A stretch of DNA of 50,525 nucleotides from a virus, in the IMG/VR virus record IMGVR_UViG_3300048588_000030, positions 1 to 50,525 of that record; one strand, 5' to 3'. Positions within the stretch are counted from its first letter, which is position 1. Every line of letters begins with the position of its first letter. Positions 1 through 50,525 of this stretch are shown here, piece by piece. Made by a program: the position numbers and the translations under genes. The notes beneath the pieces were generated by a model. The model was not told the origin of the DNA. It worked only from the letters and a program-made list of their open reading frames with translations, and made no database searches.

Positions 1-115
1 CGTAGGCCGTAGTGTGCACGTTCTCACACTCACACTCTATACCATACCACCGCTCAGCATCATCAGGACTCCCGACACGTATGTCGTACCCGAACTTGTC
101 TCTAATAGTACGCAT
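1..115 (-). CDS. N-terminal fragment of COOH-NH2 ligase (amidoligase, type 1-like)
   Basis: Reading leftwards from an ATG at 115, an open frame runs off the window at position 1. It encodes 38 residues, including WYGIECECENVH at residues 23-34, which has the E-x-E pattern found near the start of the glutamine synthetase-like amidoligase fold. The rest of the protein is the open frame at 50525-49637, which enters the window without a start of its own. The ATG overlaps the last 14 bases of the gene at 102-779, as expected in a tightly packed operon. Joining position 1 directly to 50525 shifts the frame and meets a stop, so 1+3n bases are missing. This fragment is therefore half of one gene, not a separate small gene. 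Confidence 0.75.
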   Translation of the reverse strand, partial: MRTIRDKFGYDIRVGSPDDAERWYGIECECENVHTTAY

Positions 116-779
116 TAATTTGCAACCTCTTATTGACTGCACTAATTATTGCACCGTCTACCCCACTCTTAGGGGAAAACGCTCCGCAAAAGTCACTATA
201 CCCTACACTGGCCCCTGAATGAAACACCTCCAACTTCTCGTTGGGGGCGACTTCGCTGATGATAGTAGTGCGTGAAAGAGCAACAGATACTGCCTCATTT
301 CGGCTTAGCATTGCAACCGCCTCCTGAAATGTGGGGTATTGCGGTGTCCACAGAGCTTTGACTAAAGGCCAGCAGACACTACGCAGCCACGTACCCGATG
401 CGTAGAACGGAGTATTGCCCGGAAGTCTTGGGATACGTGCAAACGCGCTCGCCGCCCACTCATTCGGAACAGTCACACTGATAGCGTCCAAGTTAAGTGA
501 GCGCCTATATGACTTGGCCACTCTGCGACTGACGTACACCCCAAACCCCAAAGGCAAGTTCACTGCCCCAAGACGAGGCCAATGCCCTCTAACGTCCTTA
601 GCTAGGCTGGCTACCATCTGCCGCGCTTCCGTAGGTGGGGACTCATCGCAGTGGCAAACGACTGTTCCATCTATCGCCGTCACGTACCTTGGTCCAACGT
701 ACCCCTCAACACTTACCCACGTACGGTCGTACCATTGCCGGATATCAGCAGGAGCTAAATTACTCGGTGTCTGTAACAC
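102..779 (-). CDS. Uncharacterised protein in the amidoligase island
   Basis: This 225-residue protein is not one I recognise. It starts at a GTG with a strong Shine-Dalgarno GGAGGT eight bases upstream, and that site overlaps the stop of the preceding gene (786-1106). Its 3' end overlaps the start of the amidoligase gene at 115, so it is transcribed between the two amidoligases. There is no signal peptide and no clear membrane segment. Three Cys residues are scattered and form no obvious metal site. By position it may be a partner, substrate or accessory enzyme of the amide-ligation pathway, but nothing in the sequence shows a catalytic motif. Confidence 0.75.
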   Translation of the reverse strand: MLQTPSNLAPADIRQWYDRTWVSVEGYVGPRYVTAIDGTVVCHCDESPPTEARQMVASLAKDVRGHWPRLGAVNLPLGFGVYVSRRVAKSYRRSLNLDAISVTVPNEWAASAFARIPRLPGNTPFYASGTWLRSVCWPLVKALWTPQYPTFQEAVAMLSRNEAVSVALSRTTIISEVAPNEKLEVFHSGASVGYSDFCGAFSPKSGVDGAIISAVNKRLQINAYY

Positions 780-785
780 AGCTGG

Positions 786-1106
786 TTACCTCCATGTGCT
801 TTCTACTTGAGTTTTAGTGTCTGGAATTATCGTGATGTGCGTAGTGTCCTCGTACCACGCACGACCAATCGAGGCAGTAGCGGTAGTGACGTGAGAGCTT
901 GGTGGCTCGTATGTTGTAACATTGTTTTGCGGATTAACAGCAACAATAGTGTGCTTAACTAAACGCAGTCCAGCATCTCTCAGCCGCCCAAGCATGTCCG
1001 TGTATGCAGCGTAATAACTTGCCATGTGCACTCCGTAACTAAACTTCCTGACAATTCCGTCATCCGCAGCGCCGTCTGCGTACACCCAGTAATGATTCCC
1101 AGACAT
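786..1106 (-). CDS. Uncharacterised small protein in the amidoligase island
   Basis: This 106-residue protein has no recognised family. The ATG is fused to the stop of the upstream cyclotransferase-like gene (TAATG), which implies translational coupling. Six bases separate its stop from the GTG of the next gene. The N-terminal half is aromatic-rich (HYWVYADGAADDG, then several Tyr around residues 30-36), and the C-terminal half has a Thr/Ser-rich stretch. No membrane segment, signal peptide or Cys cluster is visible. Its place between the cyclotransferase-like and amidoligase genes suggests a role in the same pathway. Confidence 0.7.
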   Translation of the reverse strand: MSGNHYWVYADGAADDGIVRKFSYGVHMASYYAAYTDMLGRLRDAGLRLVKHTIVAVNPQNNVTTYEPPSSHVTTATASIGRAWYEDTTHITIIPDTKTQVESTWR

Positions 1107-1642
1107 TACCCAGCACTCGCACTAGATGATGCCCTACGTTGCGCCGGAGTCTCCGGAGTCGGACGCGCACTGAGGATGAACGCGTGCTCATCCGCAGTAG
1201 GTCGCCAGCACTGGATCTGGGAAGACTCAAGGCAACTCTTATCCTCTGGGAGTCCGGGAAGAAAGTAGCACCACGCTCGTACCTCCTCATGGGCAGCGCT
1301 GTTGTCTTTGTGCAGTTGCGCAATCTCTTTAGTGCGAGTGTAGTAGAACCCGTTACTCTCCAATATATCCAGAGCTTGCAGTACATCAGGAGTTACTCTG
1401 TACACCTCACCCAAGATGTACGCCAGTGGAAGTGACGCGTGCTTATAGAGTCCGGGGTATGCTCGCATGTCTCGCATTGCGTAGTGCCCACGTAGCCATG
1501 CTCTGCCCAAGAACTCGGATGCCTCTTTATTCTCAAGCAGCACATGATTATGGAACCCTGCCTTCAGAGATCCATAAACAAACACAGTACTACGTGCGCT
1601 GCTGATGCTATTAGTATTTGGTTTCTTATCAGTTGTAGTCAT
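1106..1642 (-). CDS. Gamma-glutamylcyclotransferase-like (AIG2/GGCT family) protein
   Basis: The 178-residue protein has the hallmarks of the GGCT/AIG2 fold: a nucleotide-independent phosphate-loop-like turn VYGSLKAGFHNH at residues 22-33, LGEVYRV at 77-83, and LDILESNGFYYTR at 91-103, in which Glu95 matches the catalytic glutamate. Family members cleave gamma-glutamyl amides by cyclising the glutamate to 5-oxoproline, or remove gamma-glutamylamines. The ATG overlaps the stop of the upstream amidoligase gene (ATGA) behind a GAGGGA ribosome site. In phiEco32-like amidoligase islands a GGCT-like protein also accompanies the ligases, so it probably trims or recycles a gamma-glutamyl-linked product. 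The first 18 residues are likely disordered. Substrate is unknown. Confidence 0.85.
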   Translation of the reverse strand: MTTTDKKPNTNSISSARSTVFVYGSLKAGFHNHVLLENKEASEFLGRAWLRGHYAMRDMRAYPGLYKHASLPLAYILGEVYRVTPDVLQALDILESNGFYYTRTKEIAQLHKDNSAAHEEVRAWCYFLPGLPEDKSCLESSQIQCWRPTADEHAFILSARPTPETPAQRRASSSASAG

Positions 1643-2541
1643 GCTGCTTCCCTCATGTTATCAAGTAACGTAGAACTGTGCTGCATCAAATCAAATGCAG
1701 CTTGCGCATCTTCTGTGTTTATTGCATCACGTACTGCCCCCCACGGGATAGCGTCAAACAAGTTCATCACAGAGGCTATTGGCAGACCTATCAAAGTATC
1801 TAGCATGTTAAACGCAGATGTAGCCACCCGCGCAGTCCTAGTCTGACGGCTGGTCCAGAAGTTACTTAGTGTGCGATACTCGATTCCGTACTTTGTTGGG
1901 CGAAACCTACCAGCTTGCCCATAAAAGCTTCTGCGCACCCCCTGCCTATCCGCCTCTACGCACTTCAGTCCAATAAACACGTCGCAGAATGCGGCGAGGA
2001 CATACTTTGGAATCTCCAAAGCGTACACCCCCTTGTACGAGGCCCCTATGTGTAAGTGCCCACCAGCAAAGCGATACTCAAGTTCACCATTAGTGTCAGG
2101 AACAACAAGTTGCTCCACCTGTACTCTGGGTACTTGCGCGCCCTCCGCATACGCATCGAACTCTGGGGAGCACCCGAGCATGTAGGCTTGCGGATACGCG
2201 CTAAGTTCATCCCTAGACATCGTGACGTATCCAGCAGTAAGCAAGCCGTACTCTGGATTCTGCGCTCTAACACGCGTAACCAAGGCGAGCATAGCATTAG
2301 CAATACTGAGAGTGAATGACTCGAAGTTTGTCGTTGGCGGTATGTTGAACTCCGCAGTGATGCCATCCTCTTGTACAAAGAGCTTGTCATCTGGATTGCC
2401 TAGACTTGCTGGCAAGCCCTTCGATCCGCCCAACCATCCGCATACAGGTACAATATTGCCAGTACTCAGGTCACGGACGAACACTTCAGGATCTGCCCCC
2501 AAAGTGCATCGCAGCTTTGGACGATCTTTGGTGATAGTCAT
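1639..2541 (-). CDS. phiEco32-like COOH-NH2 ligase, type 2
   Basis: The 300-residue product resembles the amidoligase family first named in phage phiEco32. These enzymes have a glutamine synthetase-like fold and are predicted to form amide bonds between a carboxylate and an amine using ATP. Visible motifs are GADPEVFV at residues 15-22, EDGITAEFNIPP at 58-69, GGHLHIG at 160-166 and EYRTLSNFW at 221-229. They supply the acidic metal-binding residues and histidines of the fold. The ATG has AGGAG nine bases upstream, and a palindrome-like sequence (2537-2550) overlaps the start codon. The gene is followed by the GGCT-like gene with a 4-base overlap. The substrate cannot be inferred. Confidence 0.85.
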   Translation of the reverse strand: MTITKDRPKLRCTLGADPEVFVRDLSTGNIVPVCGWLGGSKGLPASLGNPDDKLFVQEDGITAEFNIPPTTNFESFTLSIANAMLALVTRVRAQNPEYGLLTAGYVTMSRDELSAYPQAYMLGCSPEFDAYAEGAQVPRVQVEQLVVPDTNGELEYRFAGGHLHIGASYKGVYALEIPKYVLAAFCDVFIGLKCVEADRQGVRRSFYGQAGRFRPTKYGIEYRTLSNFWTSRQTRTARVATSAFNMLDTLIGLPIASVMNLFDAIPWGAVRDAINTEDAQAAFDLMQHSSTLLDNMREAA

Positions 2542-2550
2542 ACGTATTAC
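2537..2550. promoter_or_regulatory. Copy 1 of the GTYATACGTATRAC palindrome (imperfect)
   Basis: GTCATACGTATTAC matches the repeated palindrome at 13 of 14 positions. It spans the start codon of the amidoligase gene (ATG at 2541-2539), between its ribosome site and the first codons. A protein bound here could block transcription, or the RNA could fold over the start. Confidence 0.45.
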
Positions 2551-2581
2551 TCCTATTTATGTGTGTGTATTGAACTATCAG

Positions 2582-3580
2582 TTACGGAAGAGGGTAACCG
2601 GGATGTATATAGTGCGGAAAGTATAGTTTCAGCTCCTGTGCAATGGTGTATGGAGAACCATCTCCCATAAGGATATCGGATCGAGTGCCACGCAGCCGCT
2701 CAGCCTCCGCGACTATACTACGGTCTAGTAATGCGAGGGAAGGGCGCTCAGAGTCAATTGTCAGCGTTACTACATAGTTTGTGCACATATTTCCGGAATT
2801 GTAGTTACGAAGTGGACGAGAGGCCCGCACACTCACTTTAGCGGTGTTCGGTAAGTAGGCGCTAAATGGCGCCGGCGTATCCTTACGCTCTATTTCTGAA
2901 ATAGACCGCACTCTCATCATTGGGAATAAGCCTAATGGAAAGCTCACAATACATGCCTTCGCTCTAGTTGCTGAAAGCTCCTTCATGACAGCTTGCAAAC
3001 AACCACCAGCTTTATCCGCAGCAAATAGTACACGGCGTCTGGCTTGGCACATACTTGCTACGATCTGCGCGGCTAATACCTTGATAGCGTACTTAGTAGC
3101 GTCTTCCCGCGATACATACTCCTGCCCGAGTAGTGCATTGAGCGATGGAAACGGGCATCTATTGTCATCTATTGTTTGTATCAAACGCCTACGTTCATGT
3201 TGTGCTGATGAGCGGAACATACTCGGGTAATGTTCATTGGACTTTATCTTGTACAAAGAATTATACTTTATTATATATGGATCAGAGCTATTTCTGTGCT
3301 TGTTTAAGTCTATGATCTCCCCATGAATTATAGATACACCACGCAGGAGTGCACCACCGCAAAACTCAGGTATACTATCAAGTATACACGACAACTCAAC
3401 TACACTACATATACCGTCTTCTAAAAAGTACACAAAGCTCATCCAGAGGTTTTCATCCCCGATTCGTACTCCCGATAGAGTGCTCGGTGGTGGCTGGCCG
3501 GCCGGGAGTATCGAACTTCTGGATAGGAGCATCATTGGAAACACCACTGAATCTGGTGAAGTAGCTAACTTTTCAGCCAT
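2582..3580 (-). CDS. Uncharacterised 332-residue protein upstream of the amidoligase
   Basis: I do not recognise this protein. I chose the ATG at 3580 because GGAG lies nine bases upstream. An upstream TTG at 3634 and an ATG at 3595 are possible but lack a good ribosome site. The stop lies 40 bases before the amidoligase gene. The middle of the protein (residues about 180-230) is alanine-rich and helical in character and contains the Cys-bearing stretch AADKAGGCLQAV. The C-terminus is rich in Pro, Tyr and His. No signal peptide is evident. Its position makes it a candidate companion of the amidoligase island, but it could as well be an unrelated early protein. Confidence 0.7.
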   Translation of the reverse strand: MAEKLATSPDSVVFPMMLLSRSSILPAGQPPPSTLSGVRIGDENLWMSFVYFLEDGICSVVELSCILDSIPEFCGGALLRGVSIIHGEIIDLNKHRNSSDPYIIKYNSLYKIKSNEHYPSMFRSSAQHERRRLIQTIDDNRCPFPSLNALLGQEYVSREDATKYAIKVLAAQIVASMCQARRRVLFAADKAGGCLQAVMKELSATRAKACIVSFPLGLFPMMRVRSISEIERKDTPAPFSAYLPNTAKVSVRASRPLRNYNSGNMCTNYVVTLTIDSERPSLALLDRSIVAEAERLRGTRSDILMGDGSPYTIAQELKLYFPHYIHPGYPLP

Positions 3581-3649
3581 ATCGCAACACTCCATGCAAG
3601 TATTAACACAAGAATTATGGCAGTTACGCCCCAATTAAGCAAATATCGG

Positions 3650-3850
3650 CTATTCATAGTCTCTGTACACCTCGTTTACGCCCTCATCATCCTTGTTAAA
3701 GTACGCGTTATTGACTTGTACCCAGTAATTACGGCACTCAGTAAGTTCTTTTCTGTGATTGCTTTGTTCCTTTTCCTTGCGAATTCGGTTGTATTTGGTA
3801 ACTTGGCGTGGTTTACTGCGTCCCCGCCTGTGCTCTCGAAGTGAACCCAC
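3650..3850 (-). CDS. Small basic/charged early protein
   Basis: This 66-residue protein is rich in Arg, Lys and Glu, with a basic N-terminus (REHRRGRSKPRQ) and a charged helical middle (NRIRKEKEQSNHRKELTE). The start is a GTG with GGGGAGGA seven bases upstream, one of the better ribosome sites in this region. The size and charge suit a nucleic-acid-binding or host-takeover protein, but no family is recognised. Confidence 0.6.
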   Translation of the reverse strand: MGSLREHRRGRSKPRQVTKYNRIRKEKEQSNHRKELTECRNYWVQVNNAYFNKDDEGVNEVYRDYE

Positions 3851-3874
3851 CTCCGTGTCCTCCCCTAACCCGTA

Positions 3875-4072
3875 TTAGGTCACCGAACGCAAGAACGCTG
3901 GCAGCCTACGTATACAGTATTTAGTCTCACTCGGCCAAACAAAGGCCAGAGTGTACCCACTTTTACCTAGTATTTCCCGCAATTCCTCAAGCGGGAGCGT
4001 GCTTGCCGCACCCACTATCGTGTACCCGTAGTCTGATAGCTTATTCTGAGTCTGTTCAACAGCCGCAAGCAT
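3875..4072 (-). CDS. Small uncharacterised early protein
   Basis: A 65-residue protein with an ATG and TAGGAG eight bases upstream. The sequence looks like a small folded alpha/beta protein: an N-terminal helix (AAVEQTQNKLSDYG), a strand, a second helix (LPLEELREILGKSG) and a C-terminal basic end. No family is recognised. A palindrome copy (4163-4176) lies 91 bases upstream of the start. Confidence 0.6.
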   Translation of the reverse strand: MLAAVEQTQNKLSDYGYTIVGAASTLPLEELREILGKSGYTLAFVWPSETKYCIRRLPAFLRSVT

Positions 4073-4162
4073 GGCACTATCTCCTATTTTTCCGCATAAA
4101 ATTAGACGACATCGCGGCGAAAGCAGCGCGAAGCGGTAGTGCGCGCCGCTTTACTCCACATT

Positions 4163-4176
4163 GTCATACGTATGAC
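4163..4176. promoter_or_regulatory. Copy 2 of the GTYATACGTATRAC palindrome (perfect)
   Basis: GTCATACGTATGAC is a perfect 14-bp palindrome. It overlaps the stop codon of the gene at 4164-4604 and lies upstream of the gene starting at 4072, where there is a 90-bp gap free of genes. Confidence 0.5.
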
Positions 4177-4604
4177 TCCAGCTCCCGCTCACACGCACTA
4201 TCCCCGTACTGCCACTCCAAATACGCTCGGATCTTGCGCAAGATCTTCTCGTGCTCCTCAATAGCTACCTGAAATCTCATGGCCGCAGTCTGAGAAGGTT
4301 GCATGTGATGCAGTGCATGGCACATCTGCCCAGCATTATTGGACACCAATTCCATGATAGTGCCCCATTCAGTTCTCGACATAAGCGGTGTACCTTCGGT
4401 CGCTTCGTCCCGGATAGCCTCGCTTTCAGGCCCGCTCTCCATCGGAGGCATTTCGTCCTCCCAAAATGCTAACGCTTGCTCCATGCCCTCCACCAGAGCA
4501 ATCTCCTCATCGGGCGAAAGTGCGTAGTCCTTTTCATCAAGCCATTCTTCCGGCTTGCCCTCGTACACATCCGCGCTCGTCTCACACGTATTAGGCGTTG
4601 TCAT
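4164..4604 (-). CDS. Uncharacterised acidic protein
   Basis: A 146-residue protein, strongly acidic over its first 75 residues and more helical and mixed-charge after that (EEHEKILRKIRAYLEW). The ATG at 4604 overlaps the stop of the upstream gene (ATGA) and has GAGGAC upstream. No family or motif is recognised. Acidic small early phage proteins sometimes mimic DNA, but the uneven charge pattern here does not make that case. Confidence 0.6.
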   Translation of the reverse strand: MTTPNTCETSADVYEGKPEEWLDEKDYALSPDEEIALVEGMEQALAFWEDEMPPMESGPESEAIRDEATEGTPLMSRTEWGTIMELVSNNAGQMCHALHHMQPSQTAAMRFQVAIEEHEKILRKIRAYLEWQYGDSACERELESYV

Positions 4605-4924
4605 GACACGTCCTCGCTTGTTGGTGAGTAAATAGTTACGTGATTGCCCTGATTCATACGTCGGTATTTACGCTTGATCTGAACCAGCAACCAAGCGAAC
4701 TCGGGCTTTCCGCCACAGTGAACCAATATCCACGCCTCACATATAGCGGGCAGCGTACCGATTCTGTAAATTTTTGATGCGTTCTCAGCCAAAGCAGCCG
4801 GATGGGCAGCCTTGTCGCTGATGTACTTCATCATTGATGGCTGGCGAGCCAGCATAAACATCCACAATTGCCTAGCTTGCGCCCGCGTGCCGTACACGCT
4901 GGCCGATGACTTCGGAGTGCCCAT
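4601..4924 (-). CDS. Uncharacterised protein
   Basis: A 107-residue protein starting at the ATG at 4924; a TTG two codons earlier is possible. The ATG is fused to the stop of the lipoprotein-like gene upstream (TAATG). It contains a helical, Ala/Met-rich N-terminal half and a basic stretch (QIKRKYRRMNQG) near the C-terminus. No family is recognised. Confidence 0.6.
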   Translation of the reverse strand: MGTPKSSASVYGTRAQARQLWMFMLARQPSMMKYISDKAAHPAALAENASKIYRIGTLPAICEAWILVHCGGKPEFAWLLVQIKRKYRRMNQGNHVTIYSPTSEDVS

Positions 4925-5073
4925 TAGCAATCATCCCCATAAATAGGTGGTTTGCCCTCGCACCACACGTCAACGAATGGCGGTTCCTCGTAGTGTACTG
5001 GTTGCGGCGCACTATGGCACCCATTGAGGATGCACAACCACAGAACCAGCGCACCCCACGTGAACGCAGCCAT
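4924..5073 (-). CDS. Candidate small lipoprotein
   Basis: A 49-residue frame with a hydrophobic N-terminus and a lipobox-like end (WGALVLWLCILNGC, residues 6-19), followed by a short Pro/Tyr/Glu-rich tail. This is the form of a small exported lipoprotein. The ATG at 5073 has GAGG about ten bases upstream. The gene starts 62 bases inside the end of the preceding gene (5012-5296) in another frame, and its stop is fused to the next start. That chain of overlaps supports its being real. A Rz1-type outer-membrane spanin has a similar size and architecture, but the neighbour does not look like an inner-membrane spanin, so that role is doubtful. Confidence 0.45.
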   Translation of the reverse strand: MAAFTWGALVLWLCILNGCHSAPQPVHYEEPPFVDVWCEGKPPIYGDDC

Positions 5074-5296
5074 GATTAGCTCGCCTCGATTGAAGTTCAA
5101 GTTGAGAGATGAGGAAACCGGCGATTGCACCTGGACGGGCGGAAGCAGGGAAATATCTGATATCATATTCTTCTTCCAGCCCCGTGCAGTAAACGAGCGC
5201 CTGGGTCAGGCTTTCGTTGAAAATAACTGAATACACCGCCCAGTCTGTATGGACGGTGTAGACCTGGTTGGTTGTTCGGCGGATTGAGAGTTTCAT
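5012..5296 (-). CDS. Uncharacterised protein
   Basis: A 94-residue protein with ATG at 5296 overlapping the stop of the upstream zinc-binding-like gene by four bases; GGAGGA lies ten bases upstream. The first 55 residues look like an ordered beta-rich domain (TVHTDWAVYSVIFNE). The C-terminal 35 residues overlap the lipoprotein-like gene in another frame and are likely poorly structured. No family is recognised. Confidence 0.6.
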   Translation of the reverse strand: MKLSIRRTTNQVYTVHTDWAVYSVIFNESLTQALVYCTGLEEEYDIRYFPASARPGAIAGFLISQLELQSRRANHGCVHVGCAGSVVVHPQWVP

Positions 5297-5523
5297 CCGT
5301 TCAGTTCCTCCGGGAACAGAATGTCGAAACAGGCGTTGGAACAGACCCCGGAGATCAACTGCTCTAGATCTTCACCAGTCGCCTCGGGCCAGACGTTTTG
5401 AATCAGTTCGCCTTGCAGCCAGCGTTTTTGTTTCAGAGGGAATTCTGGAAGGGCCGCCAGGCGGAAGGGTTTTTTCTCCTCGCAGACGGGGCAGAATTTC
5501 AGAATAACAGAATTGTCTTGCAT
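5293..5523 (-). CDS. Small zinc-ribbon-like protein
   Basis: A 76-residue protein starting at the ATG at 5523, chosen because AGGAG lies eight bases upstream and because earlier starts would run far into the previous gene. It carries CPVC at residues 11-14 and a second Cys pair CSNAC at about 60-64, which could bind a zinc ion. It lies in an overlapping run of small early genes. Possible roles are DNA or protein binding; I do not recognise a family. Confidence 0.6.
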   Translation of the reverse strand: MQDNSVILKFCPVCEEKKPFRLAALPEFPLKQKRWLQGELIQNVWPEATGEDLEQLISGVCSNACFDILFPEELNG

Positions 5524-5548
5524 TTCGATAGCTCCTGGTTTGTCATCA

Positions 5549-5827
5549 TCAGGCAGGAAGTAACCAGCTTCCTGCGACGGCCAGGGTGGGAAGGGGAACT
5601 CTCTGGGCATCCCCTTGCAACACAACCCCTGGCCGTTTCGACCGAGGGTTAGGTGGAGCCAGTGATTCCCGTATGTACTTCAGCACTCGCACAAGTTCGG
5701 CGTGGTCTGCCTTGCGCAAGTCCCCGAGTTCATCAATCGCGTCAACGAAGTCATACAGGCGCATGATGTGGTCATCATGTATCAAGTAATCCGCTTCTAT
5801 CCTGTTATTCACGCCAGTCTCTCCCAT
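5549..5827 (-). CDS. Small uncharacterised early protein
   Basis: A 92-residue protein with ATG at 5827. The palindrome copy at 5829-5842 lies one base upstream of the start, which leaves no room for a normal ribosome site. This gene may be translated from a leaderless or operator-controlled message. The middle (VDAIDELGDLRKADHAELVRVLKYIRE) looks like two helices. No family is recognised. A later start, MRLYDFVDAID (ATG about residue 22), is possible. Confidence 0.5.
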   Translation of the reverse strand: MGETGVNNRIEADYLIHDDHIMRLYDFVDAIDELGDLRKADHAELVRVLKYIRESLAPPNPRSKRPGVVLQGDAQRVPLPTLAVAGSWLLPA

Positions 5828-5828
5828 T

Positions 5829-5842
5829 GTTATACGTATGAC
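5829..5842. promoter_or_regulatory. Copy 3 of the GTYATACGTATRAC palindrome
   Basis: GTTATACGTATGAC lies directly before the ATG at 5827 and after the stop of the gene at 5852. It differs from a perfect palindrome by one Y/R pair. Confidence 0.5.
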
Positions 5843-5851
5843 GATGCACCA

Positions 5852-6370
5852 TTAGCCCATGTCTACCATAATCACGTCAGTTAACCCTGACCTAAGCGCA
5901 GCACGTACCCACGTCATGCCGTGCTTAGGGTCAACGCAATAGCCGTAGGTCTTGCGGCCAGCACGTATAGCCCACCGTGCTTTGCTCTTGGCTAGTCCCT
6001 TGCCTTGCGTGAACTCCTCCCGCGTGGTAAGGAGCGATAGCACGTATACGTCCACGTCCGAGACAACAGCCGTCTTGCACTCAGGGTGCTTAGGCGTAGG
6101 CGCTAGCCGCATAGGATGCACGGCTAGCCCAAACGATAGCGGCCTCTGCACCTCTCCCCGTGCGTGCTTACGTACCGCGTTACTCTTGCGTGTCACTTTC
6201 CCCACGCTCAACGCTCTTCCCGTGCTGGTAGTGTGCGGCACCAGTCCCGGCCCATTGGGATTGCGTGCAAACATACGCGCCAATGACTGTAGTGCGCTAT
6301 TGCTTGCCCGCTCCCGCGCCACGCTATTCCGTGCGGCTGTCTCTCTAGCTATGCGCTTTACACTAGGCAT
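5852..6370 (-). CDS. Basic uncharacterised early protein
   Basis: A 172-residue, strongly basic protein (Arg/Lys/Ala-rich over the first 75 residues). The C-terminal half (TAVVSDVDVYVLSLLTTREEF onwards) looks like a small alpha/beta domain. The ATG at 6370 has GGAG about ten bases upstream. It is the first gene after the terminator at 6535-6570, so a promoter should lie in 6371-6534; TATACT at about 6430 on the minus strand is a weak -10 candidate. No family is recognised; nucleic-acid binding is plausible from charge alone. Confidence 0.6.
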   Translation of the reverse strand: MPSVKRIARETAARNSVARERASNSALQSLARMFARNPNGPGLVPHTTSTGRALSVGKVTRKSNAVRKHARGEVQRPLSFGLAVHPMRLAPTPKHPECKTAVVSDVDVYVLSLLTTREEFTQGKGLAKSKARWAIRAGRKTYGYCVDPKHGMTWVRAALRSGLTDVIMVDMG

Positions 6371-6384
6371 TGCTCAATCTCCAA

Positions 6385-6402
6385 TTGTTATACGTATAAC
6401 AA
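6385..6402. promoter_or_regulatory. Copy 4 of the palindrome, extended to a perfect 18-bp dyad
   Basis: TTGTTATACGTATAACAA is a perfect 18-bp palindrome, the longest of the five copies. It sits just upstream of the ribosome site of the gene starting at 6370, which is where a repressor or activator of that transcript would bind. Confidence 0.55.
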
Positions 6403-6534
6403 TCTACCAATCCCAAAAACAATTCCCCACGTGCATAGTATACGCCTATTCCATAAGATTTGGCGTGAGGCATTAAATATTTTTTTGCTGCATTGTCTGT
6501 GCATTGCTGGCAAAGCAGTCCGATGGAGCGGCAA

Positions 6535-6570
6535 ACAAAAAAGCCCGGTAGAGCTTTCGCCCTACCGGGT
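6535..6570 (-). terminator. Rho-independent terminator
   Basis: On the minus strand an 8-bp GC-rich stem CCCGGTAG/CTACCGGG, with an inner paired GGGCGAAAGCTC element, is followed by CTTTTTTG. It lies 16 bases beyond the stop of the gene at 6586-7236 and should end that transcript, separating it from the genes at 6370 and below. Confidence 0.85.
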
Positions 6571-6585
6571 TAGTGTCGCCACGTT

Positions 6586-7236
6586 TTATGCTGCCATCTG
6601 TACCAGTTCGGCAACTGGATCAGCACTTGACGCTGCGGCAGTCGTGTCGTGATCACTTGCTGCCATGAGTGCCTTGACTGCTACCGTGATCGCGTCAAAT
6701 CGGCGTGCAGGTACGCTGCCATCCTTGATGCTCGCCGCAATGCTGGCAAGGTCGGCAAGGATCGCGGCACGTGCCTTATCCGCGTCCGTCATGGCGGCAG
6801 CTTTTGCCTTATCTTTTGCCTCTTTCACTGCCTTGTAGATGGCGCCGTAAGACGAATCAGCCGGCAGTTTAACCTTGAGTTCTATCGCGTCCGTCAAGGT
6901 AGACTTGGCCGTACGGTAGGAACCCGGCAGAACTGGCGAAGCCGCGCCAGTCTTGTCAGGTTTCCCGAGGATCACCGGGCAATCCTTCAGCAGGCCGGCC
7001 CGGTAATCGGACTCAACTTGCTCAAGCGCGCCGATCAATGCTGCCGGTGCCGGGTGCATGTTAAACAGCCGTGCTACCAGCACATAGGTACCCTCTTTCT
7101 TCTGCTTAGCGCTATCGGTCGCGCCTTTCGTTTCGTACCCTGCCCGGAACGTGGCAAGCGCCAGTTCGGCCAAAGTCTGCTGGCGTCCGGGTTCGCTTGT
7201 CTGAGCGGGTACTTTCGTTTGTCTGTTCTTGCTCAT
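6586..7236 (-). CDS. Leftward early protein under sigma-54-type promoters, function unknown
   Basis: A 216-residue protein with ATG at 7236 and AGAGG seven to eight bases upstream. It has its own strong terminator and lies downstream of three sigma-54-type promoter sequences, so it should form a single-gene transcript that can be made at high level. The protein is Ala- and Lys-rich and helical (for example AVKEAKDKAKAAAMTDADKA at about 136-155). The N-terminus is basic and Gln/Thr-rich. No enzyme motif, membrane segment or signal peptide is visible. I do not recognise a family. It could be a nucleic-acid-binding or host-takeover protein. Confidence 0.7.
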   Translation of the reverse strand: MSKNRQTKVPAQTSEPGRQQTLAELALATFRAGYETKGATDSAKQKKEGTYVLVARLFNMHPAPAALIGALEQVESDYRAGLLKDCPVILGKPDKTGAASPVLPGSYRTAKSTLTDAIELKVKLPADSSYGAIYKAVKEAKDKAKAAAMTDADKARAAILADLASIAASIKDGSVPARRFDAITVAVKALMAASDHDTTAAASSADPVAELVQMAA

Positions 7237-7352
7237 GGTCGTTGCCTCTTGTAATGGCGCGCGGTGCGTGCCTTCAGATGTATTAGAACACGATTCCTAG
7301 TCAGATTGGAAGTACCTAGTAAATCTTTTTCGTGCCTTTCTCGGTGCGCGTT

Positions 7353-7366
7353 GTCATACGTATAAC
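7353..7366. promoter_or_regulatory. Copy 5 of the GTYATACGTATRAC palindrome
   Basis: GTCATACGTATAAC lies about 15-30 bases downstream of the expected start of transcription from the nearest sigma-54-type promoter and 117 bases before the gene at 7236. A protein bound here could act as a roadblock to that promoter. Confidence 0.5.
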
Positions 7367-7391
7367 TTTAGACTTGGCATGCTTCGTGACT

Positions 7392-7409
7392 GTGCAAGTA
7401 CCGTGCCAG
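7392..7409 (-). promoter_or_regulatory. Sigma-54-type promoter 1
   Basis: On the minus strand CTGGCACG-GTAC-TTGCA matches the sigma-54 consensus YTGGCACG-RNNN-TTGCW at every position, with the required spacing between the -24 GG and -12 GC. The expected start of transcription is near 7382, reading toward the gene at 7236. Confidence 0.75.
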
Positions 7410-7439
7410 CGTAGATTCAGCCTAGACTGTCCCCGTCGC

Positions 7440-7457
7440 GTGCAAGGATCGTGCCAA
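7440..7457 (-). promoter_or_regulatory. Sigma-54-type promoter 2
   Basis: On the minus strand TTGGCACG-ATCC-TTGCA is a perfect match to the sigma-54 consensus. It lies 48 bp upstream of promoter 1, with an expected start near 7430. Confidence 0.75.
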
Positions 7458-7478
7458 CGTGCCAGCGTGTGCCGTTGC

Positions 7479-7496
7479 GTGCAAGATCCGTGCCAA
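7479..7496 (-). promoter_or_regulatory. Sigma-54-type promoter 3
   Basis: On the minus strand TTGGCACG-GATC-TTGCA is a perfect match to the sigma-54 consensus. It lies 39 bp upstream of promoter 2, with an expected start near 7469. Confidence 0.75.
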
Positions 7497-7548
7497 GTCG
7501 CCGGGTTATGGCCAGTACTGTATGGATGCACAGTGGTTGAGAGTGAAA

Positions 7549-7565
7549 TGCACCACTTTAGTGCG
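7549..7565. promoter_or_regulatory. Possible enhancer-binding (NtrC-type) site
   Basis: TGCACC-N5-AGTGCG matches the NtrC dyad TGCACC-N5-GGTGCA at 10 of 12 fixed positions. It lies about 87, 126 and 174 bp upstream of the three expected starts, within the usual range for enhancer-binding proteins. One half-site is imperfect, so this is tentative. Confidence 0.35.
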
Positions 7566-7884
7566 AGACCCCGTTTTGCCCCATTTTGGTGCGCCAACGC
7601 CGCATAGCGGCATTATGCGCATACCGCGGTGCAACATGCAGGGACCCCACCCACGGGTGGTGGTACGGAGGGGGGTCGCGCAAGTGAAATACACCCTCAA
7701 ATTATCTCCAAAAAATTATTACCTAGGATTGGGGGCTACGTACTCTGGGGTAGGGTATGTACCCTAAACCCTCACCAGACTGCGTATAATGCGTTTTAAG
7801 CAACTTTAACCCTAAACCAATGCCAAGGTAGCGGGTAGGGGGTATAAATACGTCCTAGACGATTATACGAGACGAGTGCCAATC

Positions 7885-7923
7885 CGGGGCGGTAGGTCCC
7901 TGTTGGGACCGTTCACTGCCCCG
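7885..7923 (+). promoter_or_regulatory. Two-stem hairpin in the late leader region
   Basis: Inner stem GGTCCC/GGGACC with a TGTT loop (7895-7910), enclosed by an outer stem CGGGGC/GCCCCG (7885-7890 with 7918-7923). No T-run follows, so it is not a typical terminator. It resembles the hairpin at 8324-8340, sharing CCCTGTTGG and a downstream TTCACTG. Confidence 0.4.
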
Positions 7924-8055
7924 TACCATGCCCTCGGCAGTAGATCTGAACTGCCTCGGGTATTATACGCGAGGGTACCGAGCGTGCACGCTAAATTTAA
8001 ATTTAACCAAATATCAGGTACTTAGTATTTTTGGTAAAAATAAATTATATTTTCT

Positions 8056-8081
8056 TGTCACAAACGACGTTTTCAAACGTT
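8056..8081 (+). promoter_or_regulatory. Phage-type promoter A (putative ECF sigma promoter) for late genes
   Basis: TGTCACA, 15 bases, CGTT, preceded by T and followed by TATATTATA. The same two boxes with identical spacing occur upstream of the ssDNA-binding protein gene and of the primase gene. It faces the terminase and structural genes, 275 bp from the first. The TGTCACA/CGT pattern resembles promoters of some ECF sigma factors, and the phage encodes such a factor at 46637-47161. Confidence 0.65.
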
Positions 8082-8101
8082 TATATTATATATACTACGT
8101 G

Positions 8102-8254
8102 TTTTTATTATATATATATATAATATATTATATAATATATATTATAATATATATATAAATAATATAATAATTATATAATATAATAAATATATAATATATT
8201 AATAATATATATATATATAATATTATATATAATATATTATAATAATATAATATA
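8102..8254. other. 153-bp pure A/T tract; candidate replication origin/unwinding element
   Basis: Not one G or C occurs between 8102 and 8254, in a genome of about 50% GC. The sequence is made of irregular TATA/AATA repeats. It lies 20 bp downstream of phage-type promoter A, the same order as the T7 primary origin (promoter, then A/T-rich tract). Confidence 0.5.
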
Positions 8255-8323
8255 CTAAAATAATATAATATACTAAACACCGTCCCGGGCCAGTTACCAC
8301 TGTCCCGGGTATATAATAACCAT

Positions 8324-8340
8324 AGCTCCCTGTTGGAGCT
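8324..8340 (+). promoter_or_regulatory. Hairpin before the first late gene
   Basis: Stem AGCTCC/GGAGCT with loop CTGTT, ending 15 bases before the start at 8356; the ribosome site CTGGAG follows directly. It may mark an RNase III-type processing site or tune translation. Confidence 0.4.
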
Positions 8341-8355
8341 TCACTGGAGCCTTGA

Positions 8356-9057
8356 ATGGGTGGGGAAGATATCCAAGACCAACTGCCGGGAAACCAAGAG
8401 TTCCCCGGAGAGGGCTTGGCCTCGGAGGAGGAGCGAGGGAGCGAATACACCACCGGGAAGGAGAACAAACCTCCCCGGAAACGTGGTTACGTTGCTGAAG
8501 CTATGCCGGACATCGCTAGGCGAGTCCGGGATGCCCGTGGTCGTTACCTGACATCCGCCCTGTTCCAAGAAACTAAACGCCCCGACTCACCGTACGAGCC
8601 CATCTACACCCTTGCCGAGTTCCCCAAGCACAATCGGATCTGTGCCCGGCAACTGTACATGGAAGCCAACGACCCCACAGAGTACGCCGCTGCCCTCTCG
8701 ATTCTCGGTTCTTGGGAACATTGGCAGCATCTCTGTGCGGCCCCTTGGTTTGCCCCGGTCGTGGAGCAGTGGAGGGCGGAGCTGAAACAGAAGCTCCTGT
8801 TCGAGGCGACGAAGAAAGTTATCGACCTTTGCGACTCTTACGAATCAAGTTCGTCCCTTGCTGCTGCCAAGAAGCTCATGGACACTTTGGCACCCAAACC
8901 TAAAAGTGCCCCCAGACGCAATAGGACGGCCTCTGACGAACAATCGCCTGAAACCCATATCAACCCCGTGGGTAGGCCCCATAAACCACCCGTGCTCAAC
9001 GAGGTAAGCCCCGAGGACACGGACGCCGATCTAGCGAGGATCTTGGAATTTGGCTAA
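8356..9057 (+). CDS. Probable terminase small subunit
   Basis: A 233-residue protein with ATG at 8356 and CTGGAG seven bases upstream, first in the rightward late operon. The N-terminal 60 residues are charged and likely disordered. Residues about 70-180 form a helical region (EFPKHNRICARQLYMEAND, then WEHWQHLCAAPWFAPVVEQWRAELKQKLL), and the C-terminus carries a basic GRPHKP element and an acidic end. This arrangement (DNA-binding helices, oligomerising middle, C-terminal tail) and its place before the large terminase fit a small terminase subunit, which recognises viral DNA and hands it to the motor. The assignment rests on position and general form, not on a clear motif. Confidence 0.6.
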   Translation: MGGEDIQDQLPGNQEFPGEGLASEEERGSEYTTGKENKPPRKRGYVAEAMPDIARRVRDARGRYLTSALFQETKRPDSPYEPIYTLAEFPKHNRICARQLYMEANDPTEYAAALSILGSWEHWQHLCAAPWFAPVVEQWRAELKQKLLFEATKKVIDLCDSYESSSSLAAAKKLMDTLAPKPKSAPRRNRTASDEQSPETHINPVGRPHKPPVLNEVSPEDTDADLARILEFG

Positions 9058-10600
9058 GCTAACTCTCACCGATGTAGCTCTTGGGGCTAGCGCAATAGCG
9101 GCGATTAACGCCAATAGTGCCGCCATTGAGGCGGCTAGTGATGGATGGGTGTCCAGAGACGGCACGTCCCCAAACCAAATGGAAGCCGATCTAGACATGA
9201 ACTCGCACCGGGTAGTTAATCTAGCTCCCGGAGTAAACCCTAACGACGCAGCTACGGTCAGCCAGATAGCTCCCGGCCCGGCTGGTCCTGCTGGTCCTGC
9301 CGGTCCCACGGGTCCTACTGGTCCTGCCGGCCCTACAGGTCCTGCGGGAGCTGGTGGAGCTGGCACACTGCCCGCTGGGGATTACGGGGACATTGTCGTT
9401 ACAGAGTCCCCAACAACGATCAACATCAAACCAGCGGTAGCTACTGTGGTTGGCCGCGCAGTCATGGGGGCAGTAAGCACTACTGCAGCTCGCACCGCCC
9501 TGGCACTCGGCTCTTCTGCGCTGTACAACGTTGAAGACTTCGACGCTAGTGGTACTGCTGTTGCTACTGTAGATGCACACGTCTCTGCCAGTGATCCGCA
9601 TCCCGTATACGTAACAAACGCGGACTTGAGCGCACATGGACTAGCCGCAAACCCTCATCCAGTATACGCAACAGATGCCGATCTTGCGGCCCACGCGGCA
9701 GCCGCAGATCCGCACGCTGGGTATGTGTTGGACGCTACCTTAGCGGCGCACACCTCAGCTGCGTCGCCGCACGCAGGTCATACTACTGATGCGGAGTTCT
9801 CAGCGCACGTTGCAGGAGTTGATGCCCATCCGGGATACGTCACAGATGCTGAGCTTGCTGCCCACGTGGCTGCTGCGGACCCGCACCCAGACTACGCTAC
9901 CGAGACTTACGTAAACGGAATCGTACTTGCCCCTTTATCTTCTATTCCTGATGGCCTAGTTACTGCCCCCGGACTGGCGTTTTTTGACGAGCCGAACAGT
10001 GGGTTCTATCGTGACACTAACTTTCAGGTCAAGTTAGCTCTCAATGGGGTGAGTAGTTATACATTTACTCAAGGTAAACTAATCGGCCCTTCGGCGTCTG
10101 TAGCTACGTCAGAGACAGGATACGTAAGTGGAGGTACTGTTGCAGCTCGTGATTACCCATCTGGCGGGGGTAAACTGTGCACGATATACAAAGCCTCACA
10201 ACTTATTTCAGCGACCACCGCTACCAAGATTACAACATGGGACAGCCTAGCTAATGCGAGTTCAGACAGTACGTACTTTGGTGCAGTAACTACCGCCAGA
10301 TCAACTGGAGATATTTTTGTTGGCCTCATTACAGGTCGATTTCAGCTAACGCTTACAGGTTACGTGGATGACACAGGCGGTGGGGCTCGTGTGTGGTTCG
10401 AGTTCTATAAAAATGATGCACCGTTAACGGCTCCAGTTAGGACGCTCGTTGATCTGGCCAGTGGGTATTCTGGGCAGGTTGCGCTTTCCACTGTGTGTAG
10501 CGGGACCGCAACTGATACATTCTCAGTGTACGCGTACCGAGAGACTAATAATAGGACTGTGCGGAATTTACACTTTACTGCTACTCTGCTAAGGTCATAA
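9050..10600 (+). CDS. Tail fibre with collagen-like stretch and 19-residue His repeats
   Basis: A 516-residue protein from a TTG start at 9050 overlapping the previous stop. Residues 1-75 form the virion-binding domain, ending in VNLAPGVNPNDAATVSQ, typical of T7-like fibre N-termini. A Gly-Pro-Ala/Thr collagen-like stretch follows at about 75-100. Residues 183-283 hold five copies of a 19-residue unit with the pattern PHxxY-x-TDAxLAAH (9596-9880) plus a partial sixth. Such DPHPxY repeats are common in trimeric phage fibres. Residues 340-516 form a C-terminal beta-rich domain that may bind the receptor. Its N-terminus is a paralogue of the next gene's. Confidence 0.85.
   Translation: MAKLTLTDVALGASAIAAINANSAAIEAASDGWVSRDGTSPNQMEADLDMNSHRVVNLAPGVNPNDAATVSQIAPGPAGPAGPAGPTGPTGPAGPTGPAGAGGAGTLPAGDYGDIVVTESPTTINIKPAVATVVGRAVMGAVSTTAARTALALGSSALYNVEDFDASGTAVATVDAHVSASDPHPVYVTNADLSAHGLAANPHPVYATDADLAAHAAAADPHAGYVLDATLAAHTSAASPHAGHTTDAEFSAHVAGVDAHPGYVTDAELAAHVAAADPHPDYATETYVNGIVLAPLSSIPDGLVTAPGLAFFDEPNSGFYRDTNFQVKLALNGVSSYTFTQGKLIGPSASVATSETGYVSGGTVAARDYPSGGGKLCTIYKASQLISATTATKITTWDSLANASSDSTYFGAVTTARSTGDIFVGLITGRFQLTLTGYVDDTGGGARVWFEFYKNDAPLTAPVRTLVDLASGYSGQVALSTVCSGTATDTFSVYAYRETNNRTVRNLHFTATLLRS
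9596..9880 (+). repeat. Five tandem 57-bp coding repeats in the tail fibre
   Basis: The encoded unit is exactly 19 residues and starts each time at PH (AH in the fifth): PHPVYVTNADLSAHGLAAN is the first. DNA identity is lower than protein similarity, so the repeats are old and kept by selection on the protein. A sixth unit begins at 9881 and breaks off after PHPDY. Confidence 0.8.
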
Positions 10601-10609
10601 GGGCGTATC

Positions 10610-11176
10610 ATGGCGAAACTGGTTCTCACAGATGTAACTAATATCCATACTGGCGCAAGCACGCTGAATGCAAACTTTGCGGCGATTGAAGCGGCGTTCG
10701 AGGATACTGTTAGCCGCTCAGGAGAAGCCCCAAACGAACTTAACACTAACCTTGACGCAAACTCATATCGTGTCTACAACCTAGCTCCCGGAATTGACGC
10801 CAATGACGCGGTTACGGTTGGGCAGCTCACTGGTGCGACCCCTATTGGGACGGCGGAGACGTTCACCAAGGTCCAACACTCTTCTGGTACGTACGCGTTC
10901 TCTGCTGGAGCAACCCTAATCTGGGTACACACCACAGGGGCTTCCGGAGCTACTGGAGCCACACTGTGCCCTGCACTTACAGATTCAGAGCTTATCATCG
11001 AACGTGCAGCAAACTACGCTGTTACAGTCACTCCAAGTGCTGGAGAGAGTATTGTAGGAGGCACTGCTGGGCAGGCTATAGTACTCCTTGGATATGGTAT
11101 TATACGACTCAAGTGCAGAACTCCGGGTACATGGACTATCATTTCTGATTCAGCCTTGTGGAACTTCGTCGCCTAG
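10610..11176 (+). CDS. Second, short tail fibre-like protein
   Basis: A 188-residue protein with ATG at 10610. Its first 75 residues are homologous to those of the preceding fibre: both begin MAKLxLTDV and share the NLAPG-x-x-NDA-x-TV stretch. The rest is a small beta-rich domain (FSAGATLIWVHTTGASGATG to the end). It is probably a short fibre or decoration protein that uses the same virion socket, or an evolutionary alternative tip. It ends one base before the terminase large subunit start region. Confidence 0.75.
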   Translation: MAKLVLTDVTNIHTGASTLNANFAAIEAAFEDTVSRSGEAPNELNTNLDANSYRVYNLAPGIDANDAVTVGQLTGATPIGTAETFTKVQHSSGTYAFSAGATLIWVHTTGASGATGATLCPALTDSELIIERAANYAVTVTPSAGESIVGGTAGQAIVLLGYGIIRLKCRTPGTWTIISDSALWNFVA

Positions 11177-11177
11177 C

Positions 11178-12716
11178 ATGTCCAAGCACGATGAGATAAA
11201 GCTCGCTGCAGAGGAGTCACTACTAGCCTTTATACGACTTATTGCTCCACATCGTGTTCTGAGTCCGTGCCACGTAGATCTTATTCGCTGGTGGACTCGG
11301 GATGATGCCAAGTCCCATCAGCTAACCCTGATGCCACGGGATCACCAGAAGAGTGCCTTGATAGCCTACCGTGTAGCGTGGACGATTACCAAGAAACCAG
11401 AATCAACCTTTCTGTATATCTCGTCTACTGCTAACCTTGCTGAGAAGCAACTTAAGTTCATCAAGGATATCCTCACTAGCAAGATCTACCGACGCTACTG
11501 GCCAGAAATGGTCAACATGGATGAGGGCCGTCGTGAGAAGTGGACTACTAGCGAAATTGCGGTCGATCACCCTATTCGCAAGCAAGAGGGAGTACGCGAT
11601 CCTACAATCTTTACTGGTGGTCTTACTACCTCCCTTACTGGGATGCATTGTTCTAACGCTGTTCTGGATGACGTAGTAGTTCAAGAGAACGCGTACACTA
11701 AAGAGGGCCGACAGAAGGTCAAGGAGCAGTATAGTCTTCTGGCCTCTATCGAGTCCGCCGATGCCTCTGAATGGACTGTGGGCACGCGCTACCACGCTGA
11801 TGACCTGTATGGCTCCCAGATCGATATGATGGCTGAGGAGTTCGACGAGGCAGGTAACATGGTCTCGCAGGAGCCCGTGTACGAGGTCTACCAGCGTGAG
11901 GTTGAGGATGTTGGCGATGGCACAGGTAACTACCTCTGGCCCCGCCAGCAGCGCTACGATGGCCGGTGGTTCGGATTCGACCAACGAGTTCTGTCTAGGA
12001 AGCGCGCACAGTACTTGGACCGTTCCCAGTTTCGTGCCCAGTACTACAACAACCCCAATGATCCGGATAACGAGGTCATCGGAAGCCACCTGTTCCAGAA
12101 GTACGATAGAAAGTTCTTGGAGAAGCGTGGCGGGACGTGGACTATCCGAGGAAAGACACTGGCTGTATTTGCAGCCATAGACTTTGCGTTCAGTCTAAAG
12201 GCTACCGCCGACTATACTGCTATCGCTGTTGTTGGTGTTAATAGTTCTGGTGAGATCTATGTCCTTGAGATCCTGCGATTCAGGAGCAACAGGATAACCG
12301 ACTACTTCGATTCGCTGATGGATCTACACATGAAGTGGGGGTTCCGTAAGCTGCGAGCTGAGGTGTCGGTAGCACAGGAAGTGATTGTCGAGGAGTTGCG
12401 TGCTCGCGTGCGAGAGGCGGGTTACGGGCTGTCTATTGACACCCACCGCCCAACCCGCAACGAAGGCGACAAGGCTGAGCGTATTCACGCTATCCTTGCT
12501 CCACGCTACGAGAGCCTGTCTATCTGGCACTACGATAGCGGCTCTATCTCAGATCTGGAGGATGAGTTGAAGCAAGAGCACCCAAGACACGACGACTTGA
12601 AGGACGCCCTTGCGAGTGCTGTTTCCATTTCAGTAGTTCCCAAAGAGCGCCAAGCAGCCAACGTTGTCAGTATCAACACTCATTCTAGGTTTGGTGGAGT
12701 AGCGTTCCGTGGTTAG
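11178..12716 (+). CDS. terL: Terminase large subunit
   Basis: This 512-residue ATPase/nuclease drives DNA packaging into the procapsid. An ATPase domain fills the first half: a Walker A-like PRDHQKSA at residues 53-60 and Walker B AVLDDVVV at 161-168. The C-terminal nuclease domain begins at AAIDFAFS (about 332-339, Asp335) and ends with DDLKDALA, the last acidic pair of the metal site. I start it at the ATG at 11178, directly after the previous stop; an upstream in-frame start would lie inside the fibre gene. It overlaps the portal gene by eight bases. The Walker A is degenerate, as in many T7-like terminases. Confidence 0.9.
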   Translation: MSKHDEIKLAAEESLLAFIRLIAPHRVLSPCHVDLIRWWTRDDAKSHQLTLMPRDHQKSALIAYRVAWTITKKPESTFLYISSTANLAEKQLKFIKDILTSKIYRRYWPEMVNMDEGRREKWTTSEIAVDHPIRKQEGVRDPTIFTGGLTTSLTGMHCSNAVLDDVVVQENAYTKEGRQKVKEQYSLLASIESADASEWTVGTRYHADDLYGSQIDMMAEEFDEAGNMVSQEPVYEVYQREVEDVGDGTGNYLWPRQQRYDGRWFGFDQRVLSRKRAQYLDRSQFRAQYYNNPNDPDNEVIGSHLFQKYDRKFLEKRGGTWTIRGKTLAVFAAIDFAFSLKATADYTAIAVVGVNSSGEIYVLEILRFRSNRITDYFDSLMDLHMKWGFRKLRAEVSVAQEVIVEELRARVREAGYGLSIDTHRPTRNEGDKAERIHAILAPRYESLSIWHYDSGSISDLEDELKQEHPRHDDLKDALASAVSISVVPKERQAANVVSINTHSRFGGVAFRG

Positions 12717-14520
12717 AGCCGTAGTAGACATCAAGCAACTGGCTAACGCTGACACACTGGCTAGTGCTGTGGCTAATCTGTGGCAGTCGTGGAAGAGTTC
12801 CCGCGTAGAGTGGGAGCGCAGCGCAGCTGAGGTGCGCGAGTACATATTCGCCACTGACACGACTAAGACTACCAATTCCATGCTGCCGTGGAAGAACTCA
12901 ACCACTACTCCCAAGCTGTGCCAAATTCGTGACAACCTACACGCGAATTATATGGCAGCACTGTTCCCCACTGAAGAGTTTTTCAACTGGATAGGTGATG
13001 ATGGTGAGGCTGTGACCAAGGAGAAGGTCACTGCGATTAAGGCGTACATGAAGACAAAGCTCAAGCAATCTGACTTCGAGACTGAAGTTAGTCGCCTTAT
13101 CTTTGACTTCATAGACTACGGCAATGCGTTCGCTGAGATCATCTTCGTTGACGAGGCCCACGAACTGCCTGATGGTACGTCTGTATCTATCTACAACGGG
13201 CCTAGGTTGCAGCGCATCTCTCCGTACGATATCATGTTCGACATCACCGCAAAGTCGTTCAAGGACGCCCCTAAGATTACCCGGGAATACCTGTCGGTGG
13301 GTCAGCTTGAGCTTGTAGCCGCAACGATGGCGGACTCTGAGTATGCATTTGCTGCACTGAATCGTGTGCGAGAGTTCCGGCACACGGTGGCCAAGCAAGG
13401 TGTGGATCAGATCAAGACAGAAAGCATTAGCTTTGACGGCTTTGGGAGCATTCAAGCGTATCTGGCTTCAGGTCTTGTTGAGATTCTGACCTTCGAGGGA
13501 GATCTATACGATCCGGAAACTGGTGAACTCCAGACCAACCGTAAGATTGTGGTCATGGACAAGATGTTCCTTCTCCAGAACACGCCACACACGAGCTGGT
13601 TGGGCAAATCCAACAAGATCCACGTTGGTTGGAGACTCCGTCCTGACAACCTGATGGCTATGGGCCCTCTCGACAATCTGGTAGGACTCCAGTATCGCAT
13701 CGATCACCTTGAGAACCTCAAGGCTGACGTGTTCGACCAGATCGCTACTCCAGTGGTATACCAAAAAGGATATGTCGAGGACTGGCAATGGGGCCCGGGT
13801 CAGCGCATCTTTGGTGACACTGAGTCTGATGTGCAAGTCCTTCGCCCAGACACCACGGCCCTGAACGCCGATCTCCAGATCGCCCAGTACATGAACCTAA
13901 TGGAAGAGCTGGCGGGTGCCCCCAAGCAAGCTATGGGTATTCGGACACCCGGGGAGAAGACAGCGTACGAAGTCTCGTCTCTTGAGAACGCCGCTGGTCG
14001 CATCTTCCAAAGCAAGACCCAGTACTTTGAAAAGGTGTTCCTTGAGGACGCCTTGAACCAGATGCTCGTTGCTGGTCGTCAGAACGTCCGTCCAAGCGAT
14101 GTTGTGCGAACTCAGGATAGTGAGTCAGGAGCTATAGTGTTCCTGAACCTGACTCCGGATGATCTGAAAGCTAGGGGCAAACTGGTCCCAGTAGGTGCTC
14201 GCCATTTCGCAAAGCAAGCACAGGTAGTGCAGAATCTCACCAACCTGTCCAATTCCGCTGTCTACCAAGACCCGTCTGTTAACGTGCACATCTCAGGGCT
14301 CCGCATGGCTGAGATCTTGGTGGAGTCTATTAATCTTGGCAGTGGTCCCGCATCACTAGTAATTCCTAACGTGCGACTCTATGAGAGCGCTGAGGCTCAG
14401 CGTGTTCAGAACGTCATTAGCACTCAAGTCGGACAAGAGGCCGGTATGGATTCTCAGGTGCTCGATGAGAGTATGAACGGTGAGGACGCCCCTCTTCCTG
14501 AAGCTGAGATGGGAGAATAA
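12709..14520 (+). CDS. Portal (head-tail connector) protein
   Basis: A 603-residue protein of the podovirus portal type, twelve copies of which form the DNA channel at one capsid vertex. It follows the large terminase and starts at a GTG overlapping it by eight bases. The central part (LDNLVGLQYRIDHLENLKADVFDQ, residues about 322-345, and the stretch up to EKTAYEVSSLENAAGR near 425) has the stem and wing features of these portals. The C-terminus is acidic (EDAPLPEAEMGE). Length matches T7-like or phiEco32-like portals. The next gene begins at the portal stop (TAATG). Confidence 0.88.
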   Translation: MVRAVVDIKQLANADTLASAVANLWQSWKSSRVEWERSAAEVREYIFATDTTKTTNSMLPWKNSTTTPKLCQIRDNLHANYMAALFPTEEFFNWIGDDGEAVTKEKVTAIKAYMKTKLKQSDFETEVSRLIFDFIDYGNAFAEIIFVDEAHELPDGTSVSIYNGPRLQRISPYDIMFDITAKSFKDAPKITREYLSVGQLELVAATMADSEYAFAALNRVREFRHTVAKQGVDQIKTESISFDGFGSIQAYLASGLVEILTFEGDLYDPETGELQTNRKIVVMDKMFLLQNTPHTSWLGKSNKIHVGWRLRPDNLMAMGPLDNLVGLQYRIDHLENLKADVFDQIATPVVYQKGYVEDWQWGPGQRIFGDTESDVQVLRPDTTALNADLQIAQYMNLMEELAGAPKQAMGIRTPGEKTAYEVSSLENAAGRIFQSKTQYFEKVFLEDALNQMLVAGRQNVRPSDVVRTQDSESGAIVFLNLTPDDLKARGKLVPVGARHFAKQAQVVQNLTNLSNSAVYQDPSVNVHISGLRMAEILVESINLGSGPASLVIPNVRLYESAEAQRVQNVISTQVGQEAGMDSQVLDESMNGEDAPLPEAEMGE

Positions 14521-14810
14521 TGAGTTTAGAAGATGAAGTTGGTCTTGTAGCCTCTGGCAAAGCTCTCGCCATGTGGGAGCGGGCTTACGATGGCAAGGAA
14601 TCAGAATCCTTCATCAGCCAAGTCAAGAGCCAGACTATCATATGGAGAGTGCTAGGCAAACTCCTCTCAGACCTGTATAGAGAGCGCCACGCCGCAGAAT
14701 TTGACTTCTCTGACCCCGCCTTTCAAGCTAAACTTATTTATAGCGAAGGTTATAAAAAAGCTTTGAAGGATGTATTCCGACTTATTCCAACCTTGACCCC
14801 GGAGAAATAA
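14520..14810 (+). CDS. Small protein between portal and scaffold
   Basis: A 96-residue, mainly helical protein, start fused to the portal stop. It is not a family I recognise. Its position, between portal and scaffold, is often occupied by small assembly factors in podoviruses. Confidence 0.6.
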   Translation: MSLEDEVGLVASGKALAMWERAYDGKESESFISQVKSQTIIWRVLGKLLSDLYRERHAAEFDFSDPAFQAKLIYSEGYKKALKDVFRLIPTLTPEK

Positions 14811-14811
14811 T

Positions 14812-15621
14812 ATGACCGATACCAACGCCGCGACCCAGACTGTAATCGAAGAGATCATCCCAGACACCGCTGATACGACCAACGTGACGCAGGATACCGA
14901 TCCTGTCGCAGCGCTCGTAGGGGAGGGTAAGAAGTTCCGTGATGTAGCAGCCTTGGCTGCTGGGAAAGTGGAGTCCGACAAGTTTATTGAACAGTTGAAG
15001 CGAGAGACCGCAGACCTGCGGAAAGAACTTGCTCAGGTGTCGGAACAGGCCAAGTCCCAGCTTACCATGACTGAGATCTTGGAAGCTTTGAACCGCCGTC
15101 CAGAAGCTAATGGAGACGATGACGCGGGCCAACCACAGCCCAAAGCTATCTCATTAGAGGACATTTCACGCCTCGTTAAGGCTACCAATGCTGCCGAGAA
15201 GGCTGCCGACATAGCAAAGGCTAATCGCATGTCTGTGAACCGGGAGTTGCTCAAGCTGGCTGGTGGAAACGCCGAGACAGCCAAGAAGTTGCTCGCCACA
15301 CGGACGCTTGAGCTGGGACTGTCCAGCGATCAGGTACGCGATATGTCTGAGCGGTCACCAGCGGCTCTACTGGCACTTATTGGTACTTCGGGGACAACGA
15401 ATGGTACCCAGTCCACGAGTTCTACCACTAGGTCTAACGTTAATACAGAGGCTCTGCTGAACAATGCTAACCCAACCGGAGAACGAAAGTTGTCATGGTA
15501 CACTGCAAAACGCAAGGAAATGGGTGTTAACAAGTTCTACAGTGACTTTGCACTTCAGGCTCAGTATCAGGCAGATCTCAAACGACACGGGGATAGTTTT
15601 GTAGATACTAAGAGAAATTGA
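14812..15621 (+). CDS. Capsid scaffolding protein
   Basis: A 269-residue protein placed directly before the major capsid gene, with GGAG upstream of its ATG. It is acidic at the N-terminus, has a long predicted coiled coil (FIEQLKRETADLRKELAQVSEQ, about residues 58-80) and a basic C-terminus (TKRN). This is the usual build of scaffolding proteins, which organise capsid subunits during procapsid assembly and then leave. A Ser/Thr-rich linker lies at about 195-215. Confidence 0.8.
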   Translation: MTDTNAATQTVIEEIIPDTADTTNVTQDTDPVAALVGEGKKFRDVAALAAGKVESDKFIEQLKRETADLRKELAQVSEQAKSQLTMTEILEALNRRPEANGDDDAGQPQPKAISLEDISRLVKATNAAEKAADIAKANRMSVNRELLKLAGGNAETAKKLLATRTLELGLSSDQVRDMSERSPAALLALIGTSGTTNGTQSTSSTTRSNVNTEALLNNANPTGERKLSWYTAKRKEMGVNKFYSDFALQAQYQADLKRHGDSFVDTKRN

Positions 15622-15635
15622 GAGGATAATTAAAT

Positions 15636-16613
15636 ATGTCATCTATTACTTCTGGCATTAGCCATCTTACACGATCACAGGTATGGTCGGAAGAGCTGAA
15701 GGAGATTCTGCTCGACGAACTTACTGGTCAGGGGCATGTGCGTTGGATTCCGTTCGCTGACGGCGATCTGCTTAACATTCCGTCTATCGGTGAGGGTACG
15801 GTCCGTAATTATACGGAAGATACTGCGGCGCAGTATGACTCGCTTGATACTGGCAACTTCACGTTCCAGATCACTGAGTACCTGCAGAGCGGTACGTACA
15901 TCACGGAAAAGGCTCGTCAGGATCTGAAGTACGCTGCTGAGCTGGAGGCAAGCTTCATCCCGAAGCAGTCTCGTGCTCTCATGGAGCGCCTTGAGACGGA
16001 CGTGTACGCACTTGCTGCAGTCAACGCGTCTGGTGGTCAGGTTGCTGGTCTCAACGAGATCAATGGTGCGGCCCATCGGTTCACCGCAAGCGGCACCGCC
16101 GTTAGTGGCGAGCGCCCGATGGCTATCAAGGACTTTGCTCGTGTACTTTACGGCCTTAAGAAAGCCAACGTGCCCGGCCAGTCGCTTATTGCAATTGTAG
16201 ATCCGTCGGTAGAGTTTACCATGAATACGATGGCAAATCTGGTCGATGTGAGCAATAATCCGCGGTGGGAAGGTATCATTACGTCTGGTATCGGCGCTGG
16301 TCCTCGGTTCGTTCGTAACATTTACGGCTTTGACGTGTATGTGTCGAACTACCTCCCGAGTGCGGGTAACGAGTCTATTGACAGTGTTGCCGTGTCGGAC
16401 TCGCTCGGTGGCGTTTCCAACATCTTCTTCTCGGCTGCCGACGCTCGCATCCTGCCCTTTATTGGTGCATGGCGCCAGATGCCGAAGGTTGATTCGGAGT
16501 ACAACAAGGACTTCCAGCGTGAGGAGTATCTCACCACGGCTCGGTATGGTCTGAAGGTGTATCGCCCGGAAAATCTCGTGGTGGTTAACTCCAGCACGCT
16601 TGTTGTCGCTTAA
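15636..16613 (+). CDS. Major capsid protein
   Basis: A 325-residue protein following the scaffold gene, with AGAGGA upstream. Composition and order of motifs fit an HK97-fold capsid protein of a podovirus: an N-terminal arm, then a long helical spine (EASFIPKQSRALMERLETDVYALAAV at about 111-136), and a C-terminal domain ending in YGLKVYRPENLVVV. Codon choice shifts toward a small set of codons here, as expected for the most highly made virion protein. The gene is followed by the decoration-type gene and then a strong terminator. Confidence 0.9.
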   Translation: MSSITSGISHLTRSQVWSEELKEILLDELTGQGHVRWIPFADGDLLNIPSIGEGTVRNYTEDTAAQYDSLDTGNFTFQITEYLQSGTYITEKARQDLKYAAELEASFIPKQSRALMERLETDVYALAAVNASGGQVAGLNEINGAAHRFTASGTAVSGERPMAIKDFARVLYGLKKANVPGQSLIAIVDPSVEFTMNTMANLVDVSNNPRWEGIITSGIGAGPRFVRNIYGFDVYVSNYLPSAGNESIDSVAVSDSLGGVSNIFFSAADARILPFIGAWRQMPKVDSEYNKDFQREEYLTTARYGLKVYRPENLVVVNSSTLVVA

Positions 16614-16627
16614 GGAGGGCACATAGT

Positions 16628-17164
16628 ATGCCTAAAGCTAATTATAACGTTCGGGACGGCCTTGCCGTCGGTTATGGTCGTCGTACAGTAGATGATGCGT
16701 TGCCGTCTACGGTGCGCACGGCTGGTGCTGTGAAGCAGCTTATTCTTGAGTTGACTGATCTGACTGCGCTGCCTCTTAATACTGCTGCCGGTACGATTAC
16801 TGCTGGCTCGGTGTCCAATGCTGCGACTATTCCGGCGCTCGCCTCGGTGCAGTCGGTGACGATTATCACCAAGACTGCGGCTACGAGTGATGGTGCGGCT
16901 GACTTGCTGCTTGGTGTGTACACTGTGGGCACCAATGGTGCGCTTACTGCAGTAGACGCTGATGGCCTTGCTGCCGCTGGCGACTCGGCATTGGCCGACT
17001 TCAGTGTAGCAGGAGAGACTGTGGTACTGGGTAAGGCGGCTGGTGCCGAACTTATCGGCAAGGTTACTGTAGGCTCTTCGCCAGTTGTGGTGGCTGCTGC
17101 GTACGCCACTGCCGCTTACACTGCTGGCGCTCTGCAGGTCATCATCGAGTACGTCCCTGCCTAA
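16628..17164 (+). CDS. Probable capsid decoration or minor head protein
   Basis: A 178-residue Ala/Thr/Val-rich protein, 14 bases after the capsid gene. Short beta strands dominate (VQSVTIITKTAAT, GETVVLGKAAG). There is no signal peptide. The position between capsid and terminator, and the composition, suit a head decoration protein that stiffens the capsid. The same codon bias as the capsid gene suggests high expression. Confidence 0.65.
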   Translation: MPKANYNVRDGLAVGYGRRTVDDALPSTVRTAGAVKQLILELTDLTALPLNTAAGTITAGSVSNAATIPALASVQSVTIITKTAATSDGAADLLLGVYTVGTNGALTAVDADGLAAAGDSALADFSVAGETVVLGKAAGAELIGKVTVGSSPVVVAAAYATAAYTAGALQVIIEYVPA

Positions 17165-17182
17165 TACGTGCCTACACTGGGG

Positions 17183-17207
17183 CGGGGCCGAAAGGCCCCG
17201 TTCCTCT
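17183..17207 (+). terminator. Rho-independent terminator after the capsid genes
   Basis: A 7-bp GC stem CGGGGCC/GGCCCCG with a GAAA tetraloop, followed by TTCCTCTTATT. The T-run is broken, so read-through is likely. It would raise capsid transcript level relative to the genes beyond. Confidence 0.75.
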
Positions 17208-17235
17208 TATTTGCTTACCACTGAATGAGGCGCTA

Positions 17236-18990
17236 ATGGCAACGTACCCACCGAATTTTAACGATCAAGGCATCATAGACCTGTGTATAAACTCAGGCTA
17301 TCCTGTGACCGTGGATGGGTTCTATAACGCTATTAATGACGCTACTGGGAACACGAACGGTAGCATTGACGATATATGGAGACTGTACATCACGGATGTA
17401 CTTGGTTATACCTTTGTTGGGCAGCACCCAGCCCATTATGGGCTCTCTTTTGGGGACGGCCTGCCGAGTGGTGGTGTAGCGTTTCCAGAGCTTACAACGG
17501 TCACGTACACCCCCGGGGTGAATACAATAGAGGTAAATGGGATCTGCGGCGTTGACGGGAACTATTACGGTTACGTCACGACAACAACAGCTAATATAAC
17601 TTGGGGCTATAGTGATTTTCTGGATGATGAGGCCATTGGTCACGTTGGTTTCAGAGCCATCAGCATTCGACAAAATGCCTATATTGACTCGGCTACGCTC
17701 ACGCTGAAGTTTGCTGCTGTTGGAGTTAATTGGCCCGGTGGCAAGCTGTACGCAAAGAAGCTGGAACAAAATGCCATTGCTGTTCCTAACGACTCCGGCT
17801 ATGACTGGGTGTCGGGCGGCAAACTGACAACGGCGTATATCCAGATACCTTCAAGCCAGACAGCGACCACGGCCACCTTTGATGCGAAAGAGATATTGCT
17901 GGAGCTGATGGCTGCCGGCTGGGATGAGACAGACCACATTGTCCAATTCGTTTGTGTGGCTGATGCTGCGTGTCCTGACGACACCTATCTCTTAAGCCAC
18001 GACAAGCGCGAATCGACCACGGAGTTTAACCCAGCACTGGAAGTCGTCTATTACGAAAGCGCAAGCAACGCTGAAACCGCAGCCATCACAGATGGCTATG
18101 TCATCAACTATATGCCCGTCAGCGATGCAGACTTGGCAATAGCAAATCGCTTGCGGTTCGTGGTGCAGGACGATGCTGGCAGCCGCGAGGATGGTGTTGT
18201 GCTGGCTGGCGATTACGCGCCCTTCATCTCTACGACCGTCAACGCGCCCAGAAAAACAGTTGCGGTGGCTGGCGAGCTGGCCGAGCTTGATGCTGTTAAC
18301 TGGAATGTGCTGCCGCAGGCTAGATTCTTTGGTCGCAAATACTCCGGACACCCGGAACTGGCACAGGGGGCACTTCTATCCACTCTCAGCTACACCGATG
18401 GTTGGCAGTTCTTACCCAGAAACTATGACTACCTGTGGGCTGCCGCCATTGAGTTCGAGTCTACAGACGTTCTGAACTCTTGGTGGGATGTGTGGAACTA
18501 TAGAGGTTTCGGGGGCACCACATCGCAGTCTGCCATGTTCCTCACAGCAACCGGGACGACACTCGCTGGAATTGCAAATGCGAATGAGGTTGTCCTCGAC
18601 CTCCAAGTTGGCACACGGGTGCAGGTTACCGAGACAGGGATCACTGCTGGAGCAGGCCGCACTTTGAGGATCATGCTGTTTTGGGACCATGTGGCGTCAG
18701 CATGGTACTGGCGTTTGGTTGTCGAAGACGCTGCTGGCGCAGTAATCATCGACCGCAATAACAGCGCATCGGTAGCAAACACATGGGACCCCACATCTAT
18801 GACGGCACAGAACATCGACCGTAGGTGGCTGGTCGGGTTCAGATTGGATGGGGGCGCTCGAATGTTTGGGCACGCGATCATAGAATGGCGTCGGTCTGCT
18901 GCGAACATCTGGGAAGATTCCGCTGACTGGATGACGAAATCGTGGGTGCGCGGGATCAAGTCTCTCGATCCTCGGCTGATGACTCCGTAA
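17236..18990 (+). CDS. Putative receptor-binding or surface protein
   Basis: A 584-residue protein with ATG at 17236. The first 60 residues resemble a short virion-attachment segment, and the remainder is rich in Trp, Gly, Asp and beta strands. Two regions, about 95-270 and 310-584, look like beta-sandwich domains (for example YIDSATLTLKFAAVG and AWYWRLVVEDAAGAV). This fits a tail appendage or capsid-surface protein that binds glycans. I do not recognise a named family. It is the first gene of the 17.2-23.5 kb block, which separates head genes from tail-tube genes. Confidence 0.6.
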   Translation: MATYPPNFNDQGIIDLCINSGYPVTVDGFYNAINDATGNTNGSIDDIWRLYITDVLGYTFVGQHPAHYGLSFGDGLPSGGVAFPELTTVTYTPGVNTIEVNGICGVDGNYYGYVTTTTANITWGYSDFLDDEAIGHVGFRAISIRQNAYIDSATLTLKFAAVGVNWPGGKLYAKKLEQNAIAVPNDSGYDWVSGGKLTTAYIQIPSSQTATTATFDAKEILLELMAAGWDETDHIVQFVCVADAACPDDTYLLSHDKRESTTEFNPALEVVYYESASNAETAAITDGYVINYMPVSDADLAIANRLRFVVQDDAGSREDGVVLAGDYAPFISTTVNAPRKTVAVAGELAELDAVNWNVLPQARFFGRKYSGHPELAQGALLSTLSYTDGWQFLPRNYDYLWAAAIEFESTDVLNSWWDVWNYRGFGGTTSQSAMFLTATGTTLAGIANANEVVLDLQVGTRVQVTETGITAGAGRTLRIMLFWDHVASAWYWRLVVEDAAGAVIIDRNNSASVANTWDPTSMTAQNIDRRWLVGFRLDGGARMFGHAIIEWRRSAANIWEDSADWMTKSWVRGIKSLDPRLMTP

Positions 18991-19017
18991 CAACAACCAA
19001 CAACGGAAAACGGTGCA

Positions 19018-19419
19018 ATGGATGAACAGCAGCAAGCCACAACGATCTGGCAGTTGGGGTTGTGGGACGCGGTGGGATGGCTTATCACCCTGCTGGTTAC
19101 TGGGCTGCTTGCCATGATGAAGCGGTCGTGGCGGCAGCTTGAGACCCGGCAGGATGCGCTTGAGGAGTTCTGCAAGGTTGAACACAAGCAGCGCATGGCC
19201 GACCTGACGCAGCACGCGGTTGCTGATTCACGGACGCATGACGACATCCGGCGGGAACTGGCTGATGAACTGAAGCAGGTGAACGCCAAGATAGACGGCA
19301 ACAACGACAAGTCTGTTACCCGGTTTGAAGCACTCAGCCTGCAAATGACCACGCAGCATGAGGCGATCACAGCCCGCGTTGACCGGGTGTTGGAACTGAT
19401 GAGAGGGGGTAGAACGTGA
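19018..19419 (+). CDS. Single-span membrane protein with coiled coil
   Basis: A 133-residue protein with one hydrophobic segment near the N-terminus (GWLITLLVTGLLAMM, residues about 22-36) followed by a charged, probably coiled-coil C-terminal part. The ATG at 19018 follows AACGGAAAACGG. Its stop overlaps the GTG of the next gene by four bases. Topology suits a small inner-membrane protein; a holin or antiholin role is possible, but the neighbour is a tail spike rather than an endolysin. Confidence 0.6.
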   Translation: MDEQQQATTIWQLGLWDAVGWLITLLVTGLLAMMKRSWRQLETRQDALEEFCKVEHKQRMADLTQHAVADSRTHDDIRRELADELKQVNAKIDGNNDKSVTRFEALSLQMTTQHEAITARVDRVLELMRGGRT

Positions 19420-21230
19420 GAGCTAAATCTATTGCAGACCATAACCGGGTTGTCCGGCTTGAGGATTGGAACGGGCTGGATTTGACGGGCGGGAATGACT
19501 GCGCTTCGATTTTGAATGCCGCAATGACGCAGGCCGCTGCCGCGAAATACCCGGTTATAGGCCCTTCAGGGACGCTTCTTATTGGGACGAAGGTAACGGC
19601 GTCGGCTCCGCTGATCGGCCCATCATGGCCCCGTGGATCACTCAACGCCGGACTGATTCTGAAGCCCGGCATGACTGACGGAACGGCGGTGCTTGAGTCC
19701 GTGCTGGCGAATGGGTTTCATCTGGAGAATGTTGCTATAGACTCAGGTGCGGAGAATCCAGGTGCGGCTGTGAATGCAGTCGGCATCAAGTTGGGCACGG
19801 TTGGCGGCGGAGGGGCTGACGGCGGAGGAACGGCCTCGCGCTATGGTGTCCTGCGGAATATCCACATTAACGGCCTTGCGAATGCTTACGAGATACAGGG
19901 GTGGTCGAGTCAATTTCAGAATCTGTTTGCGTATAACTGCACGCTAGGGCTGAAAGGCGAGTACCTGAATAACTGCATGATGGATCTTGTGTGCGGCGGC
20001 TGCGTGCAAGGATTTACGCTTGCGAATACTGGCAACATGGTCTTTACCCGCTTTGGGGATGAAGGGGCGTATGGAACCGCTGCTAGTACCATCAACAGCA
20101 GCGAGGATATTGTTTTCACTAGCTATAGAACTGAGCAGGGTGGGCGCGGTGCGGTACCGTGGCTTACGGCAGGGTCGAGTCTCGGGAACACCGTCAGGAA
20201 CCTACGGATTCTATCCGGTGTGTTCGATGACCCGGCAGCGGGCGTTGCGCCTGTTGCGCTTGACTACGTTGATGGGTGGGAGATCAGCGCAAGAATATCC
20301 AATCAAACAACCAACCGCCGCAGCGTGTCCACCACCGTCAACACCAGAAACAACCACAAGTCTGCGCCGCGAATGTACGCGGGTTATCCCTTTGTCCCGC
20401 AGTCGGCTGAAGCGGCAATTACAGATAACCGCAGGGATTTCCAGCGGCCTGTCGAGTTGTTCAACGCCAATCCGTTTATGGATGGTGTGCGGTTTGGGTG
20501 CTACAACTTGGCGGCAGGGGCTTCGACAGGAGCTATCACTCTCACCGAAGATACGACCATATACCGCACGGGTAAGTCCTCATTGAGAATCGAGGCAACG
20601 ACTGGCGGCACGTCACAACGGGCAGAATTCTACTACAACGACCCGTGGGTGCCTGCGCTGGCTGGTCAACTGATTACCTTTGGCGCGTGGATAAAGACCC
20701 CGAACGAAACTGACATCAAGGGCGAGGAGACCGCAGACGGAACTACAATTTACCCAGCTATCACGCTACGAAATGCCGCCGGCACAGTCATAGGCAACTC
20801 GGACAACGGATGGGTGGTGCGGGCTGGGTGGTCGTTCCTGCACTGTACGGCCACGATTCCTGCGGCTGCGACAGAGTTTCGCGCAGAAGTTTGGCTTAAC
20901 CGTGGGGCGAACAACACCGCGATAGGCGATCACATCAACGTGGACTTTATGGGTATCGCTGCTGGCGATGTGTGGGAACAGATATACGAAGGCAACTTCG
21001 TGCAGTCGCAGCTTTGCACTGGGTCATTCCTCGGCGGGCGGGCATTGTGGCGACTTACCCAAGCCGCAGCGGCCACGTTGATTGCCGACACGACTCAGGT
21101 CTACAAAGTCGGCGACACCATCGAGTACACCGATCCCGCTGCGGCTGGTAACAAGGGCATCGTCTGCACTACGGGCGGCGCAGGCGGCACGGCAGTGTTC
21201 AAGGCCTTCGGCGTGATCGAAGCCCCGTAA
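19416..21230 (+). CDS. Tail spike with pectate-lyase-like beta-helix
   Basis: A 604-residue protein starting at a GTG (GGGGGT upstream). Residues 9-60 hold the pattern seen at the start of phage beta-helix spikes: DWNGLDLTGGNDCASILNAA, then a VIGPSGTLLIG turn. The next 250 residues are a repetitive beta-rich region typical of right-handed parallel beta-helices. The C-terminal 220 residues look like a carbohydrate-binding beta-sandwich (for example FYYNDPWVPALAGQLITFGAW). Such spikes often bind and cut capsular polysaccharide or lipopolysaccharide; no catalytic residues can be named from this sequence. Confidence 0.75.
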   Translation: MRAKSIADHNRVVRLEDWNGLDLTGGNDCASILNAAMTQAAAAKYPVIGPSGTLLIGTKVTASAPLIGPSWPRGSLNAGLILKPGMTDGTAVLESVLANGFHLENVAIDSGAENPGAAVNAVGIKLGTVGGGGADGGGTASRYGVLRNIHINGLANAYEIQGWSSQFQNLFAYNCTLGLKGEYLNNCMMDLVCGGCVQGFTLANTGNMVFTRFGDEGAYGTAASTINSSEDIVFTSYRTEQGGRGAVPWLTAGSSLGNTVRNLRILSGVFDDPAAGVAPVALDYVDGWEISARISNQTTNRRSVSTTVNTRNNHKSAPRMYAGYPFVPQSAEAAITDNRRDFQRPVELFNANPFMDGVRFGCYNLAAGASTGAITLTEDTTIYRTGKSSLRIEATTGGTSQRAEFYYNDPWVPALAGQLITFGAWIKTPNETDIKGEETADGTTIYPAITLRNAAGTVIGNSDNGWVVRAGWSFLHCTATIPAAATEFRAEVWLNRGANNTAIGDHINVDFMGIAAGDVWEQIYEGNFVQSQLCTGSFLGGRALWRLTQAAAATLIADTTQVYKVGDTIEYTDPAAAGNKGIVCTTGGAGGTAVFKAFGVIEAP

Positions 21231-22342
21231 TGTCCAACACCATACTGGACTCCCACCTGCCCAGCACCAGCAACACGATCCTGGTGTCGCACGGCTTCCC
21301 GTCTGCTGAGTCATACAGCAACGGGATCATTGCGAGCTATGGGGCTGAGTACACGGGGGGCGGGAGTCCTGACACGACGCCAGCCGACTTCAATTTCGGC
21401 ACGAACCCGACAGGGCTTGCGCTCGGCGCCGGAACGCAGACATCTGATGCCGCCACAATCACTGACATCACCGCTGCTTCAGCGTTCACCTTCACCGGCA
21501 CTGATGGCTCGTGCGAGTGGCGGAAGTACACGTCTGGCGCGTGGGGCAGTTGGAGTTCGGCGGGTAGCGGGTCTTGCATCAACAACGACCAGCTACAGCT
21601 TCGCCATACCGCGGGCACCGGCTATTCGCAGACGGTCAGCGGGACGATCACGTTCACGTCTGGGTCGGTCTCAGCGACTTTCTCGTCTACGACTATTGCT
21701 GACCCGGCGGGTATCAACCTGACCCACGGCTCAGAGTTCACGATCACCGGCAGCGGGTTCGGGACGAAGCCTGCGCAGACGCCGACATTCTACTGGGGTG
21801 GTGATGGCTCGACGCCGACGTGGGATGAAGTGCAGGGCGTGAGTCTCGGTTACCAGAACTCCGGCTGGCGGGCATCAACACCTCATGCACGTATCGCCAG
21901 GTATGCCGTTGGCAAGCGAGCTTCCTCCGATACGCCGCCGTATAACGTTGTGCGATCTGTCAAATTCCCTGTGTCGGCGGTGCCGGCAGAGGTCTACGCC
22001 TCATTCTACGTTCGGCTGGATTCGGCGTGGGATACCTCACAGTACGGCGATCCGGATCACCAGATGAAGCCATGCACGATCCAGTGGAACGAATTGGATT
22101 ACCTAAACGGCACGGACTACATCTACCACGGGGTTGCCGGTGTGCTCGCAACCGGGAATCTTACCGGCGATGGCTGGCGATACAGCTCTGCACCATCCGG
22201 CGGGAGCATTTGGGGCGAGGATGCGACTAATCCGGTGCAGGGGTGGGTTCGGTTGGAGTTTATCGGGCGTTTCGCTACCGATGGCTACCTACGCTTGTTC
22301 GAGACAACAAGCGTCGGCGGGCGGGGCGTACTGAAGCCCTGA
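21230..22342 (+). CDS. Surface protein, main part of a frame-disrupted gene
   Basis: A 370-residue frame with start fused to the previous stop (TAATG). Three parts are visible: a short attachment segment, a Ser/Thr/Gly-rich domain of beta strands (residues about 45-165), and a jelly-roll-like domain from about 165 (THGSEFTITGSGFGTKPAQTP). The frame stops at 22342, in the middle of that domain. The expected continuation lies in the -1 frame after a G-rich run (22312-22326). The protein is likely truncated here by an indel, or the two frames are joined by ribosomal frameshifting. Confidence 0.6.
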   Translation: MSNTILDSHLPSTSNTILVSHGFPSAESYSNGIIASYGAEYTGGGSPDTTPADFNFGTNPTGLALGAGTQTSDAATITDITAASAFTFTGTDGSCEWRKYTSGAWGSWSSAGSGSCINNDQLQLRHTAGTGYSQTVSGTITFTSGSVSATFSSTTIADPAGINLTHGSEFTITGSGFGTKPAQTPTFYWGGDGSTPTWDEVQGVSLGYQNSGWRASTPHARIARYAVGKRASSDTPPYNVVRSVKFPVSAVPAEVYASFYVRLDSAWDTSQYGDPDHQMKPCTIQWNELDYLNGTDYIYHGVAGVLATGNLTGDGWRYSSAPSGGSIWGEDATNPVQGWVRLEFIGRFATDGYLRLFETTSVGGRGVLKP

Positions 22343-22680
22343 ATGATGATGGCGATACCCGGTTTGATGGTGTAAACGCCCCGGCTGGTGGGTATGCAAG
22401 TTTCCATTTCGGTGGCTATATCCGTGACTGGGATACAGGAAATAATTGGCAGTATATAACTGATGTTTTCCTCGATGTCGGTACAACTCGCGTAGTCCTC
22501 GGCAACGCCAACACGCTTGCCGCCTGCACGATGCTGGAGCCGCAGCCGTACACAGCGTGGAGCGCGTCGTCCATTACGATCACTGCCAACGCTGGCGGCA
22601 TCCCGGCGGGCACGGCGACGTTGTATGTACTGACCGGGGCTAACACGATTGTCCAGCAGCAGACGGTGACGATTGCATGA
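22343..22680 (+). CDS. C-terminal continuation of the surface protein in the -1 frame
   Basis: The frame from about 22316 to 22680 encodes ALNDDGDTRFDGVNAPAGG and about 95 further residues that read as the natural end of the preceding domain. It has no ribosome site or in-frame ATG of its own near 22343, and the only start candidate (a GTG at 22243) would lie in sequence that is out of frame with the preceding domain. The last 45 residues (SASSITITANAGGIPAGTA to the end) are a beta strand-rich tail. Confidence 0.55.
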
Positions 22681-22725
22681 CCCGCGTTCACGACAAGCTA
22701 GTAACCCTGAACTAACAGAGGGCTT

Positions 22726-23136
22726 ATGAGAATTTCCGACCGACAGACAGTAAGACTGAGCCTCACGCTGATGCTGATAGCCGTGCTGGTCATGCTGGCT
22801 GGGAGTGTCTTCGCCCAGACCAAGACGGTTACTTGGGACGCTGCGACCCACTACACAACCGGCGACCCGCTGCCCTATGGCAAGGTCTGGACAGCGGTGA
22901 ATCAGTACGATCTCGGGTGCCCGCCGATTGGGCCGGTAATTGCGGGGCAGGCAAGGATCAGCCTGCCGGGGGTTGAGCAGAAGGCAGTGTTCGAGGTTCC
23001 GGCGGGGACCTGCTCGTGCTTTGAGGCGGTGACGTGGGTATACGGGGACCCAGTGGAGCGGTACATGAGCGCCCCGGTACTGACCGAGGGGTGTAACGCG
23101 GCGGCATCTGGTGGCTGCCATCAGGGGGGGTCATGA
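22726..23136 (+). CDS. Secreted protein with fibronectin III-like domain
   Basis: A 136-residue protein with a clear Sec signal: positive N-terminus, hydrophobic core LTLMLIAVLVMLAG and a likely cut after VFA (about residue 30). The mature part begins TKTVTWDAATHYTTGD, which resembles the first strands of a fibronectin type III domain, and has five Cys residues that could form disulphides in the periplasm. Signal-bearing proteins are uncommon in phage structural operons, so it probably acts on the host envelope. GAGGG lies upstream of the ATG. It overlaps the next gene by four bases. Confidence 0.65.
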   Translation: MRISDRQTVRLSLTLMLIAVLVMLAGSVFAQTKTVTWDAATHYTTGDPLPYGKVWTAVNQYDLGCPPIGPVIAGQARISLPGVEQKAVFEVPAGTCSCFEAVTWVYGDPVERYMSAPVLTEGCNAAASGGCHQGGS

Positions 23137-23489
23137 GGCAATACATCAAGAATCTGAAGCTCTGGGGCACCGGCTGGTCGAAGTTCGACGAGCTGCAATT
23201 TAAAGCCGGCTGGAGCGGGGATTCGTGGCGCTGGCGACTGCTCTACCTGATCGACCACGGAACGCGCGTCCTGCTCGGCGGGGCGGTCGTCACGTGGAGC
23301 CGGTGGTTTTACGACAACCGTGACAAGTACGGCTGGGCCAAGTTCCTCGACCGGCTGCTGAACCACATTGATAGTGGCCACGGTGCAGATTCCGGACCTG
23401 AACTTTGGGGGTCGAAGGATACTGCTATCGCTCATGTCCTTCCACTGGTAGCACTGGCTGGGCTTGCGTGGGTGCTGTGGGCGCGGTAA
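23133..23489 (+). CDS. Membrane-anchored small protein
   Basis: A 118-residue protein with an amphipathic N-terminal part rich in Trp (WGTGWSKFDELQFKAGW, WSGDSWRWRLLYL) and a hydrophobic C-terminus (VLPLVALAGLAWVLWA, about 102-117) that should span the membrane. It is translationally coupled to the secreted protein before it (ATGA). A working pair acting at the host envelope is likely. No family is recognised. Confidence 0.6.
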   Translation: MRQYIKNLKLWGTGWSKFDELQFKAGWSGDSWRWRLLYLIDHGTRVLLGGAVVTWSRWFYDNRDKYGWAKFLDRLLNHIDSGHGADSGPELWGSKDTAIAHVLPLVALAGLAWVLWAR

Positions 23490-23527
23490 CTAGTTCCATA
23501 ATTTAGTATTACCAAGAGTACCGTAAT

Positions 23528-24268
23528 ATGACTACGACAGTTCTGGATATAGTACAAGACATCCTGTCAGCTATTGACTCGGATGAAGTGAATAGTATCG
23601 GAGATACAACCGAAGCGCAATCTGCTACTCGCCTCGTGAAGAACGTCTACGACAATATAGTGGACGAGTACGGCCTCAAGTCTACAGCAGCTCTGTTCCA
23701 ACTTGACGCCACTGGTGTATCCACTCCGAATGTGATGACGCTCCCGGAAGGTGCCCATTCTATCAAGTGGATCAAGTACGACATATCCTCCCCTACTGAT
23801 CCGGCGGACTACGCCACAATGCTGTACACCCCGCCTGATGCGTTTATGGACCACGTGTCCACGCGGTCAGAGGGCACTGACATTGCCATCAGCGGCACTA
23901 TAGTTGTTCGCACTTTAACTGATCGTGCGCCTACTCTGTGGACCACGTTTGACGACAGCGCGATAGTGTTCGACGCGTATAACGTTGCGTACGATACTAC
24001 GCTGCAAACCTCCAAAACCAACTGCTACGGCGAGAGTAAGCCAACCCTTATCCTAGATGATGTGACCCCGATAGCCCTGTCCCCACGGTACATTTCATTA
24101 CTTAAGAACGAGTGCTTGGCTATGGCTCAGGACTTGTGGAAGGATGGAGTGACGCCAAAGGTTGAGCAGCAAGCTCAGAGGGCGAGGGTTAGATCGCAGC
24201 GAACTAAGCACATTGACGCGCAAACCACCACTGTTGTACTGCCCGACTATGGGCGAAAAAGGAGATAA
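23528..24268 (+). CDS. Tail tubular protein A-like (head-to-tail adaptor)
   Basis: A 246-residue protein of the T7 gp11-like type, which attaches to the portal and begins the short tail tube. The start of the protein (DIVQDILSAIDSDEVNSIGDTTEA, residues about 6-29) and the block ALFQLDATGVSTPNVMTLPEGAHSI fit this family, as does the C-terminal SLLKNECLAMAQDLW. It begins the tail-tube and internal-protein module after the receptor-binding block. Length is slightly longer than T7 gp11. Confidence 0.8.
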   Translation: MTTTVLDIVQDILSAIDSDEVNSIGDTTEAQSATRLVKNVYDNIVDEYGLKSTAALFQLDATGVSTPNVMTLPEGAHSIKWIKYDISSPTDPADYATMLYTPPDAFMDHVSTRSEGTDIAISGTIVVRTLTDRAPTLWTTFDDSAIVFDAYNVAYDTTLQTSKTNCYGESKPTLILDDVTPIALSPRYISLLKNECLAMAQDLWKDGVTPKVEQQAQRARVRSQRTKHIDAQTTTVVLPDYGRKRR

Positions 24269-24624
24269 TGACCATGACCGAGAACGAACTTCTGACCCGT
24301 GAGATTGGACTTGCAGAGAGGGTCGACCCTACCGGAAGGCGCTGGGATGTCGATCTAGAAGTAGGCGGCCAGTCTCTGTATCGTGTCGTTTTGGTTAATG
24401 AAGAGGGTGAGTCTGTTGTCCCGAGGTCGTACCCGGGGGCAGCTCCGGAACTTGCTGGTAGGTGGACTAATCGTACGCGTGGCCTTCAGATCCTTGATAA
24501 TTATCTTACTACTGCTTGGGATCTTTCGGATCGCTCGGGTAAACGCAGTGTACGCGATAAGCACGCAGCTAAGGTCGCGGCACGTGAAGGTACTACTGAG
24601 GAGTTGGATATCATTGCAGCCTAA
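24268..24624 (+). CDS. Uncharacterised small virion-region protein
   Basis: A 118-residue protein following the adaptor with a TAATGA overlap. AGGAG is three bases before the first ATG and nine before a second ATG at 24274, so the second start is likely. Sequence is mixed-charge and no family is recognised. Its 3' end overlaps the start of the tail tube protein B gene. Confidence 0.6.
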   Translation: MTMTENELLTREIGLAERVDPTGRRWDVDLEVGGQSLYRVVLVNEEGESVVPRSYPGAAPELAGRWTNRTRGLQILDNYLTTAWDLSDRSGKRSVRDKHAAKVAAREGTTEELDIIAA

Positions 24625-27154
24625 ACGCGCAAAAGTAGTGGGGCAAGCCCCGTTCGAGAAGCCGTTCTTTATGCTGAACGGCGGCTTGAACACGGAAGCG
24701 TCCCCTCTGAATGCTCCTCCAAATACGACTATAGACGAGTCAAATCTGGAGATCCTTAGAGACGGCTCACGTCGTCGCAGGCGTGCTTTGCAAGACGAGG
24801 CTGGCGGATCTACCTATAATTACGCCCCATCAGACACTGATGATATTAGTGTGTTCTCACGCTCTAATTCGTTCCAGTGGGACAATGTTGGTGGGGACTC
24901 TGCACTGACATTTCAAGTAATCAAGATTGGTGGCCGTATCCACTTCTACGCGGATTCGACTACGCTGAGTGCTGGCAAGAAGTCGTTTGTTATCGAGCTG
25001 ATGGAGTACGCGACCACTAACGTAATTAAGGACGTGATAGGCTACCCAGTCACGTTTACGGCGCACCAAGGTGTTCTGTTCTGCTCAGCGAAGTACATAC
25101 ATCCTATGTACATCGAGTACAGCGCTACGACTGATAGTGTTACGGTCACCCCAATAACTATTCGTGTCAGGGACTTTTCTGGAATTAATGACGAGATCGC
25201 CATTAACTCAAAGCCCACCACCCTGACTGACGCACACTCTTATAATCTAATTAATCGTGGGTGGAGGGCTGGTACAGCTGGCACGGACGGGTACTTGCGG
25301 TTCTTTGCTGATACTACTTATTACCCAGCCAAGAACATGATCCCGTGGAAGGGGTACAGCAAGAAGGCGGAGGGTGCCACTAACATATCCAGTAGTTTGT
25401 ATAATCCAGCCGACTGGAGTAAGTCGTATTCATCGGCCAAACTAGAGGCTGAGATCTTCGGAGAAGCGGATGCTCCGCAAGGTCACATCCTCATTAATCC
25501 GTTTGACACAACGTTTGGTCAGGTTGGCAGCGGTGTTGGTGCGCAGGACGCCACTGTAACAGCCATTAGCTCCGTATATACTGGTGGACAAGGGTACGTA
25601 ATACTTACCATGACGGTCCCGCTTGCTCACGGACTAGCTGCTAGCGATCCTGTGGAACTCACTGGTGGGTACATCACATGGTACGACGGTCCCGGAGATG
25701 TCGGAGGCACGGTGCCTATAACGGGCGTGTGGCCAGCAATGTCAGGCACAGCTGGTACAACCATCATTGTACATGTACCAGTAGCCAAATTCGTTTATAA
25801 CAATCTTTACGATAACCCGACCCTCACAACGTGGACGGGCCCTACCACCGCAGGTGTTGATCCTATCGAGAACACCATTAGTGGCGTTGTGACCGCTGAT
25901 CGCCCAACTGCGGTAGAGATGTTTGCGGGACGTATCTGGTACGCTGGGTTTGGCGCTGGGTTGTTCTCGGATACTATCCTGTTCTCGCAGATCATCATGA
26001 ACAGCGTTACGGACTACGCCAAGTACGGCAAGTGCTTCCAAGCAGGGGACCCCACTGACGAATTCCGTGCTATGGTGGTTCCTACGGATGGCGGAGCTAT
26101 TCAGATCCCGGGGCTTGCTGGAGTCAAGGATATGATAGCCACGCAAGCGTCTCTGCTTATCTTCGCGGATAGCGGTGTGTACGAGGTCACTGGTGGCAAC
26201 GCGCCGTTCAGCGCTAATAACTTCAGTGTTCGTACGATAACCGATGCTGGAGCGTGGAGCGCTGCTGGAATTACGTCATCTGAGTTTGGCATTGTCTATA
26301 CGTCCCCAAGAGGGCTGTTTGCCGTTGCACCGGACGGGCAATCTGGCCGGTTGTCCGCCGTGCCGATTATAGACGACAACATCAAGACCCTGTGGAACTC
26401 CATTCCGGATAGTTTACAGAGACACGCGCACTTGGTGTACGACTACTGCCTGCAGAAACTGTATCTTCTATACACTGATATCTCCAGATTTGACACAAGT
26501 TCGGTGCACTTTGACTCCGCACTCGTATACGATCTCCGGAACAAGGGATGGTACAGATTTAAGTTTCCTGTTCGTGGGTCGCCGTACCCTACAGATATCA
26601 GGTGCGCCGTAATCACCAAGGCTGGCGACGGCTCTAATGATAACAAGAAGGTCAAGTTTGTAGCCACCTTTGCGTACTTATCAGGATTTGGAGTTCGTAT
26701 TTTCGATCTAGACCACGCTGGGTACGTTGACTACGATGGCACGCAAGAGCTTCCATATCTGGTAACCGCGTACGATGGTATTGGCGGGGAAGACGTACCT
26801 AGAGACTTCTCGCACCGCAGGCAGGCCCCTGTAGTGCACGTGTACTCTAAGCGCACAGAGACAGGCGTAGACGGTCTAGGGGTGCCAATAAATTCGTCGA
26901 GTATCCTGTTGGAGCCACGGTGGGATTTCACAGACACGACAACTACGGGACGAGCGGGCTCCCCGCAGCAAGCCCATCGCCCCAGCCAGCTGTTTCTTGG
27001 AGATCCTACGGAGAACGGGATGCCAGTAGTTATTAGTCGTCTCAAACTTCGTGGACGTGGCAGAAGTCTACACTTGAAGTTCTACGGGGAGGCTGACAAG
27101 GACTTTCACTTGCTTGGATACGCGCTGCTGTATAAGATCGGGAGACAAGTCTAA
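24614..27154 (+). CDS. Tail tubular protein B-like (tail nozzle)
   Basis: An 846-residue protein of the T7 gp12 or podovirus stabiliser type. It lies between the adaptor and the internal virion proteins. The N-terminus KPFFMLNGGLNTEASPLNAPPNT is typical of this family, as is the beta-propeller-like body (GVYEVTGGNAPFSANN, SPRGLFAVAPDGQSG). I start it at TTG 24614 because GAGGAG lies about ten bases upstream; ATG 24671 is the alternative. Six copies would form the lower tail nozzle through which DNA leaves. The start overlaps the previous gene by 11 bases. Confidence 0.83.
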   Translation: MQPKRAKVVGQAPFEKPFFMLNGGLNTEASPLNAPPNTTIDESNLEILRDGSRRRRRALQDEAGGSTYNYAPSDTDDISVFSRSNSFQWDNVGGDSALTFQVIKIGGRIHFYADSTTLSAGKKSFVIELMEYATTNVIKDVIGYPVTFTAHQGVLFCSAKYIHPMYIEYSATTDSVTVTPITIRVRDFSGINDEIAINSKPTTLTDAHSYNLINRGWRAGTAGTDGYLRFFADTTYYPAKNMIPWKGYSKKAEGATNISSSLYNPADWSKSYSSAKLEAEIFGEADAPQGHILINPFDTTFGQVGSGVGAQDATVTAISSVYTGGQGYVILTMTVPLAHGLAASDPVELTGGYITWYDGPGDVGGTVPITGVWPAMSGTAGTTIIVHVPVAKFVYNNLYDNPTLTTWTGPTTAGVDPIENTISGVVTADRPTAVEMFAGRIWYAGFGAGLFSDTILFSQIIMNSVTDYAKYGKCFQAGDPTDEFRAMVVPTDGGAIQIPGLAGVKDMIATQASLLIFADSGVYEVTGGNAPFSANNFSVRTITDAGAWSAAGITSSEFGIVYTSPRGLFAVAPDGQSGRLSAVPIIDDNIKTLWNSIPDSLQRHAHLVYDYCLQKLYLLYTDISRFDTSSVHFDSALVYDLRNKGWYRFKFPVRGSPYPTDIRCAVITKAGDGSNDNKKVKFVATFAYLSGFGVRIFDLDHAGYVDYDGTQELPYLVTAYDGIGGEDVPRDFSHRRQAPVVHVYSKRTETGVDGLGVPINSSSILLEPRWDFTDTTTTGRAGSPQQAHRPSQLFLGDPTENGMPVVISRLKLRGRGRSLHLKFYGEADKDFHLLGYALLYKIGRQV

Positions 27155-27768
27155 TGTCTAGTGCGGGCACAGAGGGCGTCGTATCTGCTGGTAGTTCAGT
27201 AGCTGAAGGTGCTGCTTTAGGGGCTGTTGTTGGAGGTCCTGTTGGGGCCGCTATTGGCGGCGCAGTTGGTGCTGTAGCCGGAGCGTTCGGATTCGGCTCC
27301 TCAAAGAAGAAGCGCAAAGCCCGCAGACTTGCCAAGCAGTCTCGTCAGATTCAGAACTTGATCCTTCGCAAGAACATGGTCGTGGAGTTTGTCCAAGCTA
27401 GTGCTGTAGCCGCTGTGAACGCGCAAGCCTCCGGTGCGGGCACTCAGAAGACCTCCAGCACCCTTGGTGTACTCTCGTCTCTTCAGACACAAGCTCTCTC
27501 TAACCTCAAGGTAAACACTGAGTTGTTTAACAGAAACGAGAAGATCACTAAGTTGCAAGAGCAAGCTGAGAAGATGTCCGCAATACAGAGTGGTATCATG
27601 TCCGCTGTCAACGCTGTGGGCTCGGCTATGGCCCCGTTCGGTGGGCAGGGTGGTGGTGTCGCAGACCCTGCTGGAACTATACGAGTTCCGTCTGGTACTA
27701 TTGACACTAGCAGGATGATGGACTACCGCCCGCCCCAGTCGGCGTTCGGTGGACGTGGAAACGCTTAA
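27154..27768 (+). CDS. Internal virion protein A-like, with glycine zipper
   Basis: A 204-residue protein following the nozzle gene. It has a Gly/Ala-rich zipper (GAALGAVVGGPVGAAIGGAV, residues about 23-42) expected to insert into membrane, then a basic segment (SSKKKRKARRLAK) and a helical coiled region. This build matches T7 gp14-like ejection proteins, which enter the outer membrane at infection and start the DNA channel. Confidence 0.75.
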   Translation: MSSAGTEGVVSAGSSVAEGAALGAVVGGPVGAAIGGAVGAVAGAFGFGSSKKKRKARRLAKQSRQIQNLILRKNMVVEFVQASAVAAVNAQASGAGTQKTSSTLGVLSSLQTQALSNLKVNTELFNRNEKITKLQEQAEKMSAIQSGIMSAVNAVGSAMAPFGGQGGGVADPAGTIRVPSGTIDTSRMMDYRPPQSAFGGRGNA

Positions 27769-30700
27769 TGCTTACCGTAGAAATCCCCGCACGAAAGGCT
27801 GAGACTCCTCCGGAGACCACCAAGCCGCCTGAGTTCCAACTTCGCGCTAGTGATCGCCCAGAGGCGCAAGGGGGCGATTTCGTCGAGCGCCCGGAGATGG
27901 AGCCGCCCAAAGTCCTCATCAATGAGGAAGCTTCTACGGCGCTGGCACATATCGCCGGAGCGGCTCTTGGTACCTCCCCGGACATGCTTCCAGCACTGAG
28001 GGACGAGTACGCCCGTACGGGGCGCATTGCTGAGTACAAGCGGCTCAACGCCCTTGCTTCCAATGTGAACAACGTACAGCAAGCTCAGTTGGTGGCGGAG
28101 GCGGTAGCCAAGTCGGTACGTGATAACAAGATAGACATCGCATCTATCACTCCGGAGCAAGTTGATACTCACGTACGTCCGATTATAGACAAACACGCCG
28201 CGGACAAAGCCCTACTGGATGCGTACCCGGAAGCTACGGATCATGTACGTCAGCTCCATAATGGCAAACAGAATCCTCTAGCCGATGCCTTTGACGCTGA
28301 GGAGGGGCTTGGGAGCGAGACGTTAACAGCGGACCATGTCCGCTACGCCCTGTCGCTTGGCAAGGACCAGAACGAGGCCGTCTACTCCGTGTTTAAGGAC
28401 GAAGTAGACCCCCGTGGATTCTGGAAGGACCTCGTGCAGTCCGTGTTCTTCACGGCCACCCTCCCAGCCTCGTCGAAGGCTGTTGCCGAAGAGCTTGGCA
28501 TTGATGGTGCGTGGACGGACAAGTTTCGGTATGGCAAGACGCTGGAGGCTGTGCAAGAGCTTATTATCAAATCCCCCCCATCTCAGCAGAAGCTCATATA
28601 CGAGAAACTCACCAAGTTGGTCAAGACGCATCCTGCGTTCTTCTCTGACTACCATGTGTGGAAGTTCTACGAGACTCTACTCTCTCCTGAGTTCCTGAAC
28701 AAAACGGGTAAGGGTACACCTACTGGTCAGATGATGGAGGATATCTACCCGTTCATCGACATCGCCACCTATCCGGGCGGCAAGATGTTGACAAGTGCGT
28801 TCTTTCGTCTCAGTTCTGCCCCTCTGCTGAAGTTGGCTGCCCAAGTAAACCCGATGGTCTATGGAGATGAGCTTGTTGCTGGTCTAGAGGCCAGTACCAC
28901 CGCTGTTCGCAAGTTGTACAACGTAGAGAAGCCCGTACTTGCGCAACTCAATCTGCCCACTCTCCCGGAGAGTACCATCTACGACGTACCAGACATTGCT
29001 GGAAGTTTGGAGGAGAGGGCCCGGCACATAGCCCTGAACAGGGAAATCAAGCAAACCGCGGACGCCATGCGAGCCGAAGCTATGCCGGTGTCTGATCGAG
29101 TGTCCTTGGCTGAGCGGGAAGTACAGCAACTGGCTGCCCTGAAGAACGGCGTGCCAATACCCAACAAGACCTCAATTGCCCCGTTCGCGGATGGTACTGG
29201 GTTCCGGCTTGAGACTATGCTTGGGCGTCGAGCTGACCGAGGCTTTGCTACGTTGAAGTTTGCTCGTGACGTAGCCCAGAACGCACTCAATCGTGGTGCT
29301 GCTACTGCATACGAGATCTGGTACTCTAGTGGCGGTGTGGTCGCACGCCTAATGGATATGGAGGACGTGGCCAAGATCTCGGATGACCTCCTCAAAGGTA
29401 CCAAGGGCAATTTCTATGTAAAGCTTATTGCCGAAAAGCAGTTCAGTGAGTACGACCACGCTCTGTCCGCAAGTGGGCAGACTATGGACATTACCAAGGG
29501 GTGGTTGGGCCGATCACGTGGCTATTTGGCCAATCCGTCGGCGTGGATGGACAAGAAGATCTACGCCCAGTACCTGCGCAGGTTCAGCGCTCAGAGTCGC
29601 ATGACTGCCCAGCTGGACGCTATAGTTAACCCGTGGATGAAGCTTGGAGTCAAGTCCAAGTGGAAGGTTAACGACGCCTTGGTGTGGAGCGCGGACTTTG
29701 GTTTGCGGCACGAGCGCAATCCTACCATTCGAGAGATTCAGGATCAATTCGGGGGCACCCTCACGGAGAAGGAACTCAAGGGTCTGTACAGCGCCCGGGT
29801 GTACTTTGACACCTTGTATGAGCTGGAAAACGACCGTGTGCTTCGCCACCTAGACTCCATCGGAGCCAAGACTATCCGCCGGGCGGACGGGAAGATAGCA
29901 TACCACGGTGTGCCGTACAACTCCCCGGCCCAAGCTAAGCGGGTTACTAGGGCGTACGACCCAGCCACCAACACCATTGTTGATGTTACTCCGGAAAAGC
30001 TGGAGCAGCTATACAAGGCTGGTGGTCGCGTGCTCAAGACTGAGCTGGCACCTGCCCTTCGTGGAACCGACGAGGTTACGCATCACGTTCTGTTCGATCC
30101 CGCCACAGCCAAGGGCTGGGAGTACGGGGCGCTGAGTCGGCGGCCACTCAAGTACATCCACGGGTACTTCCCGCGTATGTACGAAGATCCGTACATCATC
30201 ATGAAGACCATGCCAAAGGTTATGGTTGATGGTGTGCTGCAACCCCATAGCGTAGCTGTACACACTGCTGGTTCCCGTAAGGAAGCTGCCGAGGCGATTG
30301 CCAAGCTGAATGAGTTGAACGCTGACAAGAAATGGACCTACTCCATGAAGCGGGACGTACGCCTGTCCCAGCTTGATGAGACTGCGGCTAACCAAGAGCT
30401 GATGCGGATGGAGGGTCGCCTGTTCTACGACGAGCGCAACTTGGACCGCCTACGCCACGTGAACGGCACCGAGGCGGATATCATCGCCCCCATCAACACC
30501 ATTGCTCGCTCAGCCCGTGTGCTGGCCAAGCAGGTGACTATGGAGGACTTCAACACCCACATGGTGGATCTGTGGACGAAGAGCTTTGGTAGGCAACTGC
30601 AGAAGGTGGCCAAGGAGGCCGGCTATCGTGGCAATACGGCCATCAACCCTGACCTCCTGTCAGTGGACGAAGCTCTGCGGGCCCTGAGCAGCATGGCCAA

Positions 30701-32678
30701 TGAGCCCGGAAAGTTGGGCAAGGTTGGCAAGGATGCTTTGGAGTCGTTCCGCTACATTCAGATGATGCGCGGAGCTATGGACCCGTCGTCCAACATCCTC
30801 CGCAGCAAGATGATATCCTTTGGGGAGATGCTGTATAACAGCGGGGCCCTCGGTAAAGCCGCCGGTAAACTCGGCTCTCGGGATATGTGGAAGGTCTCCC
30901 CTCTACAAGCTACGAGGGAACTGTCGTTCTTCATGTTCATCGCCGCCAATCCCATCAAGCAGTTTGTACTCAACGCACAGCAGCACATGTTCCTGCTCGC
31001 GCTGGATCCAGCGTACATTGGGCGATGGCAAGTGGATACAGCTGCCCTACTCATAGGTGCTCGGGCCAAGAGTCAGGCTATGGTTGGGGAGAAGGTGCTG
31101 AGCAAACGAGCTATGCAGCTGCAAGCCCGTATCATGCGCCTTACGGACGAGGAGTACCGCTTGTTGGTGGATAACTTCACAGCGTCAGGTCTCCTGAACA
31201 ACGTGAACATCCGGGCGGCGCTTGGCGACATTCCTACTGAGGCCGCTAACGTGCCTATGTCGCAAGCTGGACGGGTAGCGTCAAACCTGTGGGGTACGGT
31301 ATCCGCCCGTCCCCTGCGTCGATTTATGGAGCGTCACGGCTTTGACGCTGGTGAGCAGATCAACCTTACGGCCTCGTATCTGCCCGCCCTACGGGCTGTG
31401 CTGCGAGCCAATAAGTTGAAGTCGCTCACTGATCTTACCCCTACTCAGTGGGCCGAGGTGGCGACCAAGGCACTAGACTACTCGTCCGCCATGATTCGTC
31501 CGAACGCGTCCCGGTATCAGCAAGGTATCTTGGCAGTTCCACTTCAGTTCTTGCAGTTCCAGCACAAGACGTTCATGACGCTCTTGGGCATGAACAGGGC
31601 CTTTACTCGTGCTGAGCACCTGAGGATTCTGGGCGGCCAGATCATTATGTTCGGTGGCGGTGTGGTTGGCCTCACCCCGGAAGTCAAGAAGGGCCTTGCC
31701 GAGATTGGCGTGGAAGATCCAACTCTCATAGACATTGTATCTGGTGGGTTCATAGATTGGATGCTGGATAAGTCGTTCCAAGCTATCTTCGACGACCCGG
31801 AAATGAACACAAACTGGACCACCTATCTCAGCCCAGCGTCCGGCCTTCGTCAGTTGGCCACCGATTTCGTGGACATAGCCCTTACTAACGCGCCCATTGA
31901 CAGCTTCCTTGGTGTATCCGGATACGGAGCCTCCAAGATCTTCAATAGCGTGAAGCTGGCGCACAATCTCATTAACTCTCCGGATGACGTGAGCTGGGAC
32001 GAAAAGCGGATAGTCTACGCACTGGATAGTATTGCGGCTGGTATGCTGAGCGGGTACTCACAGTCACAGCAAGCTCTCGTTGCCCGCAAACTAGGATACT
32101 GGCAAGCCGCTAATGGCGAGGTATCCAGTATCAAGGCTCGGGCTGGAGAGCTGTGGATGCGCGGGCTGCTTGGGGCCAATCCTGAGGAGTTCGATATTCG
32201 CCGCAATCTCCTAAAGGAACTCCGTGGCAGCACCTTGGACGCCGAGGCTGCGGAGGACCTGAAGTCCGACGCCAAGAAGTACTACGAAGATCTACGCACG
32301 ATGGTAGTGCGGTACGGGGAGGGTGTGTACTCGGACGAGTACTTCACAGTCATGTACTCCCGCCTCAAGGATATCATCGTCGGTATGCGAGACCCCGAGG
32401 AAAAGGAAGCCTTCTACAAAGAGTTCATGGCTCTTGTGGCTAATGGTCGCCATCAGCAGGACAATCTGGAAATCTCAATTGTCAAGGCCATCAAGCTTGG
32501 TGGTAGTGTAGAGGAGTGGATGATTCGTGAGATTCAGGCGTCCAATGCACCGCAAGACCAGAAGGACGGGGCTATTGCCTTTATGCAGCAGCAACTAGAG
32601 TCTGCCGAGGCTGGCATTCCTCCAATGATGCAGAACATTGATACGAATCTTCAATACTTCAAACCAGATGTAGATTAG
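27768..32678 (+). CDS. Large internal virion (ejection) protein
   Basis: A 1636-residue protein, the largest in the genome. Its position, second of three internal proteins, and its alpha-helical, Ala/Leu/Lys-rich composition fit T7 gp15/gp16-type ejection proteins. These leave the virion first and form a channel across the cell envelope. I looked for a lytic transglycosylase signature (as in T7 gp16) near the N-terminus and saw none. Nor do I see RNA polymerase motifs. A hydrophobic helix (HLRILGGQIIMFGGGVVGL, residues about 1283-1301) may be membrane-active. The function is inferred from context. Confidence 0.75.
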   Translation: MLTVEIPARKAETPPETTKPPEFQLRASDRPEAQGGDFVERPEMEPPKVLINEEASTALAHIAGAALGTSPDMLPALRDEYARTGRIAEYKRLNALASNVNNVQQAQLVAEAVAKSVRDNKIDIASITPEQVDTHVRPIIDKHAADKALLDAYPEATDHVRQLHNGKQNPLADAFDAEEGLGSETLTADHVRYALSLGKDQNEAVYSVFKDEVDPRGFWKDLVQSVFFTATLPASSKAVAEELGIDGAWTDKFRYGKTLEAVQELIIKSPPSQQKLIYEKLTKLVKTHPAFFSDYHVWKFYETLLSPEFLNKTGKGTPTGQMMEDIYPFIDIATYPGGKMLTSAFFRLSSAPLLKLAAQVNPMVYGDELVAGLEASTTAVRKLYNVEKPVLAQLNLPTLPESTIYDVPDIAGSLEERARHIALNREIKQTADAMRAEAMPVSDRVSLAEREVQQLAALKNGVPIPNKTSIAPFADGTGFRLETMLGRRADRGFATLKFARDVAQNALNRGAATAYEIWYSSGGVVARLMDMEDVAKISDDLLKGTKGNFYVKLIAEKQFSEYDHALSASGQTMDITKGWLGRSRGYLANPSAWMDKKIYAQYLRRFSAQSRMTAQLDAIVNPWMKLGVKSKWKVNDALVWSADFGLRHERNPTIREIQDQFGGTLTEKELKGLYSARVYFDTLYELENDRVLRHLDSIGAKTIRRADGKIAYHGVPYNSPAQAKRVTRAYDPATNTIVDVTPEKLEQLYKAGGRVLKTELAPALRGTDEVTHHVLFDPATAKGWEYGALSRRPLKYIHGYFPRMYEDPYIIMKTMPKVMVDGVLQPHSVAVHTAGSRKEAAEAIAKLNELNADKKWTYSMKRDVRLSQLDETAANQELMRMEGRLFYDERNLDRLRHVNGTEADIIAPINTIARSARVLAKQVTMEDFNTHMVDLWTKSFGRQLQKVAKEAGYRGNTAINPDLLSVDEALRALSSMANEPGKLGKVGKDALESFRYIQMMRGAMDPSSNILRSKMISFGEMLYNSGALGKAAGKLGSRDMWKVSPLQATRELSFFMFIAANPIKQFVLNAQQHMFLLALDPAYIGRWQVDTAALLIGARAKSQAMVGEKVLSKRAMQLQARIMRLTDEEYRLLVDNFTASGLLNNVNIRAALGDIPTEAANVPMSQAGRVASNLWGTVSARPLRRFMERHGFDAGEQINLTASYLPALRAVLRANKLKSLTDLTPTQWAEVATKALDYSSAMIRPNASRYQQGILAVPLQFLQFQHKTFMTLLGMNRAFTRAEHLRILGGQIIMFGGGVVGLTPEVKKGLAEIGVEDPTLIDIVSGGFIDWMLDKSFQAIFDDPEMNTNWTTYLSPASGLRQLATDFVDIALTNAPIDSFLGVSGYGASKIFNSVKLAHNLINSPDDVSWDEKRIVYALDSIAAGMLSGYSQSQQALVARKLGYWQAANGEVSSIKARAGELWMRGLLGANPEEFDIRRNLLKELRGSTLDAEAAEDLKSDAKKYYEDLRTMVVRYGEGVYSDEYFTVMYSRLKDIIVGMRDPEEKEAFYKEFMALVANGRHQQDNLEISIVKAIKLGGSVEEWMIREIQASNAPQDQKDGAIAFMQQQLESAEAGIPPMMQNIDTNLQYFKPDVD

Positions 32679-32691
32679 GTGGTACTGTACT

Positions 32692-34911
32692 ATGCCCATT
32701 GAAAACCCAATCATCTCCCCCATTGGCGGCCCGGTAGGTCAGGCGGAGTCTCTCCGCATAGACACACAGTCTATGGACAGAGCTATATCCACTGTCGGTG
32801 ATGTTGTGAAGAACGTCAAAATCGAGCGCCTCACGCGAGACTTCAAGGCCGAGCTGGATCAGGAAGAGTCCGCGTACATGGAAGAGCTGTACGGGCTCAT
32901 GAAGGAGCGGGACACTGTAGAGGTACTACAAGCAGAGAACTCTGTGGACGAGTCCGTGACCTCCAATCCGCAGGTCAAGGCAATGCTCAGTCGTCTCCGT
33001 GTCGAGGATACTGCCGCGTCGCAGGGAATCATTGACAGCAACCGCCTCGGGGTTCGGAAGGAGCTTATCTTCCGCGAGTACGCGGCCAAGTACCCGCGCT
33101 TGATTCCGGAGTTCCTCAAAGTGTCCTCGGCCTCTGGACTTGGTGGTACGTCCTCTCTCCAGACGCAAGAGATGGTGGACTACCTCAATGAAGGTGCTGT
33201 GGCGCGTCAGAGGGAGATCGAGGCAAGCGCTGCCAAGAGCAGCGAGTACCTCAAGGAACTGGAGAAGAACAGCCGTAAGCTTGGGCTGGAGCCGCCACCT
33301 CCCGGGTCTAGTGAGGAGGTCATGGCTGGGTGGCTTGAGCGCTATGTGGGCATGGCTTCGCAGCACGAGAAGTACATGGTTGAGACCAAGGCACACACTC
33401 TTTGGGCTAACCAGAAGGAGCGTAACGTCGAGACCATGCTGGAGCACACCAACCAGCTCGTGGTAACCCACGGAGCGACGTTCTCTGGTGAGGTCAACGG
33501 CATCATCCAAAACAGCGCCGCGCAGTTGTTTGGTGTCACTGATATTACGCAGCTTACGCAGGCTATGCAAAGCGGAGATCTGGAGAGGCTTAGTCTTACT
33601 GTAAGGCAGCAAGCTGCTGAGTGGAAGCGGAACAAGATGATTGAACTTGGTGGCCTCACTGAGGCTGGTAAGTACATCACGCAGTCCCAGTGGAACAACA
33701 TCTTTGCTGCTGCGGACCAGCAGGTGGAGGCTGCGCTTGCCATGATCGGCACAGGGCCTACTATGGACAAGATCAAGAACCTAGAGGCCGCGTCCAAGGC
33801 CCAGTGGACTGCCAAACTTCCGGCAAACTTGCGGTACACCAATGAACTTGCCGCCACTCTATCGGCCACTAATCAGGGTATATCCAACAAACTCAACGAA
33901 CAGACAGCAAACCAGCTTACCAAGTTGGCAGAGAGTTCACTACTGCCCGAGATTGCTGGTGCGCAAACTGGTAATGTTACTGGGGAACGGCGTCCTCTCA
34001 TGGATGCCACAGGTACTCCGACTCCCATTGGTGGGTGGAACGCTATGAACGCCGCAAATGTCAACCCAGCCCTTAAGACTCAGGTGGAGAAGGACAAGTT
34101 CGTAGCTGGGTATCTTGAAGGTACCGACGCACTCATCCGCAGTAACGGCAAGGGACTTCCTGAGGGGACTGATGCAAACGTGGTGCTTACTGGGGCTATG
34201 TCTCAGGTTGTTTCCACGTTCGATACGGTGGCGGATAAGGTAGCGGCTGAGAACAAGGCGGGGCGTGTGTACCTTCCGGAAGATTCCCTGATGGCTAATC
34301 TCGTGTCGTCCGCGTCGTCAGACGAATTTGGGGAGCAGTTCCAGTCCCTGTCTCCGAGGGATCAGAACATTGCTAGGGCCTCCATGAAGACGGTGCTGGA
34401 CTTTGAGACGGCGTACATCGCCAACGTGCTCAACAAGAGCCTCAATGCCTACTCAACGCAAGCCCGCGGCGACAACCGGCAGCTTACAGGAACGATGAGC
34501 GGGCTGGCCGCTGCATATGGGAATCCCGGGGGCTTTGCTCAGGAGCCCTCGTTGTCGGAGTACGCCGGAGAGGGCGAGCTGTTTGTCATGACCGTCAACA
34601 ATGACACAGGTGACATAGCGTTCTCTATCAGTAATGACATTGCTGCCAAGCTCAGTCCACGCCAGAAGCTGGAAGCTGAGCGCGAGATCCGACTCCTAAC
34701 TATGGAAAAGAGCGCTCGTATCAGCAATGCCCTTAAGGCGCAAGTGCAGATAGGCAACTACCCGTCGTACGAGGACGCCCTACTCGCGGCCACGATGGTT
34801 GAGGGGTGGCCGTCACACCTAAGTCTTGGCGCTACTGCGGCCAAGAGCGAAGAGTCTATAGGCATGGACGATATCGAGGCTACTCAGAAAAAGACAAGAG
34901 GGGAGGAGTAA
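32692..34911 (+). CDS. Internal virion protein, coiled-coil-rich
   Basis: A 739-residue protein, highly charged and helical, with several long heptad-like stretches (for example SKSSEYLKELEKNSRKLGLE-type sequence about residues 180-200). It follows the large ejection protein and precedes the lysozyme. Internal virion proteins of podoviruses form a core stack on the portal; this is probably the third. No catalytic motif is seen. Confidence 0.7.
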   Translation: MPIENPIISPIGGPVGQAESLRIDTQSMDRAISTVGDVVKNVKIERLTRDFKAELDQEESAYMEELYGLMKERDTVEVLQAENSVDESVTSNPQVKAMLSRLRVEDTAASQGIIDSNRLGVRKELIFREYAAKYPRLIPEFLKVSSASGLGGTSSLQTQEMVDYLNEGAVARQREIEASAAKSSEYLKELEKNSRKLGLEPPPPGSSEEVMAGWLERYVGMASQHEKYMVETKAHTLWANQKERNVETMLEHTNQLVVTHGATFSGEVNGIIQNSAAQLFGVTDITQLTQAMQSGDLERLSLTVRQQAAEWKRNKMIELGGLTEAGKYITQSQWNNIFAAADQQVEAALAMIGTGPTMDKIKNLEAASKAQWTAKLPANLRYTNELAATLSATNQGISNKLNEQTANQLTKLAESSLLPEIAGAQTGNVTGERRPLMDATGTPTPIGGWNAMNAANVNPALKTQVEKDKFVAGYLEGTDALIRSNGKGLPEGTDANVVLTGAMSQVVSTFDTVADKVAAENKAGRVYLPEDSLMANLVSSASSDEFGEQFQSLSPRDQNIARASMKTVLDFETAYIANVLNKSLNAYSTQARGDNRQLTGTMSGLAAAYGNPGGFAQEPSLSEYAGEGELFVMTVNNDTGDIAFSISNDIAAKLSPRQKLEAEREIRLLTMEKSARISNALKAQVQIGNYPSYEDALLAATMVEGWPSHLSLGATAAKSEESIGMDDIEATQKKTRGEE

Positions 34912-34912
34912 T

Positions 34913-35335
34913 ATGACGAAGCCCTCAAAGGAACTCTTGGAGTCCCTGAAGAAGCACGAAGGCTTCCGAGCGGAGGCGTACGTGGATACTACGGGGCACC
35001 TGACCATTGGTTATGGACAAGTGGTCGGGGAACTTAAAGTGACGGAGAAGGAAGCCGAGAAGTGGTTGCTGGATGGAATTGCTGCCAAGACCAAGGAACT
35101 TGAAACGTTCCTAGCATTCCGAAACATAGACTCCCAAGTACGAAAGGACGTACTGATTGAAATGGCGTACAACTTGGGGGTTGGCGGACTGATGAAGTTC
35201 CGCAATATGTGGGCCAGCATCAAGGCCGGAGACTACGAGGCTGCCAGTGTTCACATGCTTGATAGTCGCTGGGCGTCTCAAGTTAAGTCCAGAGCACATA
35301 CATTAGCCAACAGAATGAAGACAGGAGAGTATTGA
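34913..35335 (+). CDS. Endolysin, T4-type lysozyme (glycoside hydrolase family 24)
   Basis: A 140-residue muramidase that cuts the glycan strands of peptidoglycan at the end of infection. The catalytic pattern Glu-8aa-Asp-5aa-Thr is complete: Glu16 in KKHEGF, Asp25 in AYVDTTG and Thr31 in LTIGYG. The length is shorter than T4 lysozyme (164) but usual for phage lysozymes. There is no signal peptide or SAR segment, so it needs a holin. It starts one base after the previous stop region (GAGGAG upstream) and its stop lies five bases before the holin start. Confidence 0.92.
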   Translation: MTKPSKELLESLKKHEGFRAEAYVDTTGHLTIGYGQVVGELKVTEKEAEKWLLDGIAAKTKELETFLAFRNIDSQVRKDVLIEMAYNLGVGGLMKFRNMWASIKAGDYEAASVHMLDSRWASQVKSRAHTLANRMKTGEY

Positions 35336-35337
35336 TT

Positions 35338-35733
35338 ATGGACCCAGTAACTATTCTGACAGCGTTTATCCCAGTCATCCAAAAGGGCCTATCGGCTATC
35401 ATCAACAAGAAGCTCGGGGACAGGGATGGAGCCAAGCCTGCCACCATCGAGGAGACTGTGAAGCTTGGTGAGCTTGAGATCCGCAAGCTTGAGGCTCTGG
35501 CGTCCATCGACTCGGTGAGTGGTACATCCAAGTGGGTGTCTGACGTACGGGGTATCCAACGTCCGGTAGCCGTGGCCCTTATCCTGCTGACGTACGTGAC
35601 GTGCGTCCTCAATCCAAACACTGTTCAGGCGACTATGGATCTGGCGGCTAACCTAGCCTCGTCAGCCATGTTCTATCTGTTTGGTGATCGTACGTTAATG
35701 TACATCAGCACTCGCAAAGGAGTACAGAAGTAA
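35338..35733 (+). CDS. Holin (three-membrane-segment type)
   Basis: A 131-residue protein with ATG at 35338 and AGGAG ten bases upstream. Hydrophobic segments lie at about residues 4-20, 73-92 (PVAVALILLTYVTCVL) and 97-115 (ATMDLAANLASSAMFYLF). The last segment and a C-terminal FGDRTLMY pattern resemble the GTA/3TM holin family. It directly follows the lysozyme, so it likely makes the membrane holes that release it. A TTG two codons upstream overlaps the lysozyme stop and is a less likely start. Confidence 0.75.
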   Translation: MDPVTILTAFIPVIQKGLSAIINKKLGDRDGAKPATIEETVKLGELEIRKLEALASIDSVSGTSKWVSDVRGIQRPVAVALILLTYVTCVLNPNTVQATMDLAANLASSAMFYLFGDRTLMYISTRKGVQK

Positions 35734-36422
35734 TGTCCAAGAAAGGTTACGACCCCTACAACAAACCCGCATCCAAGCCAAAGCCGAAGGCTAGGGCGTA
35801 CAAGGCCAGCCCCAACAATCCGTACAATAACGCGGGACCGAAAGTAAAGGCCAGCTCTAGAGGCCCGACCTCATACAACGCGGCGTGGCGGCAGGGTCGT
35901 GGTAATAACGTTCGCAAAGCCATCGAGCGGGCCGGGGATCGGGCATTCATGAATAATAGCGATAAGAGCCACGTAGCTAAGGCTAGAAGCGCCGGTACGG
36001 GCATGGCCCGCAAGAACGCCGCCAAGAAAACTGCCGTGGATGCTGCCCGTAAGGCTCGCCCCTCCAAGATTGGCTGGGCCAAGGCCGGTGGAGCCAAGAT
36101 TAAGGGCTCTGCTGTGAAGTGGGGTACTGCTGGCGCCAAGAAAGCGGCAGTCTCTACACTGGGCGGATACGCCAAGGGTCTCGCTTCTGTTGCAGGAGCG
36201 GCTGTTGGTAGGGCCTCAGCAGTGGCTACTGCTGGGCAGTTGGGCTATATGGCAGGCACGGCCCTGAACAAGAAATACAACATCAGTGGTCGTATCGTGG
36301 ACAAGTCTGCGCCTACGTATAATCCCAACGCCAAAGGGCGCACCGCAACATTGCATAGCGGTGGAGTGTACAAGAATGCTGCCCTTCAGCGGCACGAAAC
36401 TAGACAGAAGAAGAAAAAGTAG
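35733..36422 (+). CDS. Lys/Ala-rich basic protein at the end of the late operon
   Basis: A 229-residue, very basic protein (Lys, Arg, Ala, Gly, Asn). The N-terminal 60 residues are Pro/Asn-rich, and the middle contains a run like KKTAVDAARKARPSKIGWAK. A hydrophobic helix (LASVAGAAVGRASAVATAG, about 150-168) may insert in membrane. Its stop lies 30 bases before the terminator. It could be a DNA-condensing or internal virion protein, or a lysis-related cationic protein; the sequence does not decide. Confidence 0.6.
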   Translation: MSKKGYDPYNKPASKPKPKARAYKASPNNPYNNAGPKVKASSRGPTSYNAAWRQGRGNNVRKAIERAGDRAFMNNSDKSHVAKARSAGTGMARKNAAKKTAVDAARKARPSKIGWAKAGGAKIKGSAVKWGTAGAKKAAVSTLGGYAKGLASVAGAAVGRASAVATAGQLGYMAGTALNKKYNISGRIVDKSAPTYNPNAKGRTATLHSGGVYKNAALQRHETRQKKKK

Positions 36423-36451
36423 TATAAGCTAGAGGATAGTATCCCTAGTAT

Positions 36452-36481
36452 GACGCCCCCTTTACGGGGGCGTCTCTTTTT
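36452..36481 (+). terminator. Rho-independent terminator of the late operon
   Basis: A 9-bp perfect stem GACGCCCCC/GGGGGCGTC with loop TTTAC and TCTTTTTCT behind it. It ends the rightward transcription 30 bases after the last plus-strand gene. Confidence 0.92.
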
Positions 36482-36547
36482 CTAAACAGGCTGTAGCAGC
36501 AGCCATACCAGAACTGAGAACAGGAACCATCCTCGTAGGTTAATCAT
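36482..36547 (-). CDS. Possible 21-residue membrane micropeptide
   Basis: A frame of 21 codons starts at ATG 36547, overlapping the stop of the FmdB-like gene by four bases (ATGA), and ends at TAG 36482, just short of the late terminator. The peptide is almost wholly hydrophobic with one Arg near the start (MINLRGWFLFSVLV, then WLLLQPV), the form of a single-span micropeptide. It has no clear ribosome site and would depend on coupling to the upstream gene. It may be real or chance. Confidence 0.35.
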   Translation of the reverse strand: MINLRGWFLFSVLVWLLLQPV

Positions 36548-36789
36548 TTCTTGCTCTTGTAGTTGTTCGGAACTACACTCCGTATAGGCTCGGTTAGGTA
36601 GTCGTGGAAGGTGTCTAGCCGGTCATACGGGCTTGCCGCCTTGTATCGTGGCGGGGCTTTCGTAAAGATCTTGGTAACGTGACAACTCCCACACTGCGGA
36701 CACTGGGGAGTCTCGGTTTCCTCACGTATCCATAGTTCAAACGTCTCGGAACACTCACCACAATAGTAGTCAAACACTTTCAGACTCAT
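36544..36789 (-). CDS. FmdB-like zinc ribbon protein
   Basis: An 81-residue protein of the FmdB/YP_ zinc ribbon type: YYCGEC at residues 8-13 and CPQCGS at 30-35 make the four-Cys zinc site, flanked by F-E-L and K-I-F-T-K as usual in the family. Many phages carry a single-domain version of unknown role, perhaps in transcription control. The ATG overlaps the stop of the upstream gene by four bases. Confidence 0.75.
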   Translation of the reverse strand: MSLKVFDYYCGECSETFELWIREETETPQCPQCGSCHVTKIFTKAPPRYKAASPYDRLDTFHDYLTEPIRSVVPNNYKSKK

Positions 36790-36971
36790 GGCTTATCTGG
36801 CTCCATGTTCCACCCGGCTGCCTTGGCTTGCGCTGCCCGGAGGGTGTCCCACACGTCTGGGTCAGCCCCGTGACACACACGCTTGACGTACTCAGTAGCC
36901 GCTGGTGTTCCTTCCTTCAGTTTCTTGTCCCGCAGTATGCCGATCACTCGTTCCGCTATTTTTGGGTGCAT
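36786..36971 (-). CDS. Small uncharacterised protein
   Basis: A 61-residue protein with ATG at 36971 and AGAGGG upstream. It is charged and helical (KIAERVIGILRDKKLKEG). Lying between the metallophosphoesterase and the zinc ribbon genes, it belongs to the same minus-strand operon. No family is recognised. Confidence 0.6.
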   Translation of the reverse strand: MHPKIAERVIGILRDKKLKEGTPAATEYVKRVCHGADPDVWDTLRAAQAKAAGWNMEPDKP

Positions 36972-36988
36972 CCTACCTTGCCCTCTTT

Positions 36989-37747
36989 TTATTTGAGTAA
37001 TTTACGAAGCTTGCCTAGTGAGATGGGGGACCAGTTAAACCTACCAACCTTGTAGTGGTCGAGCAGCACTATACCGCGCCAGTAAGACGTAATACTACCC
37101 AAAGCGTAGTCATCAATGTGCTCAAAGAAGCAACCCACATTGAGCGCCTGATTGAGGTGAGCAGACCCGTGCCTATGTACGGCCACCGACGCAAGCTTAT
37201 GAGTATGCCCGAATACAACGCTATGCTGATAAATTGCGAGACTGCGATTACAAGCGTTAACCCCACCAACAGGTTTTCCAGACTCATTAATTGGAACATG
37301 GGTGAAATGTACCCCCTTATAGTTGAAGTGCTCCTTATACGGCACGTGCGTCCAATGCTCGATATCTAGATCCTTACGATAGTCAACCGCTCCATCAAAC
37401 AGGGGCTGCAGATCCAAGTAGCGCCACAGCCTCTCCTCGTGGTTGCCCTCGGTCAGGATGTAATCTTTGCATCGATGTCCACCGTTGTCGTCCATGAGCT
37501 GCAAGAATCGCTTTCCTGCGTCGATGTCCTTCTGGTAGCGCCGCCCCTCCATCTTCTTCCGCTTGTCCTTGTCCCACGCTGACAAGGAATCAAACGTCAT
37601 AAGATCCCCAATGAACACTACCCGCTTTGGGCGAAGATCATCAATAGCCATGCCAAGCAGCTTGGCGCGGCTCAGATCTTGCCCAGCAGATACATGCACA
37701 TCCCCAACTACCAGTGTCAGATCATCTGACTTTAGAAGCTTATTCAT
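36989..37747 (-). CDS. Calcineurin-like metallophosphoesterase
   Basis: A 252-residue enzyme with all main motifs of the family: GDVHVS (Asp16, His18), GDLMTFD, GNHEER and GHTH, which together bind two metal ions. Family members cleave phosphodiesters or phosphomonoesters, including nucleotides and nucleic acids. I start it at ATG 37747; an upstream TTG would overlap the previous gene more deeply. It overlaps the SLOG-domain gene by eight bases. Neighbours work on nucleotides or DNA, so a nucleotide or DNA-end phosphatase role is likely, but the substrate is not visible. Confidence 0.85.
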   Translation of the reverse strand: MNKLLKSDDLTLVVGDVHVSAGQDLSRAKLLGMAIDDLRPKRVVFIGDLMTFDSLSAWDKDKRKKMEGRRYQKDIDAGKRFLQLMDDNGGHRCKDYILTEGNHEERLWRYLDLQPLFDGAVDYRKDLDIEHWTHVPYKEHFNYKGVHFTHVPINESGKPVGGVNACNRSLAIYQHSVVFGHTHKLASVAVHRHGSAHLNQALNVGCFFEHIDDYALGSITSYWRGIVLLDHYKVGRFNWSPISLGKLRKLLK

Positions 37748-38123
37748 GGAACAAGAAGTCCGGGTGAGCCGCGGCGCCTCCAATAAAGCGCACGGGCACT
37801 CCAGCCCAGTTGGCCCGCCTCACCATATCAGCCGTCCCTCTTCCTCCCGGAAACGCCACAACAAGATCTATCCCCAACTCCAGCATCCTCTCGTTCCGAG
37901 CTATTCCAGCGTAGTTGCCCAACTTATTCCAGTTAGCGGGGCACATGATCTCTTGCACGCCCCGCAGCCTAGCCCACTTACCTGCCAGACTATGTGCGCC
38001 TGTAGAGTTGCCGTGAATGATACAGGTAACATGGGGGGAGTTCTCTAGAGCAACGTCATCCAATGCACTGAACACGCAGACCTCGTCCGTGTAGTCCCTA
38101 CCTCCGCACACAAGTACCTTCAT
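37740..38123 (-). CDS. YspA-like SLOG-family nucleotide-binding protein (DUF2493)
   Basis: A 127-residue Rossmann-like protein with the SLOG signature: MKVLVCGGRDYTD at the start, GNSTGAHSLAGKWA near the middle and VVAFPGGRGTADMV near the end. SLOG proteins bind nucleotides or ADP-ribose-type ligands and are tied to nucleotide metabolism and signalling. ATG 38123 overlaps the previous stop (ATGA). It is sandwiched between a dATP/dGTP diphosphohydrolase-like gene and the metallophosphoesterase, so a nucleotide-processing role is likely. Confidence 0.8.
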   Translation of the reverse strand: MKVLVCGGRDYTDEVCVFSALDDVALENSPHVTCIIHGNSTGAHSLAGKWARLRGVQEIMCPANWNKLGNYAGIARNERMLELGIDLVVAFPGGRGTADMVRRANWAGVPVRFIGGAAAHPDFLFHE

Positions 38124-38503
38124 CAACTACTCTCCCTTTCTACGAAGAACCACCGTGCCGGTCTATCGTCCCCTTGCTTATACGCCTTGGTGTAGTGCTC
38201 CAGCATTAGCAAGTTGGCCATCACGTGCCCCAGATGCGGCTTGCCAGATTCCGGATCAATGTCCTCCCCCATGTACCACGCTGACAGGTGGCGCAACATG
38301 CATCCGTACGGCACCGACCACGGCATACCTTTCGCCCAGTTCCATGCAGCGTACTTGTTGGCTCCGTACTCAAATACGTCCGCACAACTAGCCAGCAGAT
38401 GCAAAGGCACAAGATCCATGCGCGTCTTGTTAGCGTTAGCACGTGCACCACTACCCCACTCCGCAGACGCTATGTCCCCGATGTTGTACTTGTATACAGC
38501 CAT
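38123..38503 (-). CDS. dATP/dGTP diphosphohydrolase-like (DUF5664, MazG-related)
   Basis: A 126-residue protein of the family that includes MazZ of cyanophage S-2L. The stretch from RANANKTRMDLVPLHLL to HYTKAYKQGDDRPARW covers the helical core, with metal-binding acidic residues in FEYGANKYAAWNW and ATGEDIDPESG-like segments. MazZ-type enzymes release pyrophosphate from dATP or dGTP. ATG 38503 gives a normal-length protein; an earlier start would extend deep into the endonuclease gene, which it already overlaps by 34 bases. No PurZ is present in this window, so a link to modified purines is not supported. Confidence 0.75.
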   Translation of the reverse strand: MAVYKYNIGDIASAEWGSGARANANKTRMDLVPLHLLASCADVFEYGANKYAAWNWAKGMPWSVPYGCMLRHLSAWYMGEDIDPESGKPHLGHVMANLLMLEHYTKAYKQGDDRPARWFFVERESS

Positions 38504-38886
38504 TCCTTTGGTATCTTCCCCATTGCGAACGGAATCTCGTGTTGGCGACACCACATCGAATAGGTCGTGTTGGACACAGGACTTAGTCGATTGTCCCTCT
38601 GTAGGACTATGCGGAGATCTACCTCCGGATTCTGTTCCTTGACCGCAAGAATCTTGGTCCGGTCGTCCGATGTGAAGCGCCCCTTGCATTCCACTAATAT
38701 CCTCGTACCTGGAATACTGAAATCTGGGAGATACCATCTCGCCTTTGGTTGCCATCTCAACTTCTCCTCTGGTGGTTCGTAGCTAAGTTTGGTTCCTTTC
38801 TGAAGTGCATCTTCGTAAACATACTTCTCAAAGCCGGAACGGAAGCCTGCTTTCTTGGCCTCCAGTCGAGCAGGTCTTCGTCCCAT
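38470..38886 (-). CDS. T7 endonuclease I-like Holliday junction resolvase
   Basis: A 138-residue nuclease that cuts branched DNA and helps degrade or resolve replicating DNA. All catalytic residues line up with T7 gp3: Glu20 in SGFEKYVYED, Asp55 in YLPDFSIPG, Glu66 and Lys68 in ILVECKGRF. Length matches T7 (149). The ATG at 38886 is needed because Glu20 sits at the same distance from the start as in T7. This makes the first 130 bases overlap the membrane protein gene in another frame. Confidence 0.88.
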   Translation of the reverse strand: MGRRPARLEAKKAGFRSGFEKYVYEDALQKGTKLSYEPPEEKLRWQPKARWYLPDFSIPGTRILVECKGRFTSDDRTKILAVKEQNPEVDLRIVLQRDNRLSPVSNTTYSMWCRQHEIPFAMGKIPKEWLYTSTTSGT

Positions 38887-39173
38887 TCAAAGTCTCCTGT
38901 GTCAGTGGTTGTAGGCTTAGTGTGATACCTCTTGTGCAACAGCATAGCACAAAGGGCTCCGCTTCCCGCCGCAGCGCCTATCGTCAGCGCCAAGGGCAAC
39001 GTAAACCCCAGAGCGGCGACTTTGGCGATCACGTATACCTCAGTCAAGGCAAGTCCAAAGCTCGTCGGTATAACCATACCGTAGTTGTCGAACGCCACGT
39101 TACGCTGCTGATACGCTTTCAGGAATATGAACAGAAAGTTGGCACCAGCTACTGCGAGATAAGTGCTAATCAT
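38757..39173 (-). CDS. Membrane protein overlapping the endonuclease gene
   Basis: A 138-residue protein with three hydrophobic segments: about residues 3-20 (TYLAVAGANFLFIFL), 38-55 (FGLALTEVYVIAKVAALG) and 58-80 (LPLALTIGAAAGSGALCAML). A cytoplasmic, basic tail of about 45 residues follows; it lies in the region shared with the endonuclease frame. ATG 39173 overlaps the exonuclease stop by eight bases. No family is recognised. Possible roles are anchoring of replication or host exclusion. Confidence 0.65.
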   Translation of the reverse strand: MISTYLAVAGANFLFIFLKAYQQRNVAFDNYGMVIPTSFGLALTEVYVIAKVAALGFTLPLALTIGAAAGSGALCAMLLHKRYHTKPTTTDTGDFEWDEDLLDWRPRKQASVPALRSMFTKMHFRKEPNLATNHQRRS

Positions 39174-40002
39174 ACTTTGGTATCTCCCACCATTGGTCGG
39201 GCTCCCGTCGTATCCAGATCAAGCGCCCCATCTCAGTCATCACCTCGCGCCACTCGTCTCCATAGTAAGCTTCGTACGCCCTACTGCACGCCTCAGCGTA
39301 CTCAGCCTCAGTAGTGCACCCAGCTAGTTTCTTGGCCGCCCCAGCAGGCCCAACCCCCGGTATCCCGGGGATGTTGTCTGTGGCATCACCAGTCAACAAC
39401 TGGCACCAGAACGTGTGGTCAGCATCCTCTGGGTCTACGTAGTACGACGTGTTCTTATGGAAGTTGTAGTGCATTCCGGGAATCATATTGAGATCCTTAT
39501 CCAAGGACGCTATGATAGAGGACTCCGGATCACGTAGCCACAGCTTGTAGTGGTTTATTCCAATGTAGTCATCAGCCTCCTCTCCGTCACTGACGGCGTG
39601 ATTGTAGCTCGACATCAAGTAGTCCTTGATGGCCCGCTCGTGCGTTGGGCGGTGCGCCTTATCACGATTGCCTTTGTACTCTTTCGTCTTTGCTACGTGG
39701 TAGCGGAAGTTATCTGGTCCTGAAAGGCATATCGTTATCTCGTCTTTATTGACGTGTAAAGACTCCAGCATCGCGTAAATCGTCAGCTTAGTCGAATGAA
39801 GTGCATTTGCCAAAGGCTCGACTTCCCGATACGATTCAAGCAATGCTGGATCAAGGCGGTGGGCAGTGATGTACTCCATAGCCTCCTTTTTGTACTGGAA
39901 GCGTAGCGGTTCGCCCGCCATCGACTTCAGGTAATAGGCCGTCTTTTCCGCAGCAAACCCAGCACGGAAAACTATAATGTCACCATCTACCCACACATGC
40001 AC
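39166..40002 (-). CDS. 5'-3' exonuclease (T7 gp6-like, FEN family)
   Basis: A 278-residue enzyme that removes RNA primers and degrades DNA from 5' ends. It has an Asp at DGDII (residues 6-10), GEEADDYIG at 140-148, SLDKDLNMIPG at 166-176 and a helix-hairpin-helix GDATDNIPGIPGVGPA (205-220), which together make the FEN-type metal site and DNA grip. It starts at a GTG with AGGAGG upstream. It lies between the ssDNA-binding protein-like gene and the membrane protein gene, both overlapping or close. Confidence 0.88.
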   Translation of the reverse strand: MHVWVDGDIIVFRAGFAAEKTAYYLKSMAGEPLRFQYKKEAMEYITAHRLDPALLESYREVEPLANALHSTKLTIYAMLESLHVNKDEITICLSGPDNFRYHVAKTKEYKGNRDKAHRPTHERAIKDYLMSSYNHAVSDGEEADDYIGINHYKLWLRDPESSIIASLDKDLNMIPGMHYNFHKNTSYYVDPEDADHTFWCQLLTGDATDNIPGIPGVGPAGAAKKLAGCTTEAEYAEACSRAYEAYYGDEWREVMTEMGRLIWIRREPDQWWEIPKYD

Positions 40003-40018
40003 AGCGCGTTACCTCCTA

Positions 40019-40618
40019 TCAATACTCGTCCGGATCACCACCAGCATCCGCGTTAGTTGCTGCATTGCTCCCCTCCTCAGCCAACGCTGCAGCAATGGCT
40101 TCCGGGGCTTGCATACGACCCTTAGCCAAAGTCAGTGTCACGGCCTCCACAGCGCCCACAATCGCGTCCAGCACGGCGTTCTTCTTGGTAGGCAGGGTAA
40201 GGCCCCCGTGCGCAATAGCCAGCTCCACGACCTTTACAGCAACGTCCTGTGCGCTTGAGTAGGTCATTCGTGGAATGTCTACCTGCTGGTAGCGATTATC
40301 CTTGGCCACGTCCCTAGCTTCCTTGGCCTCCCAGTACGAGTCCCTAGACGAGGCTACCGGCACGGAGCTGCTCGGTGACGGAGCACGGCGCGGTGCAGCG
40401 TCCTCCAGCACCTCAATCGAACCAAAGTCAACGTTGCCCTTCTCGTCCGAGTTGAACTTGACTACCTTGCCCTCGGAGATACCAAAGCTCGCAGGGTTCT
40501 TCTGACCAGTACGGAACCACGCTCGGTTGCCCTCGACTTGGAACGAGTACAACGTGGCCTGCCCTCGTGGGCCATCCCACAACTTAGTCGATACTTTCTG
40601 AACTACGCCCTGTGTCAT
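40019..40618 (-). CDS. Probable single-stranded DNA-binding protein
   Basis: A 199-residue protein with a short beta-rich N-terminal domain (LYSFQVEGNRAWFRTGQKN, residues about 23-41) that could be an OB fold. A Ser/Pro-rich linker, a helical region and an acidic end (DPDEY) follow. An acidic C-terminus is typical of phage SSBs and recruits polymerase and helicase. It is next to the exonuclease and polymerase, and promoter B lies in its leader. Sequence similarity alone is not decisive. Confidence 0.6.
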   Translation of the reverse strand: MTQGVVQKVSTKLWDGPRGQATLYSFQVEGNRAWFRTGQKNPASFGISEGKVVKFNSDEKGNVDFGSIEVLEDAAPRRAPSPSSSVPVASSRDSYWEAKEARDVAKDNRYQQVDIPRMTYSSAQDVAVKVVELAIAHGGLTLPTKKNAVLDAIVGAVEAVTLTLAKGRMQAPEAIAAALAEEGSNAATNADAGGDPDEY

Positions 40619-40668
40619 AATTTATCCTCATATTATCAGGTTATAAAACTTGGCACTTGTATTATATA

Positions 40669-40694
40669 AACGTTTGAAACTCCACTTTGTGACA
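40669..40694 (-). promoter_or_regulatory. Phage-type promoter B before the ssDNA-binding protein gene
   Basis: On the minus strand TGTCACA-N15-CGTT, with TTGTCACAAA at its start and TATATAATA after the CGTT. It lies between the polymerase stop and the next start, and faces the ssDNA-binding protein gene, 51 bp away. Confidence 0.65.
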
Positions 40695-40696
40695 AA

Positions 40697-42541
40697 TTAA
40701 TTCACTTTGATTACCTCCATCGTCTTCATATCCAGTTCGTACTTGGTCTCGTTCTTAGCTCCCCAGTGAGTGCCGCTCATAACTCCGCACCCTAGCGGGA
40801 CTGTCAATGAGATGCCGTATATTGCCTTTACAGCGTTATACACGTCCAAGATTAGGCACTGCTGCGCTAACTCGTGGAACGCTTCTAGCTCGCTCTCAGG
40901 CAGCTCTACGATGATACTATCGTGGATGCTGTTAATCAGGTACATCTGGTAGCCCATGGCGTGTATCCGATGCCATAGCCACACGACCGCCAGTGGCACA
41001 ATCTCTCCGGTAGCGAAACCTTGCACAGGATAGTTACATATCGAGGTCGTGTTATTGATGTACCCGGAGCTGTCCATCCTAGTCCCGGGCCAATAGAACA
41101 CAAGCCCGTACTCAGTCTCCAGTTTGCCGTCCCGCAGTACAGCGTTTATCCACGAGTTCTGGGTATCAGTTATGCCCGAGTACCGCTTTCGGAAGTACTC
41201 GTAGTATTCCATCTCCGCTTTGGTGCCCTTGCGGCCACCGTACAGGGGCTTGAACGTGTGAGACTTGGCCGTTTGTCGGTCGCACTTGATGATGTCGGCA
41301 GTGGACGTATGCACATCTACCCGATTAAGGATGTCATCCAACCCCGCTTTATCCCGCCCCAAGTGCACCGCAGCACGGAACTCCAGTTGGGCCTCGTCAG
41401 CTTCCCCTATCAACCAGCCCTCCTTGCGACTCTTGAACAGAGGCTTATATCTACGTTGCAGGTTGTGTAGCTGCACCTTGTATCGAAGGCCAGAGGAGGA
41501 TAGCCTGTGCGTCCTTGTATTGCTCTGGTTGAATGAAGCATAAAGCACACCCTTGTCCGAGCCTTTGCAGCACTCCACAAATTTCTTGAGGTAGAACCCC
41601 ACGTCGTGCCCTACGGCTTTGGCTTGTCGATAGAGATCGAGAAACTTGCGCTGAGCTGCGGTGCTTGGGCGAAGGCTCAGGATTGTAGGCGCGTCAGTCA
41701 GCCTACCCCCTGCTGGGGTGCGGCGTGGCTTTCCGTACTTTGACAGTTCTGGAATGCCGAGTGTGTCGTACATATACTGGGCAAGTTGTTTTGGGCTATT
41801 AAAGTTAATCCCCCCAGTAATAGCATCAAGCTCTTTGGTCAGTTCGGCTAACGCAACCGAGGCAGTGTTGTACTCAGCTTGCACAGCCGCTTTGTCCAGC
41901 ATCATCCCATTGGCTTCGATATCAGCAAGGACAGGAGTGAGCAAGCACCGAGAGTACACAATAGGCAGAAGCCTTGGGCTCTCGCTGCGAAACGCCTGCA
42001 ACTGGGCCTGAGCAAGCTCTACAGTAAGTTCTACGTCACGTTCGCAGTACTTGGCTACCCAAGAGCGGGGAAGAGTCTCCGGGTTAACCCCAGCCTTAAT
42101 CATCTTGGACACTAACGAGTCCTTGCCTTTATTCCACCGCCGCTTAGCTACGGCGTCTAGGGCAAGCTCCCCAAACTGCCACCTGTTACCCCCAATGACG
42201 TACTCAGCAAGCATCGTATCGTACACAAGGACGTTGTGCAAATCTAGTCCGCACCGCTTCAGCCAATGCAACTCAAACTTGGCATTGTGGGCGATCAGAA
42301 AGTCGGCATTGTTGATGTCTTGCACTAGATCGTTGAGCTGGAACTCCCCAGCAAATCTGGAGTTGACTCCACCCTCGCTAGTCCTCCAATGAGCAAAGAC
42401 GATCTTGTTAGTAGGGTCTAACGCGGTTCCCTTATTGTGGTTGGTCGTCTCAAAGTCAAGTGCAACCCACGACCCGTTAAGATAGATACTGGGATCTGGG
42501 TTGGTCAGGTACTTAGGAAGCCCGTCGAGAGTTAGTGGCAT
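40697..42541 (-). CDS. DNA polymerase I-family (family A) replicative polymerase
   Basis: A 614-residue polymerase with both domains. The 3'-5' exonuclease has DFETT at 29-33, HNAKFELHWL at 85-94 and YCERDVE at 165-171. The polymerase has motif A ADEAQLEFR (381-389, Asp382), motif B RQTAKSHTFKPLYGG (422-436) and motif C HDS at 540-542. The Phe in motif B (430) is of the type that favours dNTPs over dideoxynucleotides. ATG 42541 has GGGA upstream; a TTG eight codons earlier is less likely. Motif C has HDS rather than HDE. It is the phage replicase, paired with separate primase and helicase genes. Confidence 0.93.
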   Translation of the reverse strand: MPLTLDGLPKYLTNPDPSIYLNGSWVALDFETTNHNKGTALDPTNKIVFAHWRTSEGGVNSRFAGEFQLNDLVQDINNADFLIAHNAKFELHWLKRCGLDLHNVLVYDTMLAEYVIGGNRWQFGELALDAVAKRRWNKGKDSLVSKMIKAGVNPETLPRSWVAKYCERDVELTVELAQAQLQAFRSESPRLLPIVYSRCLLTPVLADIEANGMMLDKAAVQAEYNTASVALAELTKELDAITGGINFNSPKQLAQYMYDTLGIPELSKYGKPRRTPAGGRLTDAPTILSLRPSTAAQRKFLDLYRQAKAVGHDVGFYLKKFVECCKGSDKGVLYASFNQSNTRTHRLSSSGLRYKVQLHNLQRRYKPLFKSRKEGWLIGEADEAQLEFRAAVHLGRDKAGLDDILNRVDVHTSTADIIKCDRQTAKSHTFKPLYGGRKGTKAEMEYYEYFRKRYSGITDTQNSWINAVLRDGKLETEYGLVFYWPGTRMDSSGYINNTTSICNYPVQGFATGEIVPLAVVWLWHRIHAMGYQMYLINSIHDSIIVELPESELEAFHELAQQCLILDVYNAVKAIYGISLTVPLGCGVMSGTHWGAKNETKYELDMKTMEVIKVN

Positions 42542-42785
42542 TATTCTTTCCCTTTTTGCGCACAATATCCTTCATAATTATCTGGGTAAGCGCCTCTAGC
42601 CCGTTGTCGTAGGCGTGCTCTACTGTCCCTGTATACGTACGAGGGCTTTGCTCAACGTCAGTACTCATACACGCTGCCGAGTATCGGTACATATACGCAT
42701 TTGGGTCCGTGGATATACTCATATCCCGGTACGCGTTGGCTACAATAATTGGAATCCCGTTAATAGATACTTGAATACTTAACAT
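42513..42785 (-). CDS. Small uncharacterised protein, SD in preceding gene
   Basis: A 90-residue protein starting at ATG 42785, with GGAGGGGAA directly before the start. That ribosome site lies inside the end of the upstream gene, in its shared ARALE segment. The 3' end overlaps the polymerase start. No family is recognised; the basic C-terminus (KDIVRKKGKNN) could bind nucleic acid. Confidence 0.6.
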   Translation of the reverse strand: MLSIQVSINGIPIIVANAYRDMSISTDPNAYMYRYSAACMSTDVEQSPRTYTGTVEHAYDNGLEALTQIIMKDIVRKKGKNNATNSRRAS

Positions 42786-43063
42786 TTCCCCTCCAGTGCG
42801 CGGGCGATGGCGGCTTCGGCCAATCCCACAAAACAGTCTTTGGTATGCGGGGCAAATCGAGATGTTGGGCAGCACGGCGATTCGTCGTCGTCGAGCAAGG
42901 TACGGTTAGCCGGGTAGTTCTCCAGCACATCCAGCAGCGCCGTGACGACTTCGGGCGGGCATTGGCGGTGAGAGTGTTCTGGCGTTGCCCATTCAGACGG
43001 GAAGTCCGTGCCAAAACGGGACTCGCACCATTCTTTCCGGGCGCGGGTGATTAGGTCGCTCAT
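42779..43063 (-). CDS. Small protein of the ARALE cassette series (1)
   Basis: A 94-residue protein with three Cys near residues 64-78 (CCPTSRFAPHTKDC) that may bind zinc. It ends ARALEGKC. The codons for ALE contain CTGGAG, which serves as the ribosome site for the next gene. The ATG overlaps the previous stop (ATGA). No family is recognised. Confidence 0.6.
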   Translation of the reverse strand: MSDLITRARKEWCESRFGTDFPSEWATPEHSHRQCPPEVVTALLDVLENYPANRTLLDDDESPCCPTSRFAPHTKDCFVGLAEAAIARALEGKC

Positions 43064-43470
43064 GGCTTCTGCTCCAGTGCTGCACGTATGCCCCGCGCAT
43101 CAGCAAGCGCGTTGTGCGGGTTGTCGCTGCCGCAATCTATGCGTAGCACTTCCATCGTGAGCGGAGGGGTATCAATCCTCGTTCCGGGGCCGGTAATCAA
43201 GGCTTGGCAAAAGTGCGCAATATCCTCCGGCCAATCTGCCACGATATGCACACGCTCAAATTGGGCAAGCCATTGCTGAAGGCTGCTCTGCATATCCGCT
43301 ACTGACACCGAGGATTTACCGAGAATCGGCAGGACATGCGCGGCTACCCAGTCACCGGGGTTCTCGCATGGCACCACCTCATACCACTCCCTACCATCCT
43401 CGGCCACAAGCGCCATAGAAATCAGCGCACCCTTGTACTCATTGAATTCACAATCAAGATATAGGTTCAT
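43060..43470 (-). CDS. DnaQ-like 3'-5' exonuclease (Rv2179c-like), ARALE series (2)
   Basis: A 136-residue exonuclease-type protein. It starts MNLYLDCEFNEYKG, with the DxE of the DnaQ fold, and carries a late HNALADARGIRAAL with the final His and Asp of the site. The central part is short compared with polymerase-associated exonucleases, and resembles 3'-5' exoribonucleases of the Rv2179c type. ATG 43470 overlaps the previous stop. The end LEQKP carries CTGGAG, the ribosome site for the next gene. Confidence 0.7.
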   Translation of the reverse strand: MNLYLDCEFNEYKGALISMALVAEDGREWYEVVPCENPGDWVAAHVLPILGKSSVSVADMQSSLQQWLAQFERVHIVADWPEDIAHFCQALITGPGTRIDTPPLTMEVLRIDCGSDNPHNALADARGIRAALEQKP

Positions 43471-43790
43471 TGTCTCCACTCCAGTGCGCGGATTGCTATG
43501 TTCAGCTTCGCCAGTGCTAAGCGCCAGACACTTAGCCCGCTTGTCTCTATCTGCCTTGCGTTATCAAGAAGCCACTTCCCAAGCTCCGGGCTGATCTTCT
43601 CAACGCGACGAAACCCATTCCCTCTGAATTGGTTACCGTCGCCATCCACTACCTGATACCTTGTTCCTCCTCCACCGTAATCAAGATCGCTATGGTAGAA
43701 GCCAACACACCAATGATCTTGTGGATCTCCATCGTGGTATTTTGTGGCAAGCACATAGTCGCCAACATGTAACGAGCCGGTTATTTTCAC
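43467..43790 (-). CDS. Small protein of the ARALE cassette series (3)
   Basis: A 107-residue protein starting at GTG 43790, overlapping the previous stop (GTGA). The first half is rich in Gly, Tyr and Asp (DYGGGGTRYQVVDGDGNQFRG) and looks beta-rich; the C-terminal half is helical and ends IRALEWRQ. CTGGAG in its last codons is the ribosome site for the next gene. Family not recognised. Confidence 0.6.
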   Translation of the reverse strand: MKITGSLHVGDYVLATKYHDGDPQDHWCVGFYHSDLDYGGGGTRYQVVDGDGNQFRGNGFRRVEKISPELGKWLLDNARQIETSGLSVWRLALAKLNIAIRALEWRQ

Positions 43791-43885
43791 AGCTTCTGCT
43801 CCAGTGCTTTGCGGGCAGCGTGTAATATCTCCATGCAGCCCGACTCCTCTGGGATGTTGAACCGGAGTCTCTCGGCCTCATTCAT
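43787..43885 (-). CDS. 32-residue protein of the ARALE cassette series (4)
   Basis: A 32-codon frame starting at ATG 43885 with GAGGAGG seven bases upstream, and ending TGA at 43787, overlapping the next GTG. The product begins MNEAERLRFNIPEESG and ends AARKALEQKL, the same type of end as its three downstream neighbours. The CTGGAG in its last codons is the ribosome site of the next gene. The overlap pattern on both sides supports translation. Confidence 0.55.
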   Translation of the reverse strand: MNEAERLRFNIPEESGCMEILHAARKALEQKL

Positions 43886-44465
43886 ACCCTGCCTCCTCTT
43901 TATGCTTATCATCGTTATCAAGTGATATCTTAAATCCTACTTTAGCAGCAACGTGGTACACTACGATACCTTCCGGGTTCATGAATCCGGGACTAGCGTA
44001 ACTCCCACCATCACGTAAATTCACCAAGCACTCTGCAACTTGCTCCTCGCTAAACGGACCCCTATAGATTGTAGGGACTATATCACACACCGTAGGAACC
44101 GAATCTGCGGTCCACCGAAGGGCACTAAACAAGCTAAACTTACGGTCTATACGCCCATAGTTACGCTGTATCCCAGCACCCCACCACTCTCCAAAATGCC
44201 GCCCCACGCCCAAAGCGACCAGCTCCATGAAGTTATCTCGGCACCACGCAGCAAAGCCAAAGTTATCTCGTTCGGGAGTAATAAAATTTTTGCGGGACTG
44301 ACACCACATCGATATAGGCCCAACTTCAGTTATTACGGTGGCTACCGTGTTCGCGTCTGGCTCGTCGTACGACCACACTACAGCCGCGTTAGTGCCGTCA
44401 ATTTTTTCTGTAATCACTACTTCACGGAACAGTCGGGCCATCTTGGGAAACTTTACGAATTCCAT
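43878..44465 (-). CDS. RNA ligase-like nucleotidyltransferase
   Basis: A 195-residue protein with the covalent nucleotidyltransferase motif I, TEKIDGTNA at 19-27 (Lys21 is the AMP acceptor). It also has a GEWWGAGIQ segment, a late NPEGIVVYH stretch and KISLDN, matching the later ligase motifs. RNA ligases of this small phage type repair broken tRNA or RNA. ATG 44465 has GGGAG upstream. It is between helicase and the ARALE series in one operon. It may counter RNA-cutting host defences; that is inference. Confidence 0.8.
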   Translation of the reverse strand: MEFVKFPKMARLFREVVITEKIDGTNAAVVWSYDEPDANTVATVITEVGPISMWCQSRKNFITPERDNFGFAAWCRDNFMELVALGVGRHFGEWWGAGIQRNYGRIDRKFSLFSALRWTADSVPTVCDIVPTIYRGPFSEEQVAECLVNLRDGGSYASPGFMNPEGIVVYHVAAKVGFKISLDNDDKHKEEAGYE

Positions 44466-44466
44466 T

Positions 44467-45690
44467 TTATGCTCCCTGTATACGGTTATACGCCACTTCC
44501 ACAGTTACCGGAATTATCGCATGACTGCCACTCCTCTTGTTCTTGCACAATGTCAACACTCTCCTATTAGCCTCAAGACTTTGCACACTAGCCCCAATGC
44601 CGATCATCACGTCAGCTTGGGCTGGGATACCCGTATTGCTATAGTCAACATCTCCCTTGTCCAGCACATCCTTGTTCGACGCACTATCGCCAGCTTGCGT
44701 CACAGACAGGACAACTACCCGGTATCGCTTGGCAATGTTACGCGCAGCAGTAGCTGCTTTCTCCAGCTTAACCGTATAGTTTTGCTCTCCTAGGTCGAGA
44801 TTTCGTAGCTGATCGAGCACAACAACGTCGGGCTTGTACTCCCGAACCAGCGCCTCTATCACGGGCGGCTGGCCGGGACTCAGAGGGGCGAATATGATAT
44901 TATCATACCCCCGTTCCCTAGCCAGTTGTTCCGCCCGTGCCGGATCTGCCTCTATTTCGGCAATGGTCATACCAGAAAGTCGCCCAACCGTACGCATAAT
45001 CAAGTCCTCAACGGGCTCCTCATTGCCGATGTACAGTACGGTAAGACCAGCCCGAAGGAACCCAGACACCGCATTAATCACGAACATGGTCTTGCCTATT
45101 TCAGGTTGCGCAAACACTATGACGTGATGGCCGCGGCGTAGTCCCCCTCGTAGATGGTCATTTAGCGCCTTGGGAAGAATGGGAATGAGCCCTTCCTCCT
45201 TCTCTTTCGCTACCAGTTCAGACAAGTCAGCGCCCCGCATTACCGGGACGAGCTTGGTGATGGCGTCCGCATTGGACGTTTCGGCAGCCAGTGACCATCG
45301 TTGGTAATCAGCAAGTAAGTTAGTTATCTCCGCAGTCCTACCTCCCAAGAGGGCACTCGCAAGTTTGTTCCCAGCCACCTCACGACGCATGGCCATAAGG
45401 TCAGTTATCACGTTCGGTGCGGAGACATTGGCCTCCTCGGAAGTCAGCCCCGCTACCAGTTCCATGAACAGCTTTTTGTGCTTAGGGTTGGTGTACTGCC
45501 GGGCTACGCTATTGGCAAGCAGTTCACCATCCACAGACTTTGCGGTATCGTCATTCGTGTAGTACGCAGTTACAGCATCGAGCACCACCCTCCCTTGCTC
45601 GCTGAAGTCATCCCCAGCATCAGCTTTGTTTACACTGTCCCACGCTTCCCGAGACTTGATGCACGCAACTAGTACCGAACGTTCGCTCAT
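44467..45690 (-). CDS. DnaB-like replicative helicase
   Basis: A 407-residue helicase. The N-terminal 150 residues correspond to the DnaB N-terminal region. The RecA-type domain has Walker A AQPEIGKT (194-201), Walker B VVVLDQ (289-294) and a late arginine finger region near KNKRSG. It is of the type used as a ring helicase ahead of the fork. The stop lies one base before the RNA ligase start. It follows the primase, overlapping it by four bases; the two are fused in T7 but separate here. Confidence 0.88.
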   Translation of the reverse strand: MSERSVLVACIKSREAWDSVNKADAGDDFSEQGRVVLDAVTAYYTNDDTAKSVDGELLANSVARQYTNPKHKKLFMELVAGLTSEEANVSAPNVITDLMAMRREVAGNKLASALLGGRTAEITNLLADYQRWSLAAETSNADAITKLVPVMRGADLSELVAKEKEEGLIPILPKALNDHLRGGLRRGHHVIVFAQPEIGKTMFVINAVSGFLRAGLTVLYIGNEEPVEDLIMRTVGRLSGMTIAEIEADPARAEQLARERGYDNIIFAPLSPGQPPVIEALVREYKPDVVVLDQLRNLDLGEQNYTVKLEKAATAARNIAKRYRVVVLSVTQAGDSASNKDVLDKGDVDYSNTGIPAQADVMIGIGASVQSLEANRRVLTLCKNKRSGSHAIIPVTVEVAYNRIQGA

Positions 45691-46487
45691 ACTTCAAAGC
45701 TCGCCATGTAGTTATCCAATTCCTCCTCTCGCATATCCTTGATGTCACGGGGCAGCTTCATGACATAAAGCCAGTCCACCCACCCAGCAAGCCAGTTCCG
45801 TACGCGCAGCGCAGCCTCGTCGGCATCAGGGTCAAGAGCTATGAACACTTCCGTGTACTTCGCCGCGATTAGCGGAATGTCTCGTGGATCTAACGACGTT
45901 CCCAAAAGCGCCATAGTATCCATGTAATGCGAGGCCCGCACAGCACTAGGGATATCCTCCACGATCAGCAGGGACGGGCACCCCACCGGACTCGTATACC
46001 ACGAACTCTTCGTTACAGTCTGTGAGTTCATGTGGGTATACGCCTTTGCGCGACCGGGGCTAAACTTCCGATACCGCAAGTGCGTCCCCTTCACAGTCCT
46101 GTCATTGGCGTAGATCGGATACGCCGCGTTACCGTCTATCGTAAACCGTACCCCGGATCGACTAACGTGCTCCGGTGTAAACCCATACACAGCATTCAGC
46201 AAAACAAGATCTTCGGGATTTGGTGCGTACAGTGGTCCGGAGTATGGTCTAGATTCCTCACGAGGCGCAATAGGAGCGTCTGTGGCGAACAAACTCTTTC
46301 CACCTAGGGGTATGTAGCCCTTACACCCGCAGGAAGCTCTAAAGCAATTATACAAATACCCGGAACCGTCTCTGTTGGTGACGCTGAATTTCTTTTCACC
46401 GCAGTTCGGGCACTCGGCGGTGACAGTTGCTCCTATCGGGATGTTCAGGAGCGGGAGCATTGCTCTGGCTTTACTTACGCTAGTCAT
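45687..46487 (-). CDS. DNA primase with zinc-binding and TOPRIM domains
   Basis: A 266-residue primase that makes RNA primers for lagging-strand synthesis. It has a CPNC zinc finger at 26-29 with partner Cys at 48, 53 and 55, then a TOPRIM domain with the acidic motifs LLIVEDIPSAV (173-183, Glu177) and ALDPDADEA (217-225). It resembles the N-terminal half of T7 gp4. It is the first gene after promoter C and the A/T tract, and shares four bases with the helicase gene downstream. Confidence 0.88.
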   Translation of the reverse strand: MTSVSKARAMLPLLNIPIGATVTAECPNCGEKKFSVTNRDGSGYLYNCFRASCGCKGYIPLGGKSLFATDAPIAPREESRPYSGPLYAPNPEDLVLLNAVYGFTPEHVSRSGVRFTIDGNAAYPIYANDRTVKGTHLRYRKFSPGRAKAYTHMNSQTVTKSSWYTSPVGCPSLLIVEDIPSAVRASHYMDTMALLGTSLDPRDIPLIAAKYTEVFIALDPDADEAALRVRNWLAGWVDWLYVMKLPRDIKDMREEELDNYMASFEV

Positions 46488-46503
46488 GTCCGTATCCTCC
46501 GTG

Positions 46504-46570
46504 TATTATTAATATAATAATATTATATATAATATATATATTATATTAATAATATATTATATAATAAATA
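46504..46570. other. 67-bp pure A/T tract before primase
   Basis: No G or C between 46504 and 46570. The tract separates promoter C (46590-46615) from the primase start at 46487. Promoter and A/T tract have the same order as at 8.1 kb. Confidence 0.5.
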
Positions 46571-46589
46571 CTATACCGTGTATTAATAT

Positions 46590-46615
46590 AACGTTTTATA
46601 GTTACCTTTGTGACA
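46590..46615 (-). promoter_or_regulatory. Phage-type promoter C before primase
   Basis: On the minus strand TGTCACA-N15-CGTT, preceded by A and followed by ATATTAATAC. It lies 22 bases after the sigma factor stop and faces the primase, helicase and downstream replication genes. The spacing is identical to promoters A and B. Confidence 0.65.
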
Positions 46616-46636
46616 TTAAGAATTCTTAATGAAAAC

Positions 46637-47161
46637 TTAATAATTCTCAGCAACCATCCTGAGTTTAGCTATTGCTCGTGACAGCAACTGCCGGGAATTA
46701 TCCTCACTTACCCCCAAACGTGTAGCTATCTCCGAGAAACTTGCTCCGTTGGCGTGCATGAAGTACACCGCCACCTGCTGCGGTGCAAGGTCGTTTACCG
46801 CTTGCATTATGGCTGCTTTCTGCTGCTCTGCAGCTAGGATGTCTTCTGGAGAATCCAACGAAGTGCCTACCGAGTACTCAACTAACAACTCGTCCCCTGC
46901 ATCCGTAACCTCCAACTCTAGGTGCCTGCCAATGTCCCGGCTAATGCGGCGGAGTACGTCAACACTCGCATTTGTAGCCATTCGACGAGCTATTCGCAGC
47001 AGTTCGTCATCAGAACCAGTAAAATCGTGGTATCTTTGCCACACTTTTACCAAAACTTCCTGTGCTACATCCTGAGCATCCGCCCTTTCTGGAAGAATCC
47101 CCGTGGAAACAGCCAACGCTGCATCGTGGCACGCCCATAGCTGCTTAGAATCTAGTGCCAT
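46637..47161 (-). CDS. ECF-type sigma factor
   Basis: A 174-residue sigma factor with region 2 (DAQDVAQEVLVKVWQRYHDF, residues about 28-47) and a C-terminal region 4 helix-turn-helix (FSEIATRLGVSEDNSRQLLSRAI, about 142-165), with no region 1 or 3: the ECF build. It should redirect host RNA polymerase to phage promoters; phiEco32 also encodes an ECF factor for its later genes. The gene lies directly downstream of the ATP-grasp gene. GAGGAT precedes the ATG. Promoters A-C are likely targets. Confidence 0.85.
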   Translation of the reverse strand: MALDSKQLWACHDAALAVSTGILPERADAQDVAQEVLVKVWQRYHDFTGSDDELLRIARRMATNASVDVLRRISRDIGRHLELEVTDAGDELLVEYSVGTSLDSPEDILAAEQQKAAIMQAVNDLAPQQVAVYFMHANGASFSEIATRLGVSEDNSRQLLSRAIAKLRMVAENY

Positions 47162-47164
47162 ATG

Positions 47165-47959
47165 TCAATATCCTCGTGATGCTCGACGGTACATTTCAGC
47201 CCCAAATTCCCGAATATAGGTACTCAGAGTCGTTCCAGTAAGGCCCGGTGCGGTGTTAACCTCGTACACAGTCGCTTGTTGGATGTTCTCCGTCCATCCA
47301 ACGTCTACTGCGCCGAAGTCTAGCCCAAGTGCAGCCACTGCTGCTATGGATTGGTCTATGACATCGCGTGGAGGAGCGATCCCAGCACGACCAAATACCC
47401 ACCCGTTATCATAGTTACGCACCATATTGCGAGTCTCGGGGTCACCCAAAAATTCACCAGATCTTCGCATCTTTTTCTGCACATCGATGACACGTCCTTG
47501 CATGACGTGTACACGGTACTCGTCCTTCTTAGGCACATAGCGAACATAAAGCGGAAGCCCCTCCCTGACATCTTCTGGTCGTTTATAGATCTCAATTCCA
47601 CGTCCTGAACTGGAACGGAGTAGTCGCCGGCCAAAAACTATACGTTTTCGTGCCCACTTTCGGGCAACATTAACGTCCAAAGTATATTTTGGAATTTTTA
47701 TGCCCGCGGAATTAAGCAGCTCGAACGCCTTGAGCTTGTTACTGGCAAGTTTCACAGCACTTGGAGCGTTCAGCACGTACCCGCACCGCATTGCCCACGA
47801 CTCCGGTAGGGCAGACGAGCCCCAATTTACGATAGCATCACTGCCCCTAGGCACATAGGACGACTCCTCTGGTGCTCGCAATCGCTTAATCCTAAGCCCA
47901 CGACTTAGCTTTCTGGCACTGTCACTAAAGTAATTATACGCGTACAGCCGCCCTCGCAT
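47165..47959 (-). CDS. ATP-grasp amide ligase
   Basis: A 264-residue protein of the ATP-grasp superfamily, which activates a carboxylate as an acyl phosphate and joins it to an amine. Visible features are SNKLKAFELLNSAGIKIPKYT (about 73-93), an RSSSGRGIEIY loop (116-126), RYVPKKDEYRVHVMQG (140-155) and the metal-binding end GAVDVGW and VYEVNTAPG (231-239). ATG 47959 has GGAGGTG upstream; a GTG seven codons earlier is possible. It overlaps the amidotransferase gene by 26 bases. In phiEco32-type islands ATP-grasp proteins add further amide bonds to the same product. Confidence 0.85.
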   Translation of the reverse strand: MRGRLYAYNYFSDSARKLSRGLRIKRLRAPEESSYVPRGSDAIVNWGSSALPESWAMRCGYVLNAPSAVKLASNKLKAFELLNSAGIKIPKYTLDVNVARKWARKRIVFGRRLLRSSSGRGIEIYKRPEDVREGLPLYVRYVPKKDEYRVHVMQGRVIDVQKKMRRSGEFLGDPETRNMVRNYDNGWVFGRAGIAPPRDVIDQSIAAVAALGLDFGAVDVGWTENIQQATVYEVNTAPGLTGTTLSTYIREFGAEMYRRASRGY

Positions 47960-49637
47960 TAGACACCTCCATAGTTTCACTACATCCGCAATTAGCTACG
48001 TGCTCATTTCCTATCATCCGATATGATACAGCGTTAGCCATAGCAAACGTGATAGGCTGCCCACAGTCATAGCACCCACCCTTAGTCAGGTCAAGGAATC
48101 TCTGTGCTGATACCTTTGTGTTATACAGTCCCGGATAAACGAAGCCATCGACCCCGACATACGCCTTCTGTCTATTCTCTGTCGATATACTGTCAACTAA
48201 CTCTGTTGCGCTTGTGCAACGCGGCCCCCCTATCTGCACACTAGCCACGTCGTACGCGTCATCATCAGCATCATCGGTATCTACACCACTGGCATCAATG
48301 TCCTCCCCCTCATATAGCCACAAAGCCTCCTCCCCATGCTCATATGTCGGAACAAAGTCATCCGGCACCTTAGTCGATATCAGGCGACATATGACCTCGA
48401 CCTTTGTATCATCAAGTACCCGCACGCCTATTGGGGCGACCTCCCACACGTGGTCCTTGACTACCCACTGTCCCGGCTCAGCCTTGCCCAAACCTAACAG
48501 GGTGCTATCCAGTCCGTGCAAAGAAGCCTCGACTTGTGCGCACCCTAACTCCCCGGTCAAGCGAGCTATAGTGCGCCCGTTTCTCCTAGTAGAGTGCACT
48601 TGCAGTGGTACGAACAACATTCGATCATCGGGAGTGAGCGACCAATCCATTAACAACTCCAGCATACTATCAGGTATCTTCTTTTGGCGCTGCTCTGGTG
48701 CAGTAGTCGGCGTCACCTCTGTAGTAGGTTGCGCGCTGGGTGGTGTAATCACCGCTGGACGCTCGATGGGTTGCCGTCCCGGCCTGTAGTCTGCGCTATC
48801 ATCATCACAGTAAGATCCGTATGCGTCGTCATAGGCATGGGCCCACTGAGCATACGCCGAAGTTGCGCCACTGTAAGTCGTGTTGTATGTACAACGCTTA
48901 AGTTCAAGTTTGGTCATCTCCGGGGTAATAGTACTTGCTGCGTGGTGCCAGCGCATGAGTACGCCGGGATCAGGCTGAAAATACGTGTCAATGGTAATGC
49001 GAATTCGAGATGCCAACCATCGCAGCATTTCAAACTCAGAGGCGATGTACAGGGTGTTGCTGACACGAGATACCCCAAGGTGCAACGGCCGCTCACTATT
49101 GCGTATCAGATTGATGTACCCACTCCTAGAGTCGTACCACACCAGAGCAAACGCTCCCTCAATCTCCTTGATAACATCCTCTGGCGTGCCCTCATCCAGT
49201 GCGTGAGCTATGTAGTGACTGTCCACTTCAGCAGACTTGGACGAAAGCTTGTTGTGATTATGTATTGTTCCATTGTGAACAAGTGTGATAGCTCCAGATA
49301 TGAACGGGTGCGTGTTATCTGTCGTAGCCCGGCCTTTAGTTGCTGCCCTATTATGCCCAACCGCAGCAAACAAACTTGGCACTGTGCTCATGAAGCCCTT
49401 GGCTGCCGCATCGGCTAGAAACGCAGGGCCGGGCGCGGCCATACGTGCCCAACTAGCCTTTGGCACAGCAACTGAGTGCCGCTCCGCACTCGACGTGTAC
49501 GGCGGTCGCATTACACCAAATATCCCAGTGCCGTCTCTGCCGCGCAACGTGCCCGCAAACATAGCTTGTTCCAAGAAGCTTCGCTTATCTGCTGGGTGCA
49601 TAGCTGATGTAGTAATCACTCCAAATATTCCGCACAT
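47934..49637 (-). CDS. Class II glutamine amidotransferase with extra C-terminal domain
   Basis: A 567-residue protein beginning MCGIFG, with the N-terminal nucleophile Cys2 of class II (Ntn-type) amidotransferases. Conserved stretches follow: GHNRAATKGR (about 113-122), LVHNGTIHNH and VDSHYIAHAL. The domain ends near residue 240. The next 330 residues are unlike the synthase domains of asparagine synthetase or GlmS. They include a Pro/Thr-rich linker, a beta-rich region and a C-terminal Cys cluster (CYDCGQ, CGCSE) that may bind zinc. Family enzymes release ammonia from glutamine for an amide-forming partner, here probably the ATP-grasp or amidoligase enzymes next to it. Confidence 0.85.
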   Translation of the reverse strand: MCGIFGVITTSAMHPADKRSFLEQAMFAGTLRGRDGTGIFGVMRPPYTSSAERHSVAVPKASWARMAAPGPAFLADAAAKGFMSTVPSLFAAVGHNRAATKGRATTDNTHPFISGAITLVHNGTIHNHNKLSSKSAEVDSHYIAHALDEGTPEDVIKEIEGAFALVWYDSRSGYINLIRNSERPLHLGVSRVSNTLYIASEFEMLRWLASRIRITIDTYFQPDPGVLMRWHHAASTITPEMTKLELKRCTYNTTYSGATSAYAQWAHAYDDAYGSYCDDDSADYRPGRQPIERPAVITPPSAQPTTEVTPTTAPEQRQKKIPDSMLELLMDWSLTPDDRMLFVPLQVHSTRRNGRTIARLTGELGCAQVEASLHGLDSTLLGLGKAEPGQWVVKDHVWEVAPIGVRVLDDTKVEVICRLISTKVPDDFVPTYEHGEEALWLYEGEDIDASGVDTDDADDDAYDVASVQIGGPRCTSATELVDSISTENRQKAYVGVDGFVYPGLYNTKVSAQRFLDLTKGGCYDCGQPITFAMANAVSYRMIGNEHVANCGCSETMEVSNARAAVRV

Positions 49638-50525
49638 TAAAACTCGTCCTCCTCAGTAGATTCATCGTTATCGTACTCTTCGTCATTGTACTCAATGTAC
49701 TCTTCATTATACCCCTCATCGTACTCCTGAACTTGCGTGAAAGTGGCCGTATCCTCTTGCGGCCTACGGAACGTATTCAAAAGCTCCCGAAAGTCAACTG
49801 GGCTATCAGCTCGTGCCGGAGCCGCACTAACTTTCTGATGCAAATTGCCGAAGCGCCACTTGAACGTGTCTGGTGATGGCGCTGGAGTATTGCCTAGAAG
49901 AATAGCTATAGAAGTGGGGATGTCGTACTCAAGCAACCACTCAACCTCCAACACAGACGACAGATTAGTGCGTACTGGCGTCGCATTGAACAGGCTTGGA
50001 ATGAGGCTTCGCACCACACTATCGACACTCCTCGTACGCAACTTGAGCAGTAGGTCGTCTGGAGATACGTCTCGTGAGTTGTGCATAAGCTCGTCAATAA
50101 CAGATAGCCACAGTCTTGCCTGTCCTACGTTGTCCCAAAGAGGTGCGTGACGGAACTCCAGCGTTCCGAACTTATGAATAGCCCCCAAGTTGAGTGCGCT
50201 GTACTTCTGAAAGTTATCCCACGCACCGCACCCACGCAGTGCACGGCTTAGCTGCTTGAGCGGAAGGTTAGCTCGGTAGAATGGTATGCAGTATATGTTC
50301 TCCTCTCGATCAGTTCCGCACATAGAGAATAGGATAGGCTCCACTAAACAGTACGCTGCCACGATATTGCGTACGCTATTCGGTGTTTCCAGTTGTACGT
50401 TAGCGTGCACGTGCATTGATGTTCGTATGCTTGAGGTGAACCCGTACGTATACCGCTCAGCGTAGAGCGCATCAAGCATGGAGTGTGCTTGCGTGCGCAT
50501 GACAGGACCGGCCAAGAACTCTATT
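49637..50525 (-). CDS. COOH-NH2 ligase (amidoligase, type 1-like), C-terminal part
   Basis: The open frame enters the window at 50525 and runs to 49637, overlapping the amidotransferase start (TAATG). Its first residues, IEFLAGPVMRTQ, continue a GIEF-type motif, and RTSMHVHANVQLE and EFRHAPLWDN follow. This is the pattern of glutamine synthetase-like amidoligases. The 38 N-terminal residues are encoded at 115-1. The 30 C-terminal residues form a very acidic tail. The sequence between HTTAY and IEF is absent from the window; it should hold the Asp-Gly-Ser-Leu-Arg-type stretch. It is the second amidoligase of the island and is probably full-length in the phage. Confidence 0.75.
   Translation of the reverse strand, partial: IEFLAGPVMRTQAHSMLDALYAERYTYGFTSSIRTSMHVHANVQLETPNSVRNIVAAYCLVEPILFSMCGTDREENIYCIPFYRANLPLKQLSRALRGCGAWDNFQKYSALNLGAIHKFGTLEFRHAPLWDNVGQARLWLSVIDELMHNSRDVSPDDLLLKLRTRSVDSVVRSLIPSLFNATPVRTNLSSVLEVEWLLEYDIPTSIAILLGNTPAPSPDTFKWRFGNLHQKVSAAPARADSPVDFRELLNTFRRPQEDTATFTQVQEYDEGYNEEYIEYNDEEYDNDESTEEDEF

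Follow-up and report, generated by a model that had tools for sequence, protein, structure and literature searches.

A putative NtrC/sigma-54 promoter array ahead of a single gene in a probable Zobellviridae phage

Background

Phages are mostly thought to start transcription from housekeeping promoters or with a polymerase of their own, and bacteria normally use sigma-54 promoters only on demand. The mechanism of sigma-54 and NtrC is itself established, and a sigma-54 transcript is expected to begin about 12 bp past the GC of the promoter. The published NtrC box is TGCACCAnnnTGGTGCA (PMC8743547); in Escherichia coli, the glnA boxes lie at about -90 and -140, and at least 70 bp is required (PMC7408454), while in Salmonella low glutamine is the signal (PMC4987338). 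Among phages, the use of host PhoB by cyanophage has been shown, with gel shifts (PMC10976474), and NtcA control in cyanophages is a prediction (PMC3037559).

The locus described here resembles the NtrC/sigma-54 promoters of enteric glnA, glnK and astC in its -24/-12 consensus, its 17-bp boxes and its enhancer distance. Unlike them, the array is phage-borne, combines three putative promoters with one enhancer pair, and precedes a target gene of unknown function.

Results

Gene layout and affiliation of the virus

The window (i.e., the whole stretch of DNA analysed) is a single virus record of 50,525 bp. The leftward genes extend from 7236 down to 102 and continue from 50515 to 36544; the rightward ones, among them the genes for terminase, portal, capsid and endolysin, occupy 8356 to 36422. 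The divergent blocks are separated by a 1.1-kb gap, inside which the promoter/enhancer region sits. The gap also holds the following feature:

8080 to 8280, no strand: A+T tract, about 200 bp consisting almost entirely of A and T, lying between the two divergent blocks

This tract is possibly an origin of replication. Contigs of relatives break there, and the related phage G003 also carries a DnaA-box-like TTATCCACA close by.

The TerL protein shares 50-59% identity with those of ICP2, ICBM1-3 and CRP-5 (Zobellviridae; Lentibacter phages are among the matches), and the divergent early/late layout is that of Vibrio phage ICP2 and other Zobellviridae. With a related terminase and this layout both present, the virus is probably a Zobellviridae phage, as judged without a tree. 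In ICP2, annotated sigma-70-type promoters occupy the region corresponding to the array. By analogy of gene content and layout, the leftward block likely comprises the early genes, the timing being inferred. The window encodes a family A DNA polymerase, a DnaB-like helicase, a primase and a sigma-70-family factor; neither an RNA polymerase gene nor an integrase was found among the genes examined, although not every ORF was searched.

Several further observations concern the leftward block. The sigma-70-family factor (46637-47161, minus strand) has regions 2 and 4 and an ECF-like size, with a homologue in G003 (55%) and almost none in cultured phages. The minus-strand segments 47165-50515 and 1106-2541 carry genes for a glutamine amidotransferase, an ATP-grasp protein (below cut-off), a phiEco32-type COOH-NH2 ligase and a gamma-glutamyl cyclotransferase. 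This glutamine-using amide-ligase set is suggestive near a putatively glutamine-linked promoter, but a connection is not shown. As the ends of the record (1-113 and 49637-50515) fall inside a ligase-like gene and have no repeat in common, the genome is probably near complete and not closed.

Three exact sigma-54 sites

Three sites in the gap match the sigma-54 consensus exactly:

7480 to 7496, minus strand: putative sigma-54 promoter P1, TTGGCACGGATCTTGCA, exact consensus, predicted start about 7469
7441 to 7457, minus strand: putative sigma-54 promoter P2, TTGGCACGATCCTTGCA, exact consensus, predicted start about 7430
7393 to 7409, minus strand: putative sigma-54 promoter P3, CTGGCACGGTACTTGCA, exact consensus, predicted start about 7382

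The pattern TGGCACGN4TTGC has exactly three matches, all on the minus strand (7481-7495, 7442-7456 and 7394-7408) with start-to-start spacings of 39 and 48 bp, and no further exact copy occurs on either strand of the whole window, in which the reversed pattern, used as a control, has 0 matches. All three also fit the longer pattern YTGGCACGRNNNTTGCW and the sigma-54 criterion TGGCAC-N5-TTGC, which places GG and GC 10 bp apart. Across 400 simulated sequences of 50.5 kb (order-1 to order-3), perfect 17-mers averaged 0.0025 (order-1) to 0.015 (order-3) and never exceeded 1; on this basis, chance was rejected as the origin of the three exact sites. Relaxing the pattern to two mismatches leaves it no more frequent than chance predicts (21 vs 17.5); thus, the signal rests wholly on the exact copies. 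The original prediction had claimed three perfect minus-strand sites 48 and 39 bp apart, the absence of any other perfect copy, and the rarity of such a triplet by chance; an exact pattern search, covering both strands, and the simulation upheld all three claims. The sites and their geometry are shown, while promoter activity is inferred.

No sigma-70 promoter above chance was found near the region. That the sites serve as promoters for a sigma-70-family factor of the phage itself is all but excluded. Such a factor is encoded in both the window and G003, but the motif matches the sigma-54 consensus exactly and is absent ahead of the late genes. Three extra GGCACG half-sites (7463, 7336 and 7272), on the same strand as the promoters, are not explained by sigma-54 promoters alone.

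NtrC-type boxes upstream of the sites

Two 17-bp inverted repeats lie 52-97 bp farther upstream than the sigma-54 sites:

7549 to 7565, no strand: NtrC-type box A, TGCACCACTTTAGTGCG (minus strand CGCACTAAAGTGGTGCA), 2 mismatches to the published box
7577 to 7593, no strand: NtrC-type box B, TGCCCCATTTTGGTGCG, 2 mismatches to the published box, 28 bp from box A

Both boxes are imperfect. They are nevertheless the sole matches within 2 mismatches in 50.5 kb, where simulation predicts 0.28-0.35. Relative to the predicted starts, the box centres lie at -88/-116 (P1), -127/-155 (P2) and -175/-203 (P3). The arrangement meets the description of an NtrC-activated promoter (a 17-bp box, mostly present twice, no less than 70 bp ahead of the start), and the distances fall in the range known for glnA (PMC7408454), which supports reading the boxes as enhancers; binding by NtrC is inferred.

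A transcription unit of one gene

The predicted starts lie 146-233 bp before the ATG of the first leftward gene, which is followed by a terminator:

6586 to 7236, minus strand: target gene, 216 aa, no known family, predicted all-helical, with a G003 homologue of 27% identity
6537 to 6570, minus strand: intrinsic terminator, hairpin 6544-6569 followed by CTTTTTTG, fold z-score -5.5

With promoters before the gene and a terminator after it, the transcription unit would consist of one gene, and this transcript likely heads the leftward block. The single gene and the terminator are shown. A structure model of the 216-aa protein predicts an all-helical fold (mean pLDDT 67), and no fold match was found for it. 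One-sequence and two-sequence searches of IMG/VR, GTDB genomes and phage records found no homologue; the sole one known surfaced by direct reading of the relative G003.

Palindromes were also observed nearby: TTATACGTATAA at 6388-6399, ahead of the gene at 5852-6370, and a partial copy, ATACGTAT, at 7356-7363, below the promoters. Palindromes of the GTAACACGTGTTAC type occupy similar places in G003. They might be operators of a phage regulator.

Conservation in terminase relatives

The related phage G003 is 50,069 bp long (contig L088 is its last 20 kb). Its homologue of the target gene is preceded by one sigma-54 site and by a pair of NtrC-like boxes, centred at -117 and -135, one of which has a single mismatch; a terminator lies behind that homologue (L088, about 18375-18445). 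In a comparison of the upstream regions, the best-matching 26-mer (23/26) contains box A, and the sigma-54 site is among the next-best (20/26). A further conserved block lies beyond the boxes:

7685 to 7726, minus strand: second block conserved with G003, which holds TGGCATTTCCCTTGC; degenerate in the window (GTGTATTTCACTTGC)

Conservation of the elements in a related phage is therefore shown. The copy number of three is not conserved, as G003 has one site.

More distant relatives also combine NtrC boxes with sigma-54-like sites. In L157 (TerL 66%), a zero-mismatch box (Y/R form of the consensus) is flanked by two sigma-54 sites, and in ctOsX528 (a spring podovirus, MW202697; TerL 54%), a TGGCATN5TTGC site is preceded by two boxes at a distance of about 230 bp. 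A box/sigma-54 pair among the scanned loci of terminase relatives was found in the window and G003 only. The stretches examined of three cultured Zobellviridae, ICP2 (40 of 50 kb), MEP401 and CRP-5, contain no sigma-54 plus NtrC array, and within that scope the trait is patchy.

Similar arrays in other viral contigs

Scans of IMG/VR for an NtrC box with a sigma-54 promoter gave 33 and 36 stretches. Some resemble host glnK-type DNA; many others come from phages and carry genes for terminase, portal, capsid and polymerase. The latter belong chiefly to one podovirus group, unrelated to the window by terminase (hereafter the second podovirus group), and several of these contigs place the elements between divergent gene blocks. 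In contigs picked by an NtrC box and a sigma-54 core, bases left free by the pattern follow both the NtrC and the sigma-54 consensus (NtrC A7, 0.76 and 0.62; NtrC T11, 0.90 and 0.66; sigma-54 G, 0.76 and 0.69; 0.25 expected). The reversed order of elements occurred in 31 contigs, compared with 36 in forward order, with equally good boxes; the reversed scan was rejected as a null, since real boxes occur in both orders. As the two orders are about equally frequent, raw pair counts have no value as proof, and the order of the elements does not decide the matter.

Searching IMG/VR for sigma-54 sites in tandem gave at least 120 stretches, with the free G present in 68% (25% expected); about half of the sites fall within open frames of at least 100 aa. 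Because all these contigs were selected by motif, they are evidence of recurrence, not of frequency. Among contigs from this second group that were sampled without regard to motif (L311-L317), none has an NtrC box or a convincing sigma-54 site; most of them are short or start near the terminase, and few cover the control region.

Two further kinds of array were observed. Contig L116 (3064-4099) has at least 10 sigma-54-like sites on one strand and three NtrC-like boxes, five of the sites being 17-19 bp apart, too dense for separate promoters. In L200, L206, L216 and L224, sigma-54-like sites occur in threes or fours at a spacing of 46-47 bp, about 400 bp ahead of a conserved small gene preceding the terminase.

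Three rival explanations can be weighed against these data. The first holds that the sites are sigma-54 promoters activated by another enhancer-binding protein, the boxes being chance matches or another protein's sites. In its favour, of the 87 tandem pairs of sigma-54 sites from other viral contigs, just 3 are preceded by an NtrC-like box at 350 bp or less; against it, the boxes are the window's sole matches, stand at a glnA-like distance and form the best-conserved upstream part. This explanation is unlikely.

The second, that the sites lie near an AT-rich origin and bind a replication or regulatory protein of the phage, as iterons or operators do, seems very unlikely. The direct repeats are close to an AT-rich tract in a divergent region, the extra half-sites are present, conservation extends beyond the consensus (CTTGCAC in all copies), and the L116 spacing is too tight for separate promoters. 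However, the copies differ mainly where sigma-54 tolerates variation, the spacing is irregular (48 and 39 bp), G003 has a single copy, all sites point at the 216-aa gene, and NtrC boxes lie upstream.

The third is that the array is a decoy, holding sigma-54 polymerase or NtrC and blunting host stress responses with little transcription. Sigma-54 polymerase does stay closed on promoters without an activator, and other phages have dense arrays; however, the orientation, gene distance, enhancer boxes and terminator suit a working transcription unit, and we hold this, too, to be very unlikely.

Discussion

The favoured reading is that the three sites and the boxes are likely NtrC/sigma-54 nitrogen-starvation promoters of a one-gene transcript, and that the virus probably turns on the 216-aa gene when its host is short of nitrogen. 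Activity, binding and nitrogen dependence are inferred, there being no expression data, and host rpoN and ntrC are assumed, the host being unidentified. In an infected cell low in nitrogen (low glutamine), host NtrC would be phosphorylated and would bind the box pair at 7549-7593. The bound NtrC would loop to host RNA polymerase with sigma-54 waiting at P1-P3, one pair serving all three, and its ATP hydrolysis would open the polymerase complex. The predicted result is a short transcript of the gene at 6586-7236 alone, stopping at 6537-6570. Although the mechanism is established in bacteria, its operation in this phage is an inference. The product may help or delay infection of starved cells; either way is inferred, and the choice is undecided.

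The remaining claims of the original prediction fared as follows. That the sites face the gene at 6586-7236 and that a terminator at 6535-6570 limits the unit to one gene both held, and a lytic lifestyle is plausible. The sigma-54 reading is supported by two NtrC-type boxes at the right distance, which had been overlooked, and by the conservation of both elements in G003. Among the host signals proposed (nitrogen, phage shock and motility), the boxes favour nitrogen. The claim that such promoters are very rare in phages is doubtful, because many IMG/VR phage contigs have tandem sigma-54 sites, some with NtrC boxes.

The scans suggest that the arrangement is not a lone oddity. A bolder hypothesis, as likely to fail as to hold, is that nitrogen sensing through sigma-54 and NtrC is recurrent in environmental podoviruses and has arisen more than once, with the divergent control regions of several lineages carrying such arrays and further lineages perhaps using sigma-54 arrays alone to read different host signals.

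The open-access literature searched, which excludes most subscription journals, yielded no account of a lytic phage with NtrC/sigma-54 promoters. What comes nearest in print is the control of cyanophage genes by two host regulators, PhoB, for which it has been shown, and NtcA, for which it is predicted. PhoB control (P-SSM2 pstS; S-PM2d, PMC10976474) likewise involves a lytic phage with its own promoter sites for a host two-component nutrient regulator, but concerns phosphate and cyanobacteria, with no sigma-54 promoters described, whereas the window points to nitrogen. The predicted NtcA sites of T4-like cyanophages (PMC3037559; PMC8115048) likewise belong to promoters predicted to track host nitrogen status, but these are of the sigma-70 type and scattered, 1-16 per genome, whereas the window has one array before a single gene. 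Phage use of host nutrient regulators is thus already known or predicted, and the NtrC/sigma-54 version is likely new; if true, the expression of phage genes would depend on how well the host is fed, in this case outside cyanobacteria and by means of different machinery.

Follow-up and report, generated by a model that had tools for sequence, protein, structure and literature searches.

Four successive genes of a virus end in one repeated coding joint that may serve as a site of cassette exchange

In the window, by which we mean the whole analysed stretch of viral DNA of 50,525 nucleotides, four successive genes between a DnaB-like helicase gene and a family A DNA polymerase gene end in the same short coding joint. 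We read these four genes as cassettes, and the joints as both product and substrate of a short-homology cassette recombination, and give this reading a probability of roughly two in three. From the helicase towards the polymerase, the minus strand carries an RNA ligase gene, ORF32, ORF107, an RNase H-like gene, ORF94 and a small gene of phrog_3491. The features of this region are given below, where L064, L264, L267 and L304 are loci of other viral contigs to which the window was compared.

44467-45690, minus strand: DnaB-like helicase gene, the left conserved flank (phrog_19, E 3.9e-37; 99% identical in L064)
43878-44465, minus strand: RNA ligase gene, first gene of the block (phrog_548, PF09414)
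43787-43885, minus strand: ORF32, a 32-aa gene with the end ARKALEQKL
43787-43808, minus strand: joint 1, AGCACTGGAGCAGAAGCTGTGA; TGA stop overlaps the next GTG start by 4 nt; 17 nt common with joint 3
43467-43790, minus strand: ORF107; none of its 16 relatives found in other viral contigs has the ALE tail
43467-43506, minus strand: joint 2; ATGA overlap; 43479-43506 (28 nt) identical to the end of an unrelated coiled-coil gene of L304
43060-43470, minus strand: RNase H-like gene (phrog_2259, E 5.5e-31)
43056-43081, minus strand: joint 3; ATGA overlap; 26 nt identical in L264 and L267, 20 nt in L304
42779-43063, minus strand: ORF94; L064 and L304 have relatives of it that end similarly
42779-42804, minus strand: joint 4, CCCGCGCACTGGAGGGGAAATGTTAA; 17-nt core GCACTGGAGGGGAAATG; 7-nt overlap with the next start
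42513-42785, minus strand: phrog_3491 gene, small and conserved, with which the right flank opens; the 98.5% DNA identity with L064 runs from 42799
40697-42541, minus strand: family A DNA polymerase gene, the right conserved flank (phrog_17, PF00476)

Family searches gave no match for ORF32, nor for a 199-aa gene adjoining the polymerase. No defence gene was found among the 8 block-region proteins scanned, and no annealing protein was identified among the minus-strand genes scanned. At 46637-50515 of the window, amidoligase-like, glutamine amidotransferase-like and ribosomal protein S6 glutaminyl transferase-like genes adjoin a sigma-factor-like gene.

The first-pass annotation of this DNA had reported that four adjacent genes share ALE ends, namely KALEQKL (43787), RALEWRQ (43467), AALEQKP (43060) and RALEGKC (42779). 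The case turned out to be stronger than stated there. The identity of the joints was confirmed, with the correction that the identical block comprises nine bases, GCACTGGAG, rather than six, and all four joints overlap the next start (by 4, 4, 4 and 7 nt; GTGA, ATGA, ATGA and ATGTTAA) rather than three of them. CTGGAG lies 8, 8, 8 and 5 nt ahead of the next start, as described, so that GGAG is found 5 to 8 nt ahead of it in every joint. The four genes had been called otherwise dissimilar; tails aside, their proteins indeed share no convincing resemblance, and a tandem duplication of one ancestor gene was rejected on these grounds.

The 50,525 bases hold four copies of GCACTGGAG, at 43799-43807, 43479-43487, 43072-43080 and 42791-42799, only at these four gene ends, and each copy sits exactly three codons ahead of the stop in the same phase. 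Shuffled windows are expected to hold 0.62 copies, and 1 of 100 shuffles gave four with no placement required, so the copy count by itself is modest evidence. Chance is excluded because of the placement at four successive ends, the phase, the distance to the stop and the codons. The peptide ALE occurs seven times in the 41 listed genes; four occurrences are the joint ends, all spelled GCA CTG GAG, and the remaining three are internal with other codon spellings. GCA makes up 16.7% of the Ala codons in the listed genes, and with the peptides given, codon usage of the window yields a probability of 0.037 for this spelling at each end and 1.9e-6 for all four. Longer matches connect joints 1 and 3 (17 nt) as well as joints 2 and 4 (13 nt). 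All six pairs of joint starts have 9 to 17 nt in common, always including the same 9-mer, and the longest match between any two of twelve other minus-strand starts was 11 nt (one pair). A pairwise match of 9 nt alone is unremarkable; what is remarkable is that four ends in a row carry one and the same 9-mer in an identical phase.

Relatives of the window were collected by a polymerase scan of viral contigs, and their polymerase proteins were 100% (L064), about 70% (L065, L066) and 51-54% (L067-L072) identical to that of the window. The direct evidence on the window's own block comes from one close relative, L064. On the right flank, the 98.5% identity of the two sequences begins at 42799, with the first base of the 9-mer in joint 4, and on the left flank an identity of 93% stops at 43892, at the ribosome site ahead of ORF32. 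Between these positions the gene content differs, with about 1.1 kb in the window and 1.6 kb in L064. An extra 66-aa gene adjoins the right flank in L064, with one copy of GCACTGGAGGGGAAATG on either side of it, against a single copy in the window. The upstream side of joint 4 in the window matches that of the first L064 copy (38 nt, 97%), and its downstream side matches that of the second. Judged from these alignments, the difference is the expected product of recombination between two 17-nt repeats, in either direction. Within ORF94 and its L064 relative (4336-4566), the DNA is alike over the first 39 nt (90%) and the last 38 nt (97%) and diverged between. Cys and His residues precede the tail, and the product is possibly a small metal-binding protein.

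In the seven distant relatives that contain both genes (L065, L066, L068-L072), 30 to 284 bp separate the helicase from the polymerase, and hence these relatives lack the block. L067 shows the polymerase only and is therefore outside this count; in L066 the RNA ligase gene is found upstream of the helicase gene instead. By this comparison, the block between helicase and polymerase is inserted and variable. Module shuffling at the joints, as proposed in the first pass, is supported, as the window and L064 part in gene content precisely at a joint. Stability of the same genes in all relatives had been named as the finding that would speak against it. Instead, the content of L064 differs, seven distant relatives are without the block, and one tail recurs in an unrelated phage. 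Isolated phages contained no DNA match to the block, and searches with a 42-nt joint query among isolated phages and plasmids gave short, unconvincing matches only. Two scans of bacterial genomes with joint patterns found none, with about 0.2 chance matches expected in the second by our own estimate. ORF94 had no relative among phages, and a viral-contig scan returned 16 stretches of which none was confirmed.

The shared tail is that of ORF107. Among its relatives at sixteen loci, of which the L496 copy is broken, none has the ALE end. At the end of ORF107 (protein end LNIAIRALEWRQ), a stretch of 28 nt closing with CTGGAG is identical at 28 of 28 positions to one at the end of an unrelated coiled-coil gene of L304 (protein end LNIAIRALEQKP), with no identity past either edge. 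The tail of ORF107 thus seems to be transplanted, and the gene would have gained a new C-terminus. L304 is a 41.5-kb viral contig with a G+C content of 64.6% in the stretch examined, versus 53.3% in the window. Over 13.5 kb, its protein similarity to the window is restricted to the surroundings of the ORF94 relative and two weak open-frame matches. It had been retrieved by a pattern unrelated to the 28-nt stretch of ORF107. Joints 3 and 4 are matched in L304 as well, over 20 and 22 nt, respectively, and so 1.8 kb of L304 hold exact matches of at least 20 nt to three of the window's four joints. In a survey of exact matches of at least 19 nt between the window and unrelated loci (L144-L481, with L308 left out), 10 of 11 fell inside the 1.1-kb block, including all seven of at least 20 nt.

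L264 and L267, which have the same sequence there, have 26 nt in common with joint 3; both were retrieved with the joint 3 pattern, and this match is biased accordingly. An ALE end was found in 1 of 58 relatives of the RNase H-like gene (58 of 59 loci, the partial match L063 being left out, with several rows that are copies, L050-L056). L304, L264, L068 and L064 bear consecutive sample numbers (3300048588 to 3300048591) and probably come from one study. At 7989-10583 of L304, a second joint, GAGCAGAARCCRTGA (end EQKP), occurs in five copies within 2.6 kb. The same locus has a 12-codon frame, MTDPITRALEGK, that looks like the start of an ORF94-family gene fused to a joint, i.e. a cassette reduced to start and joint.

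The first pass had also suggested searching for the junction in other phages, and this search found cassette arrays, each with its own joint spelling. The pattern CGCGCACTGGAGN{2,8}ATGA occurred in at least 120 stretches, and among the matches listed 83 of 123 have a spacer of exactly 7, mostly reading ...ATCCGCCGCGCACTGGAGCAACTCGATGACTGAC. This second joint (ATGACTGA) encodes the end IRRALEQLDD, and the next gene starts with MT[DE] in an 8-nt overlap. The isolate Synechococcus phage S-CBS2 matches it over 20 of 20 nt where gp065 borders on gp066, and at 5715-6692 of the same phage (L499) there are three successive 8-nt overlaps, the first with a joint of the RRALEQLDD type. At 73 distinct sites, 15 pairs had the same upstream and different downstream sequences, 10 pairs the reverse, and 1 pair was the same on both sides. 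Hence, one shared flank goes together with a different opposite flank in 25 of 26 pairs, pairs of intermediate similarity being left uncounted, and identity switches between about -6 and +21 of CTGGAG. Among 1116 alignment ends from 71 loci, 63 were located within 25 nt of the second joint, 8.2-fold the expectation, and 76 at other ribosome-site starts (2.1-fold); as the loci of this count and of the pair comparison were chosen for carrying the joint, the fold values are guides. In the whole records of 18 second-joint loci, the strict form occurs 0 to 3 times per record.

Further groups that spell the joint in a way of their own are L348, with four joints in 0.93 kb, L320, with five joints in 1.5 kb, and L349, L361, L279 and L151. 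Between RRALEPKP joints, L151 has one gene more than L186, which amounts to gain or loss at a third joint. The extra gene in L151 resembles its neighbour, and so a tandem duplication may fit this case too. Near 2250 in L151, and also in L186, a 9-codon frame MSRALEPKP consists of start and joint only and looks like an empty cassette slot. A search of 838 sites for filled and empty pairs yielded one, L186/L151; it missed the window/L064 pair, where the upstream match is only 38 nt.

Not every ALE end can be read as a joint. TGGAGGGGAAATGA, which is the joint end of L064 minus the Ala codon, was found at 114 distinct viral-contig sites, 85 of them in-frame gene ends, and ALE was present in 6 of these 85. 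A gene end of [LMV]EGK and stop over a ribosome site is a common convergent coding solution. Since such ends with an in-frame Shine-Dalgarno sequence are generic, a single ALEGK end proves nothing. CTGGAG ahead of a start, or an EGK end, is by itself likewise generic. Of 107 places on the ALE[GE]K list, 101 continue an upstream reading frame; in view of this control, they were no longer read as proof of one universal joint, and the claim was limited to multi-joint loci. Only three swap pairs were found among 96 ALE[GE]K sites. ALE was present in the last 8 residues at non-focal junctions in 3 of 2390 cases in background loci (two of them from L064); the control set had 10 of 2459, the ALE[GE]K set 32 of 2558, and the second-joint set 33 of 2751. 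With permuted motifs, the count was 0-11 in the background, control and ALE[GE]K sets and up to 28 in the second-joint set. All of these counts come from a rough gene caller that includes spurious frames. The evidence for joints lies in repetition within a genome, exact matches past the core, and flank switches.

According to the cassette reading, one junction would do three jobs, providing the last residues of one gene (ALE plus three), the GGAG ribosome site, and the overlapping stop and start. Many cassettes of a local phage pool would carry the same joint. Single-strand annealing or another short-homology recombination between joints, either two inside one genome or between phages in one cell, could then add, remove or swap whole genes. 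With ending, ribosome site and start united in the joint, any gene end could be linked to any start and translation would stay intact. As every product would have the joint at its new border, the joint would copy itself along the array without an integrase, and genes formerly without a joint would gain a new C-terminal tail. We infer that the joint drives exchange rather than merely marking it, the homology raising the exchange rate, and the same applies to which recombinase acts at the joints. According to PMC2327257, RecA or Red need a homology of about 30 bp, and RecET joins 5-13 bp, rarely. The joint cores of 9-28 nt are shorter than the requirement of RecA or Red, and therefore selection for intact borders must help.

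It may also be that breaks are random and that only those at gene borders survive selection, the joints merely hitchhiking with cassettes of the pool. The enrichment of other gene starts at alignment ends is in line with this, as are the left edge of the swapped block, an ordinary ribosome site, and the further ATGA junctions of L064 that lack ALE. Against this stand the much higher enrichment of the joints at the same alignment ends, a difference between window and L064 that is exactly as from recombining two 17-nt repeats, and a tail grafted inside a coding region, and so we consider random breaks unlikely, if still worth serious attention. A purely technical origin is practically negligible. 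The window and most loci are metagenome contigs, which could be misjoined at short repeats, and the repeats do lie at the joins. However, the words used in assembly are usually longer than such repeats of 9-28 nt, window and L064 are in agreement on either side, the second joint is carried by the isolate S-CBS2, and many contigs agree.

Shared translational control, with the repeat as a selected binding site or a very good start site and shuffling as a secondary effect, would account for the GGAG and the stop/start overlap in every joint, and repeated start-site motifs are already known as start-associated sequences. We nevertheless hold it to be improbable, because the four joints have no common RNA structure and none beyond shuffles (z -0.76 to 1.75), the other genes of the window are without the repeat, and the ribosome does not need GCA. 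Furthermore, the joint spelling varies between phage groups and is alike within each. It is still harder to accept that alpha-helical protein ends and the need for GGAG produced ALE by chance. The TGGAGGGGAAATGA control fits such convergence in that in-frame ribosome sites are generic, with ALE in only a few of these ends. Yet the same uncommon Ala codon is used in four of four joints, relatives of the same genes have no ALE, and exact matches of 28, 26 and 22 nt to unrelated loci were found, the 28-nt match being sharp-edged. Recombination at the joints remains our preferred explanation.

Several elements of this arrangement have known counterparts. The lambda nin region was termed "a chain of interlinked genes" (Kroger and Hobom 1982, via PMC8022706), and it is alike in that ATGA overlaps link small accessory genes of an early operon, which vary between relatives. 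Successive stop/start overlaps of the nin type are present at all four window joints. In contrast, the ten lambda junctions from ren to Q have no common block (longest pairwise match 10 nt, next 8), whereas the window has one 9-mer in all four joints and pairs of up to 13-17 nt inside coding sequence. Moreover, the window's block is without nin homologues or a lambdoid early operon; its setting is a helicase and a family A polymerase, with ligase, RNase H-like and family-less genes. Start-associated sequences of cluster K mycobacteriophages (PMC3203893) and cluster EF Microbacterium phages (PMC7302621) lie mostly in intergenic gaps of more than 50 bp and have no known role, according to these reports. 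They resemble the window, with its four of four joints, as short asymmetric repeats at the ribosome sites of many different genes. They differ in being mostly intergenic, whereas the repeat of the window is the end of the upstream gene, overlaps the next start, and is accompanied by gene exchange. The cluster K consensus GGGATAGGAGCCC had no match in the window with up to 2 mismatches.

In T4-type phages, PeSLs are said to be intergenic elements of promoter and stem-loop; Arbiol and colleagues reportedly described them in 2010 as mobile regulatory cassettes, with the repeated element proposed to mediate gene shuffling by recombination. Unlike these stem-loops, the window joint is coding and translational, with no structure beyond shuffles. 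Short homologies at module borders, the boundary or linker sequences of lambdoid phages, have been proposed to guide exchange. Those border modules, whereas in the window one joint is repeated within a row of single-gene cassettes. The boundary-type feature, gene content changing exactly at the repeat, was seen both between the window and L064 and at the second joint (25 of 26 pairs). ATGA chains, start-site repeats and regulatory cassettes are thus known, and an exchange joint inside coding sequence appears to be new; we found no description of one in a literature search that left most subscription journals outside, which is weak evidence of absence.

We suggest tentatively, at somewhat less than even odds, that several unrelated phage groups maintain integrase-free gene trading by group-specific, self-spreading coding joints in rows of small genes, and that accessory genes of different phages sharing a habitat are thereby made interchangeable. 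It is an old question whether exchange of single genes at exact borders is guided by short homologies, or is random and sorted by selection. Coding joints would offer a directly testable system for it, with natural filled and empty sites. They may help to explain the like ends of unannotated small phage proteins, and shared tails are a warning against reading such ends as homology or function of the proteins. Joints may furthermore serve as a sequence handle for finding accessory gene arrays, and they would provide viruses with a simple way to trade genes without breaking them.
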